From NCBI RefSeq assembly GCF_001465545.3, contig NZ_CP013480.3:3968001-4032000 (forward strand): DNA of 64,000 nt. Direction: 5' to 3'. Position numbers and translations under genes: made by a program. Source of the stretch: Pandoraea norimbergensis (lineage in GTDB: Bacteria; Pseudomonadota; Gammaproteobacteria; Burkholderiales; Burkholderiaceae). The notes beneath the pieces were generated by a model. It was not told the DNA's origin. It did no database searches and was given only the letters and a program-made list of their open reading frames with translations. Position 1 is the stretch's first letter. Each line of letters starts with the position of its first letter. Positions 1 through 64,000 of the stretch are shown here, piece after piece.

Positions 1-2
1 CG

Positions 3-308
3 GCGATCAAACCACTTGCCGTGCGGCTCGTCCATCAATGCCATCGCGCCGTACGTATTCCGATTATCGGCTGCGGCGGCATCGAGACGGCGGAGGATGC
101 CGTCGAATTCATGCTCGCTGGCGCCACAGCCGTGCAAGTGGGTACGGCATCGTTTCGCGATCCGGCCGCGATGGGCCATATCGTCGACGGCCTCGCCGCG
201 TATTGCGCGCAGCACCAGATCGACAAGCTCGCGGCACTCACGGGGGCCGTCGCCCTCGACGCCCAGCTCACCGATCGCTGGCTGCGCTTTGCCCAGCAGT
301 CCGGGTGA
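3..308 (+). CDS. dihydroorotate dehydrogenase-like protein, C-terminal part (5' end outside window)
   Basis: The frame is open from the window edge to the TGA at 306-308, so only about the last 101 residues are visible. They begin [11 protein letters not shown] and include [18 protein letters not shown] and the FMN-phosphate-binding stretch [13 protein letters not shown]. This is the C-terminal half of a TIM-barrel flavoprotein of the PyrD family, most like the class 1B (cytosolic, NAD-linked) enzymes that oxidise dihydroorotate to orotate. A dihydropyrimidine dehydrogenase PreA subunit is the main alternative, because the next gene is a carbamoylase-type hydrolase, but the visible motif spacing fits PyrD better. 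The partner electron-transfer subunit, if any, would lie upstream of the window. Confidence 0.75.
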
Positions 309-432
309 CAGGGGACCGATACGCACGCCTTCGCGATGTTTTGCCGGGCGTGCGTTGCTCATCGCCATCGATCGATGGCAGTGAGCCGCGATCCCCTTCC
401 CCATTGATTTCGTCATTGCAGAAAACACGCTC

Positions 433-1695
433 ATGAGTCTTACCGCGCTGGCCTCGCTGGCCGATCAACTTTTCAACGACCTGCGCCGTCTCGGCGACGA
501 TGGTGTCGGCATCTCTCGCGACAGCTATGGTGCAGGCGAGAACGCTGCGGCGTCGTATCTGACCGAATGGGCCGGTCATCAGGGGCTGACGGTCACGCGT
601 GATCGCGCGGCCAATCTGATCTTCTCCCTGCCGGCCGATGCCGGTGAACGCGACAACCTGCCTGCTACGTGGATCGGCTCGCACCTCGACTCCGTGCCGC
701 AAGGCGGCAACTACGACGGCATGGCCGGCATCATTGCGGGCCTGTTATGTCTTGTCGAACAGCAACGTAGCGGCCGCCCGACGGCGACGCCGGTGCGCGT
801 ACTCGCGTTGCGTGGCGAAGAAAGCGCGTGGTTCGGGAAAGCCTACATGGGGTCCGGCGCGCTGTTCGGCAAACTGAGCGACGCCGATCTGGCGATGCCG
901 CATCGCACGCATGGACGCCCGCTCGGCGAGTGCATGGCCGAAGCCGGTGCCGATGTCGATGCGATTCGTGAAGGGGCGATGCTCTTCGATGCGGCGCGCG
1001 CCAAAGCGTGGCTGGAACTGCATATCGAACAAGGGCCGGTGATGATTGCCCGCGACATGCCGGTGGCCATCGTGCCCGGCATTCGCGGCAATGTGCGCCA
1101 CAACCGTGTGTCGTGCGTGGGAGAGGCGGGGCACTCGGGCGCGGTGCCGCGCTGGCTGCGACACGATGCGATGTTTGCCGTTGCCGATCTCATCACCCGG
1201 CTCGATGAACACTGGCGTGCCCTGCTGGAGCGCGGCATCGATCTCGTAGTGACGACAGGTATTGTCGGCACCGATCCGGCCGAACATGCCATCTCGCGCA
1301 TTCCGGGGCGCGTGGACTTCAGCCTCGAAGTGCGCAGTCAGAGCGCCGATACGCTCGACGTGTTCTATGAGTTGATGCGCACCGAATGCCGCGCCATTGA
1401 GCGTGATCGCGGCGTGCAGTTCGTGTTCGACCGGCGGCTGGCATCCGCACCGGCGATCATGGATGCGCAGGTGTCATCGTTGCTCACTGATGCTTGCCGT
1501 GCGCTCGACCTGCCGCAAGAGCGCGTGCCAAGCGGCGCGGGTCACGACGCCGCGATCTTCGCCAATGCAGGTATTCCAAGCGGGATGGTGTTCGTGCGTA
1601 ACGCGAACGGTTCGCACAATCCGCATGAAGCCATGGACATCGATGACTTCATGCGGGGGGTGGAAGTGCTCGAAGCGACGACGCATCGCCTCTGA
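433..1695 (+). CDS. Zn-dependent M20 hydrolase, hydantoinase/carbamoylase family
   Basis: A 420-residue cytosolic amidohydrolase of the family containing N-carbamoyl-L-amino-acid hydrolase, beta-ureidopropionase and allantoate amidohydrolase. Metal-ligand motifs are visible: GSHLDSVP (His84, Asp86), GNYDG (Asp95), RGEES (Glu130-131), LHIEQGPV and, near the C-terminus, NGSHNPHEAMD. The RHDAMFAVADLI stretch is in the dimerisation/lid domain. Full length for the family (about 410-420). It lies 124 bp behind a dihydroorotate/dihydropyrimidine dehydrogenase-like gene, so a role in pyrimidine or hydantoin nitrogen salvage is a reasonable inference. Exact substrate cannot be read from sequence: residues normally EEG(S/C)RF are EESAWF here, a subgroup variant. 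Confidence 0.85.
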   Translation: MSLTALASLADQLFNDLRRLGDDGVGISRDSYGAGENAAASYLTEWAGHQGLTVTRDRAANLIFSLPADAGERDNLPATWIGSHLDSVPQGGNYDGMAGIIAGLLCLVEQQRSGRPTATPVRVLALRGEESAWFGKAYMGSGALFGKLSDADLAMPHRTHGRPLGECMAEAGADVDAIREGAMLFDAARAKAWLELHIEQGPVMIARDMPVAIVPGIRGNVRHNRVSCVGEAGHSGAVPRWLRHDAMFAVADLITRLDEHWRALLERGIDLVVTTGIVGTDPAEHAISRIPGRVDFSLEVRSQSADTLDVFYELMRTECRAIERDRGVQFVFDRRLASAPAIMDAQVSSLLTDACRALDLPQERVPSGAGHDAAIFANAGIPSGMVFVRNANGSHNPHEAMDIDDFMRGVEVLEATTHRL

Positions 1696-1717
1696 ACCCT
1701 ACGACCAAGCGCTGCGC

Positions 1718-3178
1718 TTACGGTGCCAGCGCAATCACCTCGGCAACGGCGGCGGTCAGCTTCTTCGCGTAGGGCACGTGCAGGAATTCGTTCGGACCGT
1801 GGGCATTCGACTTCGGTCCGAGCACGCCGCACACCATGAACTGCGCGCTCGGGAAACCCGCTTGCAACGTGTTCATCAGCGGAATCGTGCCGCCCTGCCC
1901 GATGAAAGCCACGTCCTCACCGTAGTGGCGTTGCGACGCGGTGTTCAGCGCAGATGACAACCACGGCGCCACTTCCGGCGCATCCCAGCCGGACGCCGCA
2001 CCGGCATCCGACTTGAACGTCACCTTCGCGTTGTACGGCGGGTCGAATTCGAGCAACGCCTTGAGTTCGGCCACCGCCTGCGCGGCATCGATCAGCGGCG
2101 GCAGGCGCAGCGACAGCTTGAATGCCGTGCGCGGACGCAGCACGTTGCCTGCATCGGCCAGTGCCGGCAGACCCGCTGCCCCGGTCACCGACAACGACGG
2201 GCGCCACGTCGAGTTCAACAGCGCTTCCTTCGGATCGGTGGTGGTCGGCAGCACCGACAGACCATCCTGACCGCAGGCCCACGGCATCTTCTTCCAGACG
2301 TCGTCGCCGAGAATCGCCGCGGTCGCTTCGGCCTCTTTCAGGCGTTGCAGCGGGATCGGGCTGTGAAATCCCTTGGGCAACACGTTGCCGGTACCCGCGT
2401 CTTCGAGCCGCTCGAAAAGCTGACGCATGATGCGAAAGCTCGACGGCGCGATACCGCCATAGCCGCCCGAGTGAATGCCCTCGTCGAGCACCTGCACTTC
2501 CAGACTGCCCGAGATCAGGCCGCGCAGCGACGTGGTCAGCCACAACTGGTCGTAGTTACCGGCACCGGAATCCAGACAGACCACCAGACTCACCTTGCCC
2601 AGCCGATCGCGCAACGCATCGACATATGGCAGCAAGTCGTAGCTGCCCGACTCTTCGCACGTCTCGATCAAGCCGACGCAGCGCGGGCGTTCCACACCTT
2701 GCGCATCGAGCGCGGCGAGCGCCGTCACGCTGGCGTAGATGGCATAACCATCATCCGCACCGCCACGGCCATAGAGCTTGCCGTCTTCGAACTTGGGCGT
2801 CCACGGGCCAAGGTCTTTGCGCCAGCCATCGAATTCCGGCTGCTTGTCCAGGTGACCATAGAGCACGATGGTTTCATCGCTGCCCGAGCGCGTGGCCGGT
2901 GCTTCGAAGAAGATCACCGGCGTGCGGCCTTCGAGACGAATCACTTCGAGCTTGAGTCCCTTCACGGGCTGACGTTCGGCCCATTGGGCAGCGTCGCGCA
3001 CGACGCGGTCGATATAGCCGTTGCGTGCCCAGTCGGCATCGAAGCCCGGGCTCTTGGCAGGGACGGCGATGTAGTCGGTGAGAGCGTGCAGGATTTCGTC
3101 GTTCCACTTGCGTTCGACGAATTCACGCAAAGCGGCCGTGTCGAGCAACGGCTGGGTCGAGGTGACGGAGTCGTTCAT
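1718..3178 (-). CDS. M20 family dipeptidase / metallopeptidase
   Basis: A 486-residue M20 peptidase. The dinuclear zinc site is intact: VLYGHLDKQPEFDGW (His109, Asp111), GRGGADDGYA (Asp142-143) and ETCEESGS (Glu175-176); a further acidic metal-ligand motif, CLDSGAG, follows. This layout matches carnosinase/PepV-like cytosolic dipeptidases. Start chosen at the ATG at 3178 because GAGGA lies 8 nt upstream; the frame continues upstream without a better site. It is convergent with the carbamoylase-type hydrolase (22 bp between stops), so the two are not an operon. A GACCGG/CCGGTC dyad about 125 bp upstream of the start may be an operator. Substrate unknown. Confidence 0.85.
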   Translation of the reverse strand: MNDSVTSTQPLLDTAALREFVERKWNDEILHALTDYIAVPAKSPGFDADWARNGYIDRVVRDAAQWAERQPVKGLKLEVIRLEGRTPVIFFEAPATRSGSDETIVLYGHLDKQPEFDGWRKDLGPWTPKFEDGKLYGRGGADDGYAIYASVTALAALDAQGVERPRCVGLIETCEESGSYDLLPYVDALRDRLGKVSLVVCLDSGAGNYDQLWLTTSLRGLISGSLEVQVLDEGIHSGGYGGIAPSSFRIMRQLFERLEDAGTGNVLPKGFHSPIPLQRLKEAEATAAILGDDVWKKMPWACGQDGLSVLPTTTDPKEALLNSTWRPSLSVTGAAGLPALADAGNVLRPRTAFKLSLRLPPLIDAAQAVAELKALLEFDPPYNAKVTFKSDAGAASGWDAPEVAPWLSSALNTASQRHYGEDVAFIGQGGTIPLMNTLQAGFPSAQFMVCGVLGPKSNAHGPNEFLHVPYAKKLTAAVAEVIALAP

Positions 3179-3303
3179 GGGGGGTCCTCGGAGGGTGTCC
3201 TTGGCGGATCGAGTGTCTCGGGTGCGCAAGTGCGCCAGTGCTGTCAGCGTCGCTCGCGAGCGAGCGGCATGGCGTCATGATAGCCATTCCAGACAAATGT
3301 GGC

Positions 3304-3319
3304 GACCGGTCGGCCGGTC
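3304..3319. promoter_or_regulatory. GC-rich inverted repeat, possible operator
   Basis: Arms GACCGG and CCGGTC separated by TCGG. It sits upstream of the M20 dipeptidase. A closely related perfect palindrome occurs at 31459-31472. Dyads of this kind are typical of TetR-family operators, but no regulator is adjacent. Confidence 0.25.
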
Positions 3320-3374
3320 AGGCGCGTGGGGCGATACCGTCAAGTCATATCGCCGTCAACCGGCCCGGAGGCGG

Positions 3375-3767
3375 TCAGTTGCCGGTCCCCGGCGGGCCAA
3401 AGTGGAAGATGATCTCCCCGGCAGCACCGCTGGCCTTCACGCAGGTGGCAAGTTGGCTGCCCTGCCCCGCGACGTCGAGCGAGTGCTCGGTGTCGGCACT
3501 GTTGCACCGCCAGCTAAAGGTAATGGGCCGCTGGCAGCCGTTTTTCACCTCGTAGCGGTAATTGGTCACGTCGGCGGGCAGCGCGCGAATATTGCCACAG
3601 GCTTGCCCGGCGGCGTCGAGCGGTTCGGCGGCCATTGGCATGACGGGCGGCGGCGGGGCTGGCTGGAGTGGCTGAAGTTGCTGCGCATACGCCGACGCGC
3701 CCGCCATGGCGGCGAGCAGCGCCAGCATCCCCGTAGTCCGAATGTGGTGAAAACGGCCGGCCGGCAT
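3375..3767 (-). CDS. small secreted protein of unknown function, four cysteines
   Basis: A 130-residue protein with a signal peptide (hydrophobic LALLAAMAGASAYA ending at AYA-Q, about residue 28), a proline-rich linker (APPPPVMP) and a C-terminal region with four cysteines, so disulfides in the periplasm are likely. Not recognised. The start at 3767 is favoured because its ATG overlaps the stop of the small membrane-protein gene upstream (TGATG), implying translational coupling. An internal ATG at 3728 would still leave a signal sequence. The two products are probably made together and may act together at the inner membrane. Confidence 0.6.
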   Translation of the reverse strand: MPAGRFHHIRTTGMLALLAAMAGASAYAQQLQPLQPAPPPPVMPMAAEPLDAAGQACGNIRALPADVTNYRYEVKNGCQRPITFSWRCNSADTEHSLDVAGQGSQLATCVKASGAAGEIIFHFGPPGTGN

Positions 3768-3934
3768 CAGATCCAGCGCCACGCGATGGCAACAGCGCCC
3801 ACCGCGACAGCGACCGAAATGGCAATGCCGAACCACGCCAACTGCGCACGCCGTGCCCGGCGGCGGCTCGATTCCGAAGTGTCGTAAAAACGACCCAATC
3901 CGCCCGAATACAACTTTTCCCAGCGAATTTCCAT
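3767..3934 (-). CDS. small single-pass membrane protein (55 aa), paralogue of the 61-aa protein at 4428-4613
   Basis: Translating 3934 to 3767 gives 55 residues: N-terminus MEIRWEKLYSGGLGRFY, a basic stretch SSRRRARR (residues 23-30), then one hydrophobic helix (about 34-52) ending AIAWRWI. GAGGTG lies 5 nt before the ATG. Its stop overlaps the ATG of the secreted protein gene (TGATG). The N-terminus and the Gln-Leu before the helix match the 61-residue protein at 4428-4613 (shared pattern M-x-I-R-W-x-K-x-Y-S-x-G-x-G), so these are diverged duplicates. Positive-inside rule suggests N-terminus in the cytoplasm. Function unknown. Confidence 0.7.
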   Translation of the reverse strand: MEIRWEKLYSGGLGRFYDTSESSRRRARRAQLAWFGIAISVAVAVGAVAIAWRWI

Positions 3935-4427
3935 GGCGCACCTCACAAATCAAACGAACCGGCCCGCAATGCTTTTCTTTTCTTCTTTATCGAAAATTTA
4001 GAGACGCAAGGCAATTCGGACAAATCCTCAGAACCAACTACCTTGAATTCCTACATCCCGATGTCGCTTCAAGATGTCACTATTCCGGGGGAATTGCAAT
4101 AGCGTCAACTTACAGGATGCCGCGCCAAAACGACGTCAGCCGACGTTTATCACGATGAGTGAAAACGTGCTTCACGCGGGATTGCGATTGTTTCCAATGG
4201 ATTTTTTACGGTTTTGGGGCGCGAGTGCTATTCAACCCCTTCGACACTTCAAACATCTGTAACAAAACGTTTCAAAACGGCACGAGCGTTCGCTTTGATT
4301 CGTTTGAAGTGGCAGGCGCAGGCAATCCGCCTGTGGGGGCGGGTGCGCTCAAATCAGAAGGGGAATGCAACGATGCGCGGCAAGCCGTCGGAAGGCGGTG
4401 CCGCGCGCGAAAGGAAGATGGGGGACT
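3935..4427. other. AT-richer intergenic region without a supported gene
   Basis: About 490 bp between the two paralogous small-protein genes, clearly poorer in GC than its surroundings (runs such as TTTTCTTTTCTTC near 3973). It should contain the promoter of the 3934-3375 pair. Open frames here have no SD, no recognisable domain and poor codon use for this genome, so none is called. Confidence 0.5.
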
Positions 4428-4613
4428 TTAGCGCCCTAGGAAGGCCGCACCAATTGACAGGAGAACGAATCCGCCGACACTACAGGCGATCGCTACCGCC
4501 AGAAGGCGTTGAAAGAGTTGCTCGCGCTCAATGGCGCTGCGGTTCGAACGGGGTTGAATGTGATGAACCGAACCCCATCCACTCGAATACACTTTTTTCC
4601 AACGGATGTGCAT
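4428..4613 (-). CDS. small single-pass membrane protein (61 aa), paralogue of the 55-aa protein at 3767-3934
   Basis: The N-terminus MHIRWKKVYSSGWGS aligns with MEIRWEKLYSGGLGR of the protein at 3767-3934, and both continue with a charged linker, a Gln-Leu and one hydrophobic C-terminal helix (here about residues 38-57). GAGG lies 8 nt upstream of the ATG at 4613. No family recognised. Two tandem perfect palindromes lie 233-267 nt upstream (4846-4880), so a specific regulator is possible. Conservation of the soluble N-terminal motif between the copies is the best evidence that both are real. Confidence 0.7.
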   Translation of the reverse strand: MHIRWKKVYSSGWGSVHHIQPRSNRSAIEREQLFQRLLAVAIACSVGGFVLLSIGAAFLGR

Positions 4614-5073
4614 AAGTAACCTCGCGTTGTTTAGTGCTCGTGGCCTTTCCCATCACCGACTCCCTGATATCGGAATCGACGGGACGCAGGGCTAGTATGC
4701 GCTTCGCAAGAAAGTCGTAAACCCCTTATCGGTGTTGCGTCGCCACAAGAAAACCACCCGCTTCGATCGTTTTTCGAGACGAAAAAAGACCTCGCTGAAA
4801 AGCGATCGAATGACGCGAAACCGGATTTTTGACCAAGAGTGTCAATGCGACACTTTGTCGCAGGTGCGACACTTTGTCGCGCAACCCGCATGAATGGCGG
4901 AACCACGAGAAATGACAGGGGTGCGCGCGGTCATCGCGACACGCGGCATGCCGCACGATGAAATTCGGGGCGTGGTGGCAGTTGCGGCAGGTGATCCGGC
5001 GAACCGAATCACTTAGTGCGCCGCAACATCAAATGTTTGAATAAAGCATCAACACCGGGTAAATCCGGAGCGA
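4614..5073. other. AT-richer intergenic region with tandem palindromes
   Basis: About 460 bp between a minus-strand 93-aa gene and the 61-aa small membrane-protein gene. It holds the twin dyad at 4846-4880. Minus-strand open frames (about 76-91 residues) lack SDs and protein-like composition and are not called. Confidence 0.5.
4846..4880. promoter_or_regulatory. two tandem perfect palindromes, likely regulator binding sites
   Basis: TGCGACACTTTGTCGCA at 4846-4862 and the same dyad again at 4865-4880, 19 bp centre to centre. Each is GCGACA-CTT-TGTCGC; read across the junction they also form TGTCGC-AGGT-GCGACA. Paired identical dyads well upstream of a gene are typical of activator sites such as sigma54 enhancer elements, but I found no convincing -24/-12 promoter between here and 4613. 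Confidence 0.45.
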
Positions 5074-5355
5074 TCACTCGCCGAAGGGGTTCTTCACTTG
5101 CCGGGCGGGGGCGTCGGCGACGGGCTCAGCATGTTCCGGCAGCTTGCCGGCCGATAGCGTCTCCACCACGGCGTCGAGTACCGCCTTCAGGGCCTGCGCT
5201 TGCCGCAGCCCTTGCGCATCGCGGCGAATCGTCAGACTTCCAAAGATGGCAACGTTGTCCGTATGGTTCTCGACATTGAGCTCACCGAGCGAGAGCGCAT
5301 CGGCGTCGTTGGCGAACGGGTGAAAGGTTGTGCTGGCCGGGGACGAAGCGGTCAT
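5074..5355 (-). CDS. conserved hypothetical protein (93 aa)
   Basis: Short soluble protein with no signal or membrane segment: a beta-like segment LSLGELNVENHTDNVAIFGSL-containing core (about residues 22-45), a helical region rich in Leu/Ala (about 50-75) and a polar tail ending VKNPFGE. I recognise the pattern as a conserved hypothetical found in Burkholderiaceae but know no function. Start at 5355 has AGGAG 6 nt upstream; an in-frame start further upstream is not supported. It lies 30 bp behind the secreted nuclease gene on the same strand, so the two are probably co-transcribed. Confidence 0.65.
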   Translation of the reverse strand: MTASSPASTTFHPFANDADALSLGELNVENHTDNVAIFGSLTIRRDAQGLRQAQALKAVLDAVVETLSAGKLPEHAEPVADAPARQVKNPFGE

Positions 5356-5385
5356 CGAAGACTCCTGTGTCGGGGGAAACATCGG

Positions 5386-6297
5386 TTAGCGAATGATCGT
5401 GCGCAAAAAATCGAGCACCGTCTGCACTTCTCGGTACGAAGGCACCTCGGGGTCACGCTTGCGTTTGCCGCCCCCCGCAGCCTTGGGCGTCGGCAGGCGC
5501 ATCGCGGTGGCTTTCACCGAGGCCGGCATGCCGGGAAAGAAGTCGATACCTGCCAACTTCTCCAGTTCCGCCACGCTCACTACCGAATAGTCGCCGGTTG
5601 CTTCGTTGGCGACAAGGTAGGCGCCGGCCTGTCGCCGCTTTGGGTCGTAGACCACCTTATAGAGCTGCGTCGGCACCATCACCCGGTTACCGATCTGCGT
5701 GATCGATTGCCCTTTGTAGAGCGGCCCCGTGATCACGAACAACTCGCCACGGTCCTTTGCCAATGTCCGAACACTCGACTCGATGCCTGCCCAGAGATAG
5801 CGATTGTTCTCGCTGTTCTGCGGCACCATGTTCGACAGCGAAAAGCTCTCCGATTGGGCGCGTGCGTCGGGCATATCTGCCGACGGCGCCATGTGCCCCC
5901 GGTCGTATCCCGAGCTACGGTAATCGCGCAATTCGGCGCGCTCGCTGGCAGGCAAATTCGATTCGGCGTGGAAGTTGTTGACGCGGGTCATCTCGCGCGC
6001 GTCGGCCAGCCGGTCGCGCGTGAGATGTTCGGCCGACCAGAGCGGTGTACGGGTGACGCCCGAGTGCATCACACCGAACGCACTGAAGCACACTTCACGT
6101 GCCGCTCGCGTCATCGACGTGTTGGTGATATCGGGTGCGGTGCCCGAAAAGTAGTGATCGCCGCAGGCGGTCGCCGCGGCAAACGCGTTGCCGGAGATCG
6201 CGAAAAGAGGGCTGACTGCGAGTGTTGCCAATTGCCGGGCCATCGCGCGCAAGCGAGTTGCGCGCACTGCGGTGGCCGTCCGTTCAGACTGCTTCAT
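5386..6297 (-). CDS. secreted DNA/RNA non-specific endonuclease (NUC1/NucA family)
   Basis: 303 residues. An N-terminal hydrophobic segment ending GNAFAAA (about residue 41) indicates export. The beta-beta-alpha-metal active site is present: YDRGHMAPSAD (Asp132, Arg133, Gly134, catalytic His135) and the Mg-binding Asn in MVPQNSENNRYLW (Asn161). Such enzymes cleave single- and double-stranded DNA and RNA without sequence preference and normally act outside the cytoplasm, for nucleotide scavenging or DNA turnover. Four to five cysteines in the mature part suggest disulfides. No immunity gene is visible, which argues for simple export rather than a toxin. It heads a probable two-gene unit with the 93-aa protein. 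Confidence 0.88.
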   Translation of the reverse strand: MKQSERTATAVRATRLRAMARQLATLAVSPLFAISGNAFAAATACGDHYFSGTAPDITNTSMTRAAREVCFSAFGVMHSGVTRTPLWSAEHLTRDRLADAREMTRVNNFHAESNLPASERAELRDYRSSGYDRGHMAPSADMPDARAQSESFSLSNMVPQNSENNRYLWAGIESSVRTLAKDRGELFVITGPLYKGQSITQIGNRVMVPTQLYKVVYDPKRRQAGAYLVANEATGDYSVVSVAELEKLAGIDFFPGMPASVKATAMRLPTPKAAGGGKRKRDPEVPSYREVQTVLDFLRTIIR

Positions 6298-6345
6298 CGC
6301 ACTACTTACGGTAAGACTTGGGGGTGCGATTGTATCGGAGGAACA

Positions 6346-6504
6346 CTATTCGGGGGACACGTTTCCCACGCCATAGGCGGCGCATTGCAGTGTCTGGGCC
6401 GGTGCGAGATTGCCGCACTCGTCGGCTTGCGCGCTCGGCACGTCCCCCTGTTCCAGCAGGAAGAGGCAGAGCAACAGCGCAAGCATGGCGAGCAATGTTT
6501 TCAT
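6346..6504 (-). CDS. small secreted or membrane-anchored protein (52 aa)
   Basis: Begins MKTLLAMLALLLCLFLLEQG, a signal-peptide-like segment, followed by a short tail with two cysteines (ECGNLAPAQTLQC). Start placed at 6504 where the hydrophobic core begins; the SD is weak (GGTG 5 nt upstream). The cysteine pair may form a small disulfide loop in the periplasm. Not recognised. Confidence 0.45.
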   Translation of the reverse strand: MKTLLAMLALLLCLFLLEQGDVPSAQADECGNLAPAQTLQCAAYGVGNVSPE

Positions 6505-6632
6505 CGCGGCACCTGAGTCGGGATGCCGCATTGTATGCGTGGACACTGACGGCAAACCTGTCTGAAACCCGCGAAATTGTTTCCTTTCGTTACTTTAGGG
6601 ATAGCGGAGCGTCCGGGAGGACGCTCGCGTTC

Positions 6633-7277
6633 TCAGGACTTCGGCACGTCGCCACGCTGCGCGACGAGCGTGGCCATCGGCTCGCTCAACGGCCCTTGAG
6701 CGCGAAGCCCTTCGACCACGCCAACGCGGTCTGCCATGGCCCGGTTTTGCGTCGCCTTGAACTTGCCTTCGATGCGACGAATCGGAATTTCCACGCCGAC
6801 AATCGCACGCAGCATGCCGTCGATGAAGTCGGCCGGCGCATCTTCCACCGCCCACGGCGCAGGCCTGCCCTGCTCTTGCGACGTTGTGAGATCGCCGACC
6901 AACCGGCGGACCCACGCGGCGTCGTCAATCAAACGTGGCTTGCCCCAGACATGCACGGCGGCGTAGTTCCACGTTGGCACCACCTTGCCGTGCTCGGCCT
7001 TGGCCGCGTACCACGACGGCGTGATGTAGGCCTGTGCACCGGTGAATGCCACCAGACAATCGTCGACGTCGTTCAACGTCGGACCGTGCGGATTGGCGCG
7101 TGCCAGATGGGCACGCAGCGTGCCGAACTCGCCTTCATCGGGATAGATCAGGAACGGGATCGGATCGGCCACCAGCCCGAGCGCACCGGCACTCACGAGC
7201 AGGCCAAGCGGATTGGCGCGAATCAGGTCGTGCATGGCCTCGGGGCGATCGTCGGCAAAGGCGGCGGGTAGATACAT
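6633..7277 (-). CDS. FMN-binding negative transcriptional regulator, PaiB family
   Basis: 214 residues with the PaiB/split-barrel pattern: N-terminal MYLPAAFADDRPEAMHDLI, LRAHLARANPH, ITPSWYAAK and the diagnostic VPTWNYAAVHVWGKP, ending with KFKATQNR. Family members bind FMN and were first described as repressors of sporulation and protease genes in Bacillus; in proteobacteria the role is undefined and may be enzymatic. Start at 7277 has GGAG 6 nt upstream; a TTG six codons upstream is weaker. Stands alone on the minus strand. Confidence 0.85.
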   Translation of the reverse strand: MYLPAAFADDRPEAMHDLIRANPLGLLVSAGALGLVADPIPFLIYPDEGEFGTLRAHLARANPHGPTLNDVDDCLVAFTGAQAYITPSWYAAKAEHGKVVPTWNYAAVHVWGKPRLIDDAAWVRRLVGDLTTSQEQGRPAPWAVEDAPADFIDGMLRAIVGVEIPIRRIEGKFKATQNRAMADRVGVVEGLRAQGPLSEPMATLVAQRGDVPKS

Positions 7278-7472
7278 CGATGACTCCGGACTCAAGCGGT
7301 GGGGATGGAATAACGCTTAGCGTACGCCTACGCGTGGCCCATCGCAAAGACCCAAATTCGATGAATTTTTTGGTACCACCGAGCGGTGGACATGACGCGG
7401 CGGGCGCCCGTTTTCATGACACCCGCCGTGAGGAGATGATGTGCGGCGTCCATCCGACGCCAGCCGTTGGAC

Positions 7473-7508
7473 GTTAGCCGCTAGCGGTTAGCGGCTGGCG
7501 GTTAGCCG
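7473..7508. terminator. GTTAGC-rich hairpin repeats after the DUF2501 gene
   Basis: Imperfect repeats of GTTAGCCGC and GTTAGCGGC that can fold AGCCGC (7476-7481) onto GCGGCT (7491-7496). They lie immediately downstream of the minus-strand gene ending at 7509. There is no clear U-run, so a terminator role is tentative. Confidence 0.35.
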
Positions 7509-8003
7509 TCAGAGAAACGACTTCGCCTGATCGAGCACCTTGTCGCAGACCTGACGCGTGAGTTGCTCCTTGAGTCCGCCGCCGTTCAGATCGACGGTTT
7601 TGCCGTCTGGCGAGGACAGCAGCCCCTTGGCACCATCGAGATAGCCCGGGCTTGCCGCCGCCGAGCCCGACTGCGTGCCGAGCTTGCCGAGCAGCTTGTC
7701 CTTGACGTCCGTCGCCGAACTCAGATTGCCGCCGTTGAGGTAGTTGTTCTTGATACAGAACTGCAACACGCCGGTCGCGTTGCCGATGCTGCCCGACGTC
7801 ATCGAGCTGGCCGAGCCGAGTCCGCCCAGACTGCCGGCCAGACCACCCGAATTAGTACCGCCGGAATTTCCGCCGCCGATGGCGTTCTTCAAAGCGTCGA
7901 GCTGCGCGTGCGCCAGCGTCGGCGCACCGAGTGCCAGCACCAGGGCCGTGCCCATGGCGCCCATCGTGCTCAGGACTGAAAGTCGTTTCGTGCGTCGCGA
8001 CAT
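7509..8003 (-). CDS. DUF2501 family periplasmic protein (YjjA-like)
   Basis: 164 residues. Signal peptide about 1-33 ending THAHA-like (TLAHAQ), then a Gly/Ser-rich linker (GGGNSGGTNSGG) and the conserved DUF2501 core GVLQFCIKNNYL...VKDKLLGKLG with two cysteines (one in LQFC, one in RQVC) likely bonded. Family prototype is E. coli YjjA; function unknown. Stands alone; a hairpin-forming repeat cluster follows the stop. Confidence 0.8.
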   Translation of the reverse strand: MSRRTKRLSVLSTMGAMGTALVLALGAPTLAHAQLDALKNAIGGGNSGGTNSGGLAGSLGGLGSASSMTSGSIGNATGVLQFCIKNNYLNGGNLSSATDVKDKLLGKLGTQSGSAAASPGYLDGAKGLLSSPDGKTVDLNGGGLKEQLTRQVCDKVLDQAKSFL

Positions 8004-8135
8004 ACCAACCTCCGTAATGGCCTAATGGCTTTGACGTGGGAAAGTCCGGCCCACTATAGCAGGCCGGTCTTTCGCCGACGATCTCGCTCATCCTCGCTCA
8101 TCGCGGGAGCTTGTCGCGCCGATCGGGCGCTTCGC

Positions 8136-9755
8136 TTACACCGACGCCGTAGCGGCCCCGGTCGCATCGGCAGATTCCGGTGCCAGCACGCTCGCATCGA
8201 CGCCTGCGTTTTCCTTCAACTGAAAGACGAGATGCTGACCGCCGAGCAGTTCGATACGACGGTCGCGGGCAAACTCTGCCACGCCATCTTCGAATTCCCC
8301 GGTCGTAATCAGCATGCCGCGCGCGGCACCGATCTGCTGCATTTCCGCGAGCATGGCGCGCGCGGCGCCCAGCCCCAACTGGGGCGTATCGCGGCGGATA
8401 TGCACCACCACATCGCCGCCGAAAATCGGATGAGGGTCCCACGCGCGGCAAGCCAGCATGCCATCTTCGGTAGGCAGCAGCGGCGGGCCTTCAAAGCCGT
8501 GAGAGCGCAGCAGATGGAACATCACCTGCGTGAAGTCCTTGTCCGTGAGCGTCATCAGATTGAAACGGCGATCGACGGCGACGTCTGCATCGGTGACCGC
8601 CTGCGTCATATCGACACCGGCCACCGGCGTGACGGCCTCCAACGCCTCGGGGCGTGCCGACACGCGCGCGCCGAGCGTCGCCAGATGCGTGGCCGCGTCG
8701 CCCTCGGTCAACACGAGCGCCGCGAAATCGGCGCGCGACACATGCGCACTTGCGAGGCAAAGCCGTTCGTCGCCAGCGTTGACATAGATATTGAAGACGA
8801 TGGCATTGACATGCCGCAGCGGGTCCGCCGCGAACAACTCGTACAGCGAACGAAGCAGAATTTGCCGCAACGCGGTGGCGTACACCTGCGCACGCAGCGC
8901 GTCGCCGGCGGGGACGCCCTGAAGCGCCTTCTCGATGCTGTCGTAGCGATAGTCGAGTGCGATCGGCACGGCCGCGTCGAGCGTGGGCACGTCGTAGCCG
9001 ATGGCGAGCAACTTAAGATTCTCGACGTAGTGCGCCGCGAGCGTCTGTTGAAACGCTTCGGGATACGGGCTGCGGCTCAGCACGATGCGCGCGTAACCGG
9101 TCACGGCGGCCGCCTCACCGCGCAACAGTGCGCCTTCAAAATCGGCGACGGCGGCATTGTGGAGCGACGCTTCGGCCCGCGCGGCCTCGGTGGCCTTTTG
9201 CTGCGCGATTTGCAGAATCATCGAGCCCTGCGTACGACGGATTTTCGAGCCTTCGTATTCACGCTCGGCGTGTATGAACTCGCTGCGAGCCTTCGACACC
9301 GCCTGTTCGTAACGTGCCGACGCCCCGGGCATGGCGAGCGAGAGCCGGCCGGGTTTCTCCGGCGCGAACGTTTCCCATTCGGGCTTGGCGAGAATCTTCG
9401 GCAGATGACGGGTGTCGAGGACAGGCGGCGTGTTGCGCGCGCGCAAGTCGGCGGGCGGGATGCGCAAGTCGCGCGCGAGTCCATCGGCCAACAGGCGCTC
9501 CAGACGTGCCACTTCGAATTTGGCGCGTGCGCCCTCGGCAGCGGCCTCGGCTTGGCGCAGGGCCAGATGCAGCCGCTCACGTGCCACCGCGTCGGCGGCG
9601 GGCGCGTCGTCGAAGGCGCGCTGGGCCTGATCGACGGCACGGACTTCCGCCAGACTTCGCATTTGCGACTGGGCGTGCTGCTGCTCGCGCGTATGCGCGG
9701 CGCGCCAGAAGTCTCGCGCCAGACGGTCGATGATGCTGTTGAATCCCCGAATCAC
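8136..9755 (-). CDS. coiled-coil protein with C-terminal Mrr-like restriction endonuclease domain, altered active site
   Basis: 539 residues from the GTG at 9755 (GGGGG 6 nt upstream); the frame remains open to 9860, so an upstream start is possible. N-terminal region is Ala/Arg/Glu-rich and helical (roughly 20-75 and 130-190), a middle region (about 200-370) is unrecognised, and the last 130 residues resemble the Mrr-catalytic family (LTDKDFTQVMFHLLRSHGFEG, then WDPHPIFGGDVVVHIRR, then GMLITTGEFEDGVAEFA). The catalytic Asp (DPHPI) is retained but the usual Q/E-x-K is H-I-R, so nuclease activity is doubtful. No methyltransferase is near, which fits a modification-dependent or non-restriction role. 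Confidence 0.65.
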   Translation of the reverse strand: MIRGFNSIIDRLARDFWRAAHTREQQHAQSQMRSLAEVRAVDQAQRAFDDAPAADAVARERLHLALRQAEAAAEGARAKFEVARLERLLADGLARDLRIPPADLRARNTPPVLDTRHLPKILAKPEWETFAPEKPGRLSLAMPGASARYEQAVSKARSEFIHAEREYEGSKIRRTQGSMILQIAQQKATEAARAEASLHNAAVADFEGALLRGEAAAVTGYARIVLSRSPYPEAFQQTLAAHYVENLKLLAIGYDVPTLDAAVPIALDYRYDSIEKALQGVPAGDALRAQVYATALRQILLRSLYELFAADPLRHVNAIVFNIYVNAGDERLCLASAHVSRADFAALVLTEGDAATHLATLGARVSARPEALEAVTPVAGVDMTQAVTDADVAVDRRFNLMTLTDKDFTQVMFHLLRSHGFEGPPLLPTEDGMLACRAWDPHPIFGGDVVVHIRRDTPQLGLGAARAMLAEMQQIGAARGMLITTGEFEDGVAEFARDRRIELLGGQHLVFQLKENAGVDASVLAPESADATGAATASV

Positions 9756-10038
9756 TGCTGCCCCCGCATGCGTTATTGATTTTGTTTTAACTGGCGAACT
9801 ACCCACACGAAACGATGGCGCCGGACGACCCGCGTCACTGCCTCTCACGGCCCGCGCCATGCAGGGGACGATTGTAGGACGATGGGCATCAATCTCGCAA
9901 AAAATCTTTCCATTCCTTGCGCCAGAACAATGTCATGAGCGCAACGCGCGCATGCGGATCGTCATCAAATCGCCACGCCGCTGCCTCAGGCTTGCGCCCG
10001 GAAGTTGCATTACCGCCCGATTTACCCGAACCTGCGTC

Positions 10039-10749
10039 ATGACTGAATTCACCCCCGGCCACGCCACCCCGACCTCCCCTGCCTCGCTGCCGGTCACGCC
10101 TCGACTCTGTCTGCGCGCCGCATGGCTCAGCGCGTTCGGCTGCCTGTTGCTGGCGCTTGTTGCCATCCCATGGCTTGACCGTCCCATCGTCGAATTCGCG
10201 CATCTGCACACGCAGGGCACGCACTGGATGCAGCACATGGCCGAACTGCCCTCGCCGCTGTTCGTGGCCGGGTGGCCAGTGTTCATCGTGCTGGGAGCCA
10301 CGCTGATGTGGCGCCGCGCGTTGCCCGACTGGCTCATCACGTTGTGGCTGGCGGGTGGCGCCGTCGGCGTAGCCAGTGTCCTCAAACAAGGGTTGAAGCT
10401 CCTGTTCGGCCGCACGTGGCCCGACACATGGACACACAACAACCCGTCGTATCTGCATGACGGCGTGTTCGAATTCCGGCTGTTCGGCGGCGACGGCGTG
10501 GCGTATGCCTCGTTCCCGTCCGGCCACCTGACGGTCATGCTCGCCTTCGCGACAGTCGTCGCGCTGCGTCACCGCGCGCTTCGCTGGCCGTGTGCGCTGG
10601 CGGTCGCGGCGACCGGCTTCGGGCAAATTGCGTCCGCCTACCACTGGACGAGCGATGCGCTCGCAGGTGCCGCACTCGGCATTTCCATGGGTACGGTTTT
10701 CGTCGCGTCGTGGGCGAAGTGGTCACCGGCGGTGCTGGGCAAGCGCTAA
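10039..10749 (+). CDS. PAP2-family phosphatase, inner-membrane
   Basis: 236 residues with about six hydrophobic segments. The three phosphatase motifs are present in order: KQGLKLLFGRTWP (motif 1), SFPSGH (motif 2) and SAYHWTSDALAG (motif 3, catalytic His). Such enzymes dephosphorylate lipid phosphates such as phosphatidic acid, PGP or undecaprenyl pyrophosphate at the periplasmic face. Start at 10039 gives a normal family N-terminus with a short polar lead before TM1 (about residue 30); the frame upstream has no membrane or domain logic and overlaps the divergent Mrr-like gene. Substrate not determinable. Confidence 0.85.
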   Translation: MTEFTPGHATPTSPASLPVTPRLCLRAAWLSAFGCLLLALVAIPWLDRPIVEFAHLHTQGTHWMQHMAELPSPLFVAGWPVFIVLGATLMWRRALPDWLITLWLAGGAVGVASVLKQGLKLLFGRTWPDTWTHNNPSYLHDGVFEFRLFGGDGVAYASFPSGHLTVMLAFATVVALRHRALRWPCALAVAATGFGQIASAYHWTSDALAGAALGISMGTVFVASWAKWSPAVLGKR

Positions 10750-10855
10750 CGTAAGCGTTGAGCGAATCGGCGAGATCACCGCATAATGCCGCCTTGATCT
10801 GCTGCACAGCAGAGGCCGGCACCGGGCCCGGCGGCACTGTGCGCGCGCCCGATTC

Positions 10856-11608
10856 ATGACATTCGATCCCGTACTTCCTCTTATTGCCGGCGCGTGCGTG
10901 GCCGGCTTCGTTCAAGGCCTGTCGGGCTTCGCGTTCGGTCTGGTCGCGCTCTCCTTCTGGGCGTGGTCGCTCCCGCCCACGCTCGCGGGCCCGCTCGTCG
11001 CCTTCTGTTCGCTCATCGGACAGATTCTCGGGCTGCGTGCCGTGCGCCGATCCGTGCCGCTCGACCGACTCGCGCCGTTCGTCTTATGCGGCCTCGTTGG
11101 CGTGCCGGTCGGCGTGTGGATTCTTCGCTATCTCGACCCGGTGTGGTTTCGCGCGGGCATCGGGGCCATTCTCGTCGTGTACTGCACGATCCTGCTGCTC
11201 TCGGCCCACCTGCCCCGCATCACGCGAGGCGGGCGCGCGGCCGACGGTGTGGTCGGCTTCATCGGCGGATTGATGGGCGGCATCGGCGGCCTCGTGGGCG
11301 TCGTGCCCACGTTGTGGTGCACCTTGCGTGGCTGGGACAAGGACTTGCAGCGCGCCGTCATGCAGCTCTTCTTCATCGTGATGCACACGCTGACTATCAT
11401 CATGTACACGGTGCACGGCGTAATCACCACGAAGACGCTCCACCTGTTCGCGATTGCCGTGCCCTCGATGATCCTGCCAACGCTCGCTGGCGCTTGGGCC
11501 TACAAATTCCTCTCGGATCACGCCTTCCGCCGCATGGTGCTCGCGCTGCTTGCCTGCTCGGGTGTGACGCTGCTGGTCGGCACCGTGCCCGAACTCCTCG
11601 CGCGCTAA
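10856..11608 (+). CDS. TauE/SafE family sulfite exporter-like permease
   Basis: 250 residues, about eight hydrophobic helices arranged as two repeats; each repeat starts with a glycine-rich signature (GFVQGLSGFAFGLVAL near residue 18 and GFIGGLMGGIGGLVGV near 135). Members export sulfite, sulfoacetate or related anions, or import small organic anions. There is no sulfonate-degradation gene next to it, so the substrate is open. Lies 106 bp after the PAP2 gene and may share its transcript. Confidence 0.85.
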   Translation: MTFDPVLPLIAGACVAGFVQGLSGFAFGLVALSFWAWSLPPTLAGPLVAFCSLIGQILGLRAVRRSVPLDRLAPFVLCGLVGVPVGVWILRYLDPVWFRAGIGAILVVYCTILLLSAHLPRITRGGRAADGVVGFIGGLMGGIGGLVGVVPTLWCTLRGWDKDLQRAVMQLFFIVMHTLTIIMYTVHGVITTKTLHLFAIAVPSMILPTLAGAWAYKFLSDHAFRRMVLALLACSGVTLLVGTVPELLAR

Positions 11609-11681
11609 TCAAACGGGCATCAGGCTGCGGCGTTACGATGGCGGAATCGTCCCTCCTGCCGGGCTTGCCCCCGCCGCCGTC

Positions 11682-12332
11682 ATGCCGTTCCTCGATCGCG
11701 CCGCTGCCGGCAACGCCCTCGCCGAAGTTCTCGCCTCGCACGCCGTGCTCTCGCGTTGCGCCCCGCCGCTCGTACTCGCCATCCCGCGTGGTGGTGTGCC
11801 CGTCGCCCTGCCTATTGCCAGACAGTTGAACGGCACGCTCGACGTGCTGCTCGCCCACAAGCTCGGCGCGCCGCATCAGAGCGAACTGGCCGTGGGCGCG
11901 GTCGACGAATTCGGCGGCATCTTTCTCGCCGACCATGCGTTGTCGCTTGGTGCCACCGGCGTCTATCTCACGCGGGAAACAGCCCGTCAGCGCGCGTTGT
12001 TGCAACAACGGCGTCAGGCCTACACACCCGGGCGCGGTGCACCGCGCGTCTCGGGGCAACCGGTGGTGGTGGTCGACGATGGCATCGCCACCGGTGCGAC
12101 CATGACCGCCGCGTTGCGCGCCTTGCGACGGCTCGGTGCCGGGCCGCTCGTCGCCTGTGCGCCGGTCGGCGCGCACGACGCCGTGGCACGGCTTCAGCCA
12201 TTGGCCGATGCCGTTATCTGCCTTGAGATGCCGCAACCGTTTTACGCGGTCAGCATCGCGTACAGCGATTTCTCACAGACCGACGACGCTACCGTCATCG
12301 CGTTGTTGCGCATGGCCGAAGCGGGGCCCTGA
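11682..12332 (+). CDS. phosphoribosyltransferase-domain protein
   Basis: 216 residues of a type I PRTase fold. The PRPP-binding loop VVVVDDGIATGATM is at about residues 127-140, and an N-terminal LAIPRGGVPVALPIA stretch is the substrate-proximal loop. This domain family (often annotated phosphoribosyltransferase without substrate) is common beside stress or DNA-repair genes and may not be a purine/pyrimidine salvage enzyme. Here it lies between a TauE-like permease and a GcvR-like protein; no operon logic is clear. Confidence 0.85.
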   Translation: MPFLDRAAAGNALAEVLASHAVLSRCAPPLVLAIPRGGVPVALPIARQLNGTLDVLLAHKLGAPHQSELAVGAVDEFGGIFLADHALSLGATGVYLTRETARQRALLQQRRQAYTPGRGAPRVSGQPVVVVDDGIATGATMTAALRALRRLGAGPLVACAPVGAHDAVARLQPLADAVICLEMPQPFYAVSIAYSDFSQTDDATVIALLRMAEAGP

Positions 12333-12431
12333 GCGCGCCGTCGCCAGGACGGCGGCCAAGCGCGGCCATAGCGGCGACCGGTGCGATTGCACTACACTTG
12401 AGCCTCGCGCGCTAATTCGACGGAGCCTGCT

Positions 12432-12962
12432 ATGACGACGTCCTTGATTCTCAACGTGATCGGCCCGGACCGCCCGGGGCTGGTCAACGCCATCGCCGAT
12501 CGCGCCACCGCCGCCGGCGCCAACTGGCTCGAAAGCCGACTCGCCAATCTGGCCGGACAATTCGCCGGCATCGTGCATCTTCAGGTCGCCGACGAGCGCG
12601 TCGCCACGCTCACGCAAGCCCTGCAAGCGCTTGAAACCCACGGGCTGCGCGTATCGGTTACCCATGCGCAAAGCGCCGCCGCCGATCCTGGCGCACGTCT
12701 GCTCCAGCTGGATCTCGTCGGTCAGGATCACCCCGGCATCGTCAAGGAAATCTCGCACGTGCTCTTTGCACGCGGCATCAGCATCGATGAACTCGACACT
12801 GAGTGCGTCGAAGGGTCGATGTCCGGCGGCACGCTGTTTCGTGCCACCGCGCGCCTTCGCGTGCCGGCCAACGTTTCGACCGACGCGCTGCGTCAGGTAC
12901 TAGAGGGGCTCGCCAACGACCTGATGGTCGACGTTGAACTCGATTCGCCCCCCGGTGCCTGA
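12432..12962 (+). CDS. two-ACT-domain regulator, GcvR-like
   Basis: 176 residues built from two ACT domains: LILNVIGPDRPGLVNAIADR (about 5-24) and LLQLDLVGQDHPGIVKEISHVLF (about 95-117). The closest characterised protein is the glycine-cleavage repressor GcvR, which binds glycine and acts through GcvA. No DNA-binding domain is present, so it would work by protein contact or ligand sensing. It is followed after 10 bp by the SRPBCC gene, suggesting co-transcription. Confidence 0.8.
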   Translation: MTTSLILNVIGPDRPGLVNAIADRATAAGANWLESRLANLAGQFAGIVHLQVADERVATLTQALQALETHGLRVSVTHAQSAAADPGARLLQLDLVGQDHPGIVKEISHVLFARGISIDELDTECVEGSMSGGTLFRATARLRVPANVSTDALRQVLEGLANDLMVDVELDSPPGA

Positions 12963-12972
12963 GCGCGCGCCG

Positions 12973-13551
12973 ATGAAGAGAGCCTTCCTGATCGTTCTCA
13001 CCGCCGTTGCCATCCTTGCCGTGCTGTCGCTCGCCCCGTTGCCGTTCGAGCGCCAGACGCATGTGACCAACGTGATCACCCTGCGCCAGCCGCCGCAGGT
13101 CGTCTACAACTACGTGACCACCCCTGCCAACTGGCCCAAGTGGCATCCGGCATCGCTGGCGGTGGAGGGTGCGACGGATCATCCGCTCACGCTGGGCGAA
13201 GAAGTCGCGGAAGAATTCCGACTCGCCGGACGCCACGGCATCATTCACTGGAAAGTGGTCGAAGCGCAGCCGCCGCTGGAATGGCGCATTGAAGGCGAAG
13301 TCAACCGCCGTCCGTCAGGCGAGGTACGCTACAAGCTCACGCCCGACGGCACGGGCACGCGCTTCGAACGCGACTTTGTCTATCGCACGCCGAATCTGCT
13401 GTTCCTCGTGCTCGACCCGATCTTCATCGGCCCTCGCGTCCGGGCGGAATCGGCACAAGGCGCCTTGCAGTTGACGCAGGCGTTCGATGCGATGGCCCCT
13501 GCCGCGACCGAGACTGCCAAACCCGCCGAACCTGCCGAGCCTACTCGTTGA
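12973..13551 (+). CDS. membrane-anchored SRPBCC (START-like) protein
   Basis: 192 residues. One N-terminal hydrophobic helix (about residues 4-22, LIVLTAVAILAVLSLAPL) followed by a Bet v1/START-like fold (VTNVITLRQPPQVVYNYVTTPANWPKWHPAS is the usual N-terminal strand-helix region) and an Ala/Pro-rich tail. Members bind small hydrophobic ligands or act as polyketide-cyclase-like proteins. Function unknown. The 3' end overlaps the convergent IclR gene by 11 bp. Start at 12973 rather than upstream ATG because it begins the anchor and leaves the GcvR-like gene intact. Confidence 0.75.
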   Translation: MKRAFLIVLTAVAILAVLSLAPLPFERQTHVTNVITLRQPPQVVYNYVTTPANWPKWHPASLAVEGATDHPLTLGEEVAEEFRLAGRHGIIHWKVVEAQPPLEWRIEGEVNRRPSGEVRYKLTPDGTGTRFERDFVYRTPNLLFLVLDPIFIGPRVRAESAQGALQLTQAFDAMAPAATETAKPAEPAEPTR

Positions 13552-14299
13552 ACGTGGCGGCCATCGTCTCGGCGGCGGCTTGAAGTTCTGGCAGATAGGT
13601 CATGAGCTTGTCCAGCGTCGAGTGCTCGGCGCTGGCTTGCACCGCGATCGCCGCACAGGCGCGGTTGCGGTCGAGCATGACCGGCACCGCGACGGCGATC
13701 ATGCCCGGCACATGTTCCTCGTTATTCGTGCCCACACGGCGCTTGCGCGTCTCGGCCAGTTCGGCACGCAAATCCTCAAGATCGGTAATCGTGTTCTCCG
13801 CCCGGGGACGCAGCGGCAGATGCGCGATCAGCTTCTCGCGTCGCGTGCGGGGCAAAAACGCCAACAGCAGCTTGCCGCTCGCCGTGCAGTGCAATGGCAC
13901 ACGCGAGCCGGGCGAAAGCTTGAGCTGGCGCGACCATTCGGTCTCCACACGATCGAGATAGACCAGATCGTCGCCCGAGAGCATCGACAGGTTGCAGGTC
14001 TCGCCGAGCTTGTCGACCAGTTGCTGGAGAATGGCATGCCGAGCCGCAGCCGGGCCCGCATGCATCAGCGCATTGACCGCCAGCGCACGCACGCGCGACG
14101 ACGGCTCGTAGTGCCGGCTGCCCGCCTCGCGGGTCACGAGCCAGGCGGCTTCCAGTTGCTTGAGAATGCGATGCACGGTCTGTTTGGGCAGACCAATGGC
14201 GGCGACGATCTCCGCCAGTGTCATGGGCGCGCCTGCGGCGCAGAGAATTTCAAGAATGCGGAATGCGCGGACGGCCGCGGCGTTCGACTGATTGCTCAT
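13541..14299 (-). CDS. IclR family transcriptional regulator
   Basis: 252 residues. N-terminal winged helix-turn-helix (AVRAFRILEILCAAGAPMTLAEIVAAIGLPKQTVHRIL, about 9-45) and a C-terminal effector domain with SMLSGDDLVYLDRVE and VPLHCTASGKLLLAFLP, the hallmark of IclR. Family regulators control catabolic operons by binding small acids. It lies just downstream of a 3-hydroxyisobutyrate-dehydrogenase-like gene on the same strand, an obvious candidate target or operon partner. The start is uncertain: ATG 14299 lacks a good SD, and a GGGAGGAG about 45 bp upstream could serve an earlier start. Confidence 0.85.
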   Translation of the reverse strand: MSNQSNAAAVRAFRILEILCAAGAPMTLAEIVAAIGLPKQTVHRILKQLEAAWLVTREAGSRHYEPSSRVRALAVNALMHAGPAAARHAILQQLVDKLGETCNLSMLSGDDLVYLDRVETEWSRQLKLSPGSRVPLHCTASGKLLLAFLPRTRREKLIAHLPLRPRAENTITDLEDLRAELAETRKRRVGTNNEEHVPGMIAVAVPVMLDRNRACAAIAVQASAEHSTLDKLMTYLPELQAAAETMAATFNE

Positions 14300-14526
14300 G
14301 CCGGTTTTCGGATCTTTGTAAGTGTCGTTATCAATCGTGGCGGTCTCCTCCCGCACGACACCGGCCCCGCACACCTACCGCGTTACCCGCCGCCGTGCCG
14401 TCGCACCACGACGTCCCGTTTTCCGCATTCTAGTGCCAACCGGCAGGTGCTGACGATTGGAGATAAACCCGAAGGCTGGCTCCAAAACAACACCTGCTAT
14501 CGATCCATGAATCGACCGGCAATCGA

Positions 14527-15459
14527 TCAGGCCTTGCCCGACAGCACGCGCAGACGGTGAATCAGGCTCGACGTATCCCAACGGCGGCCGCCCAGTGCCT
14601 GCACATCGCCATAGAACTGATCGACCAATGCGGTAACCGGCAGCGACACGCCATTGCGCTGCGCTTCTGCCAGACACAGGCCGAGATCCTTGCGCATCCA
14701 GTCCACTGCGAAGCCGTAGTCGAACTTGCCGTCGATCATCGTCTGGCCACGATTGTCCATCTGCCAACTGGCTGCTGCGCCCTTGTTGATGACGTCGAGC
14801 ACGACCTTCATATCGAGACCGGCTTGCTGACCGAAGTTGATCGCCTCGGACAACCCCTGCACCAGCCCGGCGATGCAGATCTGATTGACCATCTTGGCGA
14901 GTTGCCCTGCACCCGCTTCACCAATCCGGGTAACGGCGCGGCCATAGGCATGCAGCGTTTGCGCCACCTGATCGAAGGCATCGGCATCGCCGCCGCACAT
15001 GATCGTGAGCACACCGTTTTTCGCACCGGCTTCGCCGCCGGAGACCGGTGCGTCGACAAAGTGCAGGCCCTTCTCGCGGGCGACGGCGTAGAGCTCGCGC
15101 GCCACGTCGGCCGACGCCGTCGTGTGATCCACGAACACCGCGCCCGGCTTCATGCCGGCAAACGCGCCATGCTCGCCGAGGACCACGCTGCGCAGATCGT
15201 CGTCGTTGCCCACGCAGGCAGCCACGATATCGGCGTCGCGCACGGCCTCGGCCGGCGTGGCCGCGTGCTTGCCGCCGTAGTCTTTCGCCCACTGCTCGGC
15301 TTTGGCGGCCGTGCGGTTATAGACAGTCACCGTGTGACCGGCGCGTTGAAGATGGCCGGCCATGGGATACCCCATGACGCCCAGTCCGAGAAATGCGATG
15401 CGGCTAGGGCTAGGGCTAGGGCTATTGCTGACGGGAGCATGCGTTTCGGGGGAAGTCAC
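14527..15459 (-). CDS. NAD(P)-dependent beta-hydroxyacid dehydrogenase (3-hydroxyisobutyrate dehydrogenase family)
   Basis: 310 residues. Rossmann motif AFLGLGVMGYPMAGHL, substrate-binding DAPVSGGEAGAKNGVLTIM and catalytic Lys in AGAGQLAKMVNQ, with the C-terminal helical domain complete (DMKVVLDVINKGAAASWQM). Enzymes of this family oxidise 3-hydroxyisobutyrate, tartronate semialdehyde or related beta-hydroxyacids. Start taken as GTG 15459 (GCGAGG 9 nt upstream); the lead before the Rossmann fold contains a Pro-Ser repeat encoded by GGCTAG units at 15402-15424. Neighbouring IclR regulator fits a catabolic role. Confidence 0.85.
   Translation of the reverse strand: MTSPETHAPVSNSPSPSPSRIAFLGLGVMGYPMAGHLQRAGHTVTVYNRTAAKAEQWAKDYGGKHAATPAEAVRDADIVAACVGNDDDLRSVVLGEHGAFAGMKPGAVFVDHTTASADVARELYAVAREKGLHFVDAPVSGGEAGAKNGVLTIMCGGDADAFDQVAQTLHAYGRAVTRIGEAGAGQLAKMVNQICIAGLVQGLSEAINFGQQAGLDMKVVLDVINKGAAASWQMDNRGQTMIDGKFDYGFAVDWMRKDLGLCLAEAQRNGVSLPVTALVDQFYGDVQALGGRRWDTSSLIHRLRVLSGKA
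15402..15424. repeat. hexanucleotide repeat (GGCTAG, about 3.8 copies) inside the dehydrogenase gene
   Basis: Encodes the Ser-Pro repeat in the N-terminal tail of the dehydrogenase. Period six keeps the frame, so copy-number change would only alter tail length. Confidence 0.6.
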
Positions 15460-15756
15460 TTCGAAGGGCCTCGCAGGTAGTTTTACAGACTGAAATCCGG
15501 CGCTTGCATGATGCATGCATGCGCGTGCCGGATTCGTTCGAATATCAGGGGGCTTGCGAGCCGTCATTATAGGGACGCCCGGCCCGGGCGCGCCAGCGTG
15601 ATCGCCCACCCGACGGGGCCTTGAGACGAATTCGCCCCACTTTGGTGCGCACCGGCAGCCGATTGAATCGGGCGTTGAAGCACCGTTGTCTCACGTAGTT
15701 GAAAAATTCTGTTTCCGTGACTGGCGTTGTTGCCGCGTTCCGATACAATGCGCGGC

Positions 15757-16239
15757 ATGGCTGATTTTGATACCAGTTGGTCAATCCGCGTTTACTACGA
15801 GGACACTGACGCCGGCGGCGTCGTGTTCTACGCCAACTACCTTAAATTCTTTGAACGGGCCCGCACCGAGTGGCTCCGTTCGCTCGGCATCGAACAACTC
15901 CAATTGGCCCGCGATACCGGCATGATCTTCATCGTGCGCGCGACAGCGCTCGACTACCTGAGCCCCGCCCGACTCGACGATCTTGTGGTCGTCAGAAGCC
16001 GGATCGAGCACCTCGGTGGCGCGACTGTCGAGTTTCTGCAAGAAGCCTGGCGCGATGCGCCCGACGGCAGCAGCGAACTGTTGGCGCGCGGCAGCATCAA
16101 AATCGGCTGTGTGTCTGCCGACACGTTGCGCCCGGGCAGAATCCCGGCAAACGTGCGGCTCGCCATGCAATCGGCCATTGTTGCCAACAAGTCCGTCAGT
16201 ATTGCTGCACACGCCGGGAGCGGCGCGGCAGCCGCCTGA
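15757..16239 (+). CDS. ybgC: tol-pal-linked acyl-CoA thioesterase YbgC
   Basis: 160 residues, single hot-dog fold. The YbgC signature is present: VYYEDTDAGGVVFYANYLKFFERART (catalytic Asp in EDTD). It heads the tol-pal cluster as in many proteobacteria, 39 bp ahead of tolQ. The enzyme hydrolyses acyl-CoAs and is linked to phospholipid metabolism. Start set at 15757 (MADFDTSW); an ATG at 15748 is possible. A TACAAT -10-like hexamer at 15743-15748 would put transcription start almost on the start codon, so a leaderless message is conceivable. Confidence 0.9.
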   Translation: MADFDTSWSIRVYYEDTDAGGVVFYANYLKFFERARTEWLRSLGIEQLQLARDTGMIFIVRATALDYLSPARLDDLVVVRSRIEHLGGATVEFLQEAWRDAPDGSSELLARGSIKIGCVSADTLRPGRIPANVRLAMQSAIVANKSVSIAAHAGSGAAAA

Positions 16240-16278
16240 TCCCAGGGACAAGAATTCCGGTCAGTCAATAACCACACC

Positions 16279-16953
16279 ATGCCCGATCAAGACCTTTCCA
16301 TTATTACGCTGGTCCTGCATGCCAGCGTGCTCGCACAGGCCGTGATGGCCCTGCTGTTGCTGCTGTCGTTGATGTCGTGGACGCACATCTTCCGCAAGAT
16401 CTTCGCGATTCGCCGCGCCCGTGCCCAGACTGAGCGTTTCGAACGTGACTTCTGGTCGGGCGGCGATCTTCAGGCGCTCTACCAGAGCGCGCTCAACAAC
16501 CGTCATCAGACGGGTGCCCTGGAGCGAATCTTCGAATCGGGCATGCGCGAATACATGAAGGCGAGCGAAAAAGGCCTGAACGATCCGCACGCCATTCTCG
16601 ACGGTGCACGCCGTGCCATGCGCGCTTCCTTTCAACGTGAAATGGACTCGCTTGAGGCCAATCTGCCGTTCCTCGCGTCGGTCGGTTCGGTGAGCCCGTA
16701 CATTGGTTTGTTCGGTACGGTGTGGGGTATCATGAACGCTTTCCGCGGCCTGTCGAACGTGCAACAAGCCACGCTCGCCAATGTGGCGCCGGGCATCGCG
16801 GAAGCGCTGGTGGCGACCGCCATCGGCCTGTTCGCCGCGATCCCTGCCGTGGTTGCCTACAACCGCTTCGCCACCGACATCGACCGGCTGGCGATTCGCT
16901 TCGAAAGCTTCATCGAAGAGTTCTCCAACATCCTGCAACGGCAGATTCACTAA
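16279..16953 (+). CDS. tolQ: Tol-Pal system proton-channel subunit TolQ
   Basis: 224 residues, MotA/TolQ/ExbB family, with three membrane helices (about 12-34, 132-156 and 168-190) and the conserved GSVSPYIGLFGTVWGIMNAF loop/helix. With TolR it forms the proton-driven stator that energises TolA during cell constriction and outer-membrane maintenance. Gene order tolQ-tolR-tolA follows. Length normal. Confidence 0.95.
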   Translation: MPDQDLSIITLVLHASVLAQAVMALLLLLSLMSWTHIFRKIFAIRRARAQTERFERDFWSGGDLQALYQSALNNRHQTGALERIFESGMREYMKASEKGLNDPHAILDGARRAMRASFQREMDSLEANLPFLASVGSVSPYIGLFGTVWGIMNAFRGLSNVQQATLANVAPGIAEALVATAIGLFAAIPAVVAYNRFATDIDRLAIRFESFIEEFSNILQRQIH

Positions 16954-16974
16954 GCATTCCGGGAGCGCCGAGAC

Positions 16975-17409
16975 ATGGCAGGTTCAATGCGCAACGCTCG
17001 CCGCGGCCGTCGCGCCATGGCAGACATCAACGTCGTACCGTACATCGACGTGATGCTGGTGCTGCTCGTCATCTTCATGGTGGCCGCCCCGCTGGTGGCC
17101 CCGTCGATTGTCAATTTGCCCAGCGTCGCCAACGCAAGTCCGCAGCAACAAACGCCGCCGGTCGTCGTCAATATCGAGGCCGACAACCGCGTGCTGATTC
17201 GCTATAAAGATGGTCAGAACACCATCGAACAGCGCATGAGCGCGGGCGATCTGACTGGGTTCCTGCAAGGCCGTCAGGCGGCCAACCCGGATCAACCGGT
17301 CGTCATCGCCGCCGACAAGTCGGTGCGCTATGAAATCGTCATGAACGTGATGTCCGATCTGAAGGCCCAGGGTGTCAAGCGCGTGGGCCTGCTCGTCAAG
17401 CAAAAATGA
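16975..17409 (+). CDS. tolR: Tol-Pal stator subunit TolR
   Basis: 144 residues, ExbD/TolR family. One N-terminal membrane helix (about 24-42) containing the proton-carrying Asp25 in VPYIDVMLVLLVIFMV, followed by a periplasmic domain. Binds TolQ and TolA. Its TGA overlaps the tolA ATG by 4 nt (ATGA), so the two are translationally coupled. Confidence 0.95.
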   Translation: MAGSMRNARRGRRAMADINVVPYIDVMLVLLVIFMVAAPLVAPSIVNLPSVANASPQQQTPPVVVNIEADNRVLIRYKDGQNTIEQRMSAGDLTGFLQGRQAANPDQPVVIAADKSVRYEIVMNVMSDLKAQGVKRVGLLVKQK

Positions 17410-18446
17410 GCAGCTCCGTAGCCCGTTCCGACCGCCCCATTGGCCCGCGCAAAGATGAGCGCGGCACAGGGCGGGCATTCCTCCTCGCGCTGTTCATGCA
17501 CGCGCTGCTGTTTGCGCTGCTCTTCTATGGCATGCGCTGGCAGAACAGCTCGCCCGCAGGTTCCGAAGCCGAATTGTGGACGCCGACCGAAGTCGCCGAG
17601 CCGACGCCGCCGGTGGTGACACCGCCGCCGACGCCTGCGCCGCCCGCCATCGCGGCCCCGACGCCGCCGGCCGAAGACGCCGACATCGCCCTCCAGCAGA
17701 AGAAGCGCAAGCAAGAGCAGCAAGCCGCCGAACAGGCGCGCCTGCTCGAAGCGCAGCAGGAAAAGGCGCGTCAGGAAGCCCTCAAGCAAAAGCAGTTGGC
17801 CGATCAGCAGGCCGCCGCCGACCTCGCTCGCAAGAAGGCCGCCGCCGATGAAGCGGCGCGCCAGCAAAAACTTGCCGACCAGAAGAAGGCCGACGACCTG
17901 AAGCGTCAGAAGGAAGACGAGGCCAAGAAGGCAGAACAACAGAAGCAGCAACAACTCGCCGACGCGCAGAAGAAAGCGGACGCCGAGAAGAAGGCTGCTG
18001 AGGAAAAAGCCGAGAAAGCGAAGGCGGCCCAGCAGGCCGCCGCGCAGAAGGCAGCAGACGCCGCACGTGAGCAACGCCTTTCGTCGCTGCGCGGAATGGC
18101 CGGTGGCACGCCGGGTGCGACGGGCAATGGCCTGGGTTCGCAAGCGGGCGGCACGGGTTCGGGCGCGGGTGGCACGGCCTCTGCCGGTTATGCTGATCGC
18201 GTGCGCGCCAAGGTCAAACCGAATATCGCTTATGGCGGCGACACCGATGGCAACCCCACGGCCGTCGTCGCGGTACGTCTTGCTCCGGATGGCAGCGTAC
18301 TTTCAATGCAGTTGGTGAAGTCGAGCGGCAACCCTGCCTGGGATGCTGCGGTTCAGGCCGCCATCAGCAAGTCCGACCCCTTGCCGCGCGACACTAACGG
18401 CAAAGCCCCCCCGAGCGTCAACCTTCGCTTTAGTCCGAAAGGATGA
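17406..18446 (+). CDS. tolA: Tol-Pal envelope-spanning protein TolA
   Basis: 346 residues. Inner-membrane anchor at about 24-43 (AFLLALFMHALLFALLF), a Pro/Thr-rich segment (about 58-82), a long Ala/Lys/Gln/Glu coiled-coil (about 88-235), a Gly-rich hinge (GNGLGSQAGGTGSGAGG) and a C-terminal TonB-like domain (YADRVRAKVKPNI to the end) that contacts TolB/Pal. Transmits proton-motive energy from TolQR to the outer membrane. Confidence 0.95.
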   Translation: MSSSVARSDRPIGPRKDERGTGRAFLLALFMHALLFALLFYGMRWQNSSPAGSEAELWTPTEVAEPTPPVVTPPPTPAPPAIAAPTPPAEDADIALQQKKRKQEQQAAEQARLLEAQQEKARQEALKQKQLADQQAAADLARKKAAADEAARQQKLADQKKADDLKRQKEDEAKKAEQQKQQQLADAQKKADAEKKAAEEKAEKAKAAQQAAAQKAADAAREQRLSSLRGMAGGTPGATGNGLGSQAGGTGSGAGGTASAGYADRVRAKVKPNIAYGGDTDGNPTAVVAVRLAPDGSVLSMQLVKSSGNPAWDAAVQAAISKSDPLPRDTNGKAPPSVNLRFSPKG

Positions 18447-18547
18447 GTATGTTGCCCAACGGGAACGAAAACCGAGCGTTGCAGGTCCATTTCCATCTGA
18501 GTATGGTAAAAATGGCGCTTGCACCGCGCAACTGACCAATCGAACGC

Positions 18548-19840
18548 ATGCGAATTTCCAGTAAATATGCATGGCGTGCGGTGGTGGCCACCTGGCTCAC
18601 CGCGGCTTGCACGATCGCCCATGCGCAGACACCGCTGACTGTCGACATCACTGGCGTGGGTACCAACCGGTACCCGATTGCCGTGTCGAATTTCAAGGGC
18701 ACCGCGCCGACGGACATCGTTGCCGTCGTCAAGTCCGACCTGAGCAATAGTGGCCGCTTCAATCAGATCGATACGGGCGGTGCAACGGTTGGCGTGGACG
18801 ACTCGGTCGATCTCGGCACGTGGAAAGCCAAGGGCGCCAACGCGTTCGTCTCGGGCACCATCGCCCCCGCCGGCAACGGCAACTTCCAGGTGAGCTTCCG
18901 TCTTTACGACGCCGTGAGCGGCCAGCCTCTGGGCGGCCTTGCACTCACCTCGTCGGCGGCCAACCTGCGCCTGACCGCGCACAAGATCGCCGACTATATC
19001 TATCAAAAGCTGCTCGGCGATCGCGGCGTGTTCGCAACGCGTCTGTCGTACGTGCTGCATACCGGCTCGACCTACCAGCTCCAGATTTCGGACTCCGATG
19101 GCCAGGATGCGCGCGTCGCGTTGAACAGCCGCGAACCGATCATCTCGCCGGCGTGGTCGCCGGACGGCACCAAGGTGGCGTACGTCTCGTTCGAGAAACG
19201 CAAACCGGTGGTGTACATCCACGATCTGCCGACGGGCCGTCGCGCTGTGCTGGCCAATGAGAAGGGCAACAATTCGGCACCGTCATGGGCGCCGGACGGC
19301 AGCCGTCTGGCCGTGGCCCTTTCGCGCGATGGCAACACGCAGATTTATCAGGTCAACGCCAATGGCGGCGGCCTCAAACGTCTGTCGCGCAGCGGCGCGA
19401 TCGACACCGAACCGCAGTATTCTCCCGACGGTAAATGGATCTACTTCACGAGCGATCGTGGCGGTGGTCCGCAAATCTACAAGATGCCGGCCGGGGGCGA
19501 AGGTGATGGCGCTGCACAGCGCGTGACCTTCAAGGGGAGTTACAACGTCAGCCCGCGAGTGAGCCCTGATGGGAAGTTGCTCGCGTTCATCGCTCGCCAA
19601 GGCGGCGGGTTCAAGCTGTGCGTGCAGGACATGAGTACTGGCGATGTTACGGCTCTGACCGACACCAGCCACGACGAGTCACCGAGCTTTGCCGCGAACG
19701 GCAAGTACATTCTTTATGCAACGCAATCCGGGGGCCGTAAGGTTCTCGCGGCAGTATCGGTGGACGGGCAAACCCGGCAGATTCTTCAGGTTCGGGGAGG
19801 GGAAGTTCGCGAACCCTCCTGGGGCCCTTTCATGCAATAA
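18548..19840 (+). CDS. tolB: Tol-Pal periplasmic beta-propeller protein TolB
   Basis: 430 residues, usual length. Signal peptide 1-26 (ending AHAQ), N-terminal domain starting [17 protein letters not shown], then a six-bladed propeller from about 165 with repeated [21 protein letters not shown] blades. Binds Pal and TolA. The 101-bp gap after tolA has no terminator that I can see, so the cluster is probably one transcript. Confidence 0.95.
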
Positions 19841-19869
19841 CATCAACAGCAACATCAATGGAGGCTCAT

Positions 19870-20370
19870 ATGAGTTCCCTGCTTCGTAATATCCTCGCCA
19901 TCTCTTCGCTGGCCGCTCTGGCAGCTTGCTCGTCGGGCGTGAAGCTCGACGACCAGGCTAACGCCAACAAGGGTCAGACCACCACGGACGCCCGCGCTGT
20001 CGCCCCCGTCGACGCATCGGCTGACGAACTGAACAACCCGAACGGCCCGCTCGCCAAGCGCAGCGTGTACTTCGGCTTCGACGCGTACTCGGTCGATGCA
20101 CAGTACACCCCGCTGCTCCAGGCACACGCTGCCTTCCTGAGCAAGTATTCGCAACGTCACGTGCTGGTTCAGGGCAACACCGACCCGCGCGGCACGAGCG
20201 AGTACAACCTGGCCCTGGGCCAGAAGCGTGCTGAAGCTGTCGTGAAGGCCATGTCGGCACTGGGCGCCAACACCAACCAGATGGAAGCCGTTTCGCTGGG
20301 TAAGGAAAAAGCTACCGGTACTGACGAAGCTAGCTGGGCGCAAGATCGTCGCGCCGATCTGGCTTATTGA
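19870..20370 (+). CDS. pal: peptidoglycan-associated lipoprotein Pal
   Basis: 166 residues. Lipobox LAALAAC near residue 19, linker, then an OmpA-like domain with SVYFGFDAYSV and the peptidoglycan-binding stretch GNTDPRGTSEYNLALGQKRAEAV. Outer-membrane-anchored, bound by TolB. Start chosen at 19870 with GGAGG about 7 nt upstream (the in-frame ATG at 19858 has none). Confidence 0.95.
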   Translation: MSSLLRNILAISSLAALAACSSGVKLDDQANANKGQTTTDARAVAPVDASADELNNPNGPLAKRSVYFGFDAYSVDAQYTPLLQAHAAFLSKYSQRHVLVQGNTDPRGTSEYNLALGQKRAEAVVKAMSALGANTNQMEAVSLGKEKATGTDEASWAQDRRADLAY

Positions 20371-20380
20371 TTGAATCGCC

Positions 20381-21124
20381 ATGACGTCTCGTTTGCTTAA
20401 AAACCTGATCTGTGCAGCGACGCTCGGCACGACGTTGCTGAGCCCGCTCGCACATGCCGGATTGTTCGACGACGACGAGGCGCGCAAAGCGATCCTCGAT
20501 ATCCGCAGCCGTCTGGATTCAGACAAGCAGCGGATCGAGGGGCTCACGCGCAACGTGCTGGATTTGAACAACCAGATCCAGCAGTTGCAGCGTGATCTGG
20601 CCGACCAGCGCGGTCAGAACGAAGATCTGAAAAACCAGCTTGCGAACCTGCAACAGAGTCAGAAGGACTTCTACAACGACCTCGACGGTCGTCTGAAGAA
20701 ATTCGAACCGCAGCAGATGACCGTCGGCGGCGTGACAGGCACCGTCCAACCGGGCGAGAAAGATGTCTTTGACGCCGCGCTGACGAAATTCCGCAACGGT
20801 GACTACAAGGGTGCGCAAGTGGCATTCCGGACCTTCGCTGCCAAGTATCCCGACAGCCCGTATCAGCCCGAAGCACAGTTCTGGCTTGGCAATGCGCAGT
20901 ATGCCAACAAGGATCTGAAGGGCTCGACTGCGACGCTGCAAGGGGTCGTGGCGAAGTATCCGACGAGTCCGAAGGCGGCCGAATCGATGCTGGCAATCGC
21001 CAGCAATCAGGCCGAATCCGGGCAGACGGCAGCAGCTAAGAAAACGTTGCAGGATCTGGTGGCCAAGTACCCGGACACCGAATCGGCAGCGGAGGCCAAG
21101 AAGCGTGCGGCCAAGCTGAAGTAA
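20381..21124 (+). CDS. cpoB: cell division coordinator CpoB (YbgF)
   Basis: 247 residues. Signal peptide ending AHAG (about 27), an N-terminal trimerising coiled coil (about 35-105, IRSRLDSDKQRIEGL...LNNQIQQLQRDLADQ) and C-terminal TPR repeats (about 125-247, KDVFDAALTKFRNGDYKGAQVAFRTF). CpoB couples Tol-Pal constriction with PBP1B peptidoglycan synthesis. Last gene of the cluster; starts 11 bp after pal. Confidence 0.93.
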   Translation: MTSRLLKNLICAATLGTTLLSPLAHAGLFDDDEARKAILDIRSRLDSDKQRIEGLTRNVLDLNNQIQQLQRDLADQRGQNEDLKNQLANLQQSQKDFYNDLDGRLKKFEPQQMTVGGVTGTVQPGEKDVFDAALTKFRNGDYKGAQVAFRTFAAKYPDSPYQPEAQFWLGNAQYANKDLKGSTATLQGVVAKYPTSPKAAESMLAIASNQAESGQTAAAKKTLQDLVAKYPDTESAAEAKKRAAKLK

Positions 21125-21187
21125 GACGCCCCTCGGGAGGTTGTGCGAACCTGCTTCCCGTGTCAGGTCACTCGTCAAAACGTATGA

Positions 21188-21205
21188 CGCCGCCTCAGGG
21201 CGGCG
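21188..21205 (+). terminator. hairpin terminator after the tol-pal cluster
   Basis: CGCCGCC-TCAG-GGCGGCG followed by TTGTCGTTTC, 63 bp downstream of the cpoB stop. The U-rich part is interrupted, so efficiency is uncertain. Confidence 0.6.
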
Positions 21206-21437
21206 TTGTCGTTTCAAGGCGCGACACACGAGCTCAAGTAGAATACGGACTTTCCAAGCGTACGAGGCGCGGCGTCTCAGGGGATGCGCACAGGCCAACG
21301 GCCTGCGCGACATGACGACCGCACCCGCGACGTGCAATCACCGAGTGTGAAATGCGCGTCAGATAACAACAATAGCCGGCTGCGCCCCGCGGCTCGCGAC
21401 CATGCATTGAACGGCCGGGCACGGCCGGTCTCGCCTC

Positions 21438-22553
21438 ATGACAGACGTCGATCTCACTGCCCTATCCCACACCGTTGTGTGGCTCACTTTCGGCCTGGCC
21501 TTCGTGTTCGGCGCCGTCTTGCAACGCACCCACTTCTGCACGATGGGCGCCCTTTCCGACATCGTGAACATCGGTGACTGGAACCGCATGCGCATGTGGT
21601 GGCTGGCCATCGGCGTGGCCACCATCGGCACGGGTGTGCTGGCCTCACTGGGCATCATCGATCCGATCAAGGCGATCTACACGACGCCGCGCTTCACGTG
21701 GCTCTCGTATCTCGTCGGCGGCTGGTTGTTCGGCTTCGGCATGGTGTTGGCGTCCGGCTGCGGCAGCAAGACGCTCGTGCGCATCGGCGGCGGCAATCTG
21801 AAGTCGCTGCTCGTATTCGTGATGATCGGCCTGTCGGCGTACATGACACTCAAAGGCTTGTTTGCGATCTGGCGCGTTGCGGCACTCGACAGCGTGCAGA
21901 CGACGTTTGCCACGTCGCAGGATTTGCCGACCTTGCTGGGCGGTGTATTCGGCGGCGACCTGCATCGTGCGCAACTGGTACTGGGCGTGGTGATTGGCGG
22001 CGCGTTCATCATTGCCGCGCTCGCGCGCCGCGAGTTCTGGACGTTCGACAACTTGCTGGGCGGCCTCGTCGTGGGCGCGATCATCGTGGCGCTGTGGTAC
22101 GTCTCGGGCAAGATCGGTTACGTCGCGGAGAATCCGAACACGCTGGAAGAGAGTTTCGTCGCCACCAACTCCGGCAAGATGGAAGCGCTGTCGTTCGTCT
22201 CGCCGTTGGCCTACACGCTGTACTGGCTGATGATGTGGAGCGACACGAGCAACGTGATCACGTTGGGCATCGCGAGTGTGCTGGGCGTGATCGTCGGTTC
22301 GTTCGCCTATGCGCTGGTATCGCGCACGTTCCGCTGGGAAGGTTTTCACGGCACCGAGGACACCGCCAATCACATGGTAGGCGGTGTGTTGATGGGCTTC
22401 GGCGGGGTGACGGCGCTGGGTTGCACGGTGGGCCAAGGGTTGTCGGGCGTGTCGACGCTGGCGTTGGGCTCGTTCGTGGCGATCGTGGCGATTCTCGTGG
22501 GCGGCGTCTGCGCGTTCAAATACCAAATGTGGCGTATTGAGCGCAGCGTTTGA
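21438..22553 (+). CDS. YeeE/YedE family sulfur-compound transporter (TsuA-like)
   Basis: 371 residues, about nine to ten hydrophobic helices. The conserved cysteine motifs of thiosulfate importer TsuA are all present: HFCTMG (Cys34), SGCGSKTLVRIGGGNLKSL (Cys108) and ALGCTVGQGLSG (near residue 335). In TsuA these cysteines relay thiosulfate across the membrane. So thiosulfate or a related sulfur anion is the likely substrate. No adjacent TusA or rhodanese gene is visible. It lies after the tol-pal terminator in its own unit; the 230 bp between show no other feature. Confidence 0.85.
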   Translation: MTDVDLTALSHTVVWLTFGLAFVFGAVLQRTHFCTMGALSDIVNIGDWNRMRMWWLAIGVATIGTGVLASLGIIDPIKAIYTTPRFTWLSYLVGGWLFGFGMVLASGCGSKTLVRIGGGNLKSLLVFVMIGLSAYMTLKGLFAIWRVAALDSVQTTFATSQDLPTLLGGVFGGDLHRAQLVLGVVIGGAFIIAALARREFWTFDNLLGGLVVGAIIVALWYVSGKIGYVAENPNTLEESFVATNSGKMEALSFVSPLAYTLYWLMMWSDTSNVITLGIASVLGVIVGSFAYALVSRTFRWEGFHGTEDTANHMVGGVLMGFGGVTALGCTVGQGLSGVSTLALGSFVAIVAILVGGVCAFKYQMWRIERSV

Positions 22554-22615
22554 GGAAATTCCGCACAGTATGCGAGAAATCGTGGGCGAACTGACATATT
22601 CGCGCCACACAAGTA

Positions 22616-22645
22616 TTGACACTATAGCGAAGTCATCGCTATAAT
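22616..22645 (+). promoter_or_regulatory. near-consensus sigma70 promoter of tRNA-Lys
   Basis: TTGACA at 22616-22621 and TATAAT at 22640-22645, spacer 18 bp. Both hexamers match consensus exactly, as expected for a stable-RNA gene starting 14 bp later. The spacer contains the inverted repeat TATAGCGA/TCGCTATA (22623-22630 and 22635-22642). Confidence 0.85.
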
Positions 22646-22658
22646 CTTTTTCTTCGTT

Positions 22659-22734
22659 GGGTCGTTAGCTCAGTTGGTAGAGCAGCGGACTTTTAATCCG
22701 TTGGTCGCAGGTTCGAGTCCCGCACGGCCTACCA
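22659..22734 (+). tRNA. tRNA-Lys (anticodon TTT)
   Basis: 76 nt that fold as a cloverleaf: acceptor GGGTCGT/ACGGCCT, D arm GCTC-AGTTGGTA-GAGC, anticodon arm with loop CTTTTAA, T loop TTCGAGT, and encoded CCA (22732-22734). The sequence is the standard proteobacterial tRNA-Lys for the first two thirds. The 3' third is odd: T stem GCAGG/CCCGC has an A-C mismatch and the acceptor has G1-U72 and U4-G69 wobbles. Confidence 0.95.
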
Positions 22735-22744
22735 AACGAATTCG

Positions 22745-22777
22745 AAGGGCTGCACATCGTGCAGCCCTTTTTCTTTT
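22745..22777 (+). terminator. rho-independent terminator of tRNA-Lys
   Basis: GGGCTGCAC-ATC-GTGCAGCCC (22747-22767), extendable by flanking AA/TT, followed by TTTTTCTTTT. Confidence 0.92.
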
Positions 22778-22953
22778 CTCCGCGCCGCAACATCCCCTCC
22801 CGTTTTCTCTGCAAGCCTCTCCCCTAAAGTTTCCATCGCATATGCCGAAGTAATGTTCTGGCTCCGGACGACGTGCTCACGCATCTCAGGCTGTCTGATG
22901 GAGAAGCGGGTGCGGGAAGTCACCCCGATGAATCAATGCTGCGGAGAATAGGC

Positions 22954-23673
22954 ATGTCGGTAAAAGCGGTACTGGGGGTTCTGATTAGCGTTGCTGTCGT
23001 CAACACGGCGGACGCCGCCGATTCGGGAAGTTGGATCACCGCGGCGGAGTCGCCCGGTTACACGTGGCAGGCGAAGAAAGGCAGCGGCGGTCTGATGAAC
23101 GTCGATGGCAAGAAGAACAACGGCTACAAATATCTGTACCAGACCCGAAACAAATCGAAAGGCACCTACGAGTACGGTCAGGCCTTCGTGTTGCTGGAAT
23201 CCTGCAAGAAGGGCTACGGCTACGTCTACTACAACGGTATGGAAGGTCAGTTCTTCGGCAAGGATGCCTTCGTGCGCTTCGGCCCGTCCGTGGCCGACAA
23301 TCTCGGCAGCCTCGCCTGCCTGAGTTGGGATGACGATACCGGCAAGGTGTCGAGAAGAGACAACGACAACGTCTGGGAAGTGGGCTCGGTCGCGGAGAAA
23401 TCCGGCAATCGCTACATGCTCAAGACCGATACCGTCCAACGTCGCAGCTTCAAAGGCAAACCCTCCATCGCCGCGCTGTCCCGCAAAGACGACCTGAGCA
23501 AGAAGACCTTCTCGTACAGCGAATACGTGATCGCAGTTGCCGACTGCCAACGCGGCTTCGGCACGATGTACGAATTGAATTTCGACGGCACCGTCATCGA
23601 TAAATCCGACGTCGCCCTCAATGGCGACTCCGTGATCTCCGGCCTCACCGGCGCACTTTGCGGCAAGTTGTAA
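22954..23673 (+). CDS. secreted protein of unknown function (239 aa)
   Basis: Signal peptide about 1-22 (VKAVLGVLISVAVVNTADA-A) then a Tyr/Lys/Gly-rich, probably beta-structured mature protein: repeated features NGYKYLYQTRNKSKGTYEYG and a second half with SYSEYVIAVADCQRGFGTMYEL, which resembles the first-half segment GQAFVLLESCKKGYGYVYY, suggesting an internal duplication with a single cysteine in each half plus two more. Start at 22954 has GGAG about 8 nt upstream; ATG 22936 is possible. Not recognised; likely periplasmic. Confidence 0.65.
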   Translation: MSVKAVLGVLISVAVVNTADAADSGSWITAAESPGYTWQAKKGSGGLMNVDGKKNNGYKYLYQTRNKSKGTYEYGQAFVLLESCKKGYGYVYYNGMEGQFFGKDAFVRFGPSVADNLGSLACLSWDDDTGKVSRRDNDNVWEVGSVAEKSGNRYMLKTDTVQRRSFKGKPSIAALSRKDDLSKKTFSYSEYVIAVADCQRGFGTMYELNFDGTVIDKSDVALNGDSVISGLTGALCGKL

Positions 23674-23686
23674 CCCCCACCTTTCA

Positions 23687-23720
23687 GACTGCCGGCCGCC
23701 CTATCACCCGGCCGGCAGTC
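23687..23720. terminator. perfect 12-bp-stem hairpin after the secreted-protein gene
   Basis: GACTGCCGGCCG and CGGCCGGCAGTC with loop CCCTATCACC, 13 bp after the stop at 23673. No U-run follows, so it may be a weak or Rho-assisted terminator. Confidence 0.6.
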
Positions 23721-23789
23721 CCGTCAGACCCCCCTCGCTGGCAACTCGCCACGACGGCCTCGCAGATAACCTAATACGCAAATATTGGT

Positions 23790-23817
23790 TTGGTTCATGT
23801 GTCGCGCTCCCTATAGT
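23790..23817 (+). promoter_or_regulatory. possible sigma70 promoter of the acyl-CoA-dehydrogenase/ABC operon
   Basis: TTGGTT at 23790-23795, 16-bp spacer, TATAGT at 23812-23817, about 74 bp before the first ATG of the operon. Confidence 0.4.
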
Positions 23818-23890
23818 GCGTCGGGTGGCTGTTCACGCCTGTTCAGGCCACCCCGGACTATCAGACAAGCATCAGACGAGTAGTGGAAGC

Positions 23891-25090
23891 ATGGATGAGC
23901 CTTTCCTTGACGAATGGGTGCCAGCACACCAATTCGGTGAACACGCAACAGCAGTCATCGCCGTCGCGAACGCGCTGAAGTCTTCGGCCGCGCAACGCGA
24001 TCGAGATGGCGGTACGGCCTGGCACGAGCGCGAAGTGCTTCGCGACAGCGGCCTTCTCGCCCTCGCCGTCCCGCGCGACTTCGGGGGTCTCGGTGCCGAC
24101 TGGCCACTGATCCTGCGTGCGGTACGACGTCTCGCGGTCGAAGACAGTTCACTCGCCCATCTCTTCGGTTTCCAGCACCTGCAAGTCGCGTCCATCCGTC
24201 TGTTCGCCTCGCCCGAACAGCAAACCCACTATCTCGGCAACACCGCCGAACATCGCTGGTTCTGGGGCAACGCCGTCAATGCCCGCGACACGCGACTCAC
24301 CGTCACACGCACATCGACGGGCTTCGAGCTCAACGGCATCAAGAGTTTCTGCTCGGGAGCCAAGGGCTCCGACATGCTCAACATCTCGGTCACGTTGGGC
24401 GATGCCCCCGGCGATCGCCTCTTCCTCGCGATCCCAACACAACGCGCCGGCATTACCGTGAACGACGACTGGGACAACCTCGGGCAACGGCAGACCGATA
24501 GCGGCACGATCACCTTCGATCACGTCGCCGTCAGCGCCTCGGAAGTGCTGGGCCCTCCCGGTGTCGCCAGCAGCCCGCGCGCCACGCTACGCAATCTGAT
24601 CGGGCAACTCATCCTCACGGAAATCTATCTCGGCAACGCACTGGGCGCGCTAAGAGACGCCATCGACTACGTCAAGGAACGTGCCCGCCCGTGGGCCATG
24701 GCGGGCGTCGCCACCGCAAGCGACGACGCGTTGCTGCAACTCCGCACCGGCGGCATGTGGCCTCGCCTGAAAGCCGCCGTACTGCTCGCCGACGACGCCC
24801 TCCTCGAGTTCGAACGCGCTTGGCAAACAGGCCTCGACCTGAGTGCCCAAGCGCGTGGCGAAGTCGCTCTGCGCATCAGTGCTGCCCGCTTGCACGCCGG
24901 ACGCACCGCGCTCGACATCACCGCCGACATCTTCGAGCTCATGGGCGCGAGCGCCACCACGCGCCGCGACGGTTTCGACCGCTATTGGCGCAACGTGCGC
25001 GTGCACACGCTGCACGACCCGCTCGACTATCGGCAGAAAGCGCTCGGTCAATGGCTGCTCACGGGGCAGCTTCCCGACCCGTACGGCTAA
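23891..25090 (+). CDS. acyl-CoA dehydrogenase-like flavoprotein (SfnB/DszC-type)
   Basis: 399 residues of the acyl-CoA dehydrogenase fold: N-terminal helical part (VPRDFGGLGADWPLILRAVRRLAVEDSSLAHLFGFQHL), central beta domain (FWGNAVNARDTRL, GIKSFCSGAKGSDML) and C-terminal helical bundle. The overall pattern fits the FMN-dependent monooxygenase-like branch that includes SfnB and DszC, used to desulfurise organosulfur compounds with reduced flavin, rather than true acyl-CoA enzymes; I see no conserved catalytic Glu context. It opens an operon with an SsuABC-like importer and an amidohydrolase (95 bp to the next gene). Substrate unknown. Confidence 0.75.
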   Translation: MDEPFLDEWVPAHQFGEHATAVIAVANALKSSAAQRDRDGGTAWHEREVLRDSGLLALAVPRDFGGLGADWPLILRAVRRLAVEDSSLAHLFGFQHLQVASIRLFASPEQQTHYLGNTAEHRWFWGNAVNARDTRLTVTRTSTGFELNGIKSFCSGAKGSDMLNISVTLGDAPGDRLFLAIPTQRAGITVNDDWDNLGQRQTDSGTITFDHVAVSASEVLGPPGVASSPRATLRNLIGQLILTEIYLGNALGALRDAIDYVKERARPWAMAGVATASDDALLQLRTGGMWPRLKAAVLLADDALLEFERAWQTGLDLSAQARGEVALRISAARLHAGRTALDITADIFELMGASATTRRDGFDRYWRNVRVHTLHDPLDYRQKALGQWLLTGQLPDPYG

Positions 25091-25185
25091 TCGCCGCGCC
25101 GACGAATCGACATATCGACACGACAAGAGAACAGCCCATTGCGGGCTGCGATGACTGACCACGGTAACGACAAAGAAGGCTGATC

Positions 25186-26199
25186 ATGAATGAGAAGTTG
25201 AGCATGGATCGTCGGGGATTCGTCAAAACGCTGGGCGCACTCGGCATGGGATTGAGCCTCACCCCCGTCGCGCGCGCGGCAGACAAAATTGTGGTCGCGG
25301 AAAGCCAAGGCTTCAGTTGGGCGATCCCGTATCTGGTGTCGAGCAAGAACTACTGGCAGCCTCAGGGCATCGAGGCGACAACGCTGGCCTTTACGTCCGG
25401 CCGACTCGCGTTCGACGCCGTGCAGGCAGGCAAAGCCCAGTTCGCCACCACCACGGATAGTGTCGTCGGCCTCGCGGGTGCCAACGGCGTCAACACCGTC
25501 ATCGTGGCGGAGTTCACGCGACTGTCGAGCGGCATGGTGGTCGCGGCCCGCACCGATCGCGGCATCGACACGCCCGCGCAACTCAAAGGCAAGCGTATCG
25601 CCACCCCGTTGGGCACCAGCGGCCACTACTTCCTGTCGCGTTATCTCTCGCTGTGGGGCCTCAGTCTCAAGGACGTGACGCTGGTGAACGTGGGCGGTGG
25701 CGACGTCGTCTCCGCCATCGGGAAGAACGGCGTAGACGCCTTCGCTTGGGGCTTCGATTCCGGGCAGAAGGCCGTGGCCGATTACCCCGGACTGGTTCGC
25801 TTGCTCCCCGACACCGGCTTGGAAAAAGTCTTCGTGAGCCATTACGTGCTGACCGCCCCGGAATCAGTCGTGCGTCAGCAACCCAAGCTGGTGGAAGGCG
25901 CTGTGCGCGCGTTGCTGGCGGCGGAGAAGTTCTATCGCGGACAACCGCAGGAAGCCGTCGCACTGGTGGCAGAACGCACGAAGACTTCGGTGGCCGCCAC
26001 ACAGGCAGGCTTCGGCACCATGCAGGTCGGCGTGCGCCTCGACAATCGCCTGCTCGATGACCTCGTGCTCAACGGCGAATGGGCGATCAACGCCGGTTTG
26101 GCCCAGCGCCCGAAGGAAGATTTGCGGACGCTGTACAAGAAGCTCGTCTACACCGACGCGCTCAAGGCTGTCGCGCCAGACCGGGTGACACTGTCGTGA
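25186..26199 (+). CDS. ABC transporter substrate-binding protein, SsuA/ThiY/TauA type, Tat-exported
   Basis: 337 residues. Twin-arginine signal MDRRGFVKTLG (Arg9-Arg10) with cleavage near VARAA-D, then an NMT1/SsuA-like binding domain (VVAESQGFSWAIPYLVSSKNYW, LAFTSGRLAFDAVQAGKAQFATTTD). Family members bind sulfonates, taurine, nitrate or thiamine precursors. Its TGA overlaps the GTG of the ATPase gene by 4 nt. Confidence 0.88.
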   Translation: MNEKLSMDRRGFVKTLGALGMGLSLTPVARAADKIVVAESQGFSWAIPYLVSSKNYWQPQGIEATTLAFTSGRLAFDAVQAGKAQFATTTDSVVGLAGANGVNTVIVAEFTRLSSGMVVAARTDRGIDTPAQLKGKRIATPLGTSGHYFLSRYLSLWGLSLKDVTLVNVGGGDVVSAIGKNGVDAFAWGFDSGQKAVADYPGLVRLLPDTGLEKVFVSHYVLTAPESVVRQQPKLVEGAVRALLAAEKFYRGQPQEAVALVAERTKTSVAATQAGFGTMQVGVRLDNRLLDDLVLNGEWAINAGLAQRPKEDLRTLYKKLVYTDALKAVAPDRVTLS

Positions 26200-27005
26200 G
26201 CGCCGCCCCACGCCCCGCATCGCTTGCACCAGCGACGCCTGCCGTCTCGATACAAGGCGTTTCGCAGCTATACACGACACGCGCCGGTGACCTGAACTGG
26301 GCGCTGACCGACGTCGATCTGGAGATCAACGACCGCGAGTTCGTCTGCGCCATTGGCCCCAGCGGCTGCGGCAAAACGACGTTGCTCAACATGATTGCCG
26401 GGTTCATCAAGCCGACGTTGGGTACGGTCTCTGCACATGGCCAACCGATTAATGGCCCCGGGCCAGATCGCGGTGTCGTCTTTCAGGAGTACGCGCTGTT
26501 CCCTTGGCTGTCGGCTCGGCGAAACGTGGAGTTCGGCTTGAAGCAGCAAGGCGTCGACCGTTCACAGCGACGCCTTCGTGCCGAGGCATTACTCAAGCTC
26601 GTCGGATTGGCGCATGCGGGTGACCGCTATCCCTTCGAGTTGTCGGGCGGCATGCGCCAGCGTGTCGCCGTTGCACGCGCGTTGGCCACCGAACCGCGCG
26701 TCCTGCTCATGGACGAGCCCTTCGCCGCCATCGATGCATTGACGCGTGCGCTTCTGCAAGACGAACTGTTGCGCGTCTGGCGCGAGCTGAAGCTTTCGAT
26801 CTTCTTCATTACGCACAACATCGAAGAGGCGGTATTCCTCGCACAGCGCGTCGTCGTGATGAGCCCGCATCCGGGGCGCATCCACGAAATCATTGACGTT
26901 CCCCTGCCCTACCCGCGCGAGCGCGGCGACCCCGCGTTTGGCCATATCTACGAACGCATCAGCCGGGCTTTCGAATCATTGAACACGACGGAGAGCGCAG
27001 CGTGA
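26196..27005 (+). CDS. ABC transporter ATPase, SsuB/TauB type
   Basis: 269 residues from a GTG start at 26196 that overlaps the upstream stop (GTGA). Walker A GPSGCGKTT (54-62), Q-loop VFQEYALFPW, signature LSGGMRQR, Walker B VLLMDEPFAAID and the switch His in FFITHNIEEA. All motifs intact. Couples ATP hydrolysis to import with the permease that follows. The longer frame upstream would run through the binding-protein gene and is rejected. Confidence 0.92.
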   Translation: MSAAPRPASLAPATPAVSIQGVSQLYTTRAGDLNWALTDVDLEINDREFVCAIGPSGCGKTTLLNMIAGFIKPTLGTVSAHGQPINGPGPDRGVVFQEYALFPWLSARRNVEFGLKQQGVDRSQRRLRAEALLKLVGLAHAGDRYPFELSGGMRQRVAVARALATEPRVLLMDEPFAAIDALTRALLQDELLRVWRELKLSIFFITHNIEEAVFLAQRVVVMSPHPGRIHEIIDVPLPYPRERGDPAFGHIYERISRAFESLNTTESAA

Positions 27006-27928
27006 GTGCCAACCCTCAATCCAACCTCGCCCACTTCACCGACATTGAGGTGCGAGCGAACCCGGCACCCTCGAAACAGGCGAGTCATCAGGACGCCCTC
27101 AAACGCCGTGCCATCGAAGACGCCGTGCGGCAAAAGCGCCGCACCCGCCACTGGAGCGCCGTCGGCAAGCAATCGCTGCTGGGCGTGCTCGGCTGCCTGA
27201 TCTTTCTGGCGATCTGGGAGGTCGGCCCCCGCCTGATCCCGGGCATCAATCTCAACATGTTCCCGCCGCCCTCACGCGTCGCGGGCGTGTTCGCCGAAAT
27301 GACGTGGGGAACGGGCGAAATATGGCCGCACATCGCCGCCAGCCTGCAACGCGCGCTGTGGGGCTTCCTGCTCGGCTCATCGCTCGGCGTCATCGCGGGC
27401 GTACTGACCGGCCATTTCGCCACGCTACGTCACCTGAGCGATCCGGTGCTGCACGGGCTGCGCGCCATCCCGTCCATCGCTATCGTGCCGTTGGCGATCG
27501 TGTGGTTCGGTCTGGGCGATCTCTCCAAGGTCATGCTGATCGCATGGGGCGCGTTCTTCCCTGTGTGGATCAATACGTTTTTCGGCGTGCGCGACATCTC
27601 GCCGGCGTACCTGCGTTCGGCAGCATCGCTCGGCACGCGTCCGATCGCGATTGCCCTTCAGGTGGCCTTGCCAGCGGCACTCCCGTTCGTGTTTGCCGGA
27701 CTCCGGCAAGCGACGTCGGTCTCGTTCGTGGTCCTCGTCGCAGCCGAGCTGGTCGGTTCCGAGAAGGGGTTGGGCTATTTGATTTCGTTCGCGCATCTGG
27801 TGTTTCGGGTCGACATCATGTTCGTCGGTCTGATCTATCTCGGCGCCGTGGGCTTCGTGGCCGATCAACTCTTTGCTTGGCTGCTGCACCGGATGTTTCC
27901 GTGGTACGGGGCGGAGGCAAAGCGATGA
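27002..27928 (+). CDS. ABC transporter permease, SsuC/TauC type
   Basis: 308 residues from GTG 27002 (GTGA overlap with the ATPase stop). An unusually long polar N-terminus (about 60 residues) precedes TM1 (SLLGVLGCLIFLAIWEVGP); six hydrophobic helices follow and the EAA loop is visible (AASLGTRPIAIALQVALPAALPFVFAGLR). Its stop overlaps the ATG of the amidohydrolase gene (ATGA). Confidence 0.9.
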   Translation: MSANPQSNLAHFTDIEVRANPAPSKQASHQDALKRRAIEDAVRQKRRTRHWSAVGKQSLLGVLGCLIFLAIWEVGPRLIPGINLNMFPPPSRVAGVFAEMTWGTGEIWPHIAASLQRALWGFLLGSSLGVIAGVLTGHFATLRHLSDPVLHGLRAIPSIAIVPLAIVWFGLGDLSKVMLIAWGAFFPVWINTFFGVRDISPAYLRSAASLGTRPIAIALQVALPAALPFVFAGLRQATSVSFVVLVAAELVGSEKGLGYLISFAHLVFRVDIMFVGLIYLGAVGFVADQLFAWLLHRMFPWYGAEAKR

Positions 27929-29601
27929 CCGCCAAGGCAGATCTCATCCTGCATAGCGGGCAAGTCCTCACGATGGAGCGCAACGCCGCGCCTGCGCAGG
28001 CCGTTGCCATCGCAGGCGATCGTATCGTCGCCGTGGGCACCGACGCCGAAGTGCGAGCGCAATCGCAAGCGCCCCATACTCGATTGATCAACCTCGATGG
28101 CCGGACCGTTATCCCCGGCGTCATCGATGCGCATGCGCATATGGAGCGCGAGGGGCTGAAAACCTTGCGCCCGTCGCTTGCCCACGCGCGCCAGTTGTCC
28201 GACGTACTCGACGTCATTCGACACGAAGTACAACGCGTTCCCAAGGGCGAGTGGATCATCACCATGCCAGTGGGCCAGCCGCCGTTCTATTTCGACGGCC
28301 CGCTGACGCTGGCGGAAAAGCGCATGCCGGATCGCTACGAGCTTGACGCCGTGGCACCCGATCATCCCGTGTACATTCCCGGACTTTTCGGCAACTGGGG
28401 CGTCCCGCCGGGCTTCAGCGCCCTCAACTCGCTGGCACTCGCACGCAATGGCATCCACGCCGACACGTGCCCGGATTGCGATGGGATCAACATCGAGATC
28501 GGCGCCGACGGCAGACCTTCCGGCGTGATCGTGGAGACCAACAAGCGGCCGTTGATCGAGTTCTCCGTGCTGTCTCAGGTGCCCGCTTTCGGCTTTGCCG
28601 ACCGGCTCGAAGGGCTGCGCCGCTCGCTCCCGCTGTACCACGCCTTCGGCACGACGAGCGTGTACGAGGGCCACGGCTCCGCACCGGAAAGCATCGCCGT
28701 CTACCGCGCGCTATGGGAGGCGGGAGAACTGACGATGCGCACTCGCCTGTGCGTCAGCCCCACTTGGAACGATGCGGCTGAAGCCCGTCTGGCGATGCGC
28801 GACTGGCTATCGTTCGCGCGAGGTAACGGACTGGGTGACCCGTGGTTCTCGGTCTCCGGCGTGTTCATCGGACTGGGTGGCTCCCCCGCCACCGCGCGCG
28901 CCGTGCGCAAGGTGCTGCCGAATACCGGATGGTCGGGCTTTGTCGAATGGGCCAATCGGATTGAAGATTTCAGCAACTACGCGTGGCTCGCTGCCGAATT
29001 CGATCTCCGTGTGCACAGCATCGTGATCGACCGGTTGAGCGAGGTGCTCGACGTGTTCGATGCCATCGACAAACGCTTCCCGTTAGCGGGCCGGCGCTGG
29101 GTCGTGGAGCATGTGGGGCGCACCGATCCGGCAGATTTCGCACGCGTTAAACGCCTTGGCCTGCGCGTCACGACCATTCCGTTCTACATGCTCTGGAAGA
29201 ATGGCGCGTCGCGTTTGCAAGAAAACGGCAACGGCAATCACTTCGTGCCGCAGCGCGCGCTGCTTGAAGCGGGCATCGACATTGCGTCGGGCAGCGACAA
29301 CATTCCGGTGAGCCCCTTCAGCGCGGTATGGGCCAGTGTCGTCAGAACGGAACGCACCACCGGCCAAGTCATCGGTCCCGACCAACGGCTCACTCGCATG
29401 CAGGCGCTTGAGACGGTCACACGCAACGGCGCCTACCTCAGCTACGAGGAATCGCTGAAAGGCACCCTCACGGTCGGCAAATGGGCCGATCTGGCCGTGC
29501 TGGACACCGATCCGCTCACGGCCTCTGACGACGCGTTGCTCACCGTGCAGGCGAGCCTGACGCTCGTCGGCGGCCGGGAAGTGCATCGAACCGGCGAATA
29601 A
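27925..29601 (+). CDS. amidohydrolase family protein, YtcJ-like
   Basis: 558 residues. Metal-dependent hydrolase with the TVIPGVIDAHAHM motif (His70, His72), a central TIM barrel (RWVVEHVGRTDP, GIDIASGSDNIPVSP with the metal-ligand Asp) and a C-terminal beta-sandwich tail (GTLTVGKWADLAVLDTDPLT). The Amidohydro_3/YtcJ group cleaves C-N bonds in amides of unknown identity. Placed last in the operon and translationally coupled to the permease, it probably acts on the imported compound in the cytoplasm. The frame is open far upstream inside the permease gene; the coupled ATG at 27925 is the true start. Confidence 0.85.
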   Translation: MTAKADLILHSGQVLTMERNAAPAQAVAIAGDRIVAVGTDAEVRAQSQAPHTRLINLDGRTVIPGVIDAHAHMEREGLKTLRPSLAHARQLSDVLDVIRHEVQRVPKGEWIITMPVGQPPFYFDGPLTLAEKRMPDRYELDAVAPDHPVYIPGLFGNWGVPPGFSALNSLALARNGIHADTCPDCDGINIEIGADGRPSGVIVETNKRPLIEFSVLSQVPAFGFADRLEGLRRSLPLYHAFGTTSVYEGHGSAPESIAVYRALWEAGELTMRTRLCVSPTWNDAAEARLAMRDWLSFARGNGLGDPWFSVSGVFIGLGGSPATARAVRKVLPNTGWSGFVEWANRIEDFSNYAWLAAEFDLRVHSIVIDRLSEVLDVFDAIDKRFPLAGRRWVVEHVGRTDPADFARVKRLGLRVTTIPFYMLWKNGASRLQENGNGNHFVPQRALLEAGIDIASGSDNIPVSPFSAVWASVVRTERTTGQVIGPDQRLTRMQALETVTRNGAYLSYEESLKGTLTVGKWADLAVLDTDPLTASDDALLTVQASLTLVGGREVHRTGE

Positions 29602-29630
29602 AAAAAGGGGCATGCTCGCGCTTGCCCCCT
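29601..29630 (-). terminator. rho-independent terminator, minus strand (after nuoM-like gene); also between convergent genes
   Basis: Stem GGGGCA (29607-29612) / TGCCCC (29623-29628) with an inner GC pair. On the minus strand it is followed by seven T, so it terminates the nuoM-like gene; on the plus strand it lies right after the amidohydrolase stop. Confidence 0.8.
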
Positions 29631-29652
29631 CTCTCTACACAACCCGCTGCCT

Positions 29653-31218
29653 TCAGGCTGCCGGCTGCACACCCTTCACCGTCACCGAAGCGCGTCCGGC
29701 GGCGTCACCATGCCGGCGTCCTGCCACTTCGCTGCTGCCCGGATCGTTGGCGGGCAGACGGTGTTGTTCAATCCCCTGTACCACCTGAATCGCCGTCGCG
29801 TCGATACCGTCGGTGAGCGGCTTCGGATCAAGACCGATGGCCAGCACCATCACCGCCATGGCGCCGAGCAGCGCAAACTCGCGACGGCTCACATCCTTGA
29901 GCGACGCCACGCTCGCATTGCCGACGCGTCCGAAAATCACGCGCTTGTACATCCACAGCGTGTAGGCCGCACTGAGCACCAGCGTCAGCGAGGCGAGCGC
30001 CCCGATCCAGAAGTTCGCCTTGATGGCCCCCATCAACACCAGAAACTCACCGACGAAACCCGACGTGCCCGGCATGCCCACGTTGGCCATCGAGAACAGC
30101 ATCGCGAATGCCGCAAAACGCGGCATCGTCGCCGCCACGCCACCGTACGCGTCGATGGACGAACTGCCGGTGCGGTCGTACAACATGCCCGTGCACAGCA
30201 GCATGGCACCCGAGACGATGCCGTACGAAATCATCTGCATCACCGCGCCGTCGGTGCCCATTTCCGAGAACAGAAACAAGCCGAGCGTCACCAGCCCCAT
30301 GTGCGCTACAGCCGAATACGCGAGCAGCTTGCGCAAGTCGGTCTGCACCAACGCCACGAGGCTCGCGTAAATCACCGCGATCAGCGACAGCACCACCATC
30401 ACCGGCGCGACGAAGTGGCTAGCATCCGGCAGCAGCGGCAGATTGAATCGCAGCAGGCCGTAGCCGCCCATCTTCAACATGCCGAGCATCACGGCGGCAC
30501 CCGTCGGCCCATCGAGGTGAACGTCGGGCAACCACGTGTGCACCGGCCACATCGGCACCTTGACCGAAAACGCGCCGAGGAAACCGATAAACAGCATCAC
30601 CTGCACGGCCAGCGGCAGATGCAGTTCGTGCCAGCGGGCGATATCGAAGCTCTGCGTCTGCATGTAGAGATACAGCATCGAGAGCAGCATCATCAACGAG
30701 CCGGTCAGCGAGAAGAAGAAGAACTTCACCGCAGCACGCGTGCGATTGGCACGCCCGTACACGCCGATGAGCAGATACAGCGGCAGCAGCGTGGCTTCGA
30801 AGAACACGAAGAACAACATGCCGTCCTGCGCCGTGAACACCCCCTGCATCAGCCCGGAGAGCACGAGGAAGCTGCCGAAGTACGCGCTCATGCGCGTGGT
30901 CACTGCGCGCCACGACGCCAGCACCACGATGATGGTCGTCACACCGGTCAACGCCACGAGCCAGAGCGAGAGGCCATCGATACCGACGTGCCACGACGCA
31001 TCGAACGACGTGATCCAGCGGAAATGCTCAACAAACTGCATATCGGCCACGCGCGTGTGAAAGCCGCGCACGAGCGGAATGATTGGCAATGCGGCAACCA
31101 CCGCTGCCGCGAGCGATGTCCAGCGTACGGCGTTGGGATGGCGGTCCTGCCCGAGCAGCATGATGAGCGCGCCGGCCAGAATGGGTGTCCAGATTAGAAG
31201 CGACAGGATGGGAAACAT
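29653..31218 (-). CDS. orphan NADH-quinone oxidoreductase chain M-like (NuoM/MrpD family) protein
   Basis: 521 residues, about 14 membrane helices. Antiporter-like subunit signatures: FFVFFEATLLPLYLLIG (Glu141, equivalent of E. coli NuoM Glu144), FSVKVPMWPVHTWLPDVH (Lys220), VQTDLRKLLAYSAVAHMG (Arg296-Lys297) and GTSGFVGEFLVLMG (Glu391). The usually conserved His of the QMISHG motif is Tyr332. No other nuo, mrp or hyd gene is adjacent, whereas nuoM normally sits between nuoL and nuoN. It carries an extra polar C-terminal tail (about 35 residues). Start at 31218; SD weak (AGGA about 12 nt upstream). Either a diverged nuoM duplicate or an antiporter/regulatory subunit for another membrane complex. 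Confidence 0.8.
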   Translation of the reverse strand: MFPILSLLIWTPILAGALIMLLGQDRHPNAVRWTSLAAAVVAALPIIPLVRGFHTRVADMQFVEHFRWITSFDASWHVGIDGLSLWLVALTGVTTIIVVLASWRAVTTRMSAYFGSFLVLSGLMQGVFTAQDGMLFFVFFEATLLPLYLLIGVYGRANRTRAAVKFFFFSLTGSLMMLLSMLYLYMQTQSFDIARWHELHLPLAVQVMLFIGFLGAFSVKVPMWPVHTWLPDVHLDGPTGAAVMLGMLKMGGYGLLRFNLPLLPDASHFVAPVMVVLSLIAVIYASLVALVQTDLRKLLAYSAVAHMGLVTLGLFLFSEMGTDGAVMQMISYGIVSGAMLLCTGMLYDRTGSSSIDAYGGVAATMPRFAAFAMLFSMANVGMPGTSGFVGEFLVLMGAIKANFWIGALASLTLVLSAAYTLWMYKRVIFGRVGNASVASLKDVSRREFALLGAMAVMVLAIGLDPKPLTDGIDATAIQVVQGIEQHRLPANDPGSSEVAGRRHGDAAGRASVTVKGVQPAA

Positions 31219-31666
31219 TTGGGGGGAGAGTCCTGGTGTGCTGCAACAAAAACAGAGAGCAGAAGCTCTCCATCGACGCAGCCAGGCACGAATCGACCCC
31301 GCACGCATCGCTCATGGCGATGCGCGCAAATCAAGGCATATCAATGCCCGCAGGAAGGGACGCCAGGCGCGGCGGCGTCAATGAAGGTCGCAAGCATACG
31401 CGGCTCGAAAAGATTTTGCACCGCAGCAAATTTTACAAATGATTGCGAACGCATTATCCGACCGGCCGGTCGATGAATAAGGGAGTCCGCGCAGCCCCGC
31501 CCCGCAATGTCCACCGGTGGACGCGGCAAAACCCGCAACGATGTCAATCGTGCGCCGCGTCGATTTCGTCAATAGCGCATTGCGGAAAATGCAGGGATTG
31601 GGAGAGGTTGTGACGCGTGGGCCGAGGAACGCCCACGCTTAGCAAAGGATGTTGAAACGGTGAGCG
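31219..31666. other. intergenic region between nuoM-like and flavin reductase genes
   Basis: About 450 bp. Holds a perfect 14-bp palindrome at 31459-31472. Short open frames on both strands show no protein-like features or SDs; none called. Confidence 0.5.
31459..31472. promoter_or_regulatory. perfect 14-bp GC palindrome
   Basis: CGACCGGCCGGTCG, about 240 bp upstream of the nuoM-like start. Related dyad at 3304-3319. Possible TetR-type operator. Confidence 0.3.
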
Positions 31667-32287
31667 TTACGCCTTCGGACGGCGCAGATCGAACATCGGG
31701 CCGATTTCGGCATAGTCGCCGAGATAACCAGCGCGCATGACCGGATGTGCCTTGAGCGTATCGAAGGTGCCGTCGTCGCGCAGAAACTCCCGACGGATAT
31801 GTACGCCGACCACCTGCCCGAGCGCCAGCCAGTTGTTCATCGGCTTGCCCTCGAGATCATGCAGGCGAACCACCTGCAACAGTTTGCATTCGAGCGATGC
31901 GGGCGACTCGGCCACGTGCGGCACGCCCACGTTGACGCCGGGCGCTTTCGTCAACCCGGCCAGTTCGAACTCGTCGACATCGCTCGCCACCGGTGCGGAG
32001 GACTTGTTCATCTGCTCGACCAGCGACTTGCTGGTCAGATTCCAGACGAACTCGCGCGTCGCTTCGATATTCGCGATCGAATCCTTGAAGCCTTCGCTAC
32101 AGAAACCGATGATCGGCGGGAACGTCGCGAACGCACCGAAAAAGCTGTACGGCGCGAGGTTGACCTGCCCCTGCGCGTCGCGGCTGGAAATCCAGCCGAT
32201 GACGCGCGGCGCAACAATCGCCTTGAACGGATCGTGCGAGAGGCCGTGGCCTTGGGCGGGGTCGTAGAAATGAACGTCGTTTGTCAT
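31667..32287 (-). CDS. flavin reductase family protein (FMN-binding split barrel)
   Basis: 206 residues with the flavin-reductase-like pattern: FKAIVAPRVIGWISSRDAQGQVNLAPYSFFGAFATFPPIIGF near the N-terminus and a conserved second half (NWLALGQVVGVHI). Members bind FMN and reduce it with NAD(P)H or act as oxidoreductases for unknown substrates. Stand-alone gene on the minus strand; the downstream nuoM-like gene is 450 bp away, so a common operon is unlikely. Confidence 0.85.
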   Translation of the reverse strand: MTNDVHFYDPAQGHGLSHDPFKAIVAPRVIGWISSRDAQGQVNLAPYSFFGAFATFPPIIGFCSEGFKDSIANIEATREFVWNLTSKSLVEQMNKSSAPVASDVDEFELAGLTKAPGVNVGVPHVAESPASLECKLLQVVRLHDLEGKPMNNWLALGQVVGVHIRREFLRDDGTFDTLKAHPVMRAGYLGDYAEIGPMFDLRRPKA

Positions 32288-32380
32288 GGGGGCGGAAGGT
32301 GTGAGCGCAATGATCTGACGATGCTAACGCATCCGGCCCTAGACGGCATAACGCTGCATTAACGCCGCATTAACACGGCA

Positions 32381-33331
32381 TCAACGCTGTCCGATCACCT
32401 GTGTCACACGGCGGCAAAATGCCTGTGCATCGCCATCGATCACCGCGCCGCTGGGCAATTTGCCCGTGCGCGCCTTGGCATGACCGATAGCTTCCGCCAG
32501 CGCCTCGTCCCCCTGCACGGCATAGGCGAAGACGGCGAGCCGGGTGTCGGCGGCGTCATCGAGTAGATACGGATTCGCGTCCATCGTGCGCGCGTCGACG
32601 TGCACGCCTGCGGGCAACCCCAACTGCGCGACGAGGTGGTCCATCCATGCCCGATTGAGCACCGGCGCTTTCGAGTGGCGAGCGACGAATTTCGTGAGCT
32701 TGTTCGACCCGGCCGCCTCGGCGTTGCGCCCGTCGAACACGATCAGCCCCATATAGCCCTGACGATCTGCCGTGCGGGCGCAGCGCAGGTTCTGCAACAA
32801 CCCGGACGTGAGGAACCAGTTGCCGTGCGGCACGCCCTGCTTCATTTGCGTGACCAGCCCCTGAATCGGTGTGCAGTTGCTGACCACCTCCTTGATCTCG
32901 GCGTTCAGCGTCTTGCCGGGGAAGGTGTTCGCGATGGCGAGCACATCGGCGAGAAACGGCGGCGGCTCGTTGGTCGGGCGGCCGTTGAGCGTCATGCGTG
33001 CGTTGCGCCATTCCGCCTGCGTCAGTTGCGACACCGGGCGCGGCGCACCCGCCAGCACTGAGCGTCCCGTCTGCAAGTCGTGATGCAGCACCCACGTGCC
33101 GTCGCTCAGTTGCTGCATGTCGGTCTCGACGCCGTCCCATGCACCGGCATAGCCGGTCTGCAAGGCCCGCGCCGAATTCTCGGGCGCACTGGCCGAGCCG
33201 CGATGCGCATGAATCTGCATGCCCAGACACGAGGCAAACACTTGCGCGCTAAAGCAAACCGCGCCGATGCCGACGGCAAGCGCCGCCACAGCAGCGCGCC
33301 GCGCACGCAGCATAGAGGAGAAATTCGTCAT
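32381..33331 (-). CDS. periplasmic glycerophosphodiester phosphodiesterase family protein
   Basis: 316 residues. Signal peptide ending AQVFAS (about 34). GDPD active-site residues are intact: HAHRG (His41, His43, Arg44), PEN (Glu51), GVETDMQ (metal ligands Glu69, Asp71), LHHD (catalytic His84) and LNAEIKE. Should hydrolyse a glycerophosphodiester or a related phosphodiester in the periplasm. It is the last gene of a tight three-gene unit (13 bp after the membrane-protein stop), so its natural partner may be that complex rather than general lipid turnover. Compare the degenerate relative at 47882-48916. Confidence 0.82.
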   Translation of the reverse strand: MTNFSSMLRARRAAVAALAVGIGAVCFSAQVFASCLGMQIHAHRGSASAPENSARALQTGYAGAWDGVETDMQQLSDGTWVLHHDLQTGRSVLAGAPRPVSQLTQAEWRNARMTLNGRPTNEPPPFLADVLAIANTFPGKTLNAEIKEVVSNCTPIQGLVTQMKQGVPHGNWFLTSGLLQNLRCARTADRQGYMGLIVFDGRNAEAAGSNKLTKFVARHSKAPVLNRAWMDHLVAQLGLPAGVHVDARTMDANPYLLDDAADTRLAVFAYAVQGDEALAEAIGHAKARTGKLPSGAVIDGDAQAFCRRVTQVIGQR

Positions 33332-33344
33332 GTCGTGTGCGTCC

Positions 33345-34919
33345 TTACATTGCCTTCTTCGAGGCGCTGACCTGCGGGTCGTAACCGTACTTGAAGCCCA
33401 TCAGCACGTCTTGCCGGATGGCTTCGTTCAGCGGATAACCGTAGCCCTGCCCCACCACCACGACGTGTGCAATGTTGGTGAGCACGTGGCCACCCGATGT
33501 GCCGCCGCTCGCCCACGCCATCATCTGATGGAACAGGTCACTGCGCGTGATGACATTCGACGAAAAAGAAAACACCGCCCACACGCCGATCAACCCTGAG
33601 AGCAGCACCGCGAGCGTTGCACGCGAGGCGCGCTTGCTCAGCTTCCCGTCAGCGCCTGCGCGCGAGAGCATGACGCCCTTGGCCGAGAGGAACAGCAGCT
33701 TCGAGAAGTGACCGATGGCGCCCAGCAACGAGAAGAACAGCGCCACCGCCGGCACGATAGCCGCCCGCGTGGCGTCGAGGCCTTCCTTCGCCCACTTGCC
33801 GCCGTCCGCGTAATCGCTGGCAGGGGCATCGAGCTGCACCATCATCTTGCGGGTTTCTTCATCAACCGCCTGCTCGAACAACTGCTCGAACGACGCCGCA
33901 CTCGTGTAGCTCGCCTGCACCACGGCCGTCGCCGGCAGATGCATTTCTTCACGCAGCTTGTTCTGCACGCCCCGGCGCGCGACAAACGCCTCGTACGACA
34001 AGCCCGGCGGAATCGTCTCGCCGCCGACCTCTACCGACTGCACGCGGCGTGCCGCCTGCTGGCGGTACTTCACCCCCACGGCGCGATAGAAATTGACCAT
34101 GTCGCCCGGATTCCAGTTCGACGGCAGCGCGGGCAGATCGCGCCGCACGCTCGCCGACACCTTGCCGCGCGCATAGAACGGCACAGTTTCCGGCTGCCAG
34201 CCGCGACGGCTCAGGCGCGAGCGATAGTCGTTCCACGCACGCTGTTGCTCCTTGAGCAGATCGGGGTCGCCATCTGAAATCACGGCGGCGTACTTGTTCC
34301 AGTCTTTGCGCAGTCGCTTCATGCCGTCGGTGTACTGGTCGTAATACGACTGCACACCGCCCATCTCGCGGCGCACCTTGTCACGCACGAGCGTGGTCTT
34401 GACCGCACGCGTCTTCTCGTCAAGCCGGTCGACCGACACGGCCATCACTGGAAACAGCGCGAGAAACGCCTTGCCCTCCGGGCGCGCGAAGCCCCCGTCA
34501 CCGACACCCAAACCGTCTAGTTGCAGACGGCCATCGACCAGCGAGCGTTGCATCAGCACCGTGTTGGCTGCCGTTCGGCGAAACTGCGCGTCGCGGGTAT
34601 TGACCAGCACGTCCACCAGCGTCTTGATGGCGAGAAACACCACAACGATCGTCACTGCACACGCAATGACGATGGTGCGATACGACGGCTTGCCCTGCCC
34701 GCCCTTGGCGCGGCGCGTAAGCATGAGTTGCAACACCACGAGCGCCGCCGCAATGCCCGAGAGCGTGCGGCCGAAGTACTCGATGTGATGCACGTCGTCG
34801 GGCGTCGCCGCCCCGCCGACCACATCGAGCAGGCGCCCATTGAAGCCGAGTTCGAAAATCAGATACACCACGGTGACGGCGATCAGGAAGGCCGTCTGCT
34901 TGAGCAAGGTAGTGCGCAC
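33345..34919 (-). CDS. large membrane protein of unknown function with a periplasmic/soluble central domain
   Basis: 524 residues from a GTG start two bases after the upstream lipoprotein stop. Three N-terminal helices (about 9-25, 49-67, 83-103), a large hydrophilic region (about 105-385) with many charged residues and a helical look, then two helices (about 386-412 and 434-455) and a C-terminal soluble tail ending with lysines. I do not recognise a family. An odd number of helices before the large domain suggests that domain is on the opposite face from the N-terminus. Operon position between a lipoprotein and a periplasmic GDPD suggests an envelope complex. Confidence 0.7.
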   Translation of the reverse strand: MRTTLLKQTAFLIAVTVVYLIFELGFNGRLLDVVGGAATPDDVHHIEYFGRTLSGIAAALVVLQLMLTRRAKGGQGKPSYRTIVIACAVTIVVVFLAIKTLVDVLVNTRDAQFRRTAANTVLMQRSLVDGRLQLDGLGVGDGGFARPEGKAFLALFPVMAVSVDRLDEKTRAVKTTLVRDKVRREMGGVQSYYDQYTDGMKRLRKDWNKYAAVISDGDPDLLKEQQRAWNDYRSRLSRRGWQPETVPFYARGKVSASVRRDLPALPSNWNPGDMVNFYRAVGVKYRQQAARRVQSVEVGGETIPPGLSYEAFVARRGVQNKLREEMHLPATAVVQASYTSAASFEQLFEQAVDEETRKMMVQLDAPASDYADGGKWAKEGLDATRAAIVPAVALFFSLLGAIGHFSKLLFLSAKGVMLSRAGADGKLSKRASRATLAVLLSGLIGVWAVFSFSSNVITRSDLFHQMMAWASGGTSGGHVLTNIAHVVVVGQGYGYPLNEAIRQDVLMGFKYGYDPQVSASKKAM

Positions 34920-34921
34920 GG

Positions 34922-35803
34922 TCAGTTCCGGAGGTCGACGCGAACGGGTTTGACTTCTTCAGTGGCGAACGAGAGCGTGTTCGACGCGACGGGGCCCGCA
35001 GGCGGTGCCGGAATCGTGCGGCCACCCGACGGCGCATTGCTTGCGACAGCAGGCGCATTCGGTGCCTGCGCCGGTGCGGGCGGGGCGGTCTTCTGACGGC
35101 GCTTCGGCGAATTCGACGCTGTCGCACGTGCGCCATTCGTGTTGGCGTTCTGCGGCGGCAACGGTGCGAAGCGATTGGCGTCGGCCGGATCGTCGATGGC
35201 CTTGAGCGATCCATCGGCGAACGGCTTGCGGCGGATGTCGACACCCGGCGGCACCGGAACGGCCGACTGAAGCAGGCGGCTGTCCATGTACGTGTGGCGC
35301 ACGAGGCGGCCGTTGCCGGGGAAGTCGAACACGAGCGCGCGGCCGTTGTCGACCAGATCGGCACGCGGGCGATCCTGACAATTGCCGAAGGTCCAGCCAA
35401 GCACGTCGCTGCCCTGAATGGCGTACAGCACGTACTTGAACGGGCAGTTGTTCTCTTGTGTTTCGAACACCACAACAGAGCGATCGCCGATCGTCTCCGA
35501 GCGCACGAGCCGCGCGGTCATGGCGTTGCCCAATGGCAGCACGCGCATGTAGCGTTCGAGCTTAACGGTGTACTTGCCGTTGCTACGTCGCAACACACCT
35601 TCGGAGCCATCGGCGAGCTTGAACGTGTCGACGGTCGTGCCGAAGACACTGGCCTCGTCGAACCCGTAAGTCATGTTGCCGTTTTGATTGCGGGTCACGG
35701 CGCAGCCGCCCAACCCGAGGGAAACCGCCATGGCGCCAATGGCCATGACGCGCGCACGCCGCATCGCGACGAGGGCGTGCCATCCGCCTGCAAGTCGTTT
35801 CAT
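34922..35803 (-). CDS. lipoprotein of unknown function with Pro/Ala-rich C-terminal tail
   Basis: 293 residues. Start at 35803 (MKRLAGGWHAL...) gives a signal sequence with lipobox LGLGGC-A (Cys about residue 30). The mature N-terminal half looks globular (YGFDEASVFGTTVDTFKLADGSEGVLRRSNGKYTV contains the beta-like start), and the last 100 residues are Pro/Ala/Asn-rich with basic KRRQK, likely disordered and able to reach peptidoglycan. First gene of the unit with the membrane protein and GDPD. SD is weak. No family recognised. Confidence 0.7.
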   Translation of the reverse strand: MKRLAGGWHALVAMRRARVMAIGAMAVSLGLGGCAVTRNQNGNMTYGFDEASVFGTTVDTFKLADGSEGVLRRSNGKYTVKLERYMRVLPLGNAMTARLVRSETIGDRSVVVFETQENNCPFKYVLYAIQGSDVLGWTFGNCQDRPRADLVDNGRALVFDFPGNGRLVRHTYMDSRLLQSAVPVPPGVDIRRKPFADGSLKAIDDPADANRFAPLPPQNANTNGARATASNSPKRRQKTAPPAPAQAPNAPAVASNAPSGGRTIPAPPAGPVASNTLSFATEEVKPVRVDLRN

Positions 35804-36243
35804 TCTTATTGTCTGGTCGTCTTTTTCTGTGTGCCAGATTCCCACGCAGTACGATGCAATTCGTTCCGAACTGTCGCCATCCGTCGTGTGAATCCTCCCC
35901 GGCAGGATGTCTAGCGCAGTACCGTTACACGGCACGCTTCGGCATCCTGAGCGGCGCATTCTCGCACAAATGATCCGGCCGCAGCATGACGAAACAGGCA
36001 GGTCCGCGCCGTCGTTGTCCCGGGGTCGCACCCGGTGATTAAGAGGTTCATTCTCTGCTATGCTCTGGCGCGCTCAAAAGTGACGCACGCGGGGCATCGT
36101 ACCGGTGTCGCCGGCCAGCCACATCTGTCAGAAAGTACAGGTACCCGCGCACGCGGATGTGTGATCGCATACCGGGCTTGTCTAGCCTGATGGGCACCGC
36201 TGCCTCATTCGTCATTCGTCATTCGCCATTTGCCACACACATC
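35804..36243. other. divergent intergenic region between the lipoprotein operon and the caspase gene
   Basis: About 440 bp, holds the promoters of both divergent units; TGCTATGCT near 36056 looks like an extended -10 for the plus strand. A 7-bp tandem repeat lies at 36206-36233. No gene supported. Confidence 0.5.
36206..36233. repeat. heptanucleotide tandem repeat just before the caspase start codon
   Basis: CATTCGT twice, then CATTCGC and CATTTGC. It occupies the place where a Shine-Dalgarno would be expected for the ATG at 36244. Confidence 0.65.
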
Positions 36244-37620
36244 ATGACGCCTGCCTCGCTACTCCGTTGGCTGTTCGCCCTCGTCTGCACGATGACAGTC
36301 GCGACGGCGTCCAGTGCTGCGCCGCCGGCGGCCTCTGCCCCCACACCCGCCCCCGCGCGCAAGGTGGCGCTCGTTGTCGGCAACAGTGGCTACGACGGCG
36401 GCGACCGGCTGATCTCGCCCGCAGGCGACGCCAAGCTCATGGGCGACGCGTTCCGGCAACTCGGGTTCGAAACGAAGATCGCGCAAGACCTGTCGCTGGA
36501 GGAGTTCAACGCGGCGACCGATTGGCTCACGCAACGCGCACGGGGCGCACAGGTCGCGGTTCTCTATTACGCCGGGCACGGCTTCGAAGCGGGGGGCGAC
36601 AACTTTCTCGTGCCCGTGCACACGGGCGTGCCGGTGTCGGCCATGACCCGCAAACTGCTGCTTGAGCGCGCCTCGCGTCTGGCCGCCGTGCGCATGAAGG
36701 TGATGGCATCGTCGCCCGCGTCGTTCATCGCACTGATCGATGCCTGCCGCGTGCCTTCGCGCGGCCCAACCGGCCCCGGGCTGAAGCCCGAGAAAGTCGG
36801 TCAGGGAGAATTGATCGCCTTCTCGACGGCCGATCAGGCGGCGGCCTACGACTCGATGCGCACGTTTGGCAAGGCCATCGACAACAGCCCCTTCGCTTAC
36901 TACCTCGCCATGAACGTGAAGGCCCCGGGCGCCACCATCAAGCAGGCGCTCGAACTCACGCAGCAACAAGTGACCGAGATCACCGGCGGCCATCAGCGTC
37001 CGTGGATCGCCAGCGGCCTCATTGGCGATGTGCCACTTGCGGCGCAGTATTTGGTCGCGTCCAATCCGGCGGCGCCGCGTAATGTGCCGCAGACAGCTAC
37101 CGTACGCGGCGCGCCCAACAGCGTTGGCGGTCCGTCGAACGACGGCACACAAGCCCAACGGGCCAACGCGTGGGACGACGCCGAGTACCGCCTGAGCGTC
37201 GCGGCGCAACGGGCCGACCGCAACGACATCGCCGCCTTGCGGGCGCGCAAATCCGATCCGGCGGCACTCACCACGCTGGGCATGATTTACGAGGAAGGCT
37301 ACGGCGTGCCCGCCGATCGCAAGTCGGCGATGACGTACTACCGCCGCGCAGCGGGCATGGGCTACCCCATCGCGCAGACGCTGCTCGGCGAAGCCTATTT
37401 CGAGGGCAAGGTCGTGCAGCGCGACTACGCCGAAGCCGAGAAGTGGTTTGCGCGGGCATCATCGCAGGACTACACGCGTGCCCGGCTCGACCTCGCCCAT
37501 GTGCGCGTGGTGCGCGGACAAGGCGCCGGCGGCGGCATGCAGAACTGGGCCGACGCGGCGTCGATCATGATCGACTCGCTCAAGCGCCAGCAGCAGCAAC
37601 TGGTGACGCCCAAGCCCTAG
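36244..37620 (+). CDS. secreted caspase-like (peptidase C14) protein with Sel1 repeats
   Basis: 458 residues. Hydrophobic N-terminus ending SSAAP (about 25) and a Pro/Ala linker, then a caspase-fold domain: KVALVVGNSGYDGGDRL (41-57), VLYYAGHGFEAGGDNFLVP (catalytic His112) and FIALIDACRVP (catalytic Cys168). After a linker, two Sel1-like repeats (about 345-415: LTTLGMIYEEGYGVPADRKSA... AQTLLGEAYFEGKV). Both catalytic residues are present, so protease activity is possible. The signal sequence places it in the periplasm, unusual for orthocaspases. Divergent from the lipoprotein operon. No SD upstream; repeat instead. Confidence 0.82.
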   Translation: MTPASLLRWLFALVCTMTVATASSAAPPAASAPTPAPARKVALVVGNSGYDGGDRLISPAGDAKLMGDAFRQLGFETKIAQDLSLEEFNAATDWLTQRARGAQVAVLYYAGHGFEAGGDNFLVPVHTGVPVSAMTRKLLLERASRLAAVRMKVMASSPASFIALIDACRVPSRGPTGPGLKPEKVGQGELIAFSTADQAAAYDSMRTFGKAIDNSPFAYYLAMNVKAPGATIKQALELTQQQVTEITGGHQRPWIASGLIGDVPLAAQYLVASNPAAPRNVPQTATVRGAPNSVGGPSNDGTQAQRANAWDDAEYRLSVAAQRADRNDIAALRARKSDPAALTTLGMIYEEGYGVPADRKSAMTYYRRAAGMGYPIAQTLLGEAYFEGKVVQRDYAEAEKWFARASSQDYTRARLDLAHVRVVRGQGAGGGMQNWADAASIMIDSLKRQQQQLVTPKP

Positions 37621-37809
37621 GTCATCCGGCAGACATGGCGTAGCAGACTGATGTTGTCATGCATCACGCCGCGTTTCGCACCATGAACCGGCGTTATGAA
37701 ACGCGGCACGTCCGGGCGCGATCAGGCGATTTGTGCGACGATTGCGATGTTGCGTCGCGCCAAGGCGACGCGTTTTTCATTGCACGCGCCGCCACGGCGC
37801 CGTCAGCCC

Positions 37810-38463
37810 ATGCCAGCCACCCTCAACATCGACTTTGTCTCCGACGTCGCGTGCCCTTGGTGCGCCATCGGCCTTGCCTCCCTGAAGACCGCCCTCGGCC
37901 GTCTGGGCGACGAGGTCAACGTCGACCTGCACTTCAGCCCCTTTGAGCTGAACCCCGATATGCCCATCGAAGGCGTGCCGCTTGCCGATTACATGTCGCG
38001 CAAGTACGGCCTCTCGCCCGAGCAACTCGCGCAGAATCAGGCCAACATCAGTGCCCGCGCGCAAGCGGAAGGCTTTCCGATGCGCATGGATCTGCGCACG
38101 CACGCCTACAACACGTTCGATGCGCATCGTCTGTTGCACTGGGCACAGACCGTCGGCAACGACAAGCAACTCGCGCTCAAGGAAGCCTTGTTCCGCGCGT
38201 ACTTCGTCGACGGCAAGCGCACGAGCGATCCGGAAGTCCTGATCGAAGCCGTCAGTCAGGCCGGGCTCGATCCGGCGCGTGCCCGCGAAATTCTGGCCAC
38301 GGATGAGTACGCCGAGCAGGTGCGTGCGCTGGAGCGCCACTATCAGAATCTCGGCATCAGTTCGGTGCCCGCGATCATCTTCAACAACCGCCACCTCGTG
38401 AGCGGCGGTCAGCCGCCGGAAGTCTTCGAACAGGCCATCCGCCAAATTCTGGCCGAGGGCTGA
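37810..38463 (+). CDS. DsbA-family oxidoreductase, FrnE-like (cytosolic)
   Basis: 217 residues, thioredoxin-fold 2-hydroxychromene-2-carboxylate isomerase/DsbA superfamily. N-terminus LNIDFVSDVACPWCAIGL has the Cys-Pro-Trp-Cys pair (15-18) and later SSVPAIIFNNRHLVSGGQPPEVF includes the cis-Pro. No signal peptide, fitting the FrnE group implicated in oxidative-stress tolerance. Start at 37810 gives the standard FrnE N-terminus. Followed after 6 bp by an MFS transporter gene. Confidence 0.88.
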   Translation: MPATLNIDFVSDVACPWCAIGLASLKTALGRLGDEVNVDLHFSPFELNPDMPIEGVPLADYMSRKYGLSPEQLAQNQANISARAQAEGFPMRMDLRTHAYNTFDAHRLLHWAQTVGNDKQLALKEALFRAYFVDGKRTSDPEVLIEAVSQAGLDPARAREILATDEYAEQVRALERHYQNLGISSVPAIIFNNRHLVSGGQPPEVFEQAIRQILAEG

Positions 38464-38469
38464 TCCGTC

Positions 38470-39894
38470 ATGTCATCGCTGCCCCCGACCGCCGACACTC
38501 CGGCGGCGAGCGCGTCCGCTGCTGCGAGTGTGACCCGCACAACTCAGACGCACGAACCGCCGGCCAACGGCCGCGGTCTGGCCATGACGGCGATTCTGCT
38601 CGCCGTCTCGCTGGCCAGCCTCGACACCGCCATCTGCAACACCGCGCTGCCGCAGATGGCGATCGATCTGAACACCACGCCATCGGCTTCCGTGTGGATC
38701 GTCAACGCCTATCAACTCGCGATGGTCGCCACACTGCTGCCGTTCGCGTCGCTGGGTGAGCGCGTCGGCCACAAGCGCGTGTTCATGGCGGGGGTGGCAG
38801 TCTTCCTGATCTCGTCGATACTGTGCGCGCTGTCGCCGTCGCTCGGCTTTCTCGCCGTGGCGCGTTTGCTGCAAGGCGTCGGTGCTGCGGCCGTGATGAG
38901 CGTGAACATCGCCCTCATCCGGTTCTTGTATCCGCCGCATCAGTTGGGGCGCGGTGTCGGGTTGAATGCGCTCATCGTCGGTATCTCGTTCGCCATCGGG
39001 CCGACCATTGCGTCGCTCGTGCTCTCGGTGGGCAACTGGCCGTGGCTGTTCCTGATCAACGTGCCGACCGGCCTGCTCGCGCTCGCCTTCGGGCGACGTA
39101 ATCTGCCCGACACGCCACGCAGCGAGCACAAGCCCGACACGGTGGCTGCGCTGCTCAACGTCATGACGTTCGCGCTGCTGATCTTCGCGTTGGGGCAAAG
39201 TGCGCAACAGGCCGACTGGCGTCTGACGCTGGCGTGTTTTGTGGGCGCGGTGGTTTGCGGCTGGGCACTGATTCGCCGTGAGCGGGGTCATCGCGCCCCG
39301 ATGCTGCCGGTCGATTTGCTGCGCCTGCCCGCGTTCGCGTTATCGACCGTGACCGCCATCTGCGCGTTTGCGACGCAGGGCCTCGGGCTCGTTTCGCTGC
39401 CGTTTTACTTCGAGAATGTGTTGCATCGCAGCCCGATCGAGACCGGCTTTCTGATGACACCGTGGCCGTTTTTCGTGGCGGCGATTGCCCCCGTCGCGGG
39501 ACGCTTGTCGGATCGTTATCCCGCCGGCATGCTGGGCGCCATCGGGCTTGGCATGCTGAGTATCGGCATGACCTTGCTGGCCGTAATGCCCGCGCATGCC
39601 GAAGTCTGGGACATCAGTTGGCGCATGGCGCTGTGCGGTCTGGGCTTCGGCTTCTTCCAGTCGCCGAACCTGAAGGCATTCATGCATAGCGCACCGCCCG
39701 AGCGAAGTGGCGGCGCGAGCGGCATGGTTGGCACGTCGCGCTTGCTCGGTCAGGCCACGGGTGCGGCGCTGGTCGCACTGGCGTTCGGACTCGTCGGCAC
39801 GCATGGCTCCACGCTGGCGCTCGCATGGGGTGCCGCGTTCTCCGCTGCGGGATGTATCGCGAGCGGCCTGCGGCTGGTGCGGCGGGCGGCCTGA
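38470..39894 (+). CDS. MFS transporter, DHA2-type drug exporter
   Basis: 474 residues with about 14 helices. Motif A-like LGERVGHKRVFMAGV, motif C-like AIGPTIASLVL, N-terminal helix containing SLDTAICNTALPQMA (the D1 motif of DHA2 antiporters). Expected to export hydrophobic drugs by proton antiport. The N-terminal 35 residues are polar and Ala/Thr-rich. Probably co-transcribed with the FrnE-like gene. Confidence 0.88.
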   Translation: MSSLPPTADTPAASASAAASVTRTTQTHEPPANGRGLAMTAILLAVSLASLDTAICNTALPQMAIDLNTTPSASVWIVNAYQLAMVATLLPFASLGERVGHKRVFMAGVAVFLISSILCALSPSLGFLAVARLLQGVGAAAVMSVNIALIRFLYPPHQLGRGVGLNALIVGISFAIGPTIASLVLSVGNWPWLFLINVPTGLLALAFGRRNLPDTPRSEHKPDTVAALLNVMTFALLIFALGQSAQQADWRLTLACFVGAVVCGWALIRRERGHRAPMLPVDLLRLPAFALSTVTAICAFATQGLGLVSLPFYFENVLHRSPIETGFLMTPWPFFVAAIAPVAGRLSDRYPAGMLGAIGLGMLSIGMTLLAVMPAHAEVWDISWRMALCGLGFGFFQSPNLKAFMHSAPPERSGGASGMVGTSRLLGQATGAALVALAFGLVGTHGSTLALAWGAAFSAAGCIASGLRLVRRAA

Positions 39895-39934
39895 ACCGCC
39901 CCAGCGCAAACGACACTCCCCTGACGCGCGCGGC

Positions 39935-40573
39935 TCAGACGCCGACGAGCGCCGCCTCGGGAGTGTCGTGCAGATAGGGCGAAATGTTCGCCATCGCGCG
40001 CGTCACGTATTCGATCTTCTCGCCGACCGGCGCCACGTAGTGCATGGCACTGCGGGCCGCTTCAAAACCCTCCAGACGCGCGATCATCCACGCCGCCAGA
40101 TATTGCGAGGCGAGGCATCCGCCTGCGGTCGCCACGTTGCCCTTCGCCATGAAGGGTTGATCGAGCACCGGGACGCCCGCCTCCTGCACCCACGGCTTCG
40201 TCGTGAGATCGGTGCACGCGGCAACGCCATTCAAAAGCCCCAGCTTGGCGAGGACCAGCGTTCCCGAGCACTGCGCGCCGATCAACTGACGCGCCGGATC
40301 GAGGCGCAGGCGCGACATCAACGCGGCATCGGCCACGACATCGCGGGTCAGCATGCCGCTGCCGACCAACACCGCATCGGCTTCACACGCGTCTTCCAAC
40401 GATGCCTGCGCCTCCATTACGACGCCGTTCATCGACCGCACCTTGTCCGCCGGGCACGCAATCGACACGCGCCAGCCGGGGCGTTTGACCCGGTTGAGAA
40501 TGCCGAGCGCGATCAGCGAGTCGAGTTCGTTGAAACCTTCAAAAGTCAGAATGGCAATGTGCGTGGAGCGCAT
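39935..40573 (-). CDS. DJ-1/PfpI family protein
   Basis: 212 residues, DJ-1/PfpI fold with the nucleophile-elbow Cys in IGAQCSGTLVL (Cys102) and a typical N-terminus IAILTFEGFNELDSL. Members are glutamine-amidotransferase-like; some are deglycases, hydratases or isonitrile hydratases, and the 'FNELD' start is close to isonitrile-hydratase/ThiJ relatives. Divergent from a MocR regulator with a perfect 9-bp-arm inverted repeat in between, so it is probably the regulator's target. Confidence 0.85.
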   Translation of the reverse strand: MRSTHIAILTFEGFNELDSLIALGILNRVKRPGWRVSIACPADKVRSMNGVVMEAQASLEDACEADAVLVGSGMLTRDVVADAALMSRLRLDPARQLIGAQCSGTLVLAKLGLLNGVAACTDLTTKPWVQEAGVPVLDQPFMAKGNVATAGGCLASQYLAAWMIARLEGFEAARSAMHYVAPVGEKIEYVTRAMANISPYLHDTPEAALVGV

Positions 40574-40638
40574 GGGGGGCCTCGTGGGTGGCGACGTTGT
40601 AGAGCGACGTTGTATTGCGGCATCGTAAAACCGATAAT

Positions 40639-40662
40639 CATGACAATCAAATAATTGTCATG
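40639..40662. promoter_or_regulatory. inverted repeat between divergent DJ-1 and MocR genes, likely MocR operator
   Basis: Arms CATGACAAT (40639-40647) and ATTGTCATG (40654-40662), spacer CAAATA. Perfect 9-bp symmetry in an otherwise GC-rich genome, placed 14 bp before the MocR start. Confidence 0.7.
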
Positions 40663-40675
40663 GATACACTTCCCC

Positions 40676-42007
40676 ATGCCGCAAGCCCGCTACAAGCAGT
40701 TGGTCGACCGACTGGCCGACGACATCCGGACACAGCGGCTGCGCCCGGGCACACGCCTGCCGACGCATCGCGAACTCGCAGCGCGTGAAGGTTTGGGGCT
40801 CGTCACGGCGACACGCGTCTACGCGGAGTTGCAGGCGATGGGGCTGGTGAGCGGAGAGACCGGTCGCGGCACCTTCGTGCGGGAGGCGCTGCCCAGCGCC
40901 CAAGGCAGCTATCTGTACGGCTGGAGTACGGAGCGTGTCGATCTGACCTTCAACGCGCCGACCTTGCCGGAACAGGCGGGACTGTTGCGCACGGCACTGC
41001 GTCAGTTGGCGGCGGGCGGCGATCTCGAGGCACTGCTGCGATATCAGCCACACGGCGGACGCGATCACGAAAGAGAGATCGTGGCGCGTCATGTGCGATG
41101 TCGTGGACTGACGGTCTCGCCGGAATCCGTATTGATCGTGAGCGGCGGACAGCACGGGTTGGCAACAACGGCGATGGCGCTGCTTGAGCCCGGAGACGTC
41201 GTCGCCGTGGACGCACTCACCTATCCCGGATTCAAGTTAGCCGCAGAAGCCTGCCGGCTGGAGCTTGCGCCCATTCCGGCGGCGGGTCACGGGCCGGATC
41301 TCGATGCGCTGGCTGCCCTGTGCCGGAAACGCCGCGTGCGCGCGGTGTACACCATGCCGACACTGCACAACCCACTGGGCTGGGTGATGAGCGCGACACG
41401 ACGCCGCGAGTTGGTCGCCATCGCGCGTCGGCATGACTTGCTGCTGATCGAAGATGCGGCGTACGCGTATCTCGCAGAAGATGCGCCACCACCGTTGGCA
41501 GCCCTCGCGCCGGAGCGGACGGTCTACGTTTCGAGTTTTTCCAAGAGTGTGGCGACGGGCCTTCGCGTTGGCTTTCTCTGCGCACCGCCGGAATGGGTGC
41601 CGAAGCTCGAACGTGCCATTCGCGCGACCACGTGGAACACCCCGGCGATGATGACGACGATTGCCTGCGGCTGGGTCGAAGACGGCACGGTGGAACGAAT
41701 GGAGGCTGAGAAGCGACGCGACGCCACGATGCGTCAGACGCTCGCGGCCGACCTGTTGGGCGGACTCACGCGCATCGGCCACCCGGCGTCGTACTTCGTC
41801 TGGCTTCCCCTGCCGAACGAGGTACGGGCGGATGCGATCACCCATGCGTTGATGCAGGAGAACATCGCCGTGTCGACCGCCGAACCGTTCGCGACATCGC
41901 CGCAGGTGCCGCACGCGATTCGTTTGGCGCTTGGCTCCGTTGCGTTGCCTGCCTTATCGCAAGCTCTGCAAACCGTCGCCCGCGTGATTGCGGATCAGAC
42001 GTATTGA
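40676..42007 (+). CDS. MocR family regulator (GntR wHTH plus PLP aminotransferase domain)
   Basis: 443 residues. GntR-type winged helix at 1-70 (RYKQLVDRLADDIRTQRLRPGTRLPTHRELA), then a fold-type I aminotransferase domain with substrate/PLP residues (TMPTLHNPLGWVMS, LLIEDAAYAYL, and PLP Lys290 in SSFSKSVATGLRVGF). MocR proteins sense PLP or an amino compound. Start at ATG 40676; a TTG seven codons earlier lies inside the operator dyad and is less likely. Autoregulation and control of the DJ-1 gene are inferred from the divergent layout. Confidence 0.9.
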   Translation: MPQARYKQLVDRLADDIRTQRLRPGTRLPTHRELAAREGLGLVTATRVYAELQAMGLVSGETGRGTFVREALPSAQGSYLYGWSTERVDLTFNAPTLPEQAGLLRTALRQLAAGGDLEALLRYQPHGGRDHEREIVARHVRCRGLTVSPESVLIVSGGQHGLATTAMALLEPGDVVAVDALTYPGFKLAAEACRLELAPIPAAGHGPDLDALAALCRKRRVRAVYTMPTLHNPLGWVMSATRRRELVAIARRHDLLLIEDAAYAYLAEDAPPPLAALAPERTVYVSSFSKSVATGLRVGFLCAPPEWVPKLERAIRATTWNTPAMMTTIACGWVEDGTVERMEAEKRRDATMRQTLAADLLGGLTRIGHPASYFVWLPLPNEVRADAITHALMQENIAVSTAEPFATSPQVPHAIRLALGSVALPALSQALQTVARVIADQTY

Positions 42008-42168
42008 CGACGAGAAATCATCGTTGCGATCACTTCTGTCTCTTGCATTTTGATGGGCTTTGAGTATAGTTCGATACTGTACAAAAACACAGTGTTTAGA
42101 CAAACCATCCGATATCCAATCCCCAACATCGGCGCCAGATAAGCCAAGGGATCTGAAGGAGCGTGGAG

Positions 42169-42570
42169 ATGAATCATTCAGCCAATGGGGCCTTTACCAT
42201 CCAACTCGGCCCCCAGTCGTTGAGCAGCGTTGCCGAAAACACGGGGCTTGGCCGGCTATCGCTGGACAAGCAATTCACCGGCGATCTGGTGGCCGCCAGT
42301 CAGGGAGAAATGCTGGCGTTTCGCAGCAGCGTTCAGGGTTCTGCCGGGTATGTGGCGATGGAAACTGTGCGTGGCAAATTGCATGGGCGCAGCGGTAGTT
42401 TCGTGCTTCAGCACAGTTCGACGATGACACGCGGGGCCCCTGCGCAGTCGATCACTGTGGTGCCCGATTCCGGCACTGAGGCCTTGGTCGGTCTCACGGG
42501 CAGCATGGTCATCACGATCACCGATGGCCGCCACACATACGCGTTCGATTACACGTTGCCAACGAACTGA
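42169..42570 (+). CDS. DUF3224 family protein
   Basis: 133 residues matching DUF3224: AENTGLGRLSLDKQFTGDLVAASQGEMLAFRSSVQGSAGYVAMETVRGKLHGRSGSFVLQHSS (the family core is in this span) followed by a second strand-rich half. Allene-oxide-cyclase-like barrel by analogy; function unknown. ATG 42169 has GGAG 7 nt upstream; the GTG at 42163 is too close to it. Followed after 50 bp by a VOC gene, often associated. Confidence 0.85.
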   Translation: MNHSANGAFTIQLGPQSLSSVAENTGLGRLSLDKQFTGDLVAASQGEMLAFRSSVQGSAGYVAMETVRGKLHGRSGSFVLQHSSTMTRGAPAQSITVVPDSGTEALVGLTGSMVITITDGRHTYAFDYTLPTN

Positions 42571-42620
42571 ATCGAACGGCGCCATTGATCAATCGCATCA
42601 CATTCAGCAAGGGGACAACC

Positions 42621-42977
42621 ATGGGTATTCGCGGCAAGGATAAACAGATCGATAACATCGAGTTCAATGTCAGCGACATTGCGCGAAGCAAGACCTTCTA
42701 CGGCGACGTTTTCGGCTGGACATTCACCGACTACGGCCCGGCTTATACCGAATTCACGGATGGCCGGCTGACGGGCGGCTTCACGACGGGGGAAGCGGTG
42801 CGCCCGGGTGGCCCGCTGATCATTTTGTATGCGGACAATCTCGCTAAAACGCAGCAGCGCATTGAAGCCGCAGGTGCCACGATCAGCCGCCCAGTGTTCG
42901 AATTTCCGGGCGGCCGCCGCTTCCATTTCATTGACCCGGACGGCTACGAGCTTGCGGTGTGGACGGCGTCAGAGTAG
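42621..42977 (+). CDS. VOC (glyoxalase/bleomycin-resistance) family protein
   Basis: 118 residues with paired beta-alpha-beta-beta-beta modules: NIEFNVSDIARSKTFYGDVFGWTFTDYG and FPGGRRFHFIDPDGYELAVWT. A metal-binding His/Glu pattern is only partly preserved (Glu in YELAVW present; first module has Glu15 rather than His). Role may be enzymatic or resistance. ATG 42621 chosen with AAGGGG upstream. Its 3' end overlaps the convergent lipocalin-like gene by 50 bp. Confidence 0.85.
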   Translation: MGIRGKDKQIDNIEFNVSDIARSKTFYGDVFGWTFTDYGPAYTEFTDGRLTGGFTTGEAVRPGGPLIILYADNLAKTQQRIEAAGATISRPVFEFPGGRRFHFIDPDGYELAVWTASE

Positions 42978-43497
42978 GGAGATCGAGACGTTGCCACACA
43001 GAAATGGGGACGTCTCCATTCGGGCGCGGCGTTACGCGATAGCTCAGTTCGCGGCCATTTAACGCATAGCTTCGCGTCTGCTGCTCCCCCTCCCAGTTGG
43101 GAAACGAAGCGTTCTGAATGTGAAACGTCAGCGTCATCGCAGCCGGATCGATGCTGAGTGTGCCGAAGTGCGTGCTGGTCCCCATGACGGCCGCTTTGTA
43201 CTCGACCGGCGTCGCGACGCCCTTGTCGCCTGACGCAAATTTCGGTCGCTCCGACTTGAAAATTTGCAGCGAGTAGCGGCCTTCATTGTCGATCACTAGC
43301 AAGCCCTTGGGCGCGGCCCCGTAGTCACTGGTTCGCGTGCCGTCGGGATGCTGGACGTCCGCGGCGACCAACGTCCAAGTCCCGGCAAGCGGATTGCGGG
43401 TGGCCGACGCGTCCGCGTGCACGACACTCGTCACCCCCGCGCAGGCGGCAAAAACCGTGCTCAGGATGCCGCGCTTAAAAATCATCTGACCATTCAT
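42928..43497 (-). CDS. exported lipocalin-like domain protein
   Basis: 189 residues. Signal peptide ending VVHADA (about 29), then a lipocalin_5-like domain: NPLAGTWTLVAADVQHPDG, LLVIDNEGRYSLQIF and HFGTLSIDPAAMTLTFHI. Start 43497 has GGAGG 9 nt upstream. The 3' end overlaps the VOC gene on the other strand by 50 bp, which is larger than usual, so one stop may be frayed; both reading frames look genuine up to the overlap. Divergent LysR gene probably controls it. Confidence 0.8.
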   Translation of the reverse strand: MNGQMIFKRGILSTVFAACAGVTSVVHADASATRNPLAGTWTLVAADVQHPDGTRTSDYGAAPKGLLVIDNEGRYSLQIFKSERPKFASGDKGVATPVEYKAAVMGTSTHFGTLSIDPAAMTLTFHIQNASFPNWEGEQQTRSYALNGRELSYRVTPRPNGDVPISVWQRLDLPTLTPSTPQARSRPGQ

Positions 43498-43609
43498 ACC
43501 TTGCGTTCCTCCGTGATGGCATTCGAAACCTCGCGCGCGTCGCAACGACACGCTGCCATCGATAGTAGAGATATGAGAGTTCAGTGGATGCGATAATTCG
43601 GCATCGACC

Positions 43610-43626
43610 ATTCAGAATAACTGAAT
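43610..43626. promoter_or_regulatory. inverted repeat abutting the LysR start codon, likely autoregulatory site
   Basis: ATTCAG-AATAA-CTGAAT, ending one base before the ATG at 43628. Located in the lipocalin/LysR divergent region. Confidence 0.5.
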
Positions 43627-43627
43627 C

Positions 43628-44509
43628 ATGTCATTGCCCAATCTCGATATGGATGCGTTGCGAACGTTCCTCGCCACGCAACAACTTGGCAGCCTGAATC
43701 GCGCTGCCGAGCGCATAGGCCGTTCGCAATCGGCCGTCAGCCAGCAGATGCGAAAGCTTGAGGAACAGATCGGCATGCCGCTGTTTCGCCGCCATGGGCG
43801 AGGACTGGCGCTGACGGAGTCTGGTGAGTTGGTGCTGTCCTATGCGCATCGCATTCTGGATCTGAATGACGAGGTCGTACGGGCGGTGCGCGGCGCGTCG
43901 ATCGAGGGTGTGGTGCGGTTCGGCCTGCCGGGTGATTTCGCCGAGAGTTGGCTTCCGAAGGCGCTGGGACAGTTCAAGAAGACCCATCCGGGGGTACGGG
44001 TGGAAGTCGCGGTGGAACGTAATGGCGTGTTGCTTGAGCGTCTTGACCGAGGCGAGCTCGATCTTGTGCTTGCGATGGGTTACGAGCGTCGTACCGATGC
44101 GGAGCACTTAGCGACGCTGCCGATGACATGGATCGGACCGGGCGATGCCGATGTGGTCCTGAGTCCGGGGATGCCGTTGGATTTGGCGCTCTACCATCCG
44201 CCATGCTTCTTCCGCCGCGCTGGCATCAGCGCACTCGATAGTGCGAATATTTCGTGGAGACTCGCCTATTCGACGGCCAGTCTCCAGAGTCTCTGGTCTG
44301 GGGTCGCGGCGGGTTTGGGCATTACATTGCGAACGGCGGCAGGACTACCGGCCACGCTAAGACGACTCGGGGAGAAAGATGGCCTCCCTCCCCTGCCTTC
44401 GGTCGAACTCTGCCTGCACACCGCGCCTGCGGATATGCCACCTGCGCTGGCGCAACTGAAGCGGGCGATCGTCGAGAATGCGGCGGAAAATCTTATTGCA
44501 CGGTCTTGA
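43628..44509 (+). CDS. LysR family transcriptional regulator
   Basis: 293 residues. Helix-turn-helix LRTFLATQQLGSLNRAAERIGRSQSAVSQQMRKLEEQIGMPLF (11-53) and a LysR effector domain (GVVRFGLPGDFAESWLPKALGQFKKTHPGVRVEV). Divergent from the lipocalin-like exported protein, its most likely target. Ligand unknown. Ends 15 bp before the convergent glmS stop. Confidence 0.9.
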   Translation: MSLPNLDMDALRTFLATQQLGSLNRAAERIGRSQSAVSQQMRKLEEQIGMPLFRRHGRGLALTESGELVLSYAHRILDLNDEVVRAVRGASIEGVVRFGLPGDFAESWLPKALGQFKKTHPGVRVEVAVERNGVLLERLDRGELDLVLAMGYERRTDAEHLATLPMTWIGPGDADVVLSPGMPLDLALYHPPCFFRRAGISALDSANISWRLAYSTASLQSLWSGVAAGLGITLRTAAGLPATLRRLGEKDGLPPLPSVELCLHTAPADMPPALAQLKRAIVENAAENLIARS

Positions 44510-44524
44510 ACAAGGCTCGCCGCT

Positions 44525-46354
44525 TCACTCAACTGTTACCGACTTCGCCAGATTCCTCGGCTTATCGACATCTGTCCCGCGCGCCAATGCGGCGTGAAAC
44601 GCGAGCAACTGCATGGGGATGGTGTGGAGAATCGGCGACAGCATGCCGTAGTGCTCGGTCAGTCGAATCACATCCAGATCCGGCCCCGGCGTAATACCGC
44701 AGTCGAGATCCGAGAACACATACAGTTTGCCGTTGCGTGCGCTCACCTCGTGCATGTTCGACTTCAACTTCTCCAGCAACCGATCGTTCGGCGCCACCGC
44801 CACCACCGGCATCTGATCGCTCACCAACGCCAACGGGCCGTGCTTCAACTCCCCTGCGGCGTAGGCTTCCGCATGGATGTACGAAATCTCCTTCATCTTC
44901 AACGCGCCCTCCATCGCCACCGGGTAATGCATGCCGCGTCCGAGGAAGAGAATGTCCTGCCGACGTGTGAGTTGCTCTGCCCAAGCGATGATCTGCGGCT
45001 CCAGTGCCAACACCTTGCTCATGGCATCCGGCAAATGCCGAAGCGCTTTCAAATGATGTTGCTCGTCCTCCTCCGACAAGCGTTTCCGCGCTTGCGCCAG
45101 CGTCAGCGCAAGCAAGAACAGCGCAACCAACTGGGTCGTGAAAGCCTTCGTAGACGCCACCCCGATCTCCACCCCGGCTCGCGTGAAGAACGTCAATTCA
45201 CACTCACGCGCCAACGCGCTCGTTGCCACATTGCAGATCGCCAACGTGTGCGTCATGCCTAAACGTTGCGCGACATGCACCGCCCCCAGCACGTCCGCCG
45301 TCTCCCCGCTCTGTGACACCGCGACCACCAGCGTGTTCGGATTCGGCACGCTTTCGCGATAGCGATACTCGCTGGCAATCTCCACGCTCACAGGCACCTG
45401 CGCGAGACTCTCGATCCAATACTTCGCCGTCAACGCCGCATGGAAGCTGCCGCCACATGCGAGCAACAACACCGACTCAACTTTGTTGAACACCCGCCAC
45501 GCGTTATCGCCAAACAGTTCCGGCATGATCGCCGTAACGTCCTGCAACGTGTCGGCCACCGCACGCGGTTGCTCGAAAATCTCTTTCTGCATGTAGTAGC
45601 GATACGGCCCCAGATCCGCCGCGCCACTATGCGCCGCCACCGTATTGACCGCACGCGCCACGCGCTGCCCCGCCGCGTCGACGATCCAGTAGCGATGCAA
45701 TTGCACGTCCACGACATCGCCGTCTTCGAGATACACGATCTGATCGGTCACGTTTGCGAGTGCAATCGCGTCGGACGCGAGGAAATTCTCCCCTTCGCCC
45801 ACGCCAACGATCAACGGCATGCCATCGCGTGCGCCCACGATGCGATGCGGTTCGTCCCGGCAGATGACGGCGATGGCGTAGCTGCCGCGCAAGCGGGACA
45901 CTGCCTCCTTGACCGCATCGAACAGATCGCCGTTGTACAGATGGTCGATCAGGTGTGCGATGACCTCGCTGTCCGTCTGACTCGTGAACACGTAACCCTG
46001 CTGCTCAAGCATGGCGTGCAGTTCTTCGTGGTTCTCGATGATGCCGTTGTGCGACAGCGCAATGCGCGCAGCGTCTTCGCGCGGGGAAAAGTGCGGATGC
46101 GCGTTCTCAGTCACCGGCTTGCCATGCGTCGCCCAACGGGTGTGAGCGATGCCCGTGTACCCCGACAGTGCGTCGCGCGCCACGGCTTCCTGCAAGTTGG
46201 CGACACGCTCGACACTGCGCGCTCGCACCAGTTGCGCGTCGCTGTAGAGCGCGACGCCGCACGAGTCATAACCGCGATACTCCAGCCGCTTCAGGCCGTC
46301 GATCAGGTTCGGCACGATATCCCGCTGCGCAACGGCACCGATAATTCCACACAT
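44525..46354 (-). CDS. glmS: glutamine--fructose-6-phosphate aminotransferase (isomerizing) GlmS
   Basis: 609 residues, the standard length. Class II glutaminase domain begins MCGIIGAV (Cys2 nucleophile after Met removal) and includes YRGYDSCG and [10 protein letters not shown]; two SIS isomerase domains follow ([29 protein letters not shown]), with the C-terminal [12 protein letters not shown] tail. First step of UDP-GlcNAc synthesis for peptidoglycan and LPS. Divergent Lrp/AsnC gene upstream across a very AT-rich 155-bp region. No glmU adjacent in the window. Confidence 0.96.
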
Positions 46355-46473
46355 GACGCGTCTCCGTGAATGCTGTTCAAAAGAACCAGTGAAGCGATGG
46401 TAGAGTCGATGAAACGAAATTAACGATCAAAAATACACCACTAATGAAATAAAATAACGCCACATAAATCACA

Positions 46474-46490
46474 TGAAATATTATTTCATT
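46474..46490. promoter_or_regulatory. AT-rich palindrome in the glmS/Lrp divergent region
   Basis: ATGAAAT-ATT-ATTTCAT, 19 bp before the Lrp start. The whole stretch 46380-46500 is markedly AT-rich compared with its surroundings, consistent with Lrp/AsnC binding. Confidence 0.5.
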
Positions 46491-46509
46491 TAAATTTTGC
46501 GGAGGCATC

Positions 46510-46998
46510 ATGGCAGGCGTATTTCTGGATGATCTGGACCTGCGGATTCTGCGAGCGCTACAAGAGGACTCCTCGATCACCAATCTCGAGCTAGCGTCAC
46601 GCGTGCATGCGTCGGCGCCCACATGTCTGCGCCGCGTTCGCGCACTCAAGGAAAGCGGCGTCATTCAGCGCGAGATTGCCGTGCTCGATCGGGCGAAGCT
46701 TGGCCCGACGCTCATCGCTATCGTAGAAGTCAGCCTCGACCGGCAAACGGCGGAAGACTTCGATGCGTTCGAAGCATTCATCTGCGCCGAGCCCGCTGTC
46801 ACTCAGTGTTACCGCGTCTCGCCGGGGCCCGACTTCGTCGTGGTGGCTGAAGTCGCCGACATGCCCGAATACGACGAATTGGCGCGACGGCTCTTCAAAA
46901 GCTCGTCCAACATTCGCAACGTGCGCACCTTCTTCTCCACGCGCCGGGCCAAGTTCGAGGCGAACGCGCCCATTCGGCTGGCAGCCGAGCGCCAATGA
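46510..46998 (+). CDS. Lrp/AsnC family transcriptional regulator
   Basis: 162 residues. Helix-turn-helix (LDDLDLRILRALQEDSSITNLELASRVHASAPTCLRRVRAL, 5-45) and C-terminal RAM ligand domain (LIAIVEVSLDRQTAEDFDAFEAFI, VTQCYRVSPGPDFVVVAEVADM). GGAGG lies about 6 nt upstream of the ATG (in GCGGAGGCATC). Amino-acid-sensing regulator; probable targets itself and possibly glmS. Confidence 0.9.
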   Translation: MAGVFLDDLDLRILRALQEDSSITNLELASRVHASAPTCLRRVRALKESGVIQREIAVLDRAKLGPTLIAIVEVSLDRQTAEDFDAFEAFICAEPAVTQCYRVSPGPDFVVVAEVADMPEYDELARRLFKSSSNIRNVRTFFSTRRAKFEANAPIRLAAERQ

Positions 46999-47016
46999 AC
47001 CTGTCTCGCCGGGTAG

Positions 47017-47036
47017 AAATGTTCATTTGAACATTT
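47017..47036. promoter_or_regulatory. 20-bp perfect palindrome, probable GlpR/DeoR-type operator
   Basis: AAATGTTCATTTGAACATTT, 80 bp before the GlpR-like gene. The half-site closely resembles the E. coli GlpR operator half-site (ATGTTCG). A related half (CATTTGAATG) lies 17 bp downstream. Confidence 0.7.
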
Positions 47037-47115
47037 CACACCGTCATTTGAATGTCATGCATCGCTGTCAAGCTGGCGCCCATTCCAGAACGAATGCGTC
47101 AGCTACGCCAGCCCG

Positions 47116-47871
47116 ATGGACCTTTCCGACCGCCAGACCCGCATCGTTTCGCTCTTTCGCCAGCATGGCGAAATGAGTGTCGATGCGCTCGCCGAGCACT
47201 TCGGCGTCGCCACGCAAACGATTCGCCGCGACGTGAATACGCTTTGCGATGCCAATGTGCTGCGCCGTTATCACGGCGGCGCACGGTTGCTCACACCCGG
47301 GCCGAATCAACCGTACGAAGTCCGGCGCGTGCGCAACCTCGAAGGCAAGATCCGCATCGGGCTTGCCGCCGCCGACCGAATTCCCGACGGCGCCACCGTT
47401 CTGCTCGGCATCGGCACCACGCCGGAACAAGTCGCCGTCGCCCTCGTGCATCGCAAGCGCCTGACCGTCATCACCAACAACCTGCGCGCCGCGCTTGTGC
47501 TGGCAGCAAACCCCGAACACCGTGTCATCGTGCCCGGCGGCGAACTGCGCTCGCCCAACCCCGAGATTCTGGGCGATGAGGCTAACCGGTTGTTTCGCGC
47601 CTATCGCGCCGATGTCGGCGTGTACAGCGTAGGCGGCATCGACGACGACGGCGCACTGCTCGATTACGACCGACAGGAAGCCGCCTCGCGCGAAGCCCTG
47701 CGCGAAGCAAGCCGCTACCGGATTCTCGTGGCCGACGCGTACAAGTTCACGCGCAAGCCCAACGTGCGCGGCGGGCAACTCGACGAGCAAGACCTCGTCA
47801 TCACCGACGCTCCCCTACCCGCTCCGTTGTGCGATCGGGTGCAGTCATCGCCAGAAATTCAGGTCGTCTGA
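47116..47871 (+). CDS. DeoR family regulator, GlpR-like
   Basis: 251 residues. HTH RQTRIVSLFRQHGEMSVDALAEHFGVATQTIRRDVNTL (6-43) followed by a DeoR C-terminal sensor with LGIGTTPEQVAVAL, VITNNLRAA and PGGELRSPNPEILGDEA. Residue pattern (IGTTPE, TNNL, GGELRS, LLDYD) is the one of glycerol-3-phosphate repressor GlpR. A GlpR-type operator lies 80 bp upstream and a GDPD-fold gene 10 bp downstream, consistent with glycerophosphodiester/glycerol-3-phosphate control. glpR is a fair name but the ligand is inferred. Confidence 0.85.
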   Translation: MDLSDRQTRIVSLFRQHGEMSVDALAEHFGVATQTIRRDVNTLCDANVLRRYHGGARLLTPGPNQPYEVRRVRNLEGKIRIGLAAADRIPDGATVLLGIGTTPEQVAVALVHRKRLTVITNNLRAALVLAANPEHRVIVPGGELRSPNPEILGDEANRLFRAYRADVGVYSVGGIDDDGALLDYDRQEAASREALREASRYRILVADAYKFTRKPNVRGGQLDEQDLVITDAPLPAPLCDRVQSSPEIQVV

Positions 47872-47881
47872 CCCGCCGACC

Positions 47882-48916
47882 ATGGTCACCACCGCCAACA
47901 CCGTTCGCCTCTACGAGACCGCCCCCATGCCTGCCGCTTCGTCCATCTCGTCCATCTCGTCCATCTCGACCATGTCGTCACTTTCGCGTATTGCCGCCGC
48001 CGCACTGCTCACGCTCACCTGCACCGCCGGCGCGCTGATGCCGTCCGCCGCGCAAGCCGCACCGTTGATCGTCGCGCATCGTGGCGGCACCGGCGACACC
48101 CCCGAGAACACCGTGCAAGCCTTCACGAACGCCTTGCAAAACGGTGCGCAAGCGTTGTGGATGACCGTGCAAGTTACGCGCGACGGGGTGCCCGTGATGT
48201 ACCGCCCGGCCGACCTCTCGGCCCTGACCGATGGCAAGGGCAAGCTGGCCGATCTCGATTACGCCGACGTACGTAAGCTCAACGCCGGCTACAGCTTCTC
48301 GCGCAAGGGTGCCGACGCACAGACCGTCTACCCGTATCGCGATCACCCGCTGCCGATCCCGACGTTGCGCGAAGCGCTGGCTGCCGCACCGGCCAATGTG
48401 CCCGTGCTGCTCGACATGAAGCAGACGCCTGCCGCACCGCTCGTCGAAGCCGTGATCAAGGTGCTGGACGAGACCAACGCCTGGTCGCGCGTGCGCCTGT
48501 ATTCCACCGAAGCGGAAGCCACCGACCGCATGCGCGCGCGCCGTCCGCAGGCCCAGTTATTCGAATCGCGCGACGCGACACGTAATCGCCTCGTGGCCGC
48601 CGCGCTTGGCGGTCAGTGCGTGACGCCACCCGCACCGGGCACGTGGGCCGGTATCGAATTCCATCGTCAGGTCGAAGTCATCGAGCGCTTCACGCTCGGC
48701 GAAGGCATCTCCAAAGTTGTCGCGAACTGGTGGACACCGGCCGCCGTGCAGTGCTTCAAGTCGCAGGGCAACGTGCATCTCGTCGCCTTCGGCGTGGAAA
48801 CCCCGCAAGACTACGAAGCCGCCTCGCAACTGGGTTTCGATGCCGTCATGACCGATTCGCCGTCGCGCTTGCGCGCCGCCCTCGCCCAACCGCAGGCGGC
48901 GACCCCGGCGAAATAA
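47882..48916 (+). CDS. exported GDPD-fold protein with missing catalytic residues
   Basis: 344 residues from the first ATG; starts at 47927 or 47972 (MSSLSRIAAAALL) are equally plausible and none has a clear SD. Signal peptide ends AAQAA-P (about 60). The fold is recognisable from VAHRGGTGDTPENTVQAF, but the metal ligands of the I-E-x-D motif are replaced (Leu-Trp93-Met-Thr95), the catalytic H-D is Arg108-Pro109 and the later I-E-x-K is L-D-M-K. The protein may be a binding protein or have a different chemistry. Co-transcribed with the GlpR-like regulator (10-bp gap). A 9-bp repeat encodes Ser-Ile-Ser near the start. Confidence 0.75.
   Translation: MVTTANTVRLYETAPMPAASSISSISSISTMSSLSRIAAAALLTLTCTAGALMPSAAQAAPLIVAHRGGTGDTPENTVQAFTNALQNGAQALWMTVQVTRDGVPVMYRPADLSALTDGKGKLADLDYADVRKLNAGYSFSRKGADAQTVYPYRDHPLPIPTLREALAAAPANVPVLLDMKQTPAAPLVEAVIKVLDETNAWSRVRLYSTEAEATDRMRARRPQAQLFESRDATRNRLVAAALGGQCVTPPAPGTWAGIEFHRQVEVIERFTLGEGISKVVANWWTPAAVQCFKSQGNVHLVAFGVETPQDYEAASQLGFDAVMTDSPSRLRAALAQPQAATPAK
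47941..47967. repeat. nonanucleotide repeat in the GDPD-like gene (3 copies)
   Basis: GTCCATCTC three times, in frame, encoding a Ser-Ile-Ser repeat before the signal peptide. It suggests the upstream start is not the functional one. Confidence 0.6.
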
Positions 48917-49141
48917 CGCATCAAAGCAACGCTGCATCAAACCCCGGCTGCGCGTGAACACCCCTCACGCGTAGCCAAAGAGGACAGGAACCTAAACACG
49001 GACTGACATCGAGACGCCCCGCAACGGACATCGCTTCGTCATATTTTTAGGATTCCTAATTTTATCCACGGCAAATTGACTCGGGGAACGACAACCCGTG
49101 CGACGCGTCGTGCCAATACCGCCACGCTAGGAAATGCACCC

Positions 49142-50389
49142 ATGAAGGCTTACTCTCGCTCCTCCCTCGCCCGCGCCGCCGCGTTGGCTATCGGCTGCGG
49201 CGCTGCATCGCTCGCCCCGCTCGCGCATGCGCAATCGAACGTCACGCTTTACGGTATCGTCGACGGCGGCATTGGTTACGCCAGCAATGTCGCCTCCGTG
49301 ACCAAGGCCGGCGCCGCTGGCCGTCCGGCCGTCATGAGTGGCGCGTCGAACACGGCGTTCCAGAGCGGCACGTGGCAAGGCAGCCGCTGGGGCCTGCAAG
49401 GCACCGAAGACCTCGGTGGCGGCCTGAAAGCGCTGTTCCGCCTTGAAAACGGCTTCAGCGTCGCCAACGGTACGGCAAGCCAGAACGGCGCCGAGTTCGG
49501 CCGCCACGCGTATGTCGGCTTGCAGGACCAGAAGCTTGGCACGATCACCATCGGCCGCCAGTACGATCCGTTGATCGACCTCGTCGGCTCCGTGGGCGGC
49601 ACCGCGCTGCTCTCCGGCGTCGCTGCACACCCGGGCGACGTCGACAACCTCGACCACAGCTCGCGCGTGAACAACAGCGTGAAGTACCGCTCGCCGACGT
49701 GGGCCGGTTTCACGTTCGGTGCCATGTACGGCTTCGGCGGTCAGGCAGGCACGATGGGGCGTCAGAACACATGGGGTCTGGCTGGCCAATATGCAGGCGG
49801 CCCGCTCGTCTGGGGCCTCGCGTACTCGCATGCCAACAACGACAAGGCAAGCGCTGCCGACACCACCATCGGTAGCTGGGCAGGTTCGTCGGAATCGGCA
49901 TTCGGCTCGTCGATCAACGCCGGTTACGCCAGTGCCAAGTCGCGCGACATCATCGCCACGGCCATGACGTATCAGATCGGCAACAACACCACCTTGGGCG
50001 CGAACTACAGCCACACCGAGTATTCGCCCGGCACCTACTCGCGCTTCACGCGCACGGCGAAGTTCGACACGGTTGGCGTACTCGCGATGTACCGCTTCAC
50101 CAACGCGTTCCGTCTGGGTGGCGGTTACAGCTTCACCAATGTGAATGCGCCGGCGGCCAACGCTTCGGGTGCGAAGTACCACCAGTTCAATCTGGCCGCG
50201 TTCTACAACCTGTCGAAGCGCACCGAGTTGTATGCCCTGGTGGGTTATCAGAAGGCTTCCGGCGCGACGCTCGACGCGTTCGGCAACGTGATCGACGCCA
50301 CCGCTTCCGTGGGCGATGCCGCCAACGGCATGTCGTCGGCCACCAACACGCAGACGATCGTGCGTCTGGGCGTCAGCCACGTGTTCTAA
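49142..50389 (+). CDS. Gram-negative general porin (Burkholderia OmpC-like family)
   Basis: 415 residues. Signal peptide ending LAHA-Q (about 28), then the family start QSNVTLYGIVDGGIGYASN, a Gly/aromatic-rich 16-strand pattern and the C-terminal VRLGVSHVF, with terminal Phe for BAM recognition. Trimeric outer-membrane diffusion pore for small hydrophilic solutes. Start at 49142 with AGGA upstream. The 225-bp leader is AT-richer near 49040-49065 (TTAGG-ATT-CCTAA dyad), the probable promoter zone. A convergent AraC gene follows. Confidence 0.93.
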   Translation: MKAYSRSSLARAAALAIGCGAASLAPLAHAQSNVTLYGIVDGGIGYASNVASVTKAGAAGRPAVMSGASNTAFQSGTWQGSRWGLQGTEDLGGGLKALFRLENGFSVANGTASQNGAEFGRHAYVGLQDQKLGTITIGRQYDPLIDLVGSVGGTALLSGVAAHPGDVDNLDHSSRVNNSVKYRSPTWAGFTFGAMYGFGGQAGTMGRQNTWGLAGQYAGGPLVWGLAYSHANNDKASAADTTIGSWAGSSESAFGSSINAGYASAKSRDIIATAMTYQIGNNTTLGANYSHTEYSPGTYSRFTRTAKFDTVGVLAMYRFTNAFRLGGGYSFTNVNAPAANASGAKYHQFNLAAFYNLSKRTELYALVGYQKASGATLDAFGNVIDATASVGDAANGMSSATNTQTIVRLGVSHVF

Positions 50390-50474
50390 GCACGGTCAGC
50401 AGTATCGGCCATTCGCCAATGCGTCAGCGCAGGCGCGAATGGCCCATGGCATCGCCGCCGGTCATCCCCGTCGC

Positions 50475-51365
50475 TCAGGCGGCTTGTGCAGGCAGTGGCG
50501 GCACCAGCGTCACGCGCGGGGGCGGCAACATCGTGACGGCGTGCATTTGCGCGCGCAGCCAGTCGCGGGGGCTTGCGCCGGTTTTACGGCGGAACGCGCG
50601 CGCCAGTGCCGAGGCGCTGTCGTAGCCGACCTCATCGGCGACTCGCGCGATGGGTTGTCCGTCGCGCAGGCGCTTCTGGGCGAGTCCGATGCGCCAGTCG
50701 AGCAAGTAGTCGGCGGGCGATTGCCCGATGACTTCACGGAACTGCGCGGCGAAATTCGCGCGGGACATATTAGCGGTGTTGGCCAGCGACTCCACCGTCC
50801 ACGCGTCACCGGGCTGATGGTGAATGACGTGCAGCGCGCGGGCCAGTCGCGGGTCGGCCAGACCGGCCAGCATGCCGCGATTGACGATGCGCTTTTCCAG
50901 CACGTGGCGCAGAAGTTGAATCACCAGCAATTCGAACAGCCGATCCATCACGGCAAGCCGGCCGCACTGCGAGCCGAACGCTTCGGCGAACAGCCAGTTC
51001 AGCGTCAGATCGAGTGTCGAGAGCGACTGCGTGGGCAGCACGAGGTATTCGGGCAGCGCGGCGACCAACGGATTATTGTGCCCGCCGTCGAACGAGAGGG
51101 AGCCGCACACGAGTTCGGTGCGATCGCCTTCGCCGGAGAGCAGCTGGTGGTGATTACGGCGAGGAAAGAAGATCAGCGAGGGTTCGACGATGTCTTGGCG
51201 GGTGCCGTCTTCCAGCACAAGGGCGACTTCGCCGGTTCGCAGCAGGTGCATGTGGCCGCCGTCGTGCGAGTCGATGCCGTAGCTGGCAACGCCGCAAAGG
51301 CCGCCGCTGTGGAACACACCGGCGCGAACGCCGAAATTCGAAATAAGCGTAGAGAGCCGATCCAT
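50475..51365 (-). CDS. AraC family transcriptional regulator (cupin sensor)
   Basis: 296 residues. N-terminal AraC-like cupin (GGHMHLLRTGEVALVLEDGTRQDIVEPSLIFFPR) and C-terminal double HTH (WTVESLANTANMSRANFAAQFREVIGQSPADYLLDWRI, then ARVADEVGYDSASALARAFRRKTGASPRDW). This AraC_N (cupin_6) subgroup often regulates adjacent oxidoreductases, but none is next to it here. Start placed at 51365. Confidence 0.9.
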   Translation of the reverse strand: MDRLSTLISNFGVRAGVFHSGGLCGVASYGIDSHDGGHMHLLRTGEVALVLEDGTRQDIVEPSLIFFPRRNHHQLLSGEGDRTELVCGSLSFDGGHNNPLVAALPEYLVLPTQSLSTLDLTLNWLFAEAFGSQCGRLAVMDRLFELLVIQLLRHVLEKRIVNRGMLAGLADPRLARALHVIHHQPGDAWTVESLANTANMSRANFAAQFREVIGQSPADYLLDWRIGLAQKRLRDGQPIARVADEVGYDSASALARAFRRKTGASPRDWLRAQMHAVTMLPPPRVTLVPPLPAQAA

Positions 51366-51497
51366 GGCGCACTCATCATGAAGACCCGGTGCGCCGATTA
51401 TGGAGGATTTGGCCGCCCCTTGCTCGTCACCCCTGCAAAGCAAAAACCATCAAGCCAAAGCCGATGGTTTCGTTCGAAGCACAGGGCGAAATGAAGA

Positions 51498-51568
51498 GGA
51501 CCGACCGGAGCCCCTTCCCGAGGCGAGTTGAACTTGTCTGAGCAGCGGGAAGGGGCTTCGGTCGGTCC
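51498..51568. repeat. long hairpin: 23-bp near-perfect inverted repeat with 25-nt loop
   Basis: Left arm 51498-51520 (starts GGACCGACCGG, ends CTTCCCG), right arm 51546-51568; 22 of 23 positions pair and the other is a G-U wobble. It lies 50 bp downstream of the minus-strand DUF4148 gene stop. No strict U-run, so either a strong structural terminator or a mobile/REP-like palindrome. Confidence 0.75.
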
Positions 51569-51616
51569 TGCGGTAGCGCGTGTCTGAGCGTCGGCCCAGC
51601 ACCACCAACAGCAGCA

Positions 51617-51925
51617 TTAAGCGCGGTTATCGCCAACCGTGGCGGCCGTACCGATTTGCGAGCGAACTTGCGCGCGCGACAGGCCGGCAGATGTGCGTTG
51701 TTGCAGCAGCGACGGGTAGGTTTCCAGCGATTGGTCGAGTTGACCCGAAGCACGGGCTTGACGCAGTTCTTCGCGGACTTGCGCACGGGTCATGCCTTGC
51801 GGGGCGGCTTGCGCGATGGTTTGCGAATCGCCGTTATAGGCGGTTTGGGTTTCTCCGGCGAAGGCCGAAGCGGAAACGAGCGTTGCGGTAGCAACCAGAG
51901 CAGCAGCAAAGAGGCGGGTATTCAT
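51617..51925 (-). CDS. DUF4148 family small exported protein
   Basis: 102 residues. Signal peptide ending ASAFA-G (about 23) and the DUF4148 signature of paired GMTRAQVREELRQARASGQL and a similar SAGLSRAQVRSQI near the end. These small proteins are abundant in Burkholderiaceae; function unknown. ATG 51925 has AGGAG 7 nt upstream. Confidence 0.85.
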   Translation of the reverse strand: MNTRLFAAALVATATLVSASAFAGETQTAYNGDSQTIAQAAPQGMTRAQVREELRQARASGQLDQSLETYPSLLQQRTSAGLSRAQVRSQIGTAATVGDNRA

Positions 51926-52178
51926 GGTGAAACTCCTGTCGATTGGCATCTGAAGCCATGTTTTTTCCAGTCGTACCGAAGAGGTTTGGTTTCTCTTGGA
52001 ACGGTGTGACTGGGCACGACTCAAGATTAGGGAAATCGAGCAGGAATTTCGCGGCTGGCCGTCTGCAAGATGCGACCAATCGTCCAAATCAAACGATAGC
52101 CATTGGTAGTGGCTATGACGGCGATAGATGCCGTCGATGGAAGGGGAAATAACCACCATCCGGCGGTCGTGGAAACGC

Positions 52179-52676
52179 TCAACCGCCGCGTTTTGCGCCG
52201 CGATTCACCTTGATTTCGCTCACGGGAATGGCGGCCGAGACCACGGCGTCGCCGAGCAGTTGGCGCAGTGCTGCGGGCTTGTTGACCAAATCGGCCAGCG
52301 TGTAGCGATCGAGCACGGCGAAGTAGGCCCGTAACGCGTCGCCCAACACCCCTTTCAGGTTGCAGGCCGACGTAATCACACACGCGTTGTCGCCCTGATG
52401 AAAGCACTCCACCAGTGCAAAATCCGGCTCCATCGCGCGCACCACTTCGCCAAGCCCGATACGCTCCGGCGCCCGCCCCAGACGGATTCCGCCCGCACGC
52501 CCGCGCACCGTGTGCAAAAAGCCCAGCTGCCCGAGCTTCTGCACGATCTTCACGAGGTGATTCTTGGGAATGTCGAAGGCGTCCGCCACCGCCTGCACGT
52601 GCACCAGCTCGTCGGGATGTACCGCAACGTAGATGAGCGTGCGCAGGCTGTAATCGGTGTAGTCGGTCAGTCGCAT
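52179..52676 (-). CDS. nsrR: Rrf2 family repressor, NsrR-like (nitric-oxide sensor)
   Basis: 165 residues. N-terminus MRLTDYTDYSLRTLIYVAVHPD and wHTH (VAVQ-like VQAVADAFDIPKNHLVKIVQKLGQLGFLHTVRGRAGGIRLG) are those of NsrR; three cysteines for the Fe-S cluster lie in VECFHQGDNACVITSACNLKGVL (spacing C-x7-C-x5-C). NsrR represses NO-detoxifying genes when its cluster is intact. No hmp/nor gene is adjacent in the window. 131 bp behind the carrier gene on the same strand but likely independent. Confidence 0.8.
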   Translation of the reverse strand: MRLTDYTDYSLRTLIYVAVHPDELVHVQAVADAFDIPKNHLVKIVQKLGQLGFLHTVRGRAGGIRLGRAPERIGLGEVVRAMEPDFALVECFHQGDNACVITSACNLKGVLGDALRAYFAVLDRYTLADLVNKPAALRQLLGDAVVSAAIPVSEIKVNRGAKRGG

Positions 52677-52807
52677 GACAGTGGGGACAAGGGTGCCGCG
52701 AAGGCACAAGCGGCTCGACCGGCCGCCGCAAAAGAGGTTGCGGGGCAGTTTAACATGGCCCCGCAATACATCTTATGCCCCTCTGATGCCCCACTACCCT
52801 GCTGCCA

Positions 52808-54148
52808 TCAGTGCAGGAACTTCATCAGAATCGTCGCCACCACGATCATCGCCGCCCCGCCGATGCGTGTAGAAATCTGGGCGAACGGCATCAGCCCCAT
52901 ACGGTTCGACGACGACAGGATCGCCACGTCCCCCGTGCCGCCCAGACCGCTATGGCAAGCCGTAACGATCGCCGCTTCGACCGGATACATCTTGAGCCAC
53001 AGGCCGACGAAAAAGCCCGACGCGATCATCGCCAGCACCGTCACCGTCACGATCACGAAGTACGCCGGTGTGAAGGCGGCCACCAGCTTGTCCCAAGAAA
53101 CGAACAGCGTGCCCAGACCGACCAAAATCGCAAACGTCAGGTTCGTCGACATGAACTTGTACATCTGATACGCGCCGCTCTCCATCGATGCCGGAATCGC
53201 CTTGCAGACCTTGAGCACTGCGGCCGCCACGATCATCAGCACCGGCCCCGGAATGCCCGTCACCGGCGCGAGCAGCGAGCCGAGAATGTACAGCGTGCAG
53301 CCCAGCAGCAACCCCGCGCCCATCAGGCGAAGATCGAGCGACGTGTCTTCCTTTTGCAGCTTGAGCAACTCAAGATCGTCGCCCGTGCGCACCAGCATGC
53401 CGTCGCCACTGTATTTCGTGTATCGCTCGCCAAACCGGTTCAGCACGCCGCTGGCGAGAATCGCCACCACGTTGCCGATCAGCGCCGCCGGTACCAGCGT
53501 GGCGACCAGATGCGCCTGCGACTCGCCGAGAATCTCCGAATACCCGATGGACAGCGGCAGCACGCCTTCGCCAATGCCACCGCCGAGAATCGGCACGACG
53601 ATGTAGAAGAACGTGTGCTTGGGGTCATAGCCGAAGCAAAGCCCTACCAGCATGCCGGCGACCACCGCCGTGATCGTGCCCACGAACAACGGCACGAACA
53701 TCTTCAGGAAGCCCTGAATCAGCACCCGGCGATTCATGCCGAGAATGCTGCCCGCCACCAGACACGCGATGTAGAGGTATTGCAGGTTCGCCGTCTTCAT
53801 CGTCGTCGTGATGGCCTTCAGCGACGCGTCATCCATCAGCTTGTAGCCCAACAACGCCGACGGCACGAACAGACACAGAATCGCCGAACCGCCAATCACG
53901 CGCAGCACGGGAATACGCCGGCCAAGTTCGCCGAGCGCGGCACCCGCCAGCATCAGCACGGCAAAGCCGCCGATCATGTCGTTCGGCAAACGGTTGGTCA
54001 TGGCAGCCAGCACCACGACCACAGCAATCGCCACGAACATCGGCAGCGGCAGACCGCCAATCGAAAATTGGGTCAACGCAGACAGACGGCCCGTGGGCTT
54101 GTCTTGTCCGTTCGGGTTCGCGCCAAGTTGCGCGGATGGCATCTCCAT
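52808..54148 (-). CDS. 2-hydroxycarboxylate transporter (CitS/CimH family)
   Basis: 446 residues, about 11 hydrophobic helices. 2HCT family hallmarks: the GGGIGEGVLPLSIGYSEI re-entrant loop and the mirrored GLGGTGDVAILSSSNRMGLMPFAQ near the C-terminus (residue Arg417-equivalent region). Members import citrate, malate or citramalate with Na+ or H+. Third gene of a leuC-leuD-carrier unit, so its substrate likely feeds the LeuCD-type hydro-lyase. A long polar N-terminus (about 30) precedes TM1. Confidence 0.9.
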   Translation of the reverse strand: MEMPSAQLGANPNGQDKPTGRLSALTQFSIGGLPLPMFVAIAVVVVLAAMTNRLPNDMIGGFAVLMLAGAALGELGRRIPVLRVIGGSAILCLFVPSALLGYKLMDDASLKAITTTMKTANLQYLYIACLVAGSILGMNRRVLIQGFLKMFVPLFVGTITAVVAGMLVGLCFGYDPKHTFFYIVVPILGGGIGEGVLPLSIGYSEILGESQAHLVATLVPAALIGNVVAILASGVLNRFGERYTKYSGDGMLVRTGDDLELLKLQKEDTSLDLRLMGAGLLLGCTLYILGSLLAPVTGIPGPVLMIVAAAVLKVCKAIPASMESGAYQMYKFMSTNLTFAILVGLGTLFVSWDKLVAAFTPAYFVIVTVTVLAMIASGFFVGLWLKMYPVEAAIVTACHSGLGGTGDVAILSSSNRMGLMPFAQISTRIGGAAMIVVATILMKFLH

Positions 54149-54258
54149 GGGGTGTCTCCTTGAGAGGAAGCGTCAAATCGATTCGTTTGACGTGTTGTGC
54201 CGCCGCCCCGCCGGACTGTGCCGGCTTCAGGGCGAACGGGGTTTTAGCGACTTCGTGC

Positions 54259-54906
54259 TTACTTCGATGCCGCCGCGCGTTGCTGCGCCGGCAAATCGAT
54301 CGACATCCACGGATGACGCGCCTGATGACGCGCCTCGAAGGCATCGATGGACGCACGCTCCGCGAGCGTCATGCCGATCATGTCGAGCCCTTCGACGAAC
54401 ATGCGTTTCTGCCGCGCCGGCATCTCGAAACCGAAACGCTCGCCGGTGGCCGTGAGTACACATTGCTGCTGCACGTCAATCGTGAGCAGGCTGTGACGCG
54501 GGTCGCTCACGATGGCATTGAGCCGTGCCACATCGGCAGGCGGTAACGTCACGAGCAACAGCCGGTTGTTCTGCGCATTGAAGTAGAAAATCTCGCCGAA
54601 ACTCGGCGCGATCACCGCGTCGATACCTGCCTGCATCAGCCCCCACACCGCGTGCTCGCGGCTCGATCCGCAGCCGAAGTTCGCTCCGGCGATCAGGATG
54701 CGCGCGCCGCGATACTCAGGCCGATTCAGCACGAAGTCCGGTCGCGGCTCGCCCTGCGGCGTCATGCGCAGGTCGTAGAGCACGCCGCGCGCCAGCCCCG
54801 CCTTGTCGATACCGAGCAGAAACTGCTTCGGCATGATCTGATCGGTATCGAGGTTTTCCAGCGGCAGCGGCGCCGCAATGCCACTCAACAGGTCATGACT
54901 GGCCAT
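54259..54906 (-). CDS. leuD: LeuD-like hydro-lyase small subunit
   Basis: 215 residues. LeuD/aconitase swivel domain: PLPLENLDTDQIMPKQFL, GANFGCGSSREHAVWGL and APSFGEIFYFNAQNNRLL. ATG 54906 preferred (GGAG 7 nt upstream). It overlaps leuC by 14 nt, implying coupling. With LeuC it forms the 3-isopropylmalate/citraconate-type isomerase; genomic context (no leuB, but a 2-hydroxycarboxylate carrier and a DmlR-like regulator) suggests a catabolic 2-hydroxyacid rather than leucine synthesis. Confidence 0.85.
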   Translation of the reverse strand: MASHDLLSGIAAPLPLENLDTDQIMPKQFLLGIDKAGLARGVLYDLRMTPQGEPRPDFVLNRPEYRGARILIAGANFGCGSSREHAVWGLMQAGIDAVIAPSFGEIFYFNAQNNRLLLVTLPPADVARLNAIVSDPRHSLLTIDVQQQCVLTATGERFGFEMPARQKRMFVEGLDMIGMTLAERASIDAFEARHQARHPWMSIDLPAQQRAAASK

Positions 54907-56311
54907 AGCCAAACTCCTTGCGTACGTCGACGATTCGCCCGGCCAGCGCAGCGGCAGCGGCCATGGCAGGGCTCATCAGATGGGTGCGGGCACCGCGCCC
55001 CTGACGGCCCTCGAAGTTGCGATTGGTCGTGGACGCGCAGCGCTGCCCGGGGGCCAGCACGTCGTCGTTCATCGCGAGACACATCGAACAGCCCGGTTGC
55101 CGCCACTCGAAACCCGCGTCGAGCAGCACCTGCGCGATGCCTTCCGCTTCCGCCTGATCACGCACGCGTCCGGAGCCCGGCACCACCATCGCCCGTACCG
55201 AGGACGCCACCTTGCGCCCGCGAACGACCGATGCCACTTCGCGCAAGTCTTCGATACGTGCGTTGGTGCACGACCCGATGAACACGTGGTCGATCGCCAC
55301 GCCGTCGATCGGCTGCCCCGCCGTCAGCCCCATATAGGCGAGCGCCTTCGTGGCACTGGCCTGCATCTGCGCATCGGCAGACAACGCCGGAATGCACTCG
55401 CCAATCGCAATCGCCTGATCGGGGCTGGTGCCCCACGTCACGAACGGCGCCACGTGCGCGGCATCGAAAACGTGCTCGACGTCGAACGCGGCATCGTCGT
55501 CAGAACGCAGTTCCCGCCACGCCTGCTCGGCCGATGCCAGCGCGTCGGCATCCATGTCGCGAATACGCGGTGCGACGTAGCGCACCGTGATGTCGTCCGG
55601 CGCAATGAGCGCACCGCGCGCGCCCGCTTCCACGGTCATGTTGCACAACGTCATGCGTGCCTCGGCGCTCAGCGCGCCGATGGCCTCGCCGCAGTACTCC
55701 ACGACGTAGCCCCGCGCGCCCTGTGCACCGATGCGCGCGATGATGTGCAGCACCAGATCCTTCGCCGTCGTGCCGCCCGGCAGTTGACCGTCCACGCGAA
55801 TGCGCATGTCCTGCGCCACGCGGTAGACCAGCGTCTGCGTCGCGAGCACGTGCTCCACTTCCGACGTGCCGATGCCGAACCCCAGCGCACCCAAAGCGCC
55901 GTAAGTCGTCGTGTGACTATCACCGCACAGCACCACCATGCCCGGGCGAATCAACCCGATCTCAGGCGCCACCACGTGCTCGATGCCCTGCTCGCGATCC
56001 TGCACGTCGAACAGATGAATGCCGTGTTTCTCGCAATTGCGTGTGAAATTCGCGGCCTGATGCGACGCCGCTTCGATGGCGATCGTACGGCGCGACGTGG
56101 CGACCGGATGCGTGGGAATCACGTGATCAACTACGCCCATCTGCTTCTGTGGGCAGCGCACGGGCAGTTGCTTCTCGGCCAGCCCGGCAAACGCTTGCGG
56201 GCTGGTGTACTCGTTCATGATGTGCAGGTCGGCATACAGCGCGACGTGCTGCGCATCGATCGGGAAGACCGTGTGAGCATCCACGATCTTGCGATACATC
56301 GTTTGCCCCAT
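54893..56311 (-). CDS. leuC: LeuC-like hydro-lyase large subunit, [4Fe-4S]
   Basis: 472 residues. Cluster cysteines in IGSCTNARIEDL and WRQPGCSMCLAMNDD, active-site stretch CGDSHTTTYGALGALGFGIGTSEVEH, HVIPTHPVATSRR. Starts at ATG 56311 (GGAGG 5 nt upstream); the frame continues upstream without an SD. First gene of the unit leuC-leuD-carrier, divergent from the LysR gene. Full set of iron-sulfur ligands is present. Possible substrates include 3-isopropylmalate, citramalate/citraconate and maleate/D-malate; not distinguishable by sequence reading. Confidence 0.85.
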   Translation of the reverse strand: MGQTMYRKIVDAHTVFPIDAQHVALYADLHIMNEYTSPQAFAGLAEKQLPVRCPQKQMGVVDHVIPTHPVATSRRTIAIEAASHQAANFTRNCEKHGIHLFDVQDREQGIEHVVAPEIGLIRPGMVVLCGDSHTTTYGALGALGFGIGTSEVEHVLATQTLVYRVAQDMRIRVDGQLPGGTTAKDLVLHIIARIGAQGARGYVVEYCGEAIGALSAEARMTLCNMTVEAGARGALIAPDDITVRYVAPRIRDMDADALASAEQAWRELRSDDDAAFDVEHVFDAAHVAPFVTWGTSPDQAIAIGECIPALSADAQMQASATKALAYMGLTAGQPIDGVAIDHVFIGSCTNARIEDLREVASVVRGRKVASSVRAMVVPGSGRVRDQAEAEGIAQVLLDAGFEWRQPGCSMCLAMNDDVLAPGQRCASTTNRNFEGRQGRGARTHLMSPAMAAAAALAGRIVDVRKEFGYGQS

Positions 56312-56407
56312 GGGGCCCTCCTTGCGGGTGTCTCCTGTCACGGGCAACGCCCATTGATCCAGTCCCGCCAGTTTAATTTCGCGATGTTCCATGCATAATG
56401 CAGACTT

Positions 56408-56426
56408 ATCTAAACCATTCTTAGAT
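56408..56426. promoter_or_regulatory. LysR-type operator between leuC and the LysR gene
   Basis: ATCTAA-N7-TTAGAT, an interrupted dyad consistent with the LysR T-N11-A rule, 12 bp upstream of the LysR ATG. Confidence 0.55.
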
Positions 56427-56437
56427 TTTTCTTAACA

Positions 56438-57358
56438 ATGAACGCGATCGCCGATCTGGAATTCTTCGTGCGGCTGGTACGCCACGGCAGCCTGTCGTCG
56501 CTGGCCCGCGATCTCGGCGTGACCCCGCCCGCCGTCAGCGCCCGCTTGGCGTTGCTGGAGAAACGGCTCGGCGTGCGGCTGCTCAACCGCACCACGCGCC
56601 GTATCACGATGACCGAGGAAGGCGAGCGCTACCTGCGCGCAGGCTCATCGCTGCTCGAAGAAGTGCAGGAACTGGAGCGCATGGTGTCGAGCAGCCGCAA
56701 CGTGCCGCAGGGGTTGCTCAAGGTGAATGCCACGTTCGGCTTCGGGCGGCGGCACATCGTGCCGGCGCTCTCGGCGTTTCGGCAGCGCTATCCCGACGTG
56801 GAAGTGCAGTTGGAACTGACCGACCGGCCGATGAACCTCGCGGAGTCGGCTTTCGATGTGGGCATTCGACTGGGCGAATTACCCGACTCCCGCCTCGTGG
56901 CGAAACGGCTGGCCCATAACGAGCGCTTTGTCTGCGCGTCGCCAAGCTATCTGAACGGACGCACCCTGCCGCGCACGCCGGAAGATTTGCGCCAGCATCT
57001 TTGCATCGTGCTGCGCGAGAACGACACGGCCTACGGCACGTGGCATTTCAACAAGGGCAAGCGTCAGCAACCCGTGAAGGTGCACGGTGCGATGAGCAGC
57101 AACGACGGGGAAGCCACGCTGAAATGGGCACTCGACGGGCACGGCGTGCTCATGCGCTCGGCATGGGAGGTGCAATCGTTCATCGACGCAGGCCGACTCG
57201 TGCGGCTGCTGCCCGACTGGCACCTGCCCCCGGCGGACGTCTACGCGGTGTATCCCGAGCGACTGAATCTCTCGGCAAAAGTACGCGTGTTCGTCGACTT
57301 TCTGGAAGGACATATGCGGGATGCCGGCCACTGGGGCAGCTATCCGGCATCGGTGTGA
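56438..57358 (+). CDS. LysR family regulator, DmlR/TtdR-like
   Basis: 306 residues. HTH ADLEFFVRLVRHGSLSSLARDLGVTPPAVSARLALLEKRLGVRLL (5-50) and a substrate domain with LLKVNATFGFGRRHIVPALSAFRQRYPDVEVQLELTDRP, a pattern shared with DmlR and TtdR, which control D-malate and tartrate use. Divergent from leuCD and the carrier, which it probably regulates. The stop codon (57356-57358) lies inside a 12-bp tandem repeat, so repeat-length change could shift or delete the stop. Confidence 0.88.
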   Translation: MNAIADLEFFVRLVRHGSLSSLARDLGVTPPAVSARLALLEKRLGVRLLNRTTRRITMTEEGERYLRAGSSLLEEVQELERMVSSSRNVPQGLLKVNATFGFGRRHIVPALSAFRQRYPDVEVQLELTDRPMNLAESAFDVGIRLGELPDSRLVAKRLAHNERFVCASPSYLNGRTLPRTPEDLRQHLCIVLRENDTAYGTWHFNKGKRQQPVKVHGAMSSNDGEATLKWALDGHGVLMRSAWEVQSFIDAGRLVRLLPDWHLPPADVYAVYPERLNLSAKVRVFVDFLEGHMRDAGHWGSYPASV

Positions 57359-57407
57359 TCTTCGGTGTGATCTTCGGTGTGATCTTCGGTGTGAACTTGG
57401 TGTGAAC
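57351..57407. repeat. 12-bp tandem repeat spanning the LysR stop codon (about 4.7 copies)
   Basis: Unit CGGTGTGATCTT, three exact copies, then CGGTGTGAACTT and a partial copy. Every copy contains TGA in the LysR frame, and the array ends 2 bp before the convergent reductase stop. Confidence 0.8.
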
Positions 57408-57408
57408 G

Positions 57409-59061
57409 TCAGTAGACGTCGCGGCGATACCGGCCCGCTTCGGTGAGGGTGTCCAATACTGCGTTGCCGTCATGGCCAGACGCCCCAAGGATCTCGACGA
57501 GCGCGGCATGCACGGCGGGGGCCATGCCCTGCAAGCTGCCGCAGACATAGATTGCGGCACCGGCATCGACCCATGCGCGGATATCCGGCGCAGCGTGGCG
57601 CAAAGCATCCTGCACATAGCGCACGTCGCCGGCATCGCGCGACCACGCGAAATCCACACGTTCAATCACCCCGTCGCGCTGCCATTGCGTGATTTCGTCG
57701 GCGAAGAACGCGTCATGACGCGCATTGCGCTCACCGAAGAGCAGCCAGTTGCGACGCGCTCCCCGCGCGGCACGCGACTTCAGATGCGCGCGCAGACCGG
57801 CCAGCCCCGTGCCGTTGCCGATCAGAATCAGCGGCACGTCGTCAGCGGGTGGATGAAACGCGCGGTTGGTGCGCACACGCATTGCGATGCGCGTGTCGAT
57901 GGCGGCGTGCTTCGTGAGCCAACCCGACGCCAGCCCCAGACGGACGCCATCAGGCTGTGCCGAATCGGCATAGCGGGTCTGACGCACCAGCAATTCCAAC
58001 CGGCCGTCAGCAGGCAGCGACGCGAGCGAATATTCGCGATGCGGCAACGGCACGAGCGTATCGACAAGTGCCTGCGGCGTGTGTGCGACCATCGCGTCGC
58101 TGGCATCAGAAGCTGGCATGCGAGACGCCAGCGCCTGCGCAAGTGTCATCGATTCTCCGTTGCATTGCACGGCGGCATCGGCCGCGAAACCGGTATCGCG
58201 CAGCCAATCGGCAACGAACTGCGCCGAATGTCGCGGGCCAACTTCCACGATATCGCCCGCCTGCCAGTCGAGCGAAGTGGCACCGTCTTCCGGCACGAGT
58301 GATAGATGAAACGCCGGTGCGCCAACGCTATCCGGATTGAGCAGCACGCGTGATTGCAGACGCCATGACGCGTAACTCGGCGGTTCCCAATCGGCAATCT
58401 CTGCGCCGCCCGCCATGGCCGACAGCTGGTGCTGCCAGTGACGAATGGCACCGGCGTCGCCGTTGTCGACCTCGATGGTGTCGAACAGCGCCTGTGCGCC
58501 GCTCGCCTCCAGCCAATGGGTCAACCGATGCCCGAAGGCACAGAATTCCGTATAACTGCGGTCGCCCAGCGCCAGTACGCCGTAGCGCAGGCCGGGCAGT
58601 GCAAACGCACTGTTCATCATCTTGCGTGTGAACCCGGACGCGCTGTCCGGCACATCGCCCTCGCCCGTCGTGCTCACAATGAAAAGCGCTTGCCTGCACG
58701 CCATCAATGCGTCGGCGTTCAGTGCATCGATCGAGATCGGACGCACGGCGACACCCGCATCGCGCAAAGCCGTGGTCGTATTCACCGCGAGGAGTTCAGC
58801 GAAACCGGTCTGGCTTGCATAGACGACAAGCGTGGTCGATTCCGGCGGGGTCTCTGAACTCACGACTTCAAACGCGGATTGACGCGAGCGCCGTCGATGC
58901 GCGCCGATCACGGCGAGGCTTCCCGCAAGATAGGCGAGCAGCACGCCCCCTGCCATCAACGGACGCGCGTGACTCGCCCACGCCAGCGCGGCACCCGCCA
59001 CGGACGTTGCGCTCAACCCCAATGTGGACCAGTGGAACGCGGCAGACTTGACGGTATTCAT
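57409..59061 (-). CDS. membrane-anchored flavodoxin/NADPH reductase (sulfite-reductase alpha / CPR-like)
   Basis: 550 residues. Two N-terminal hydrophobic helices (about 8-28, 33-52), a flavodoxin FMN domain (TLVVYASQTGFAELLA, FIVSTTGEGDVPDSA, VLALGDRSYTEFCAFG), then an FAD/NADPH reductase unit (HREYSLASLP, LILIGNGTGLAGLRAHLKSR, WLLFGERNARHDAFF, IYVCGSLQGMAPAV). Diflavin enzymes of this form move electrons from NADPH through FAD and FMN to a heme or flavin partner, here facing or feeding the membrane. ATG 59061 overlaps the ApbE stop (ATGA). Last gene of the Fur-box-led operon, so likely the electron entry of the system. Confidence 0.85.
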   Translation of the reverse strand: MNTVKSAAFHWSTLGLSATSVAGAALAWASHARPLMAGGVLLAYLAGSLAVIGAHRRRSRQSAFEVVSSETPPESTTLVVYASQTGFAELLAVNTTTALRDAGVAVRPISIDALNADALMACRQALFIVSTTGEGDVPDSASGFTRKMMNSAFALPGLRYGVLALGDRSYTEFCAFGHRLTHWLEASGAQALFDTIEVDNGDAGAIRHWQHQLSAMAGGAEIADWEPPSYASWRLQSRVLLNPDSVGAPAFHLSLVPEDGATSLDWQAGDIVEVGPRHSAQFVADWLRDTGFAADAAVQCNGESMTLAQALASRMPASDASDAMVAHTPQALVDTLVPLPHREYSLASLPADGRLELLVRQTRYADSAQPDGVRLGLASGWLTKHAAIDTRIAMRVRTNRAFHPPADDVPLILIGNGTGLAGLRAHLKSRAARGARRNWLLFGERNARHDAFFADEITQWQRDGVIERVDFAWSRDAGDVRYVQDALRHAAPDIRAWVDAGAAIYVCGSLQGMAPAVHAALVEILGASGHDGNAVLDTLTEAGRYRRDVY

Positions 59062-60158
59062 GAATACATCGCCCGATAGGCGGGCGTCACTGTCTCGCGA
59101 AAACCGTCGGGAACACGCATCACAAAGCGTGCAGCGATGTCGCGTGCGGTAGCGAGTTGCATGCCCGCCTGCGGCCCGAGGACGGTGAGCGCGGTCGACC
59201 AGGCGTCGGCCAGCATGCACTCGCGATGCACTACGCTGACCGATGCCAATGCATGACTCGCCGGATACCCGGTGCGTGGATCGAGCGTGTGCGCATATCG
59301 CTTCGAAGGCTTCGAAGGCTTCGAAGGCGCTGACGCTTGCGATGCCTCCATGAAGAAACGGCGATAGTCGCCAGACGTCGCCACACTCAGCCCGTGCAAC
59401 GCAACGAGATCCTGCGCGATACCCGCGGCCTCGGACCCAGCTTCAGTCACAGGCGCTTCCAGTTCGACCCACCACGGCATGCCATCCGGTTTGACGCCCT
59501 CACCACGAAGCTCGCCGCCAATCTCGACAAGATGGTGCGCAATGCCTACGTCAGTGAGCGCCAACGACACGGCATCGACCGCGAAGCCCTTGGCAATCGC
59601 GCAGAGATCGAGCGAGATGCCGCCGGGTTGCTGCGCACGCTTGCTCTGAATGTCGAGCACCACGCGCGCCCAGCCGCAGCGCTCACGTGCGGATATCACC
59701 TCGTCCACACCCGGCGCCACATCGCGACGCGGTGCCGGGCCAAAGCCCCACAGGTCGACGAGCGGCCCCGCGCTGGGATCGTACGCACCACCGCTCTCGC
59801 GGGCGACACGCAGTGCCGTTTCCAGCACATGAAAGGCTTCGTCCGGCAGCTCAATCCATTGCCCTGCGTCTGCACGATTGAACGCGCTGATGTCAGAGTC
59901 TTCGCGCCAATTGCTCATCTGCGCGTCCACGCGCGCGAGGACCGCACGAATGCACGCGTCGGTCCCGCCGTCGTCGGATGTATCGGCAACGTCCGACGGC
60001 TGTACATACGCGACCGACCACGTCGTGCCCATCGTCTGCCCGGCCAGATGTCTGAGCCGCCCACCGACATGCGGTTGCACACCGGCAGACGTCATCTGCA
60101 ACGGTACGAGCACACGCGGCTCGTACCGTGCATCGACAGACAGGTCGAGAGGAGTCAT
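59058..60158 (-). CDS. apbE: FAD:protein FMN transferase (ApbE family)
   Basis: 366 residues. ApbE signature TMGTTWSVAYV, DAQMSNWREDSDISAFNR, GISLDLCAIAKGFAVD, GGELRGEG and HTLDPRTGYP with catalytic residues visible. Attaches FMN through a phosphoester to Thr/Ser of target proteins that act outside the cytoplasm. No clear signal peptide or lipobox is seen at the annotated N-terminus, unlike many ApbE, so localisation is uncertain. A 9-bp repeat (three copies) encodes Ser-Lys-Pro units near residue 275. The candidate substrate is the exported DUF2271 protein two genes upstream. Confidence 0.88.
   Translation of the reverse strand: MTPLDLSVDARYEPRVLVPLQMTSAGVQPHVGGRLRHLAGQTMGTTWSVAYVQPSDVADTSDDGGTDACIRAVLARVDAQMSNWREDSDISAFNRADAGQWIELPDEAFHVLETALRVARESGGAYDPSAGPLVDLWGFGPAPRRDVAPGVDEVISARERCGWARVVLDIQSKRAQQPGGISLDLCAIAKGFAVDAVSLALTDVGIAHHLVEIGGELRGEGVKPDGMPWWVELEAPVTEAGSEAAGIAQDLVALHGLSVATSGDYRRFFMEASQASAPSKPSKPSKRYAHTLDPRTGYPASHALASVSVVHRECMLADAWSTALTVLGPQAGMQLATARDIAARFVMRVPDGFRETVTPAYRAMYS
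59300..59326. repeat. nonanucleotide repeat inside apbE (3 copies)
   Basis: GCTTCGAAG three times; on the coding strand it gives the SKPSKPSK tract. In-frame, length-variable linker. Confidence 0.6.
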
Positions 60159-60197
60159 GGGCGCGAAGTGAGGACTAACCGGGGGCAGATTGCCGCC

Positions 60198-61019
60198 TTA
60201 CTGCGGCAGCACTTCCACGGTTGCGGCATAGGCCGCACGGCGTGCCTTGGCCGGCTTGATCGAGACCTTGTCGTCACGCACGTCGGCTTCGAGCCAGTAC
60301 ATGCCCGGCGCGGGCCACTTCACGCTGAACTTGCCGTCGGCATCGGTCGTTACCGACAGATCGTTGAGTTTGTCGCGGTAGCGAATGCCGCCCGGCACCA
60401 CTTCCACTTTCACGTTTGCCGCCGGCTTGCCGTCGTGCAGCAGACGGAAGCTCGCGGTGCTGCCGTCGACCAGATCGTTCGGATGCGAGATCGGCGCAAG
60501 CTCAAGCCCTTGACCCGTCGTCGCCAGCGCCGTCGTCGTGGGCTTGCCGCGCGTGACAAACGACTCCACACGCGACAGGCCTTCCGTGACTTGCAGGTCT
60601 TGCGCGTTAGCGGGTACTTCCTTCGCAAACGCTTCCGGCGAACCACGCCAGCGTTTGGTCTCGGTACCCACCTTGTAGCTTGCCGACAGCCCGTGGTTCA
60701 CCACGGCGATCTTGTACGTTCCGTCCTGCGTGAGATGCACGTCGAAGACGCTGCGATAGCGGCCCGTCGATGCGTTCTCGGCCTTCACCGGCTTGCCGTC
60801 CGGCGCCGTCACGACGAGCCCGTCCAGACGCATTGGGAAATGCTCGAAGTAGAACAGGTCGTTCGAGACCGCAGCATCCACCGTCACCCACGGATCGTTG
60901 CCCGACAGCACGGTGGCCGACGGCAGCAACCACTGACGGTGCGCCTGTGCGGCGAGCGGTGCCAGTGCGGCGATGGCCAATGCAGAGACGAGAGACAGCT
61001 TCTTCAGCGAGAACTTCAT
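60198..61019 (-). CDS. DUF4198 family periplasmic protein
   Basis: 273 residues. Signal peptide ending AAQA-H (about 26), then HRQWLLPSATVLSG and repeated Ig-like/carboxypeptidase-regulatory-like segments (VVTAPDGKPVKAENA, PGGIRYRDKLNDLSVTTDADGKFSVKWPAPGMYWLEADVRDDK). DUF4198 proteins are linked to metal (Co/Ni/Fe) handling and often co-occur with PepSY and ApbE genes. Presumed iron or siderophore-binding partner; no covalent-flavin motif seen here. Probably secreted into the periplasm. Confidence 0.85.
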   Translation of the reverse strand: MKFSLKKLSLVSALAIAALAPLAAQAHRQWLLPSATVLSGNDPWVTVDAAVSNDLFYFEHFPMRLDGLVVTAPDGKPVKAENASTGRYRSVFDVHLTQDGTYKIAVVNHGLSASYKVGTETKRWRGSPEAFAKEVPANAQDLQVTEGLSRVESFVTRGKPTTTALATTGQGLELAPISHPNDLVDGSTASFRLLHDGKPAANVKVEVVPGGIRYRDKLNDLSVTTDADGKFSVKWPAPGMYWLEADVRDDKVSIKPAKARRAAYAATVEVLPQ

Positions 61020-61080
61020 GATCAGCTCCTGTACAGCGATTCTGGAAAAAGGAATTCGGTCGTGAGGCGGCAGTCGCGGC

Positions 61081-61605
61081 TCAGGGCTTCACGCTCAGCG
61101 ACACCGCGCCGAGTTCGTGCTCACCCTTGACCTGCGCCGACTTCGCGTCGGCAGGCGGCCACGTGAACGGCACGCGAATCAGTTCGCGACCGCCCACTTC
61201 ACGGGCCGCTTCCACCACGAGTTGGTACTCACCGGCGGCCAGCTTGCCCAGCGGTGCTTTGCCGTCGACAAAAGTCAGCGAGTGCTCACCGGGGGCTCTC
61301 GTCGCACCCGACACACCGTCGGCCGGCATCGTCATGTCGCGCCCTGCCTTACGCCACCACTGGCGCATGTCCTTGAGCCACTTGGTGCCTTCGGCATTCT
61401 TGAGCTTGCCGTCGTACCAGACCGACAACGTGGTCACGGGCGACTGATCCGCCTTTTCGATCCACATCGCCACATACGGACGGTGATACTCCGCCACGTT
61501 CAGACGCGGAATTTCGACCTTGACGGTCATCTCGGCGGCCGCCGCATTTCCCGCGAATGGTGCTGCCACCAGACCGGTCAACGTGACGGAAAGCATTCGA
61601 CGCAT
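61081..61605 (-). CDS. DUF2271 family exported protein, candidate FMN-modified redox carrier
   Basis: 174 residues. Signal peptide ending NAAAA-E (about 25). Mature beta-rich domain (MTVKVEIPRLNVAEYHRPYVAMWIEKAD) with DGVSGATRAPGEH at 96-108; D-x-x-S-G-A-T is the ApbE target consensus, making Thr102 (codon 61302-61300) the likely flavinylation site. Neighbouring apbE and a PepSY protein support this. It would carry electrons in the periplasm. Family function otherwise unknown. Upstream 140 bp contains short direct repeats (GACACTAGC twice at 61687-61704). Confidence 0.82.
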   Translation of the reverse strand: MRRMLSVTLTGLVAAPFAGNAAAAEMTVKVEIPRLNVAEYHRPYVAMWIEKADQSPVTTLSVWYDGKLKNAEGTKWLKDMRQWWRKAGRDMTMPADGVSGATRAPGEHSLTFVDGKAPLGKLAAGEYQLVVEAAREVGGRELIRVPFTWPPADAKSAQVKGEHELGAVSLSVKP

Positions 61606-61744
61606 GGCTATCCCCTATCGAGCAAACCTCGGGTTGAGTTCAGATTGAAGTACTAAGAAAACGCTATCGACGCTGTCGACGCAACCGACACTAGCGACAC
61701 TAGCGACGCGCGCCCCGATCCGGTCGCTGCGTCTCGGTGAATGC

Positions 61745-62380
61745 TTAGTGAATGAACAAGATGACGAGCAGCAGCGGGATGACGAGCCCCAGACCGACCA
61801 GCGGCCACGTCGCCACGCGGTTGCCCGCATGCAGCTTGAGCAGAAACAAGCCGGTCACGCTGAACACCAGACACGCCAGCGCAAACACGTCGATAAAGAG
61901 GCTCCACGCATTGCCGGTATTGCGGCCCTTGTGCAGGTCATTCAAATAGGAAATCCAGCCGCGCGTGGTCAGTTCGTACTGGGTCTCACCGCTCTGCAAA
62001 TCCACACTCACCCACGCATCGCCACCGGGACGCGGCAATGCGACGTAAATTTCGTCAGCCGACCACTCGGCCTCTCGGCCCTCGGCATCGATGGCGAGCG
62101 ACGTGTGCAGCCAATCGGCGAGCGCCGCCGGTACCGGGCCTTTGTCCTTGTGGGGTGTCTCGCCAAGCTGCGTCAGCAGGGCATCGGGCACCTGCGCCGC
62201 GCGCTTGACGACTTGGGGGTGAGCTTCGATCTGACCTGCGTGGTTGAGCGTGAAGCCCGTGATCGCGAACAGCATCATGCCGAGCAGACAGATCGCCGAA
62301 CTGATCCAGTGCCACTGGTGCAGATGTTTGAGCCAGAACGCGCGCCGCTGCCGGCCGGCACCGAGCTGGAGTTCGTTCAT
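61745..62380 (-). CDS. PepSY-associated membrane protein
   Basis: 211 residues. TM1 (about 25-45, WISSAICLLGMMLFAITGFTLNH) preceded by KHLHQWHW, a soluble central PepSY-like region (about 50-150), and two C-terminal helices (about 168-187 and 195-211). His residues at the membrane faces (His21, His24, His47, His158, and one in LKLHAGN) could ligate heme, as in other PepSY_TM reductases. First gene of the operon, 112 bp behind a Fur box. Likely transfers electrons across the inner membrane to the flavinylated partner. Confidence 0.82.
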   Translation of the reverse strand: MNELQLGAGRQRRAFWLKHLHQWHWISSAICLLGMMLFAITGFTLNHAGQIEAHPQVVKRAAQVPDALLTQLGETPHKDKGPVPAALADWLHTSLAIDAEGREAEWSADEIYVALPRPGGDAWVSVDLQSGETQYELTTRGWISYLNDLHKGRNTGNAWSLFIDVFALACLVFSVTGLFLLKLHAGNRVATWPLVGLGLVIPLLLVILFIH

Positions 62381-62491
62381 TGCGGAATTCGGGACATCAA
62401 AGCGAGCCTAGGGATGGCGGGCATGGCAGTCATCGTAGTGTCATGGCGAGCCGACATTCGCGCGCCGCACTATCTCAGGGAAACTGAAAAG

Positions 62492-62510
62492 TGCAATGAT
62501 AATCGTTTGC
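62492..62510 (-). promoter_or_regulatory. Fur box of the PepSY-DUF2271-DUF4198-apbE-reductase operon
   Basis: TGCAATGATAATCGTTTGC matches 13 of 19 positions of the E. coli Fur consensus, including the core AATGATAATC. Located 112 bp upstream of the first start codon and flanked by TGCAA/TTGCA symmetry. Confidence 0.75.
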
Positions 62511-62555
62511 ATTTAACAAGGCAATCGTCTTGATGTGAAGACGACCATAAGAAAA

Positions 62556-62595
62556 GCCGGGGGTGCCGGGTCATTCCTGACCCAGTGCCCCCGGC
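62556..62595 (-). terminator. rho-independent terminator of the outer-membrane transporter gene (minus strand)
   Basis: GCCGGGGG...CCCCCGGC long hairpin (inner GGGTCA/TGACCC), followed on the minus strand by TTTTCTTAT. Confidence 0.85.
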
Positions 62596-62666
62596 GGGTG
62601 AGATCGTCGCAGCCCGTGTGACGACGGCAACGACTACGGTTGCACGAGATTAAACGCGCTATCGAT

Positions 62667-63401
62667 TTACCAGCGCACGGTCACCCCGGCCAGCCACGAG
62701 TAATCGTAGGTCTGCGGGTTGAGTCCCCGGCGATAGCCCACGTCCAGATCGAGCCACGGCTTGGGGCTGTAGATGGCACCGACAATCATGAACGCCGGGC
62801 TGGTCGGCTGTGCGAAATCGGGGTTCTGCGACGTACCGATATCGAGCAGCAGGCGAGTCGTCGGCAGCACGCGATACAGCACGGCCCCCGAGACTTTCCA
62901 GACCGTCTCGCGCACGCCCTGCCGGTTCGGTTGATACACGGCGCCGCCGTTGACAAGGAACGTCCAGTCGTCGATTTCGTATTGCGCGAGCAAGGTTGCG
63001 CCGGCGTTCACGCGACCTGTGCCGAGGCCGCGCGAGTCGTTGCCGGTCGGGAGCGTGAGGTAAGGCTTGAGGCCGAGGCTGAAGGCGCCGTCGTCATACA
63101 GCCGCCATTTCGCGCCGAGTTCCAGATCGGCGATGCCGGTCGCCGCGGTATCGGAGCGTTGTTGCACGTGGGTGTACGGCACGTTGGCGTAGAGATCCAG
63201 CGCTTCGCCGAAGCCACGCGTGAGCGTGCTGTTCCAGAGAAATTGACGGCCCGTATCGGGTTGCTTGGCGGTGGCTTCGCCATTCGTTTCGAACTGCCAG
63301 TTGCCATCGCCTTGGGTGCCCGTGTCGTCGGTCACGAGCGGATGCGCGGCGAAGGCGCTGAGGGGACAAGCCAAAGCCAGCGAGATGAGTTGCTTCTTCA
63401 T
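62667..63401 (-). CDS. outer-membrane transporter-like beta-barrel protein
   Basis: 244 residues. Signal peptide MKKQLISLALACPLSAFAA, then a beta-barrel pattern with alternating aromatic strands (WQFETNGEATAKQPD, FLWNSTLTRGFGEALDLYANVPYTHV, LGLKPYLTLPTGNDSRG) and C-terminal WLAGVTVRW. Resembles the 'phenol MetA degradation / transporter' outer-membrane family. Start 63401 gives the signal peptide; 63422 is an alternative with better SD. Terminator follows. Transcribed toward the Fur-operon but separated by that terminator. Confidence 0.75.
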   Translation of the reverse strand: MKKQLISLALACPLSAFAAHPLVTDDTGTQGDGNWQFETNGEATAKQPDTGRQFLWNSTLTRGFGEALDLYANVPYTHVQQRSDTAATGIADLELGAKWRLYDDGAFSLGLKPYLTLPTGNDSRGLGTGRVNAGATLLAQYEIDDWTFLVNGGAVYQPNRQGVRETVWKVSGAVLYRVLPTTRLLLDIGTSQNPDFAQPTSPAFMIVGAIYSPKPWLDLDVGYRRGLNPQTYDYSWLAGVTVRW

Positions 63402-63555
63402 GAGTCGTTCGCTCTTTTTCATGCTGCCCCACGTGCGCTGCACGGGGGCTTGTGTGGGTCACCTGCCCGCGCCCGTCCACCGGACGGACGGGCGCGGGCA
63501 TGGCTGCGTGTGGTGCAGTGGTGGGTGGTGGGTGGTGGCTGCCTGAGACCTCAGC

Positions 63556-64000
63556 TCAGAACCAGCGGCCGAAGCGGCGGATGTAGATCGTCTTCACCGT
63601 CTGTGCGAGCGCGATGTAGCCGAGCATGGTGGCCGCCAGCCAGTAGAAGTACGAGCCCGGCAGGCTGACGAAACCGAGTGTTTCGGCAAACGGCGAATAC
63701 GGCAGCCAGCAAGCGATAGCGATGGCCACGGTCGTCGAGAGCATGATCGGCAGCGCCGGCGTGCTTTGCAGGAATGGAATCTTCTGCGTGCGCAGCAAGT
63801 GCACCACGAGCGTCTGCGAGACGAGCCCTTCAATGAACCAGCCCGAATTCATGATGACCTGACCGCCACTGCCGCCGTGCAGGTGATACATCGCACCGGC
63901 ACCGAAAACGGTCCACAACAGCGCATAAGTCGTGATATCGAACACCGAGGAGGTCGGTCCGATCCACAGCATGAAGCGGCGGATGTTGCCCGCGTCCCAC
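63556..64000 (-). CDS. mgtA: magnesium-translocating P-type ATPase MgtA, C-terminal part (5' end outside window)
   Basis: Open to the window edge; the last about 147 residues are visible: WDAGNIRRFMLWIGPTSSVFDIT, SGWFIEGLVSQTLVVHLLRTQKIPFLQS and the C-terminal IYIRRFGRWF, matching MgtA/MgtB closely. Four C-terminal membrane helices. Imports Mg2+ in low-Mg conditions. Regulatory leader would be outside the window. Confidence 0.9.
   Translation of the reverse strand, partial: WDAGNIRRFMLWIGPTSSVFDITTYALLWTVFGAGAMYHLHGGSGGQVIMNSGWFIEGLVSQTLVVHLLRTQKIPFLQSTPALPIMLSTTVAIAIACWLPYSPFAETLGFVSLPGSYFYWLAATMLGYIALAQTVKTIYIRRFGRWF

Follow-up and report, generated by a model that had tools for sequence, protein, structure and literature searches.

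The window analysed here, a 64,000-nucleotide stretch of Pandoraea norimbergensis DNA, contains a known kind of Fur-box-led iron operon, with ferric-iron reduction just outside the inner membrane as its likely function. Unusually, its ApbE has no export signal, and this points to a flavin that is joined to the DUF2271 protein within the cell and leaves together with it. For the complete reading, a Fur-controlled ferric-iron assimilation operon whose DUF2271 protein is loaded by a cytosolic ApbE before Sec export, we judge the case to be evenly balanced; the components, their order, the Fur-like box, the ApbE site and the signals are read from sequence.

An operon of a published kind

The earlier note had described five co-directional genes with the ApbE stop overlapping the reductase start, and both features are present. 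The PepSY, DUF2271, DUF4198, ApbE and diflavin reductase genes, all above the Pfam cut-off, lie on the minus strand (Table 1), separated by gaps of 139, 61 and 39 bp and then joined by a 4-bp ATGA overlap between ApbE and reductase. We took ATG 59061 as the reductase start; the longer frame from GTG 59220 is a mechanical ORF call. Two sets of loci were used for comparison: a close set, the best 80 of 526 relatives, and a distant set, 78 above-cut-off places in 74 genomes sampled from the phylum. The sets overlap, as L113 is apparently the contig of L024. The five-gene order is kept in 77 of the 80 close loci, the remaining three being cut by contig ends. Neighbouring MgtA and Phenol_MetA_deg genes were seen in 3/80 close loci, all from Pandoraea, and were excluded from the system.

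Table 1 Features of the operon, in window coordinates
Feature	Positions	Strand	Remarks
Fur-like box (19-mer, 13/19 against the consensus)	62492..62510	.	111 bp ahead of PepSY start
PepSY_TM_like_2 inner-membrane protein, 211 aa	61745..62380	-	PF16357, 1.6e-87
DUF2271 protein, 174 aa, predicted exported, candidate flavinylated electron carrier	61081..61605	-	PF10029, 7.3e-54; signal score 0.82
Codons of ApbE site D96-G-V-S-G-A-T102 in DUF2271	61300..61320	-	numbering counted on translation
DUF4198 protein, 273 aa, predicted exported, candidate metal-binding	60198..61019	-	PF10670, 6.6e-61; signal score 0.99
ApbE, FAD:protein FMN transferase, 366 aa, without signal peptide	59058..60158	-	PF02424, 2.2e-81; signal score 0.014
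Diflavin reductase, 550 aa, Flavodoxin_1 and NAD_binding_1	57409..59061	-	Pfam; hydrophobic N-terminal segment

Caulobacter crescentus, a member of a different bacterial class, carries the same five components in CC3059-CC3063 (CCNA_03155-03159), listed there as transporter, DUF2271, DUF4198, ApbE and sulfite-reductase flavoprotein in that order, and this operon is reported to be Fur-regulated through tested Fur sites (PMC3751524). Its disruption lowers fitness in EDTA, and COG3295 (VciB iron reductase) is used for its PepSY protein (PMC12004947). The PepSY-like clusters of Meheust et al. 2021 also combine a PF16357/PF03929 protein, a DUF2271 protein with an ApbE site, DUF4198 and ApbE, with iron reduction as the proposed function (PMC8238504). 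In Pandoraea norimbergensis, both PF16357 and PF03929 score above cut-off beside DUF2271 and ApbE. As content and order match the Caulobacter operon and these clusters, the operon is of a known kind and the electron chain inferred in the earlier note is plausible. The published clusters support the component set that the earlier note had proposed for a reductase chain, and both the gene block and the iron-reduction proposal are already in print.

Iron control and the choice of metal

The Fur-like box, placed by the earlier note 112 bp upstream, is there, 111 bp from the PepSY ATG. It agrees at 13 of 19 positions with GATAATGATAATCATTATC, which we take to be the Fur consensus, a score reached by 6 of 500 mononucleotide shuffles of the 400-bp stretch upstream of PepSY. 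Matches of at least 12/19 precede PepSY in 72/80 close and 28/43 distant loci, compared with 152 of 1230 random 450-bp windows from the same loci, and a Fur-like match at this position is more than chance. The pattern AATGATAATCNTT, derived from the operon's own site, occurs four times in the 6.17-Mb genome and its reversed control not once; the other sites precede two ECF-sigma/FecR genes with TonB receptors and one NRAMP gene. These sites, the box itself, and the published Fur binding and iron repression of the Caulobacter orthologue (PMC3751524) support the iron-linked control claimed earlier, and the box in the promoter region would place the operon in the Fur regulon.

The DUF4198 protein raises the question of another metal. 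Its predicted mature N-terminus is at His27, this mature His1 is conserved, and its model has the DUF4198 fold, resembling Zcp (9MHM), known in Cu-, Zn- and Co-bound forms, and Ni-bound IsDUF4198 (9GCB), at ~16-17% identity. No sequence match to 9GCB was obtained, the likeness being found by fold search only, and our literature search returned no paper on Zcp. IsDUF4198 prefers Ni (PMC12537917). It is nevertheless very unlikely that the operon, through a metal-binding DUF4198, handles Ni, Co, Zn or Cu and that iron control is secondary: the Fur-like box points to iron, as do the iron/Fur response of the Caulobacter orthologue and its EDTA fitness effect (PMC3751524, PMC12004947). Moreover, residue 18, which in the nickel context of 9GCB is the second His ligand, is Trp in the iron context of this operon, a correspondence by sequence position rather than by residue-level structural alignment.

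FeoB was not found in the genome in a PF07664 search, whereas two NRAMP proteins and one FTR1 are encoded. As one NRAMP gene is preceded by a Fur box, NRAMP may import the Fe(II). About 5 kb upstream of the operon lies one Fur-boxed ECF-sigma/FecR/TonB-receptor locus. The chain could therefore serve a single ferrisiderophore brought in by such a nearby TonB receptor. A comparable role has been proposed for FoxB and HiuB, PepSY siderophore reductases that share with our system a PepSY membrane protein, conserved His residues and a link to iron (PMC12424826, PMC11334425). When the gene block was looked for beside TonB receptors, as the earlier note had called for, receptors resembling those of this genome adjoined 17/80 close and 33/77 distant loci, but next to the majority of loci none was detected, although these counts may be underestimates since the search was a BLAST with this genome's own receptors. 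Sigma/FecR neighbours occur in 6/80 close loci, and the FoxB match is weak (none by Foldseek at E<=0.001). We regard a chain acting on one ferrisiderophore, rather than on ferric iron generally, as rather unlikely.

Where the flavin is attached

The earlier note held that exported DUF2271 is flavinylated by ApbE, which implied an extracytoplasmic ApbE. The DUF2271 half of this proposal agrees with our analysis. The protein is predicted to carry a Sec-type signal, so that DUF2271 provides the signal expected on at least one of the ApbE, FMN_bind, DUF3570 and DUF2271 proteins, and its DGVSGAT motif contains an [ST]GA[ST] flavinylation site whose acceptor Thr/Ser is kept in 158/158 aligned DUF2271 loci. 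It is the only operon protein with such a site: the PepSY, DUF4198 and ApbE alignments have none, and one loose match was seen among 109 reductase rows. Searches of solved-structure sequences with DUF2271 and PepSY found no relative. Export of a folded, flavinylated DUF2271 by Tat is unlikely, as a strict twin-arginine motif is found in 0/151 signals; RR-x-hydrophobic occurs in 48/151, including the MRRML of Pandoraea norimbergensis.

The implied location of ApbE, in contrast, did not hold. The protein has a clear ApbE domain with conserved catalytic-region residues, but neither a leader nor a lipobox was found from any start, and it is not of the exported lipoprotein type. By a first hydrophobicity score, weak DUF2271 leaders could not be told apart from the N-termini of Cupriavidus ApbEs, and we therefore trained our own classifier, which underlies all signal scores given here and tried every start codon within 75 residues. 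Scores above 0.5 were obtained for 13/126 operon-linked separate ApbEs (three above 0.8), as against 43/52 ApbEs encoded outside DUF2271 operons (52 of 54 were fetched; two weak ones, G344 and G249, were left out), 146/151 DUF2271 proteins and 6/6 ApbE-DUF2271 fusions; L187 is labelled a fusion by length alone, with no ApbE match there.

No second ApbE was found in the Pandoraea norimbergensis genome, and among the 74 other DUF2271 genomes surveyed, 32 likewise have no ApbE but that of the operon. Of the genomes with no ApbE in the operon, 23/23 have a signal-bearing one elsewhere together with FMN_bind proteins. Loss of the site in such operons was considered and not seen: the acceptor is still Thr/Ser in 25/25 loci, with a variable G-A pair, in keeping with the ApbE that these genomes encode at another place.

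As the operon ApbE is signal-less and alone, while the exported DUF2271 bears the site, we infer that DUF2271 receives its FMN in the cytosol, ahead of export by Sec. More broadly, a large class of proteobacterial periplasmic DUF2271 flavoproteins may mature in this way, a signal-less ApbE flavinylating the precursor and Sec exporting the covalent flavin with no need for FAD export; genomes would choose between this route and a shared exported ApbE of the NQR/RNF type. We place this generalization slightly below even. Our literature search found no statement that DUF2271 acquires its FMN in the cytosol, prior to Sec translocation. The clusters of Meheust et al. are presented as extracytosolic flavinylation, and in the accessible part of that paper we found no mention of ApbEs without a signal (PMC8238504). 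The same source reports flavinylation of A. ursilacus DUF2271, from a locus (L023) of the same operon type, by its cognate ApbE in E. coli, with neither protein carrying a signal. Short peptide tags can be labelled by ApbE, whereas an engineered LOV protein that had already folded was not labelled afterwards (PMC10722498), and the SecYEG lumen may widen to 2.4 nm (PMC6028853).

The same ferric-reductase chain could also operate with an ApbE that is carried into the periplasm by some unrecognised means and flavinylates DUF2271 after export, as in NQR or RNF. Extracytosolic flavinylation is described as the rule (PMC12052999), two operon ApbEs have clear signals (L079, L130), and Meheust et al. 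treat the A. ursilacus ApbE as signal-bearing (PMC8238504). However, the Pandoraea norimbergensis protein scores 0.014 and 113/126 operon ApbEs score 0.5 or less, whereas ordinary leaders are seen on ApbEs encoded elsewhere in these genomes (43/52), which makes this route improbable, though a serious alternative. There is only a slim prospect that the signal-less ApbE modifies a cytosolic protein other than DUF2271. In Klebsiella, a cytoplasmic ApbE, also without signal peptide, acts on a fumarate reductase that stays cytosolic, unlike the Sec-signalled DUF2271 (PMC12052999). But a search covering the known families found no FMN_bind or DUF3570 protein in any of the 33 genomes with a sole operon ApbE (Pandoraea norimbergensis and 32 others), ApbE is present in 74/74 other DUF2271 genomes, and the A. 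ursilacus pair reacts (PMC8238504).

Proposed electron path and its implications

With flavinylation in the cytosol as the preferred reading, the DUF2271 precursor would receive FMN from ApbE and then be exported by Sec. NADPH would pass electrons to the diflavin reductase, whose nearest solved relatives are CysJ and P450 reductase and which would be anchored on the cytosolic face of the membrane. PepSY would take them across the inner membrane, probably via two bis-His hemes, for which the conserved His21/24, 47, 150 and 184 are candidate ligands. In the periplasm, the covalent FMN of DUF2271 would accept the electrons and reduce Fe(III) or a ferrisiderophore, DUF4198 may hold or escort the metal through its N-terminal His, and Fe(II) would enter by a transporter whose gene lies outside the operon, the Fur-boxed NRAMP being the likeliest.

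From a biological perspective, the genome-wide Fur-box result names NRAMP as a likely Fe(II) importer for the reductase, FeoB not having been found in this genome. The usual view places the flavinylation of exported redox proteins outside the cytosol, where FAD is then required, and the route by which FAD reaches ApbE was called obscure in a 2025 review (PMC12052999). Should loading of DUF2271 precede its export, this FAD-supply problem would not arise for many of the published PepSY/DUF2271 iron-reduction clusters, and it would follow that Sec can transport a native covalent flavin.

Operon content and iron-linked loci

Operons of this kind are already in the literature. One study (PMC8238504) proposes iron reduction and counts 2833 PepSY clusters that contain DUF2271 and 1500 that contain DUF4198; regulation and fitness are covered in two others (PMC3751524, PMC12004947), the former describing, for the Caulobacter orthologue, Fur sites, repression by iron and derepression in a fur mutant. 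We confirmed the five co-directional genes that the earlier note had read, each over its Pfam cut-off, and the overlap of the ApbE stop with the reductase start (4 bp, ATGA), which follows gaps of 139, 61 and 39 bp. The genome is one contig of 6.17 Mb, on which the window spans C1:3968001-4032000. Among the best 80 of 526 PepSY relatives found in genome contigs (the close set), the full set lies on a single strand in the window's order in 77 loci; the remaining three (L013, L019 and L071) are on short or clipped contigs ending within the operon. The nearest named loci are from Pandoraea (L002-L004; PepSY identity 94-100%).

Fur matches of at least 12/19 were found upstream of PepSY in 72/80 close loci and in 28/43 loci of the distant set (DUF2271 loci from genomes of the phylum), against a background of 152/1230 random windows from the same loci. 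The pattern AATGATAATCNTT, derived from the window's own Fur-like site, has four matches in the whole genome, and its reversed control has none. The Fur-boxed NRAMP gene is the best candidate for the importer in this genome, where a profile search with PF07664 did not find FeoB. ECF sigma/FecR/TonB-receptor genes also occur near the operon in L002-L004. The Phenol_MetA_deg-type and MgtA-like neighbours are kept beside it only in Pandoraea (3/80 close loci).

Fur-like sites and other features around the operon and elsewhere in the genome (L259 and L262, contig loci of this genome)
Feature	Position	Context
Fur-like 19-mer	62492-62510 (window)	upstream of PepSY; 13/19 against the Fur consensus
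Fur-like site	87378	upstream of an ECF sigma gene, then FecR; TonB-receptor plug match just downstream
Fur-like site	4035538	ahead of a second ECF sigma-FecR-TonB-receptor locus, outside the window
Fur-boxed ECF sigma/FecR/TonB-receptor genes	L259:5530-9806 (genome 4035529-4039805)	about 5 kb upstream of the operon
Fur-like site	4535942	41 bp before the predicted start of the NRAMP transporter gene
NRAMP transporter gene	L262:7943-9313 (genome 4535942-4537312)	
Phenol_MetA_deg-type protein and MgtA-like P-type ATPase	62667-63999 (window) and L259:1557-4322	upstream, same strand as the operon
12-bp tandem repeat, unit TCGGTGTGATCT, 4.8 copies	57350-57405 (window)	where the LysR and reductase genes converge; contains the LysR stop codon
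9-bp tandem repeat GCTTCGAAG, 3.2 copies	59300-59328 (window)	encodes SKPSKPSK within ApbE; insertion missing from nearly all aligned orthologues

Signal peptides of ApbE and DUF2271

Signal peptides were scored with a home-made classifier (cross-validated AUC 0.998; specificity 0.94 at 0.5), whose positives were 70 de-duplicated DUF4198 N-termini and six exported E. coli proteins and whose negatives were 64 cytosolic E. coli proteins. ApbE was scored on the best of all start codons in the first 75 residues. The window ApbE begins MTPLDLSVDARYEPRVLVPLQM, lacks a leader from every in-frame start and scores 0.014, with DUF2271 at 0.82 and DUF4198 at 0.99. Operon-linked separate ApbEs exceed 0.5 in 9/78 close and 4/48 distant loci and 0.8 in two and one, of which L079 and L130 look real and L062 is an internal Met. 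DUF2271 exceeds 0.5 in 146/151 cases (83 above 0.8), as do all six ApbE-DUF2271 fusions and 43/52 ApbEs from other loci of these genomes (39 above 0.8; 52 of 54 fetched). The strict Tat motif was found in 0/151 DUF2271 leaders and RR-x-hydrophobic in 48/151, the window's included.

A short, loosely defined motif near the N-terminus, R-[VI]-L-[IV]-P, occurs in signal-less ApbEs of 55/78 close and 13/48 distant loci and in 1/52 ApbEs encoded elsewhere; perhaps it could serve docking. In some ApbE-linked DUF2271 proteins the Ala that precedes the acceptor is replaced by Pro (TSPT, TGPT, SSPT, TQPT; L031, L035, L036, L039, L043, L069, L114, L116, L117, L119, L120, L122, L123 and L127); these putative sites fall outside the published [ST]GA[ST]. 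A second DUF2271 group (L172-L189), with an [ST]GAS site in 17/18 loci (L187 is the exception), mostly accompanies an ApbE that lacks a signal, together with a ~740-920-aa protein that has a reductase-like C-terminal part.

Proposed loading of FMN before export

We infer that ApbE would join FMN to DUF2271 while the precursor is still in the cytosol, the site of FAD synthesis, and that the FMN-modified chain would then be exported by Sec; electrons would pass, as in the published proposal, from NADPH through the diflavin reductase, PepSY and FMN-DUF2271 to ferric iron. This is consistent with the A. ursilacus DUF2271/ApbE pair, which reacts in E. coli when both proteins are made without their signals (PMC8238504), with the labelling of short peptide tags by ApbE, a folded engineered LOV protein not being labelled afterwards (PMC10722498), and with a SecYEG lumen that may open to 2.4 nm (PMC6028853). 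The A. ursilacus locus (L023) has the window's gene order, and its ApbE is not among the signal-scoring ones. However, Meheust describes that apbE construct as signal-peptide-truncated, which would suit an exported ApbE, and the A. ursilacus DUF2271 scores just 0.34. The Cupriavidus ApbE N-termini (M-x-RVLIPVALSA) are also borderline, and the classifier is home-made. A review (PMC12052999) names cytosolic ApbEs for a Klebsiella soluble fumarate reductase and for two eukaryotes, and a Klebsiella study cited there suggests that cytosolic ApbE does not serve exported Nqr subunits. In the open-access text searched, we found no statement that the ApbEs of these operons have no signal or work ahead of export; as the operon kind is itself published, we regard this as a variation on the established flavinylation route rather than a separate system.

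ApbE number and substrate families across genomes

The PF10029 profile exceeded its cut-off in 75 of the 397 genomes searched from the phylum. Besides the window's genome these are 74 others, all with an ApbE; these and the following counts cover related, non-independent genomes. ApbE adjoins a separate DUF2271 in 48/74 (14 families), is not local in 23 (10 families) and occurs only as ApbE-DUF2271 fusions in three. The local ApbE is the sole one in 32/48 genomes (11 families), as it is in the window's genome; 29 of these 32 score at or below 0.5, and those of G210, G171 and G082 score 0.57-0.67. Neither FMN_bind nor DUF3570 was found in the 33 sole-ApbE genomes, this one included, which leaves them DUF2271 alone among the known substrate families. 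FMN_bind was likewise found in 0/3 fusion-only genomes; it is present in 14/16 that combine a local ApbE with another one. The 23 genomes that lack a local ApbE all have FMN_bind proteins and a signal-bearing ApbE elsewhere (22 above 0.8; that of G124 scores 0.596, with a lipobox by eye). The DUF2271 part of the one confirmed PepSY-DUF2271 fusion (L156) should be outside from the start, and the ApbE of its genome (L191) scores 0.994. The distribution reads as two solutions: an exported ApbE shared with FMN_bind proteins, or a dedicated cytosolic ApbE.
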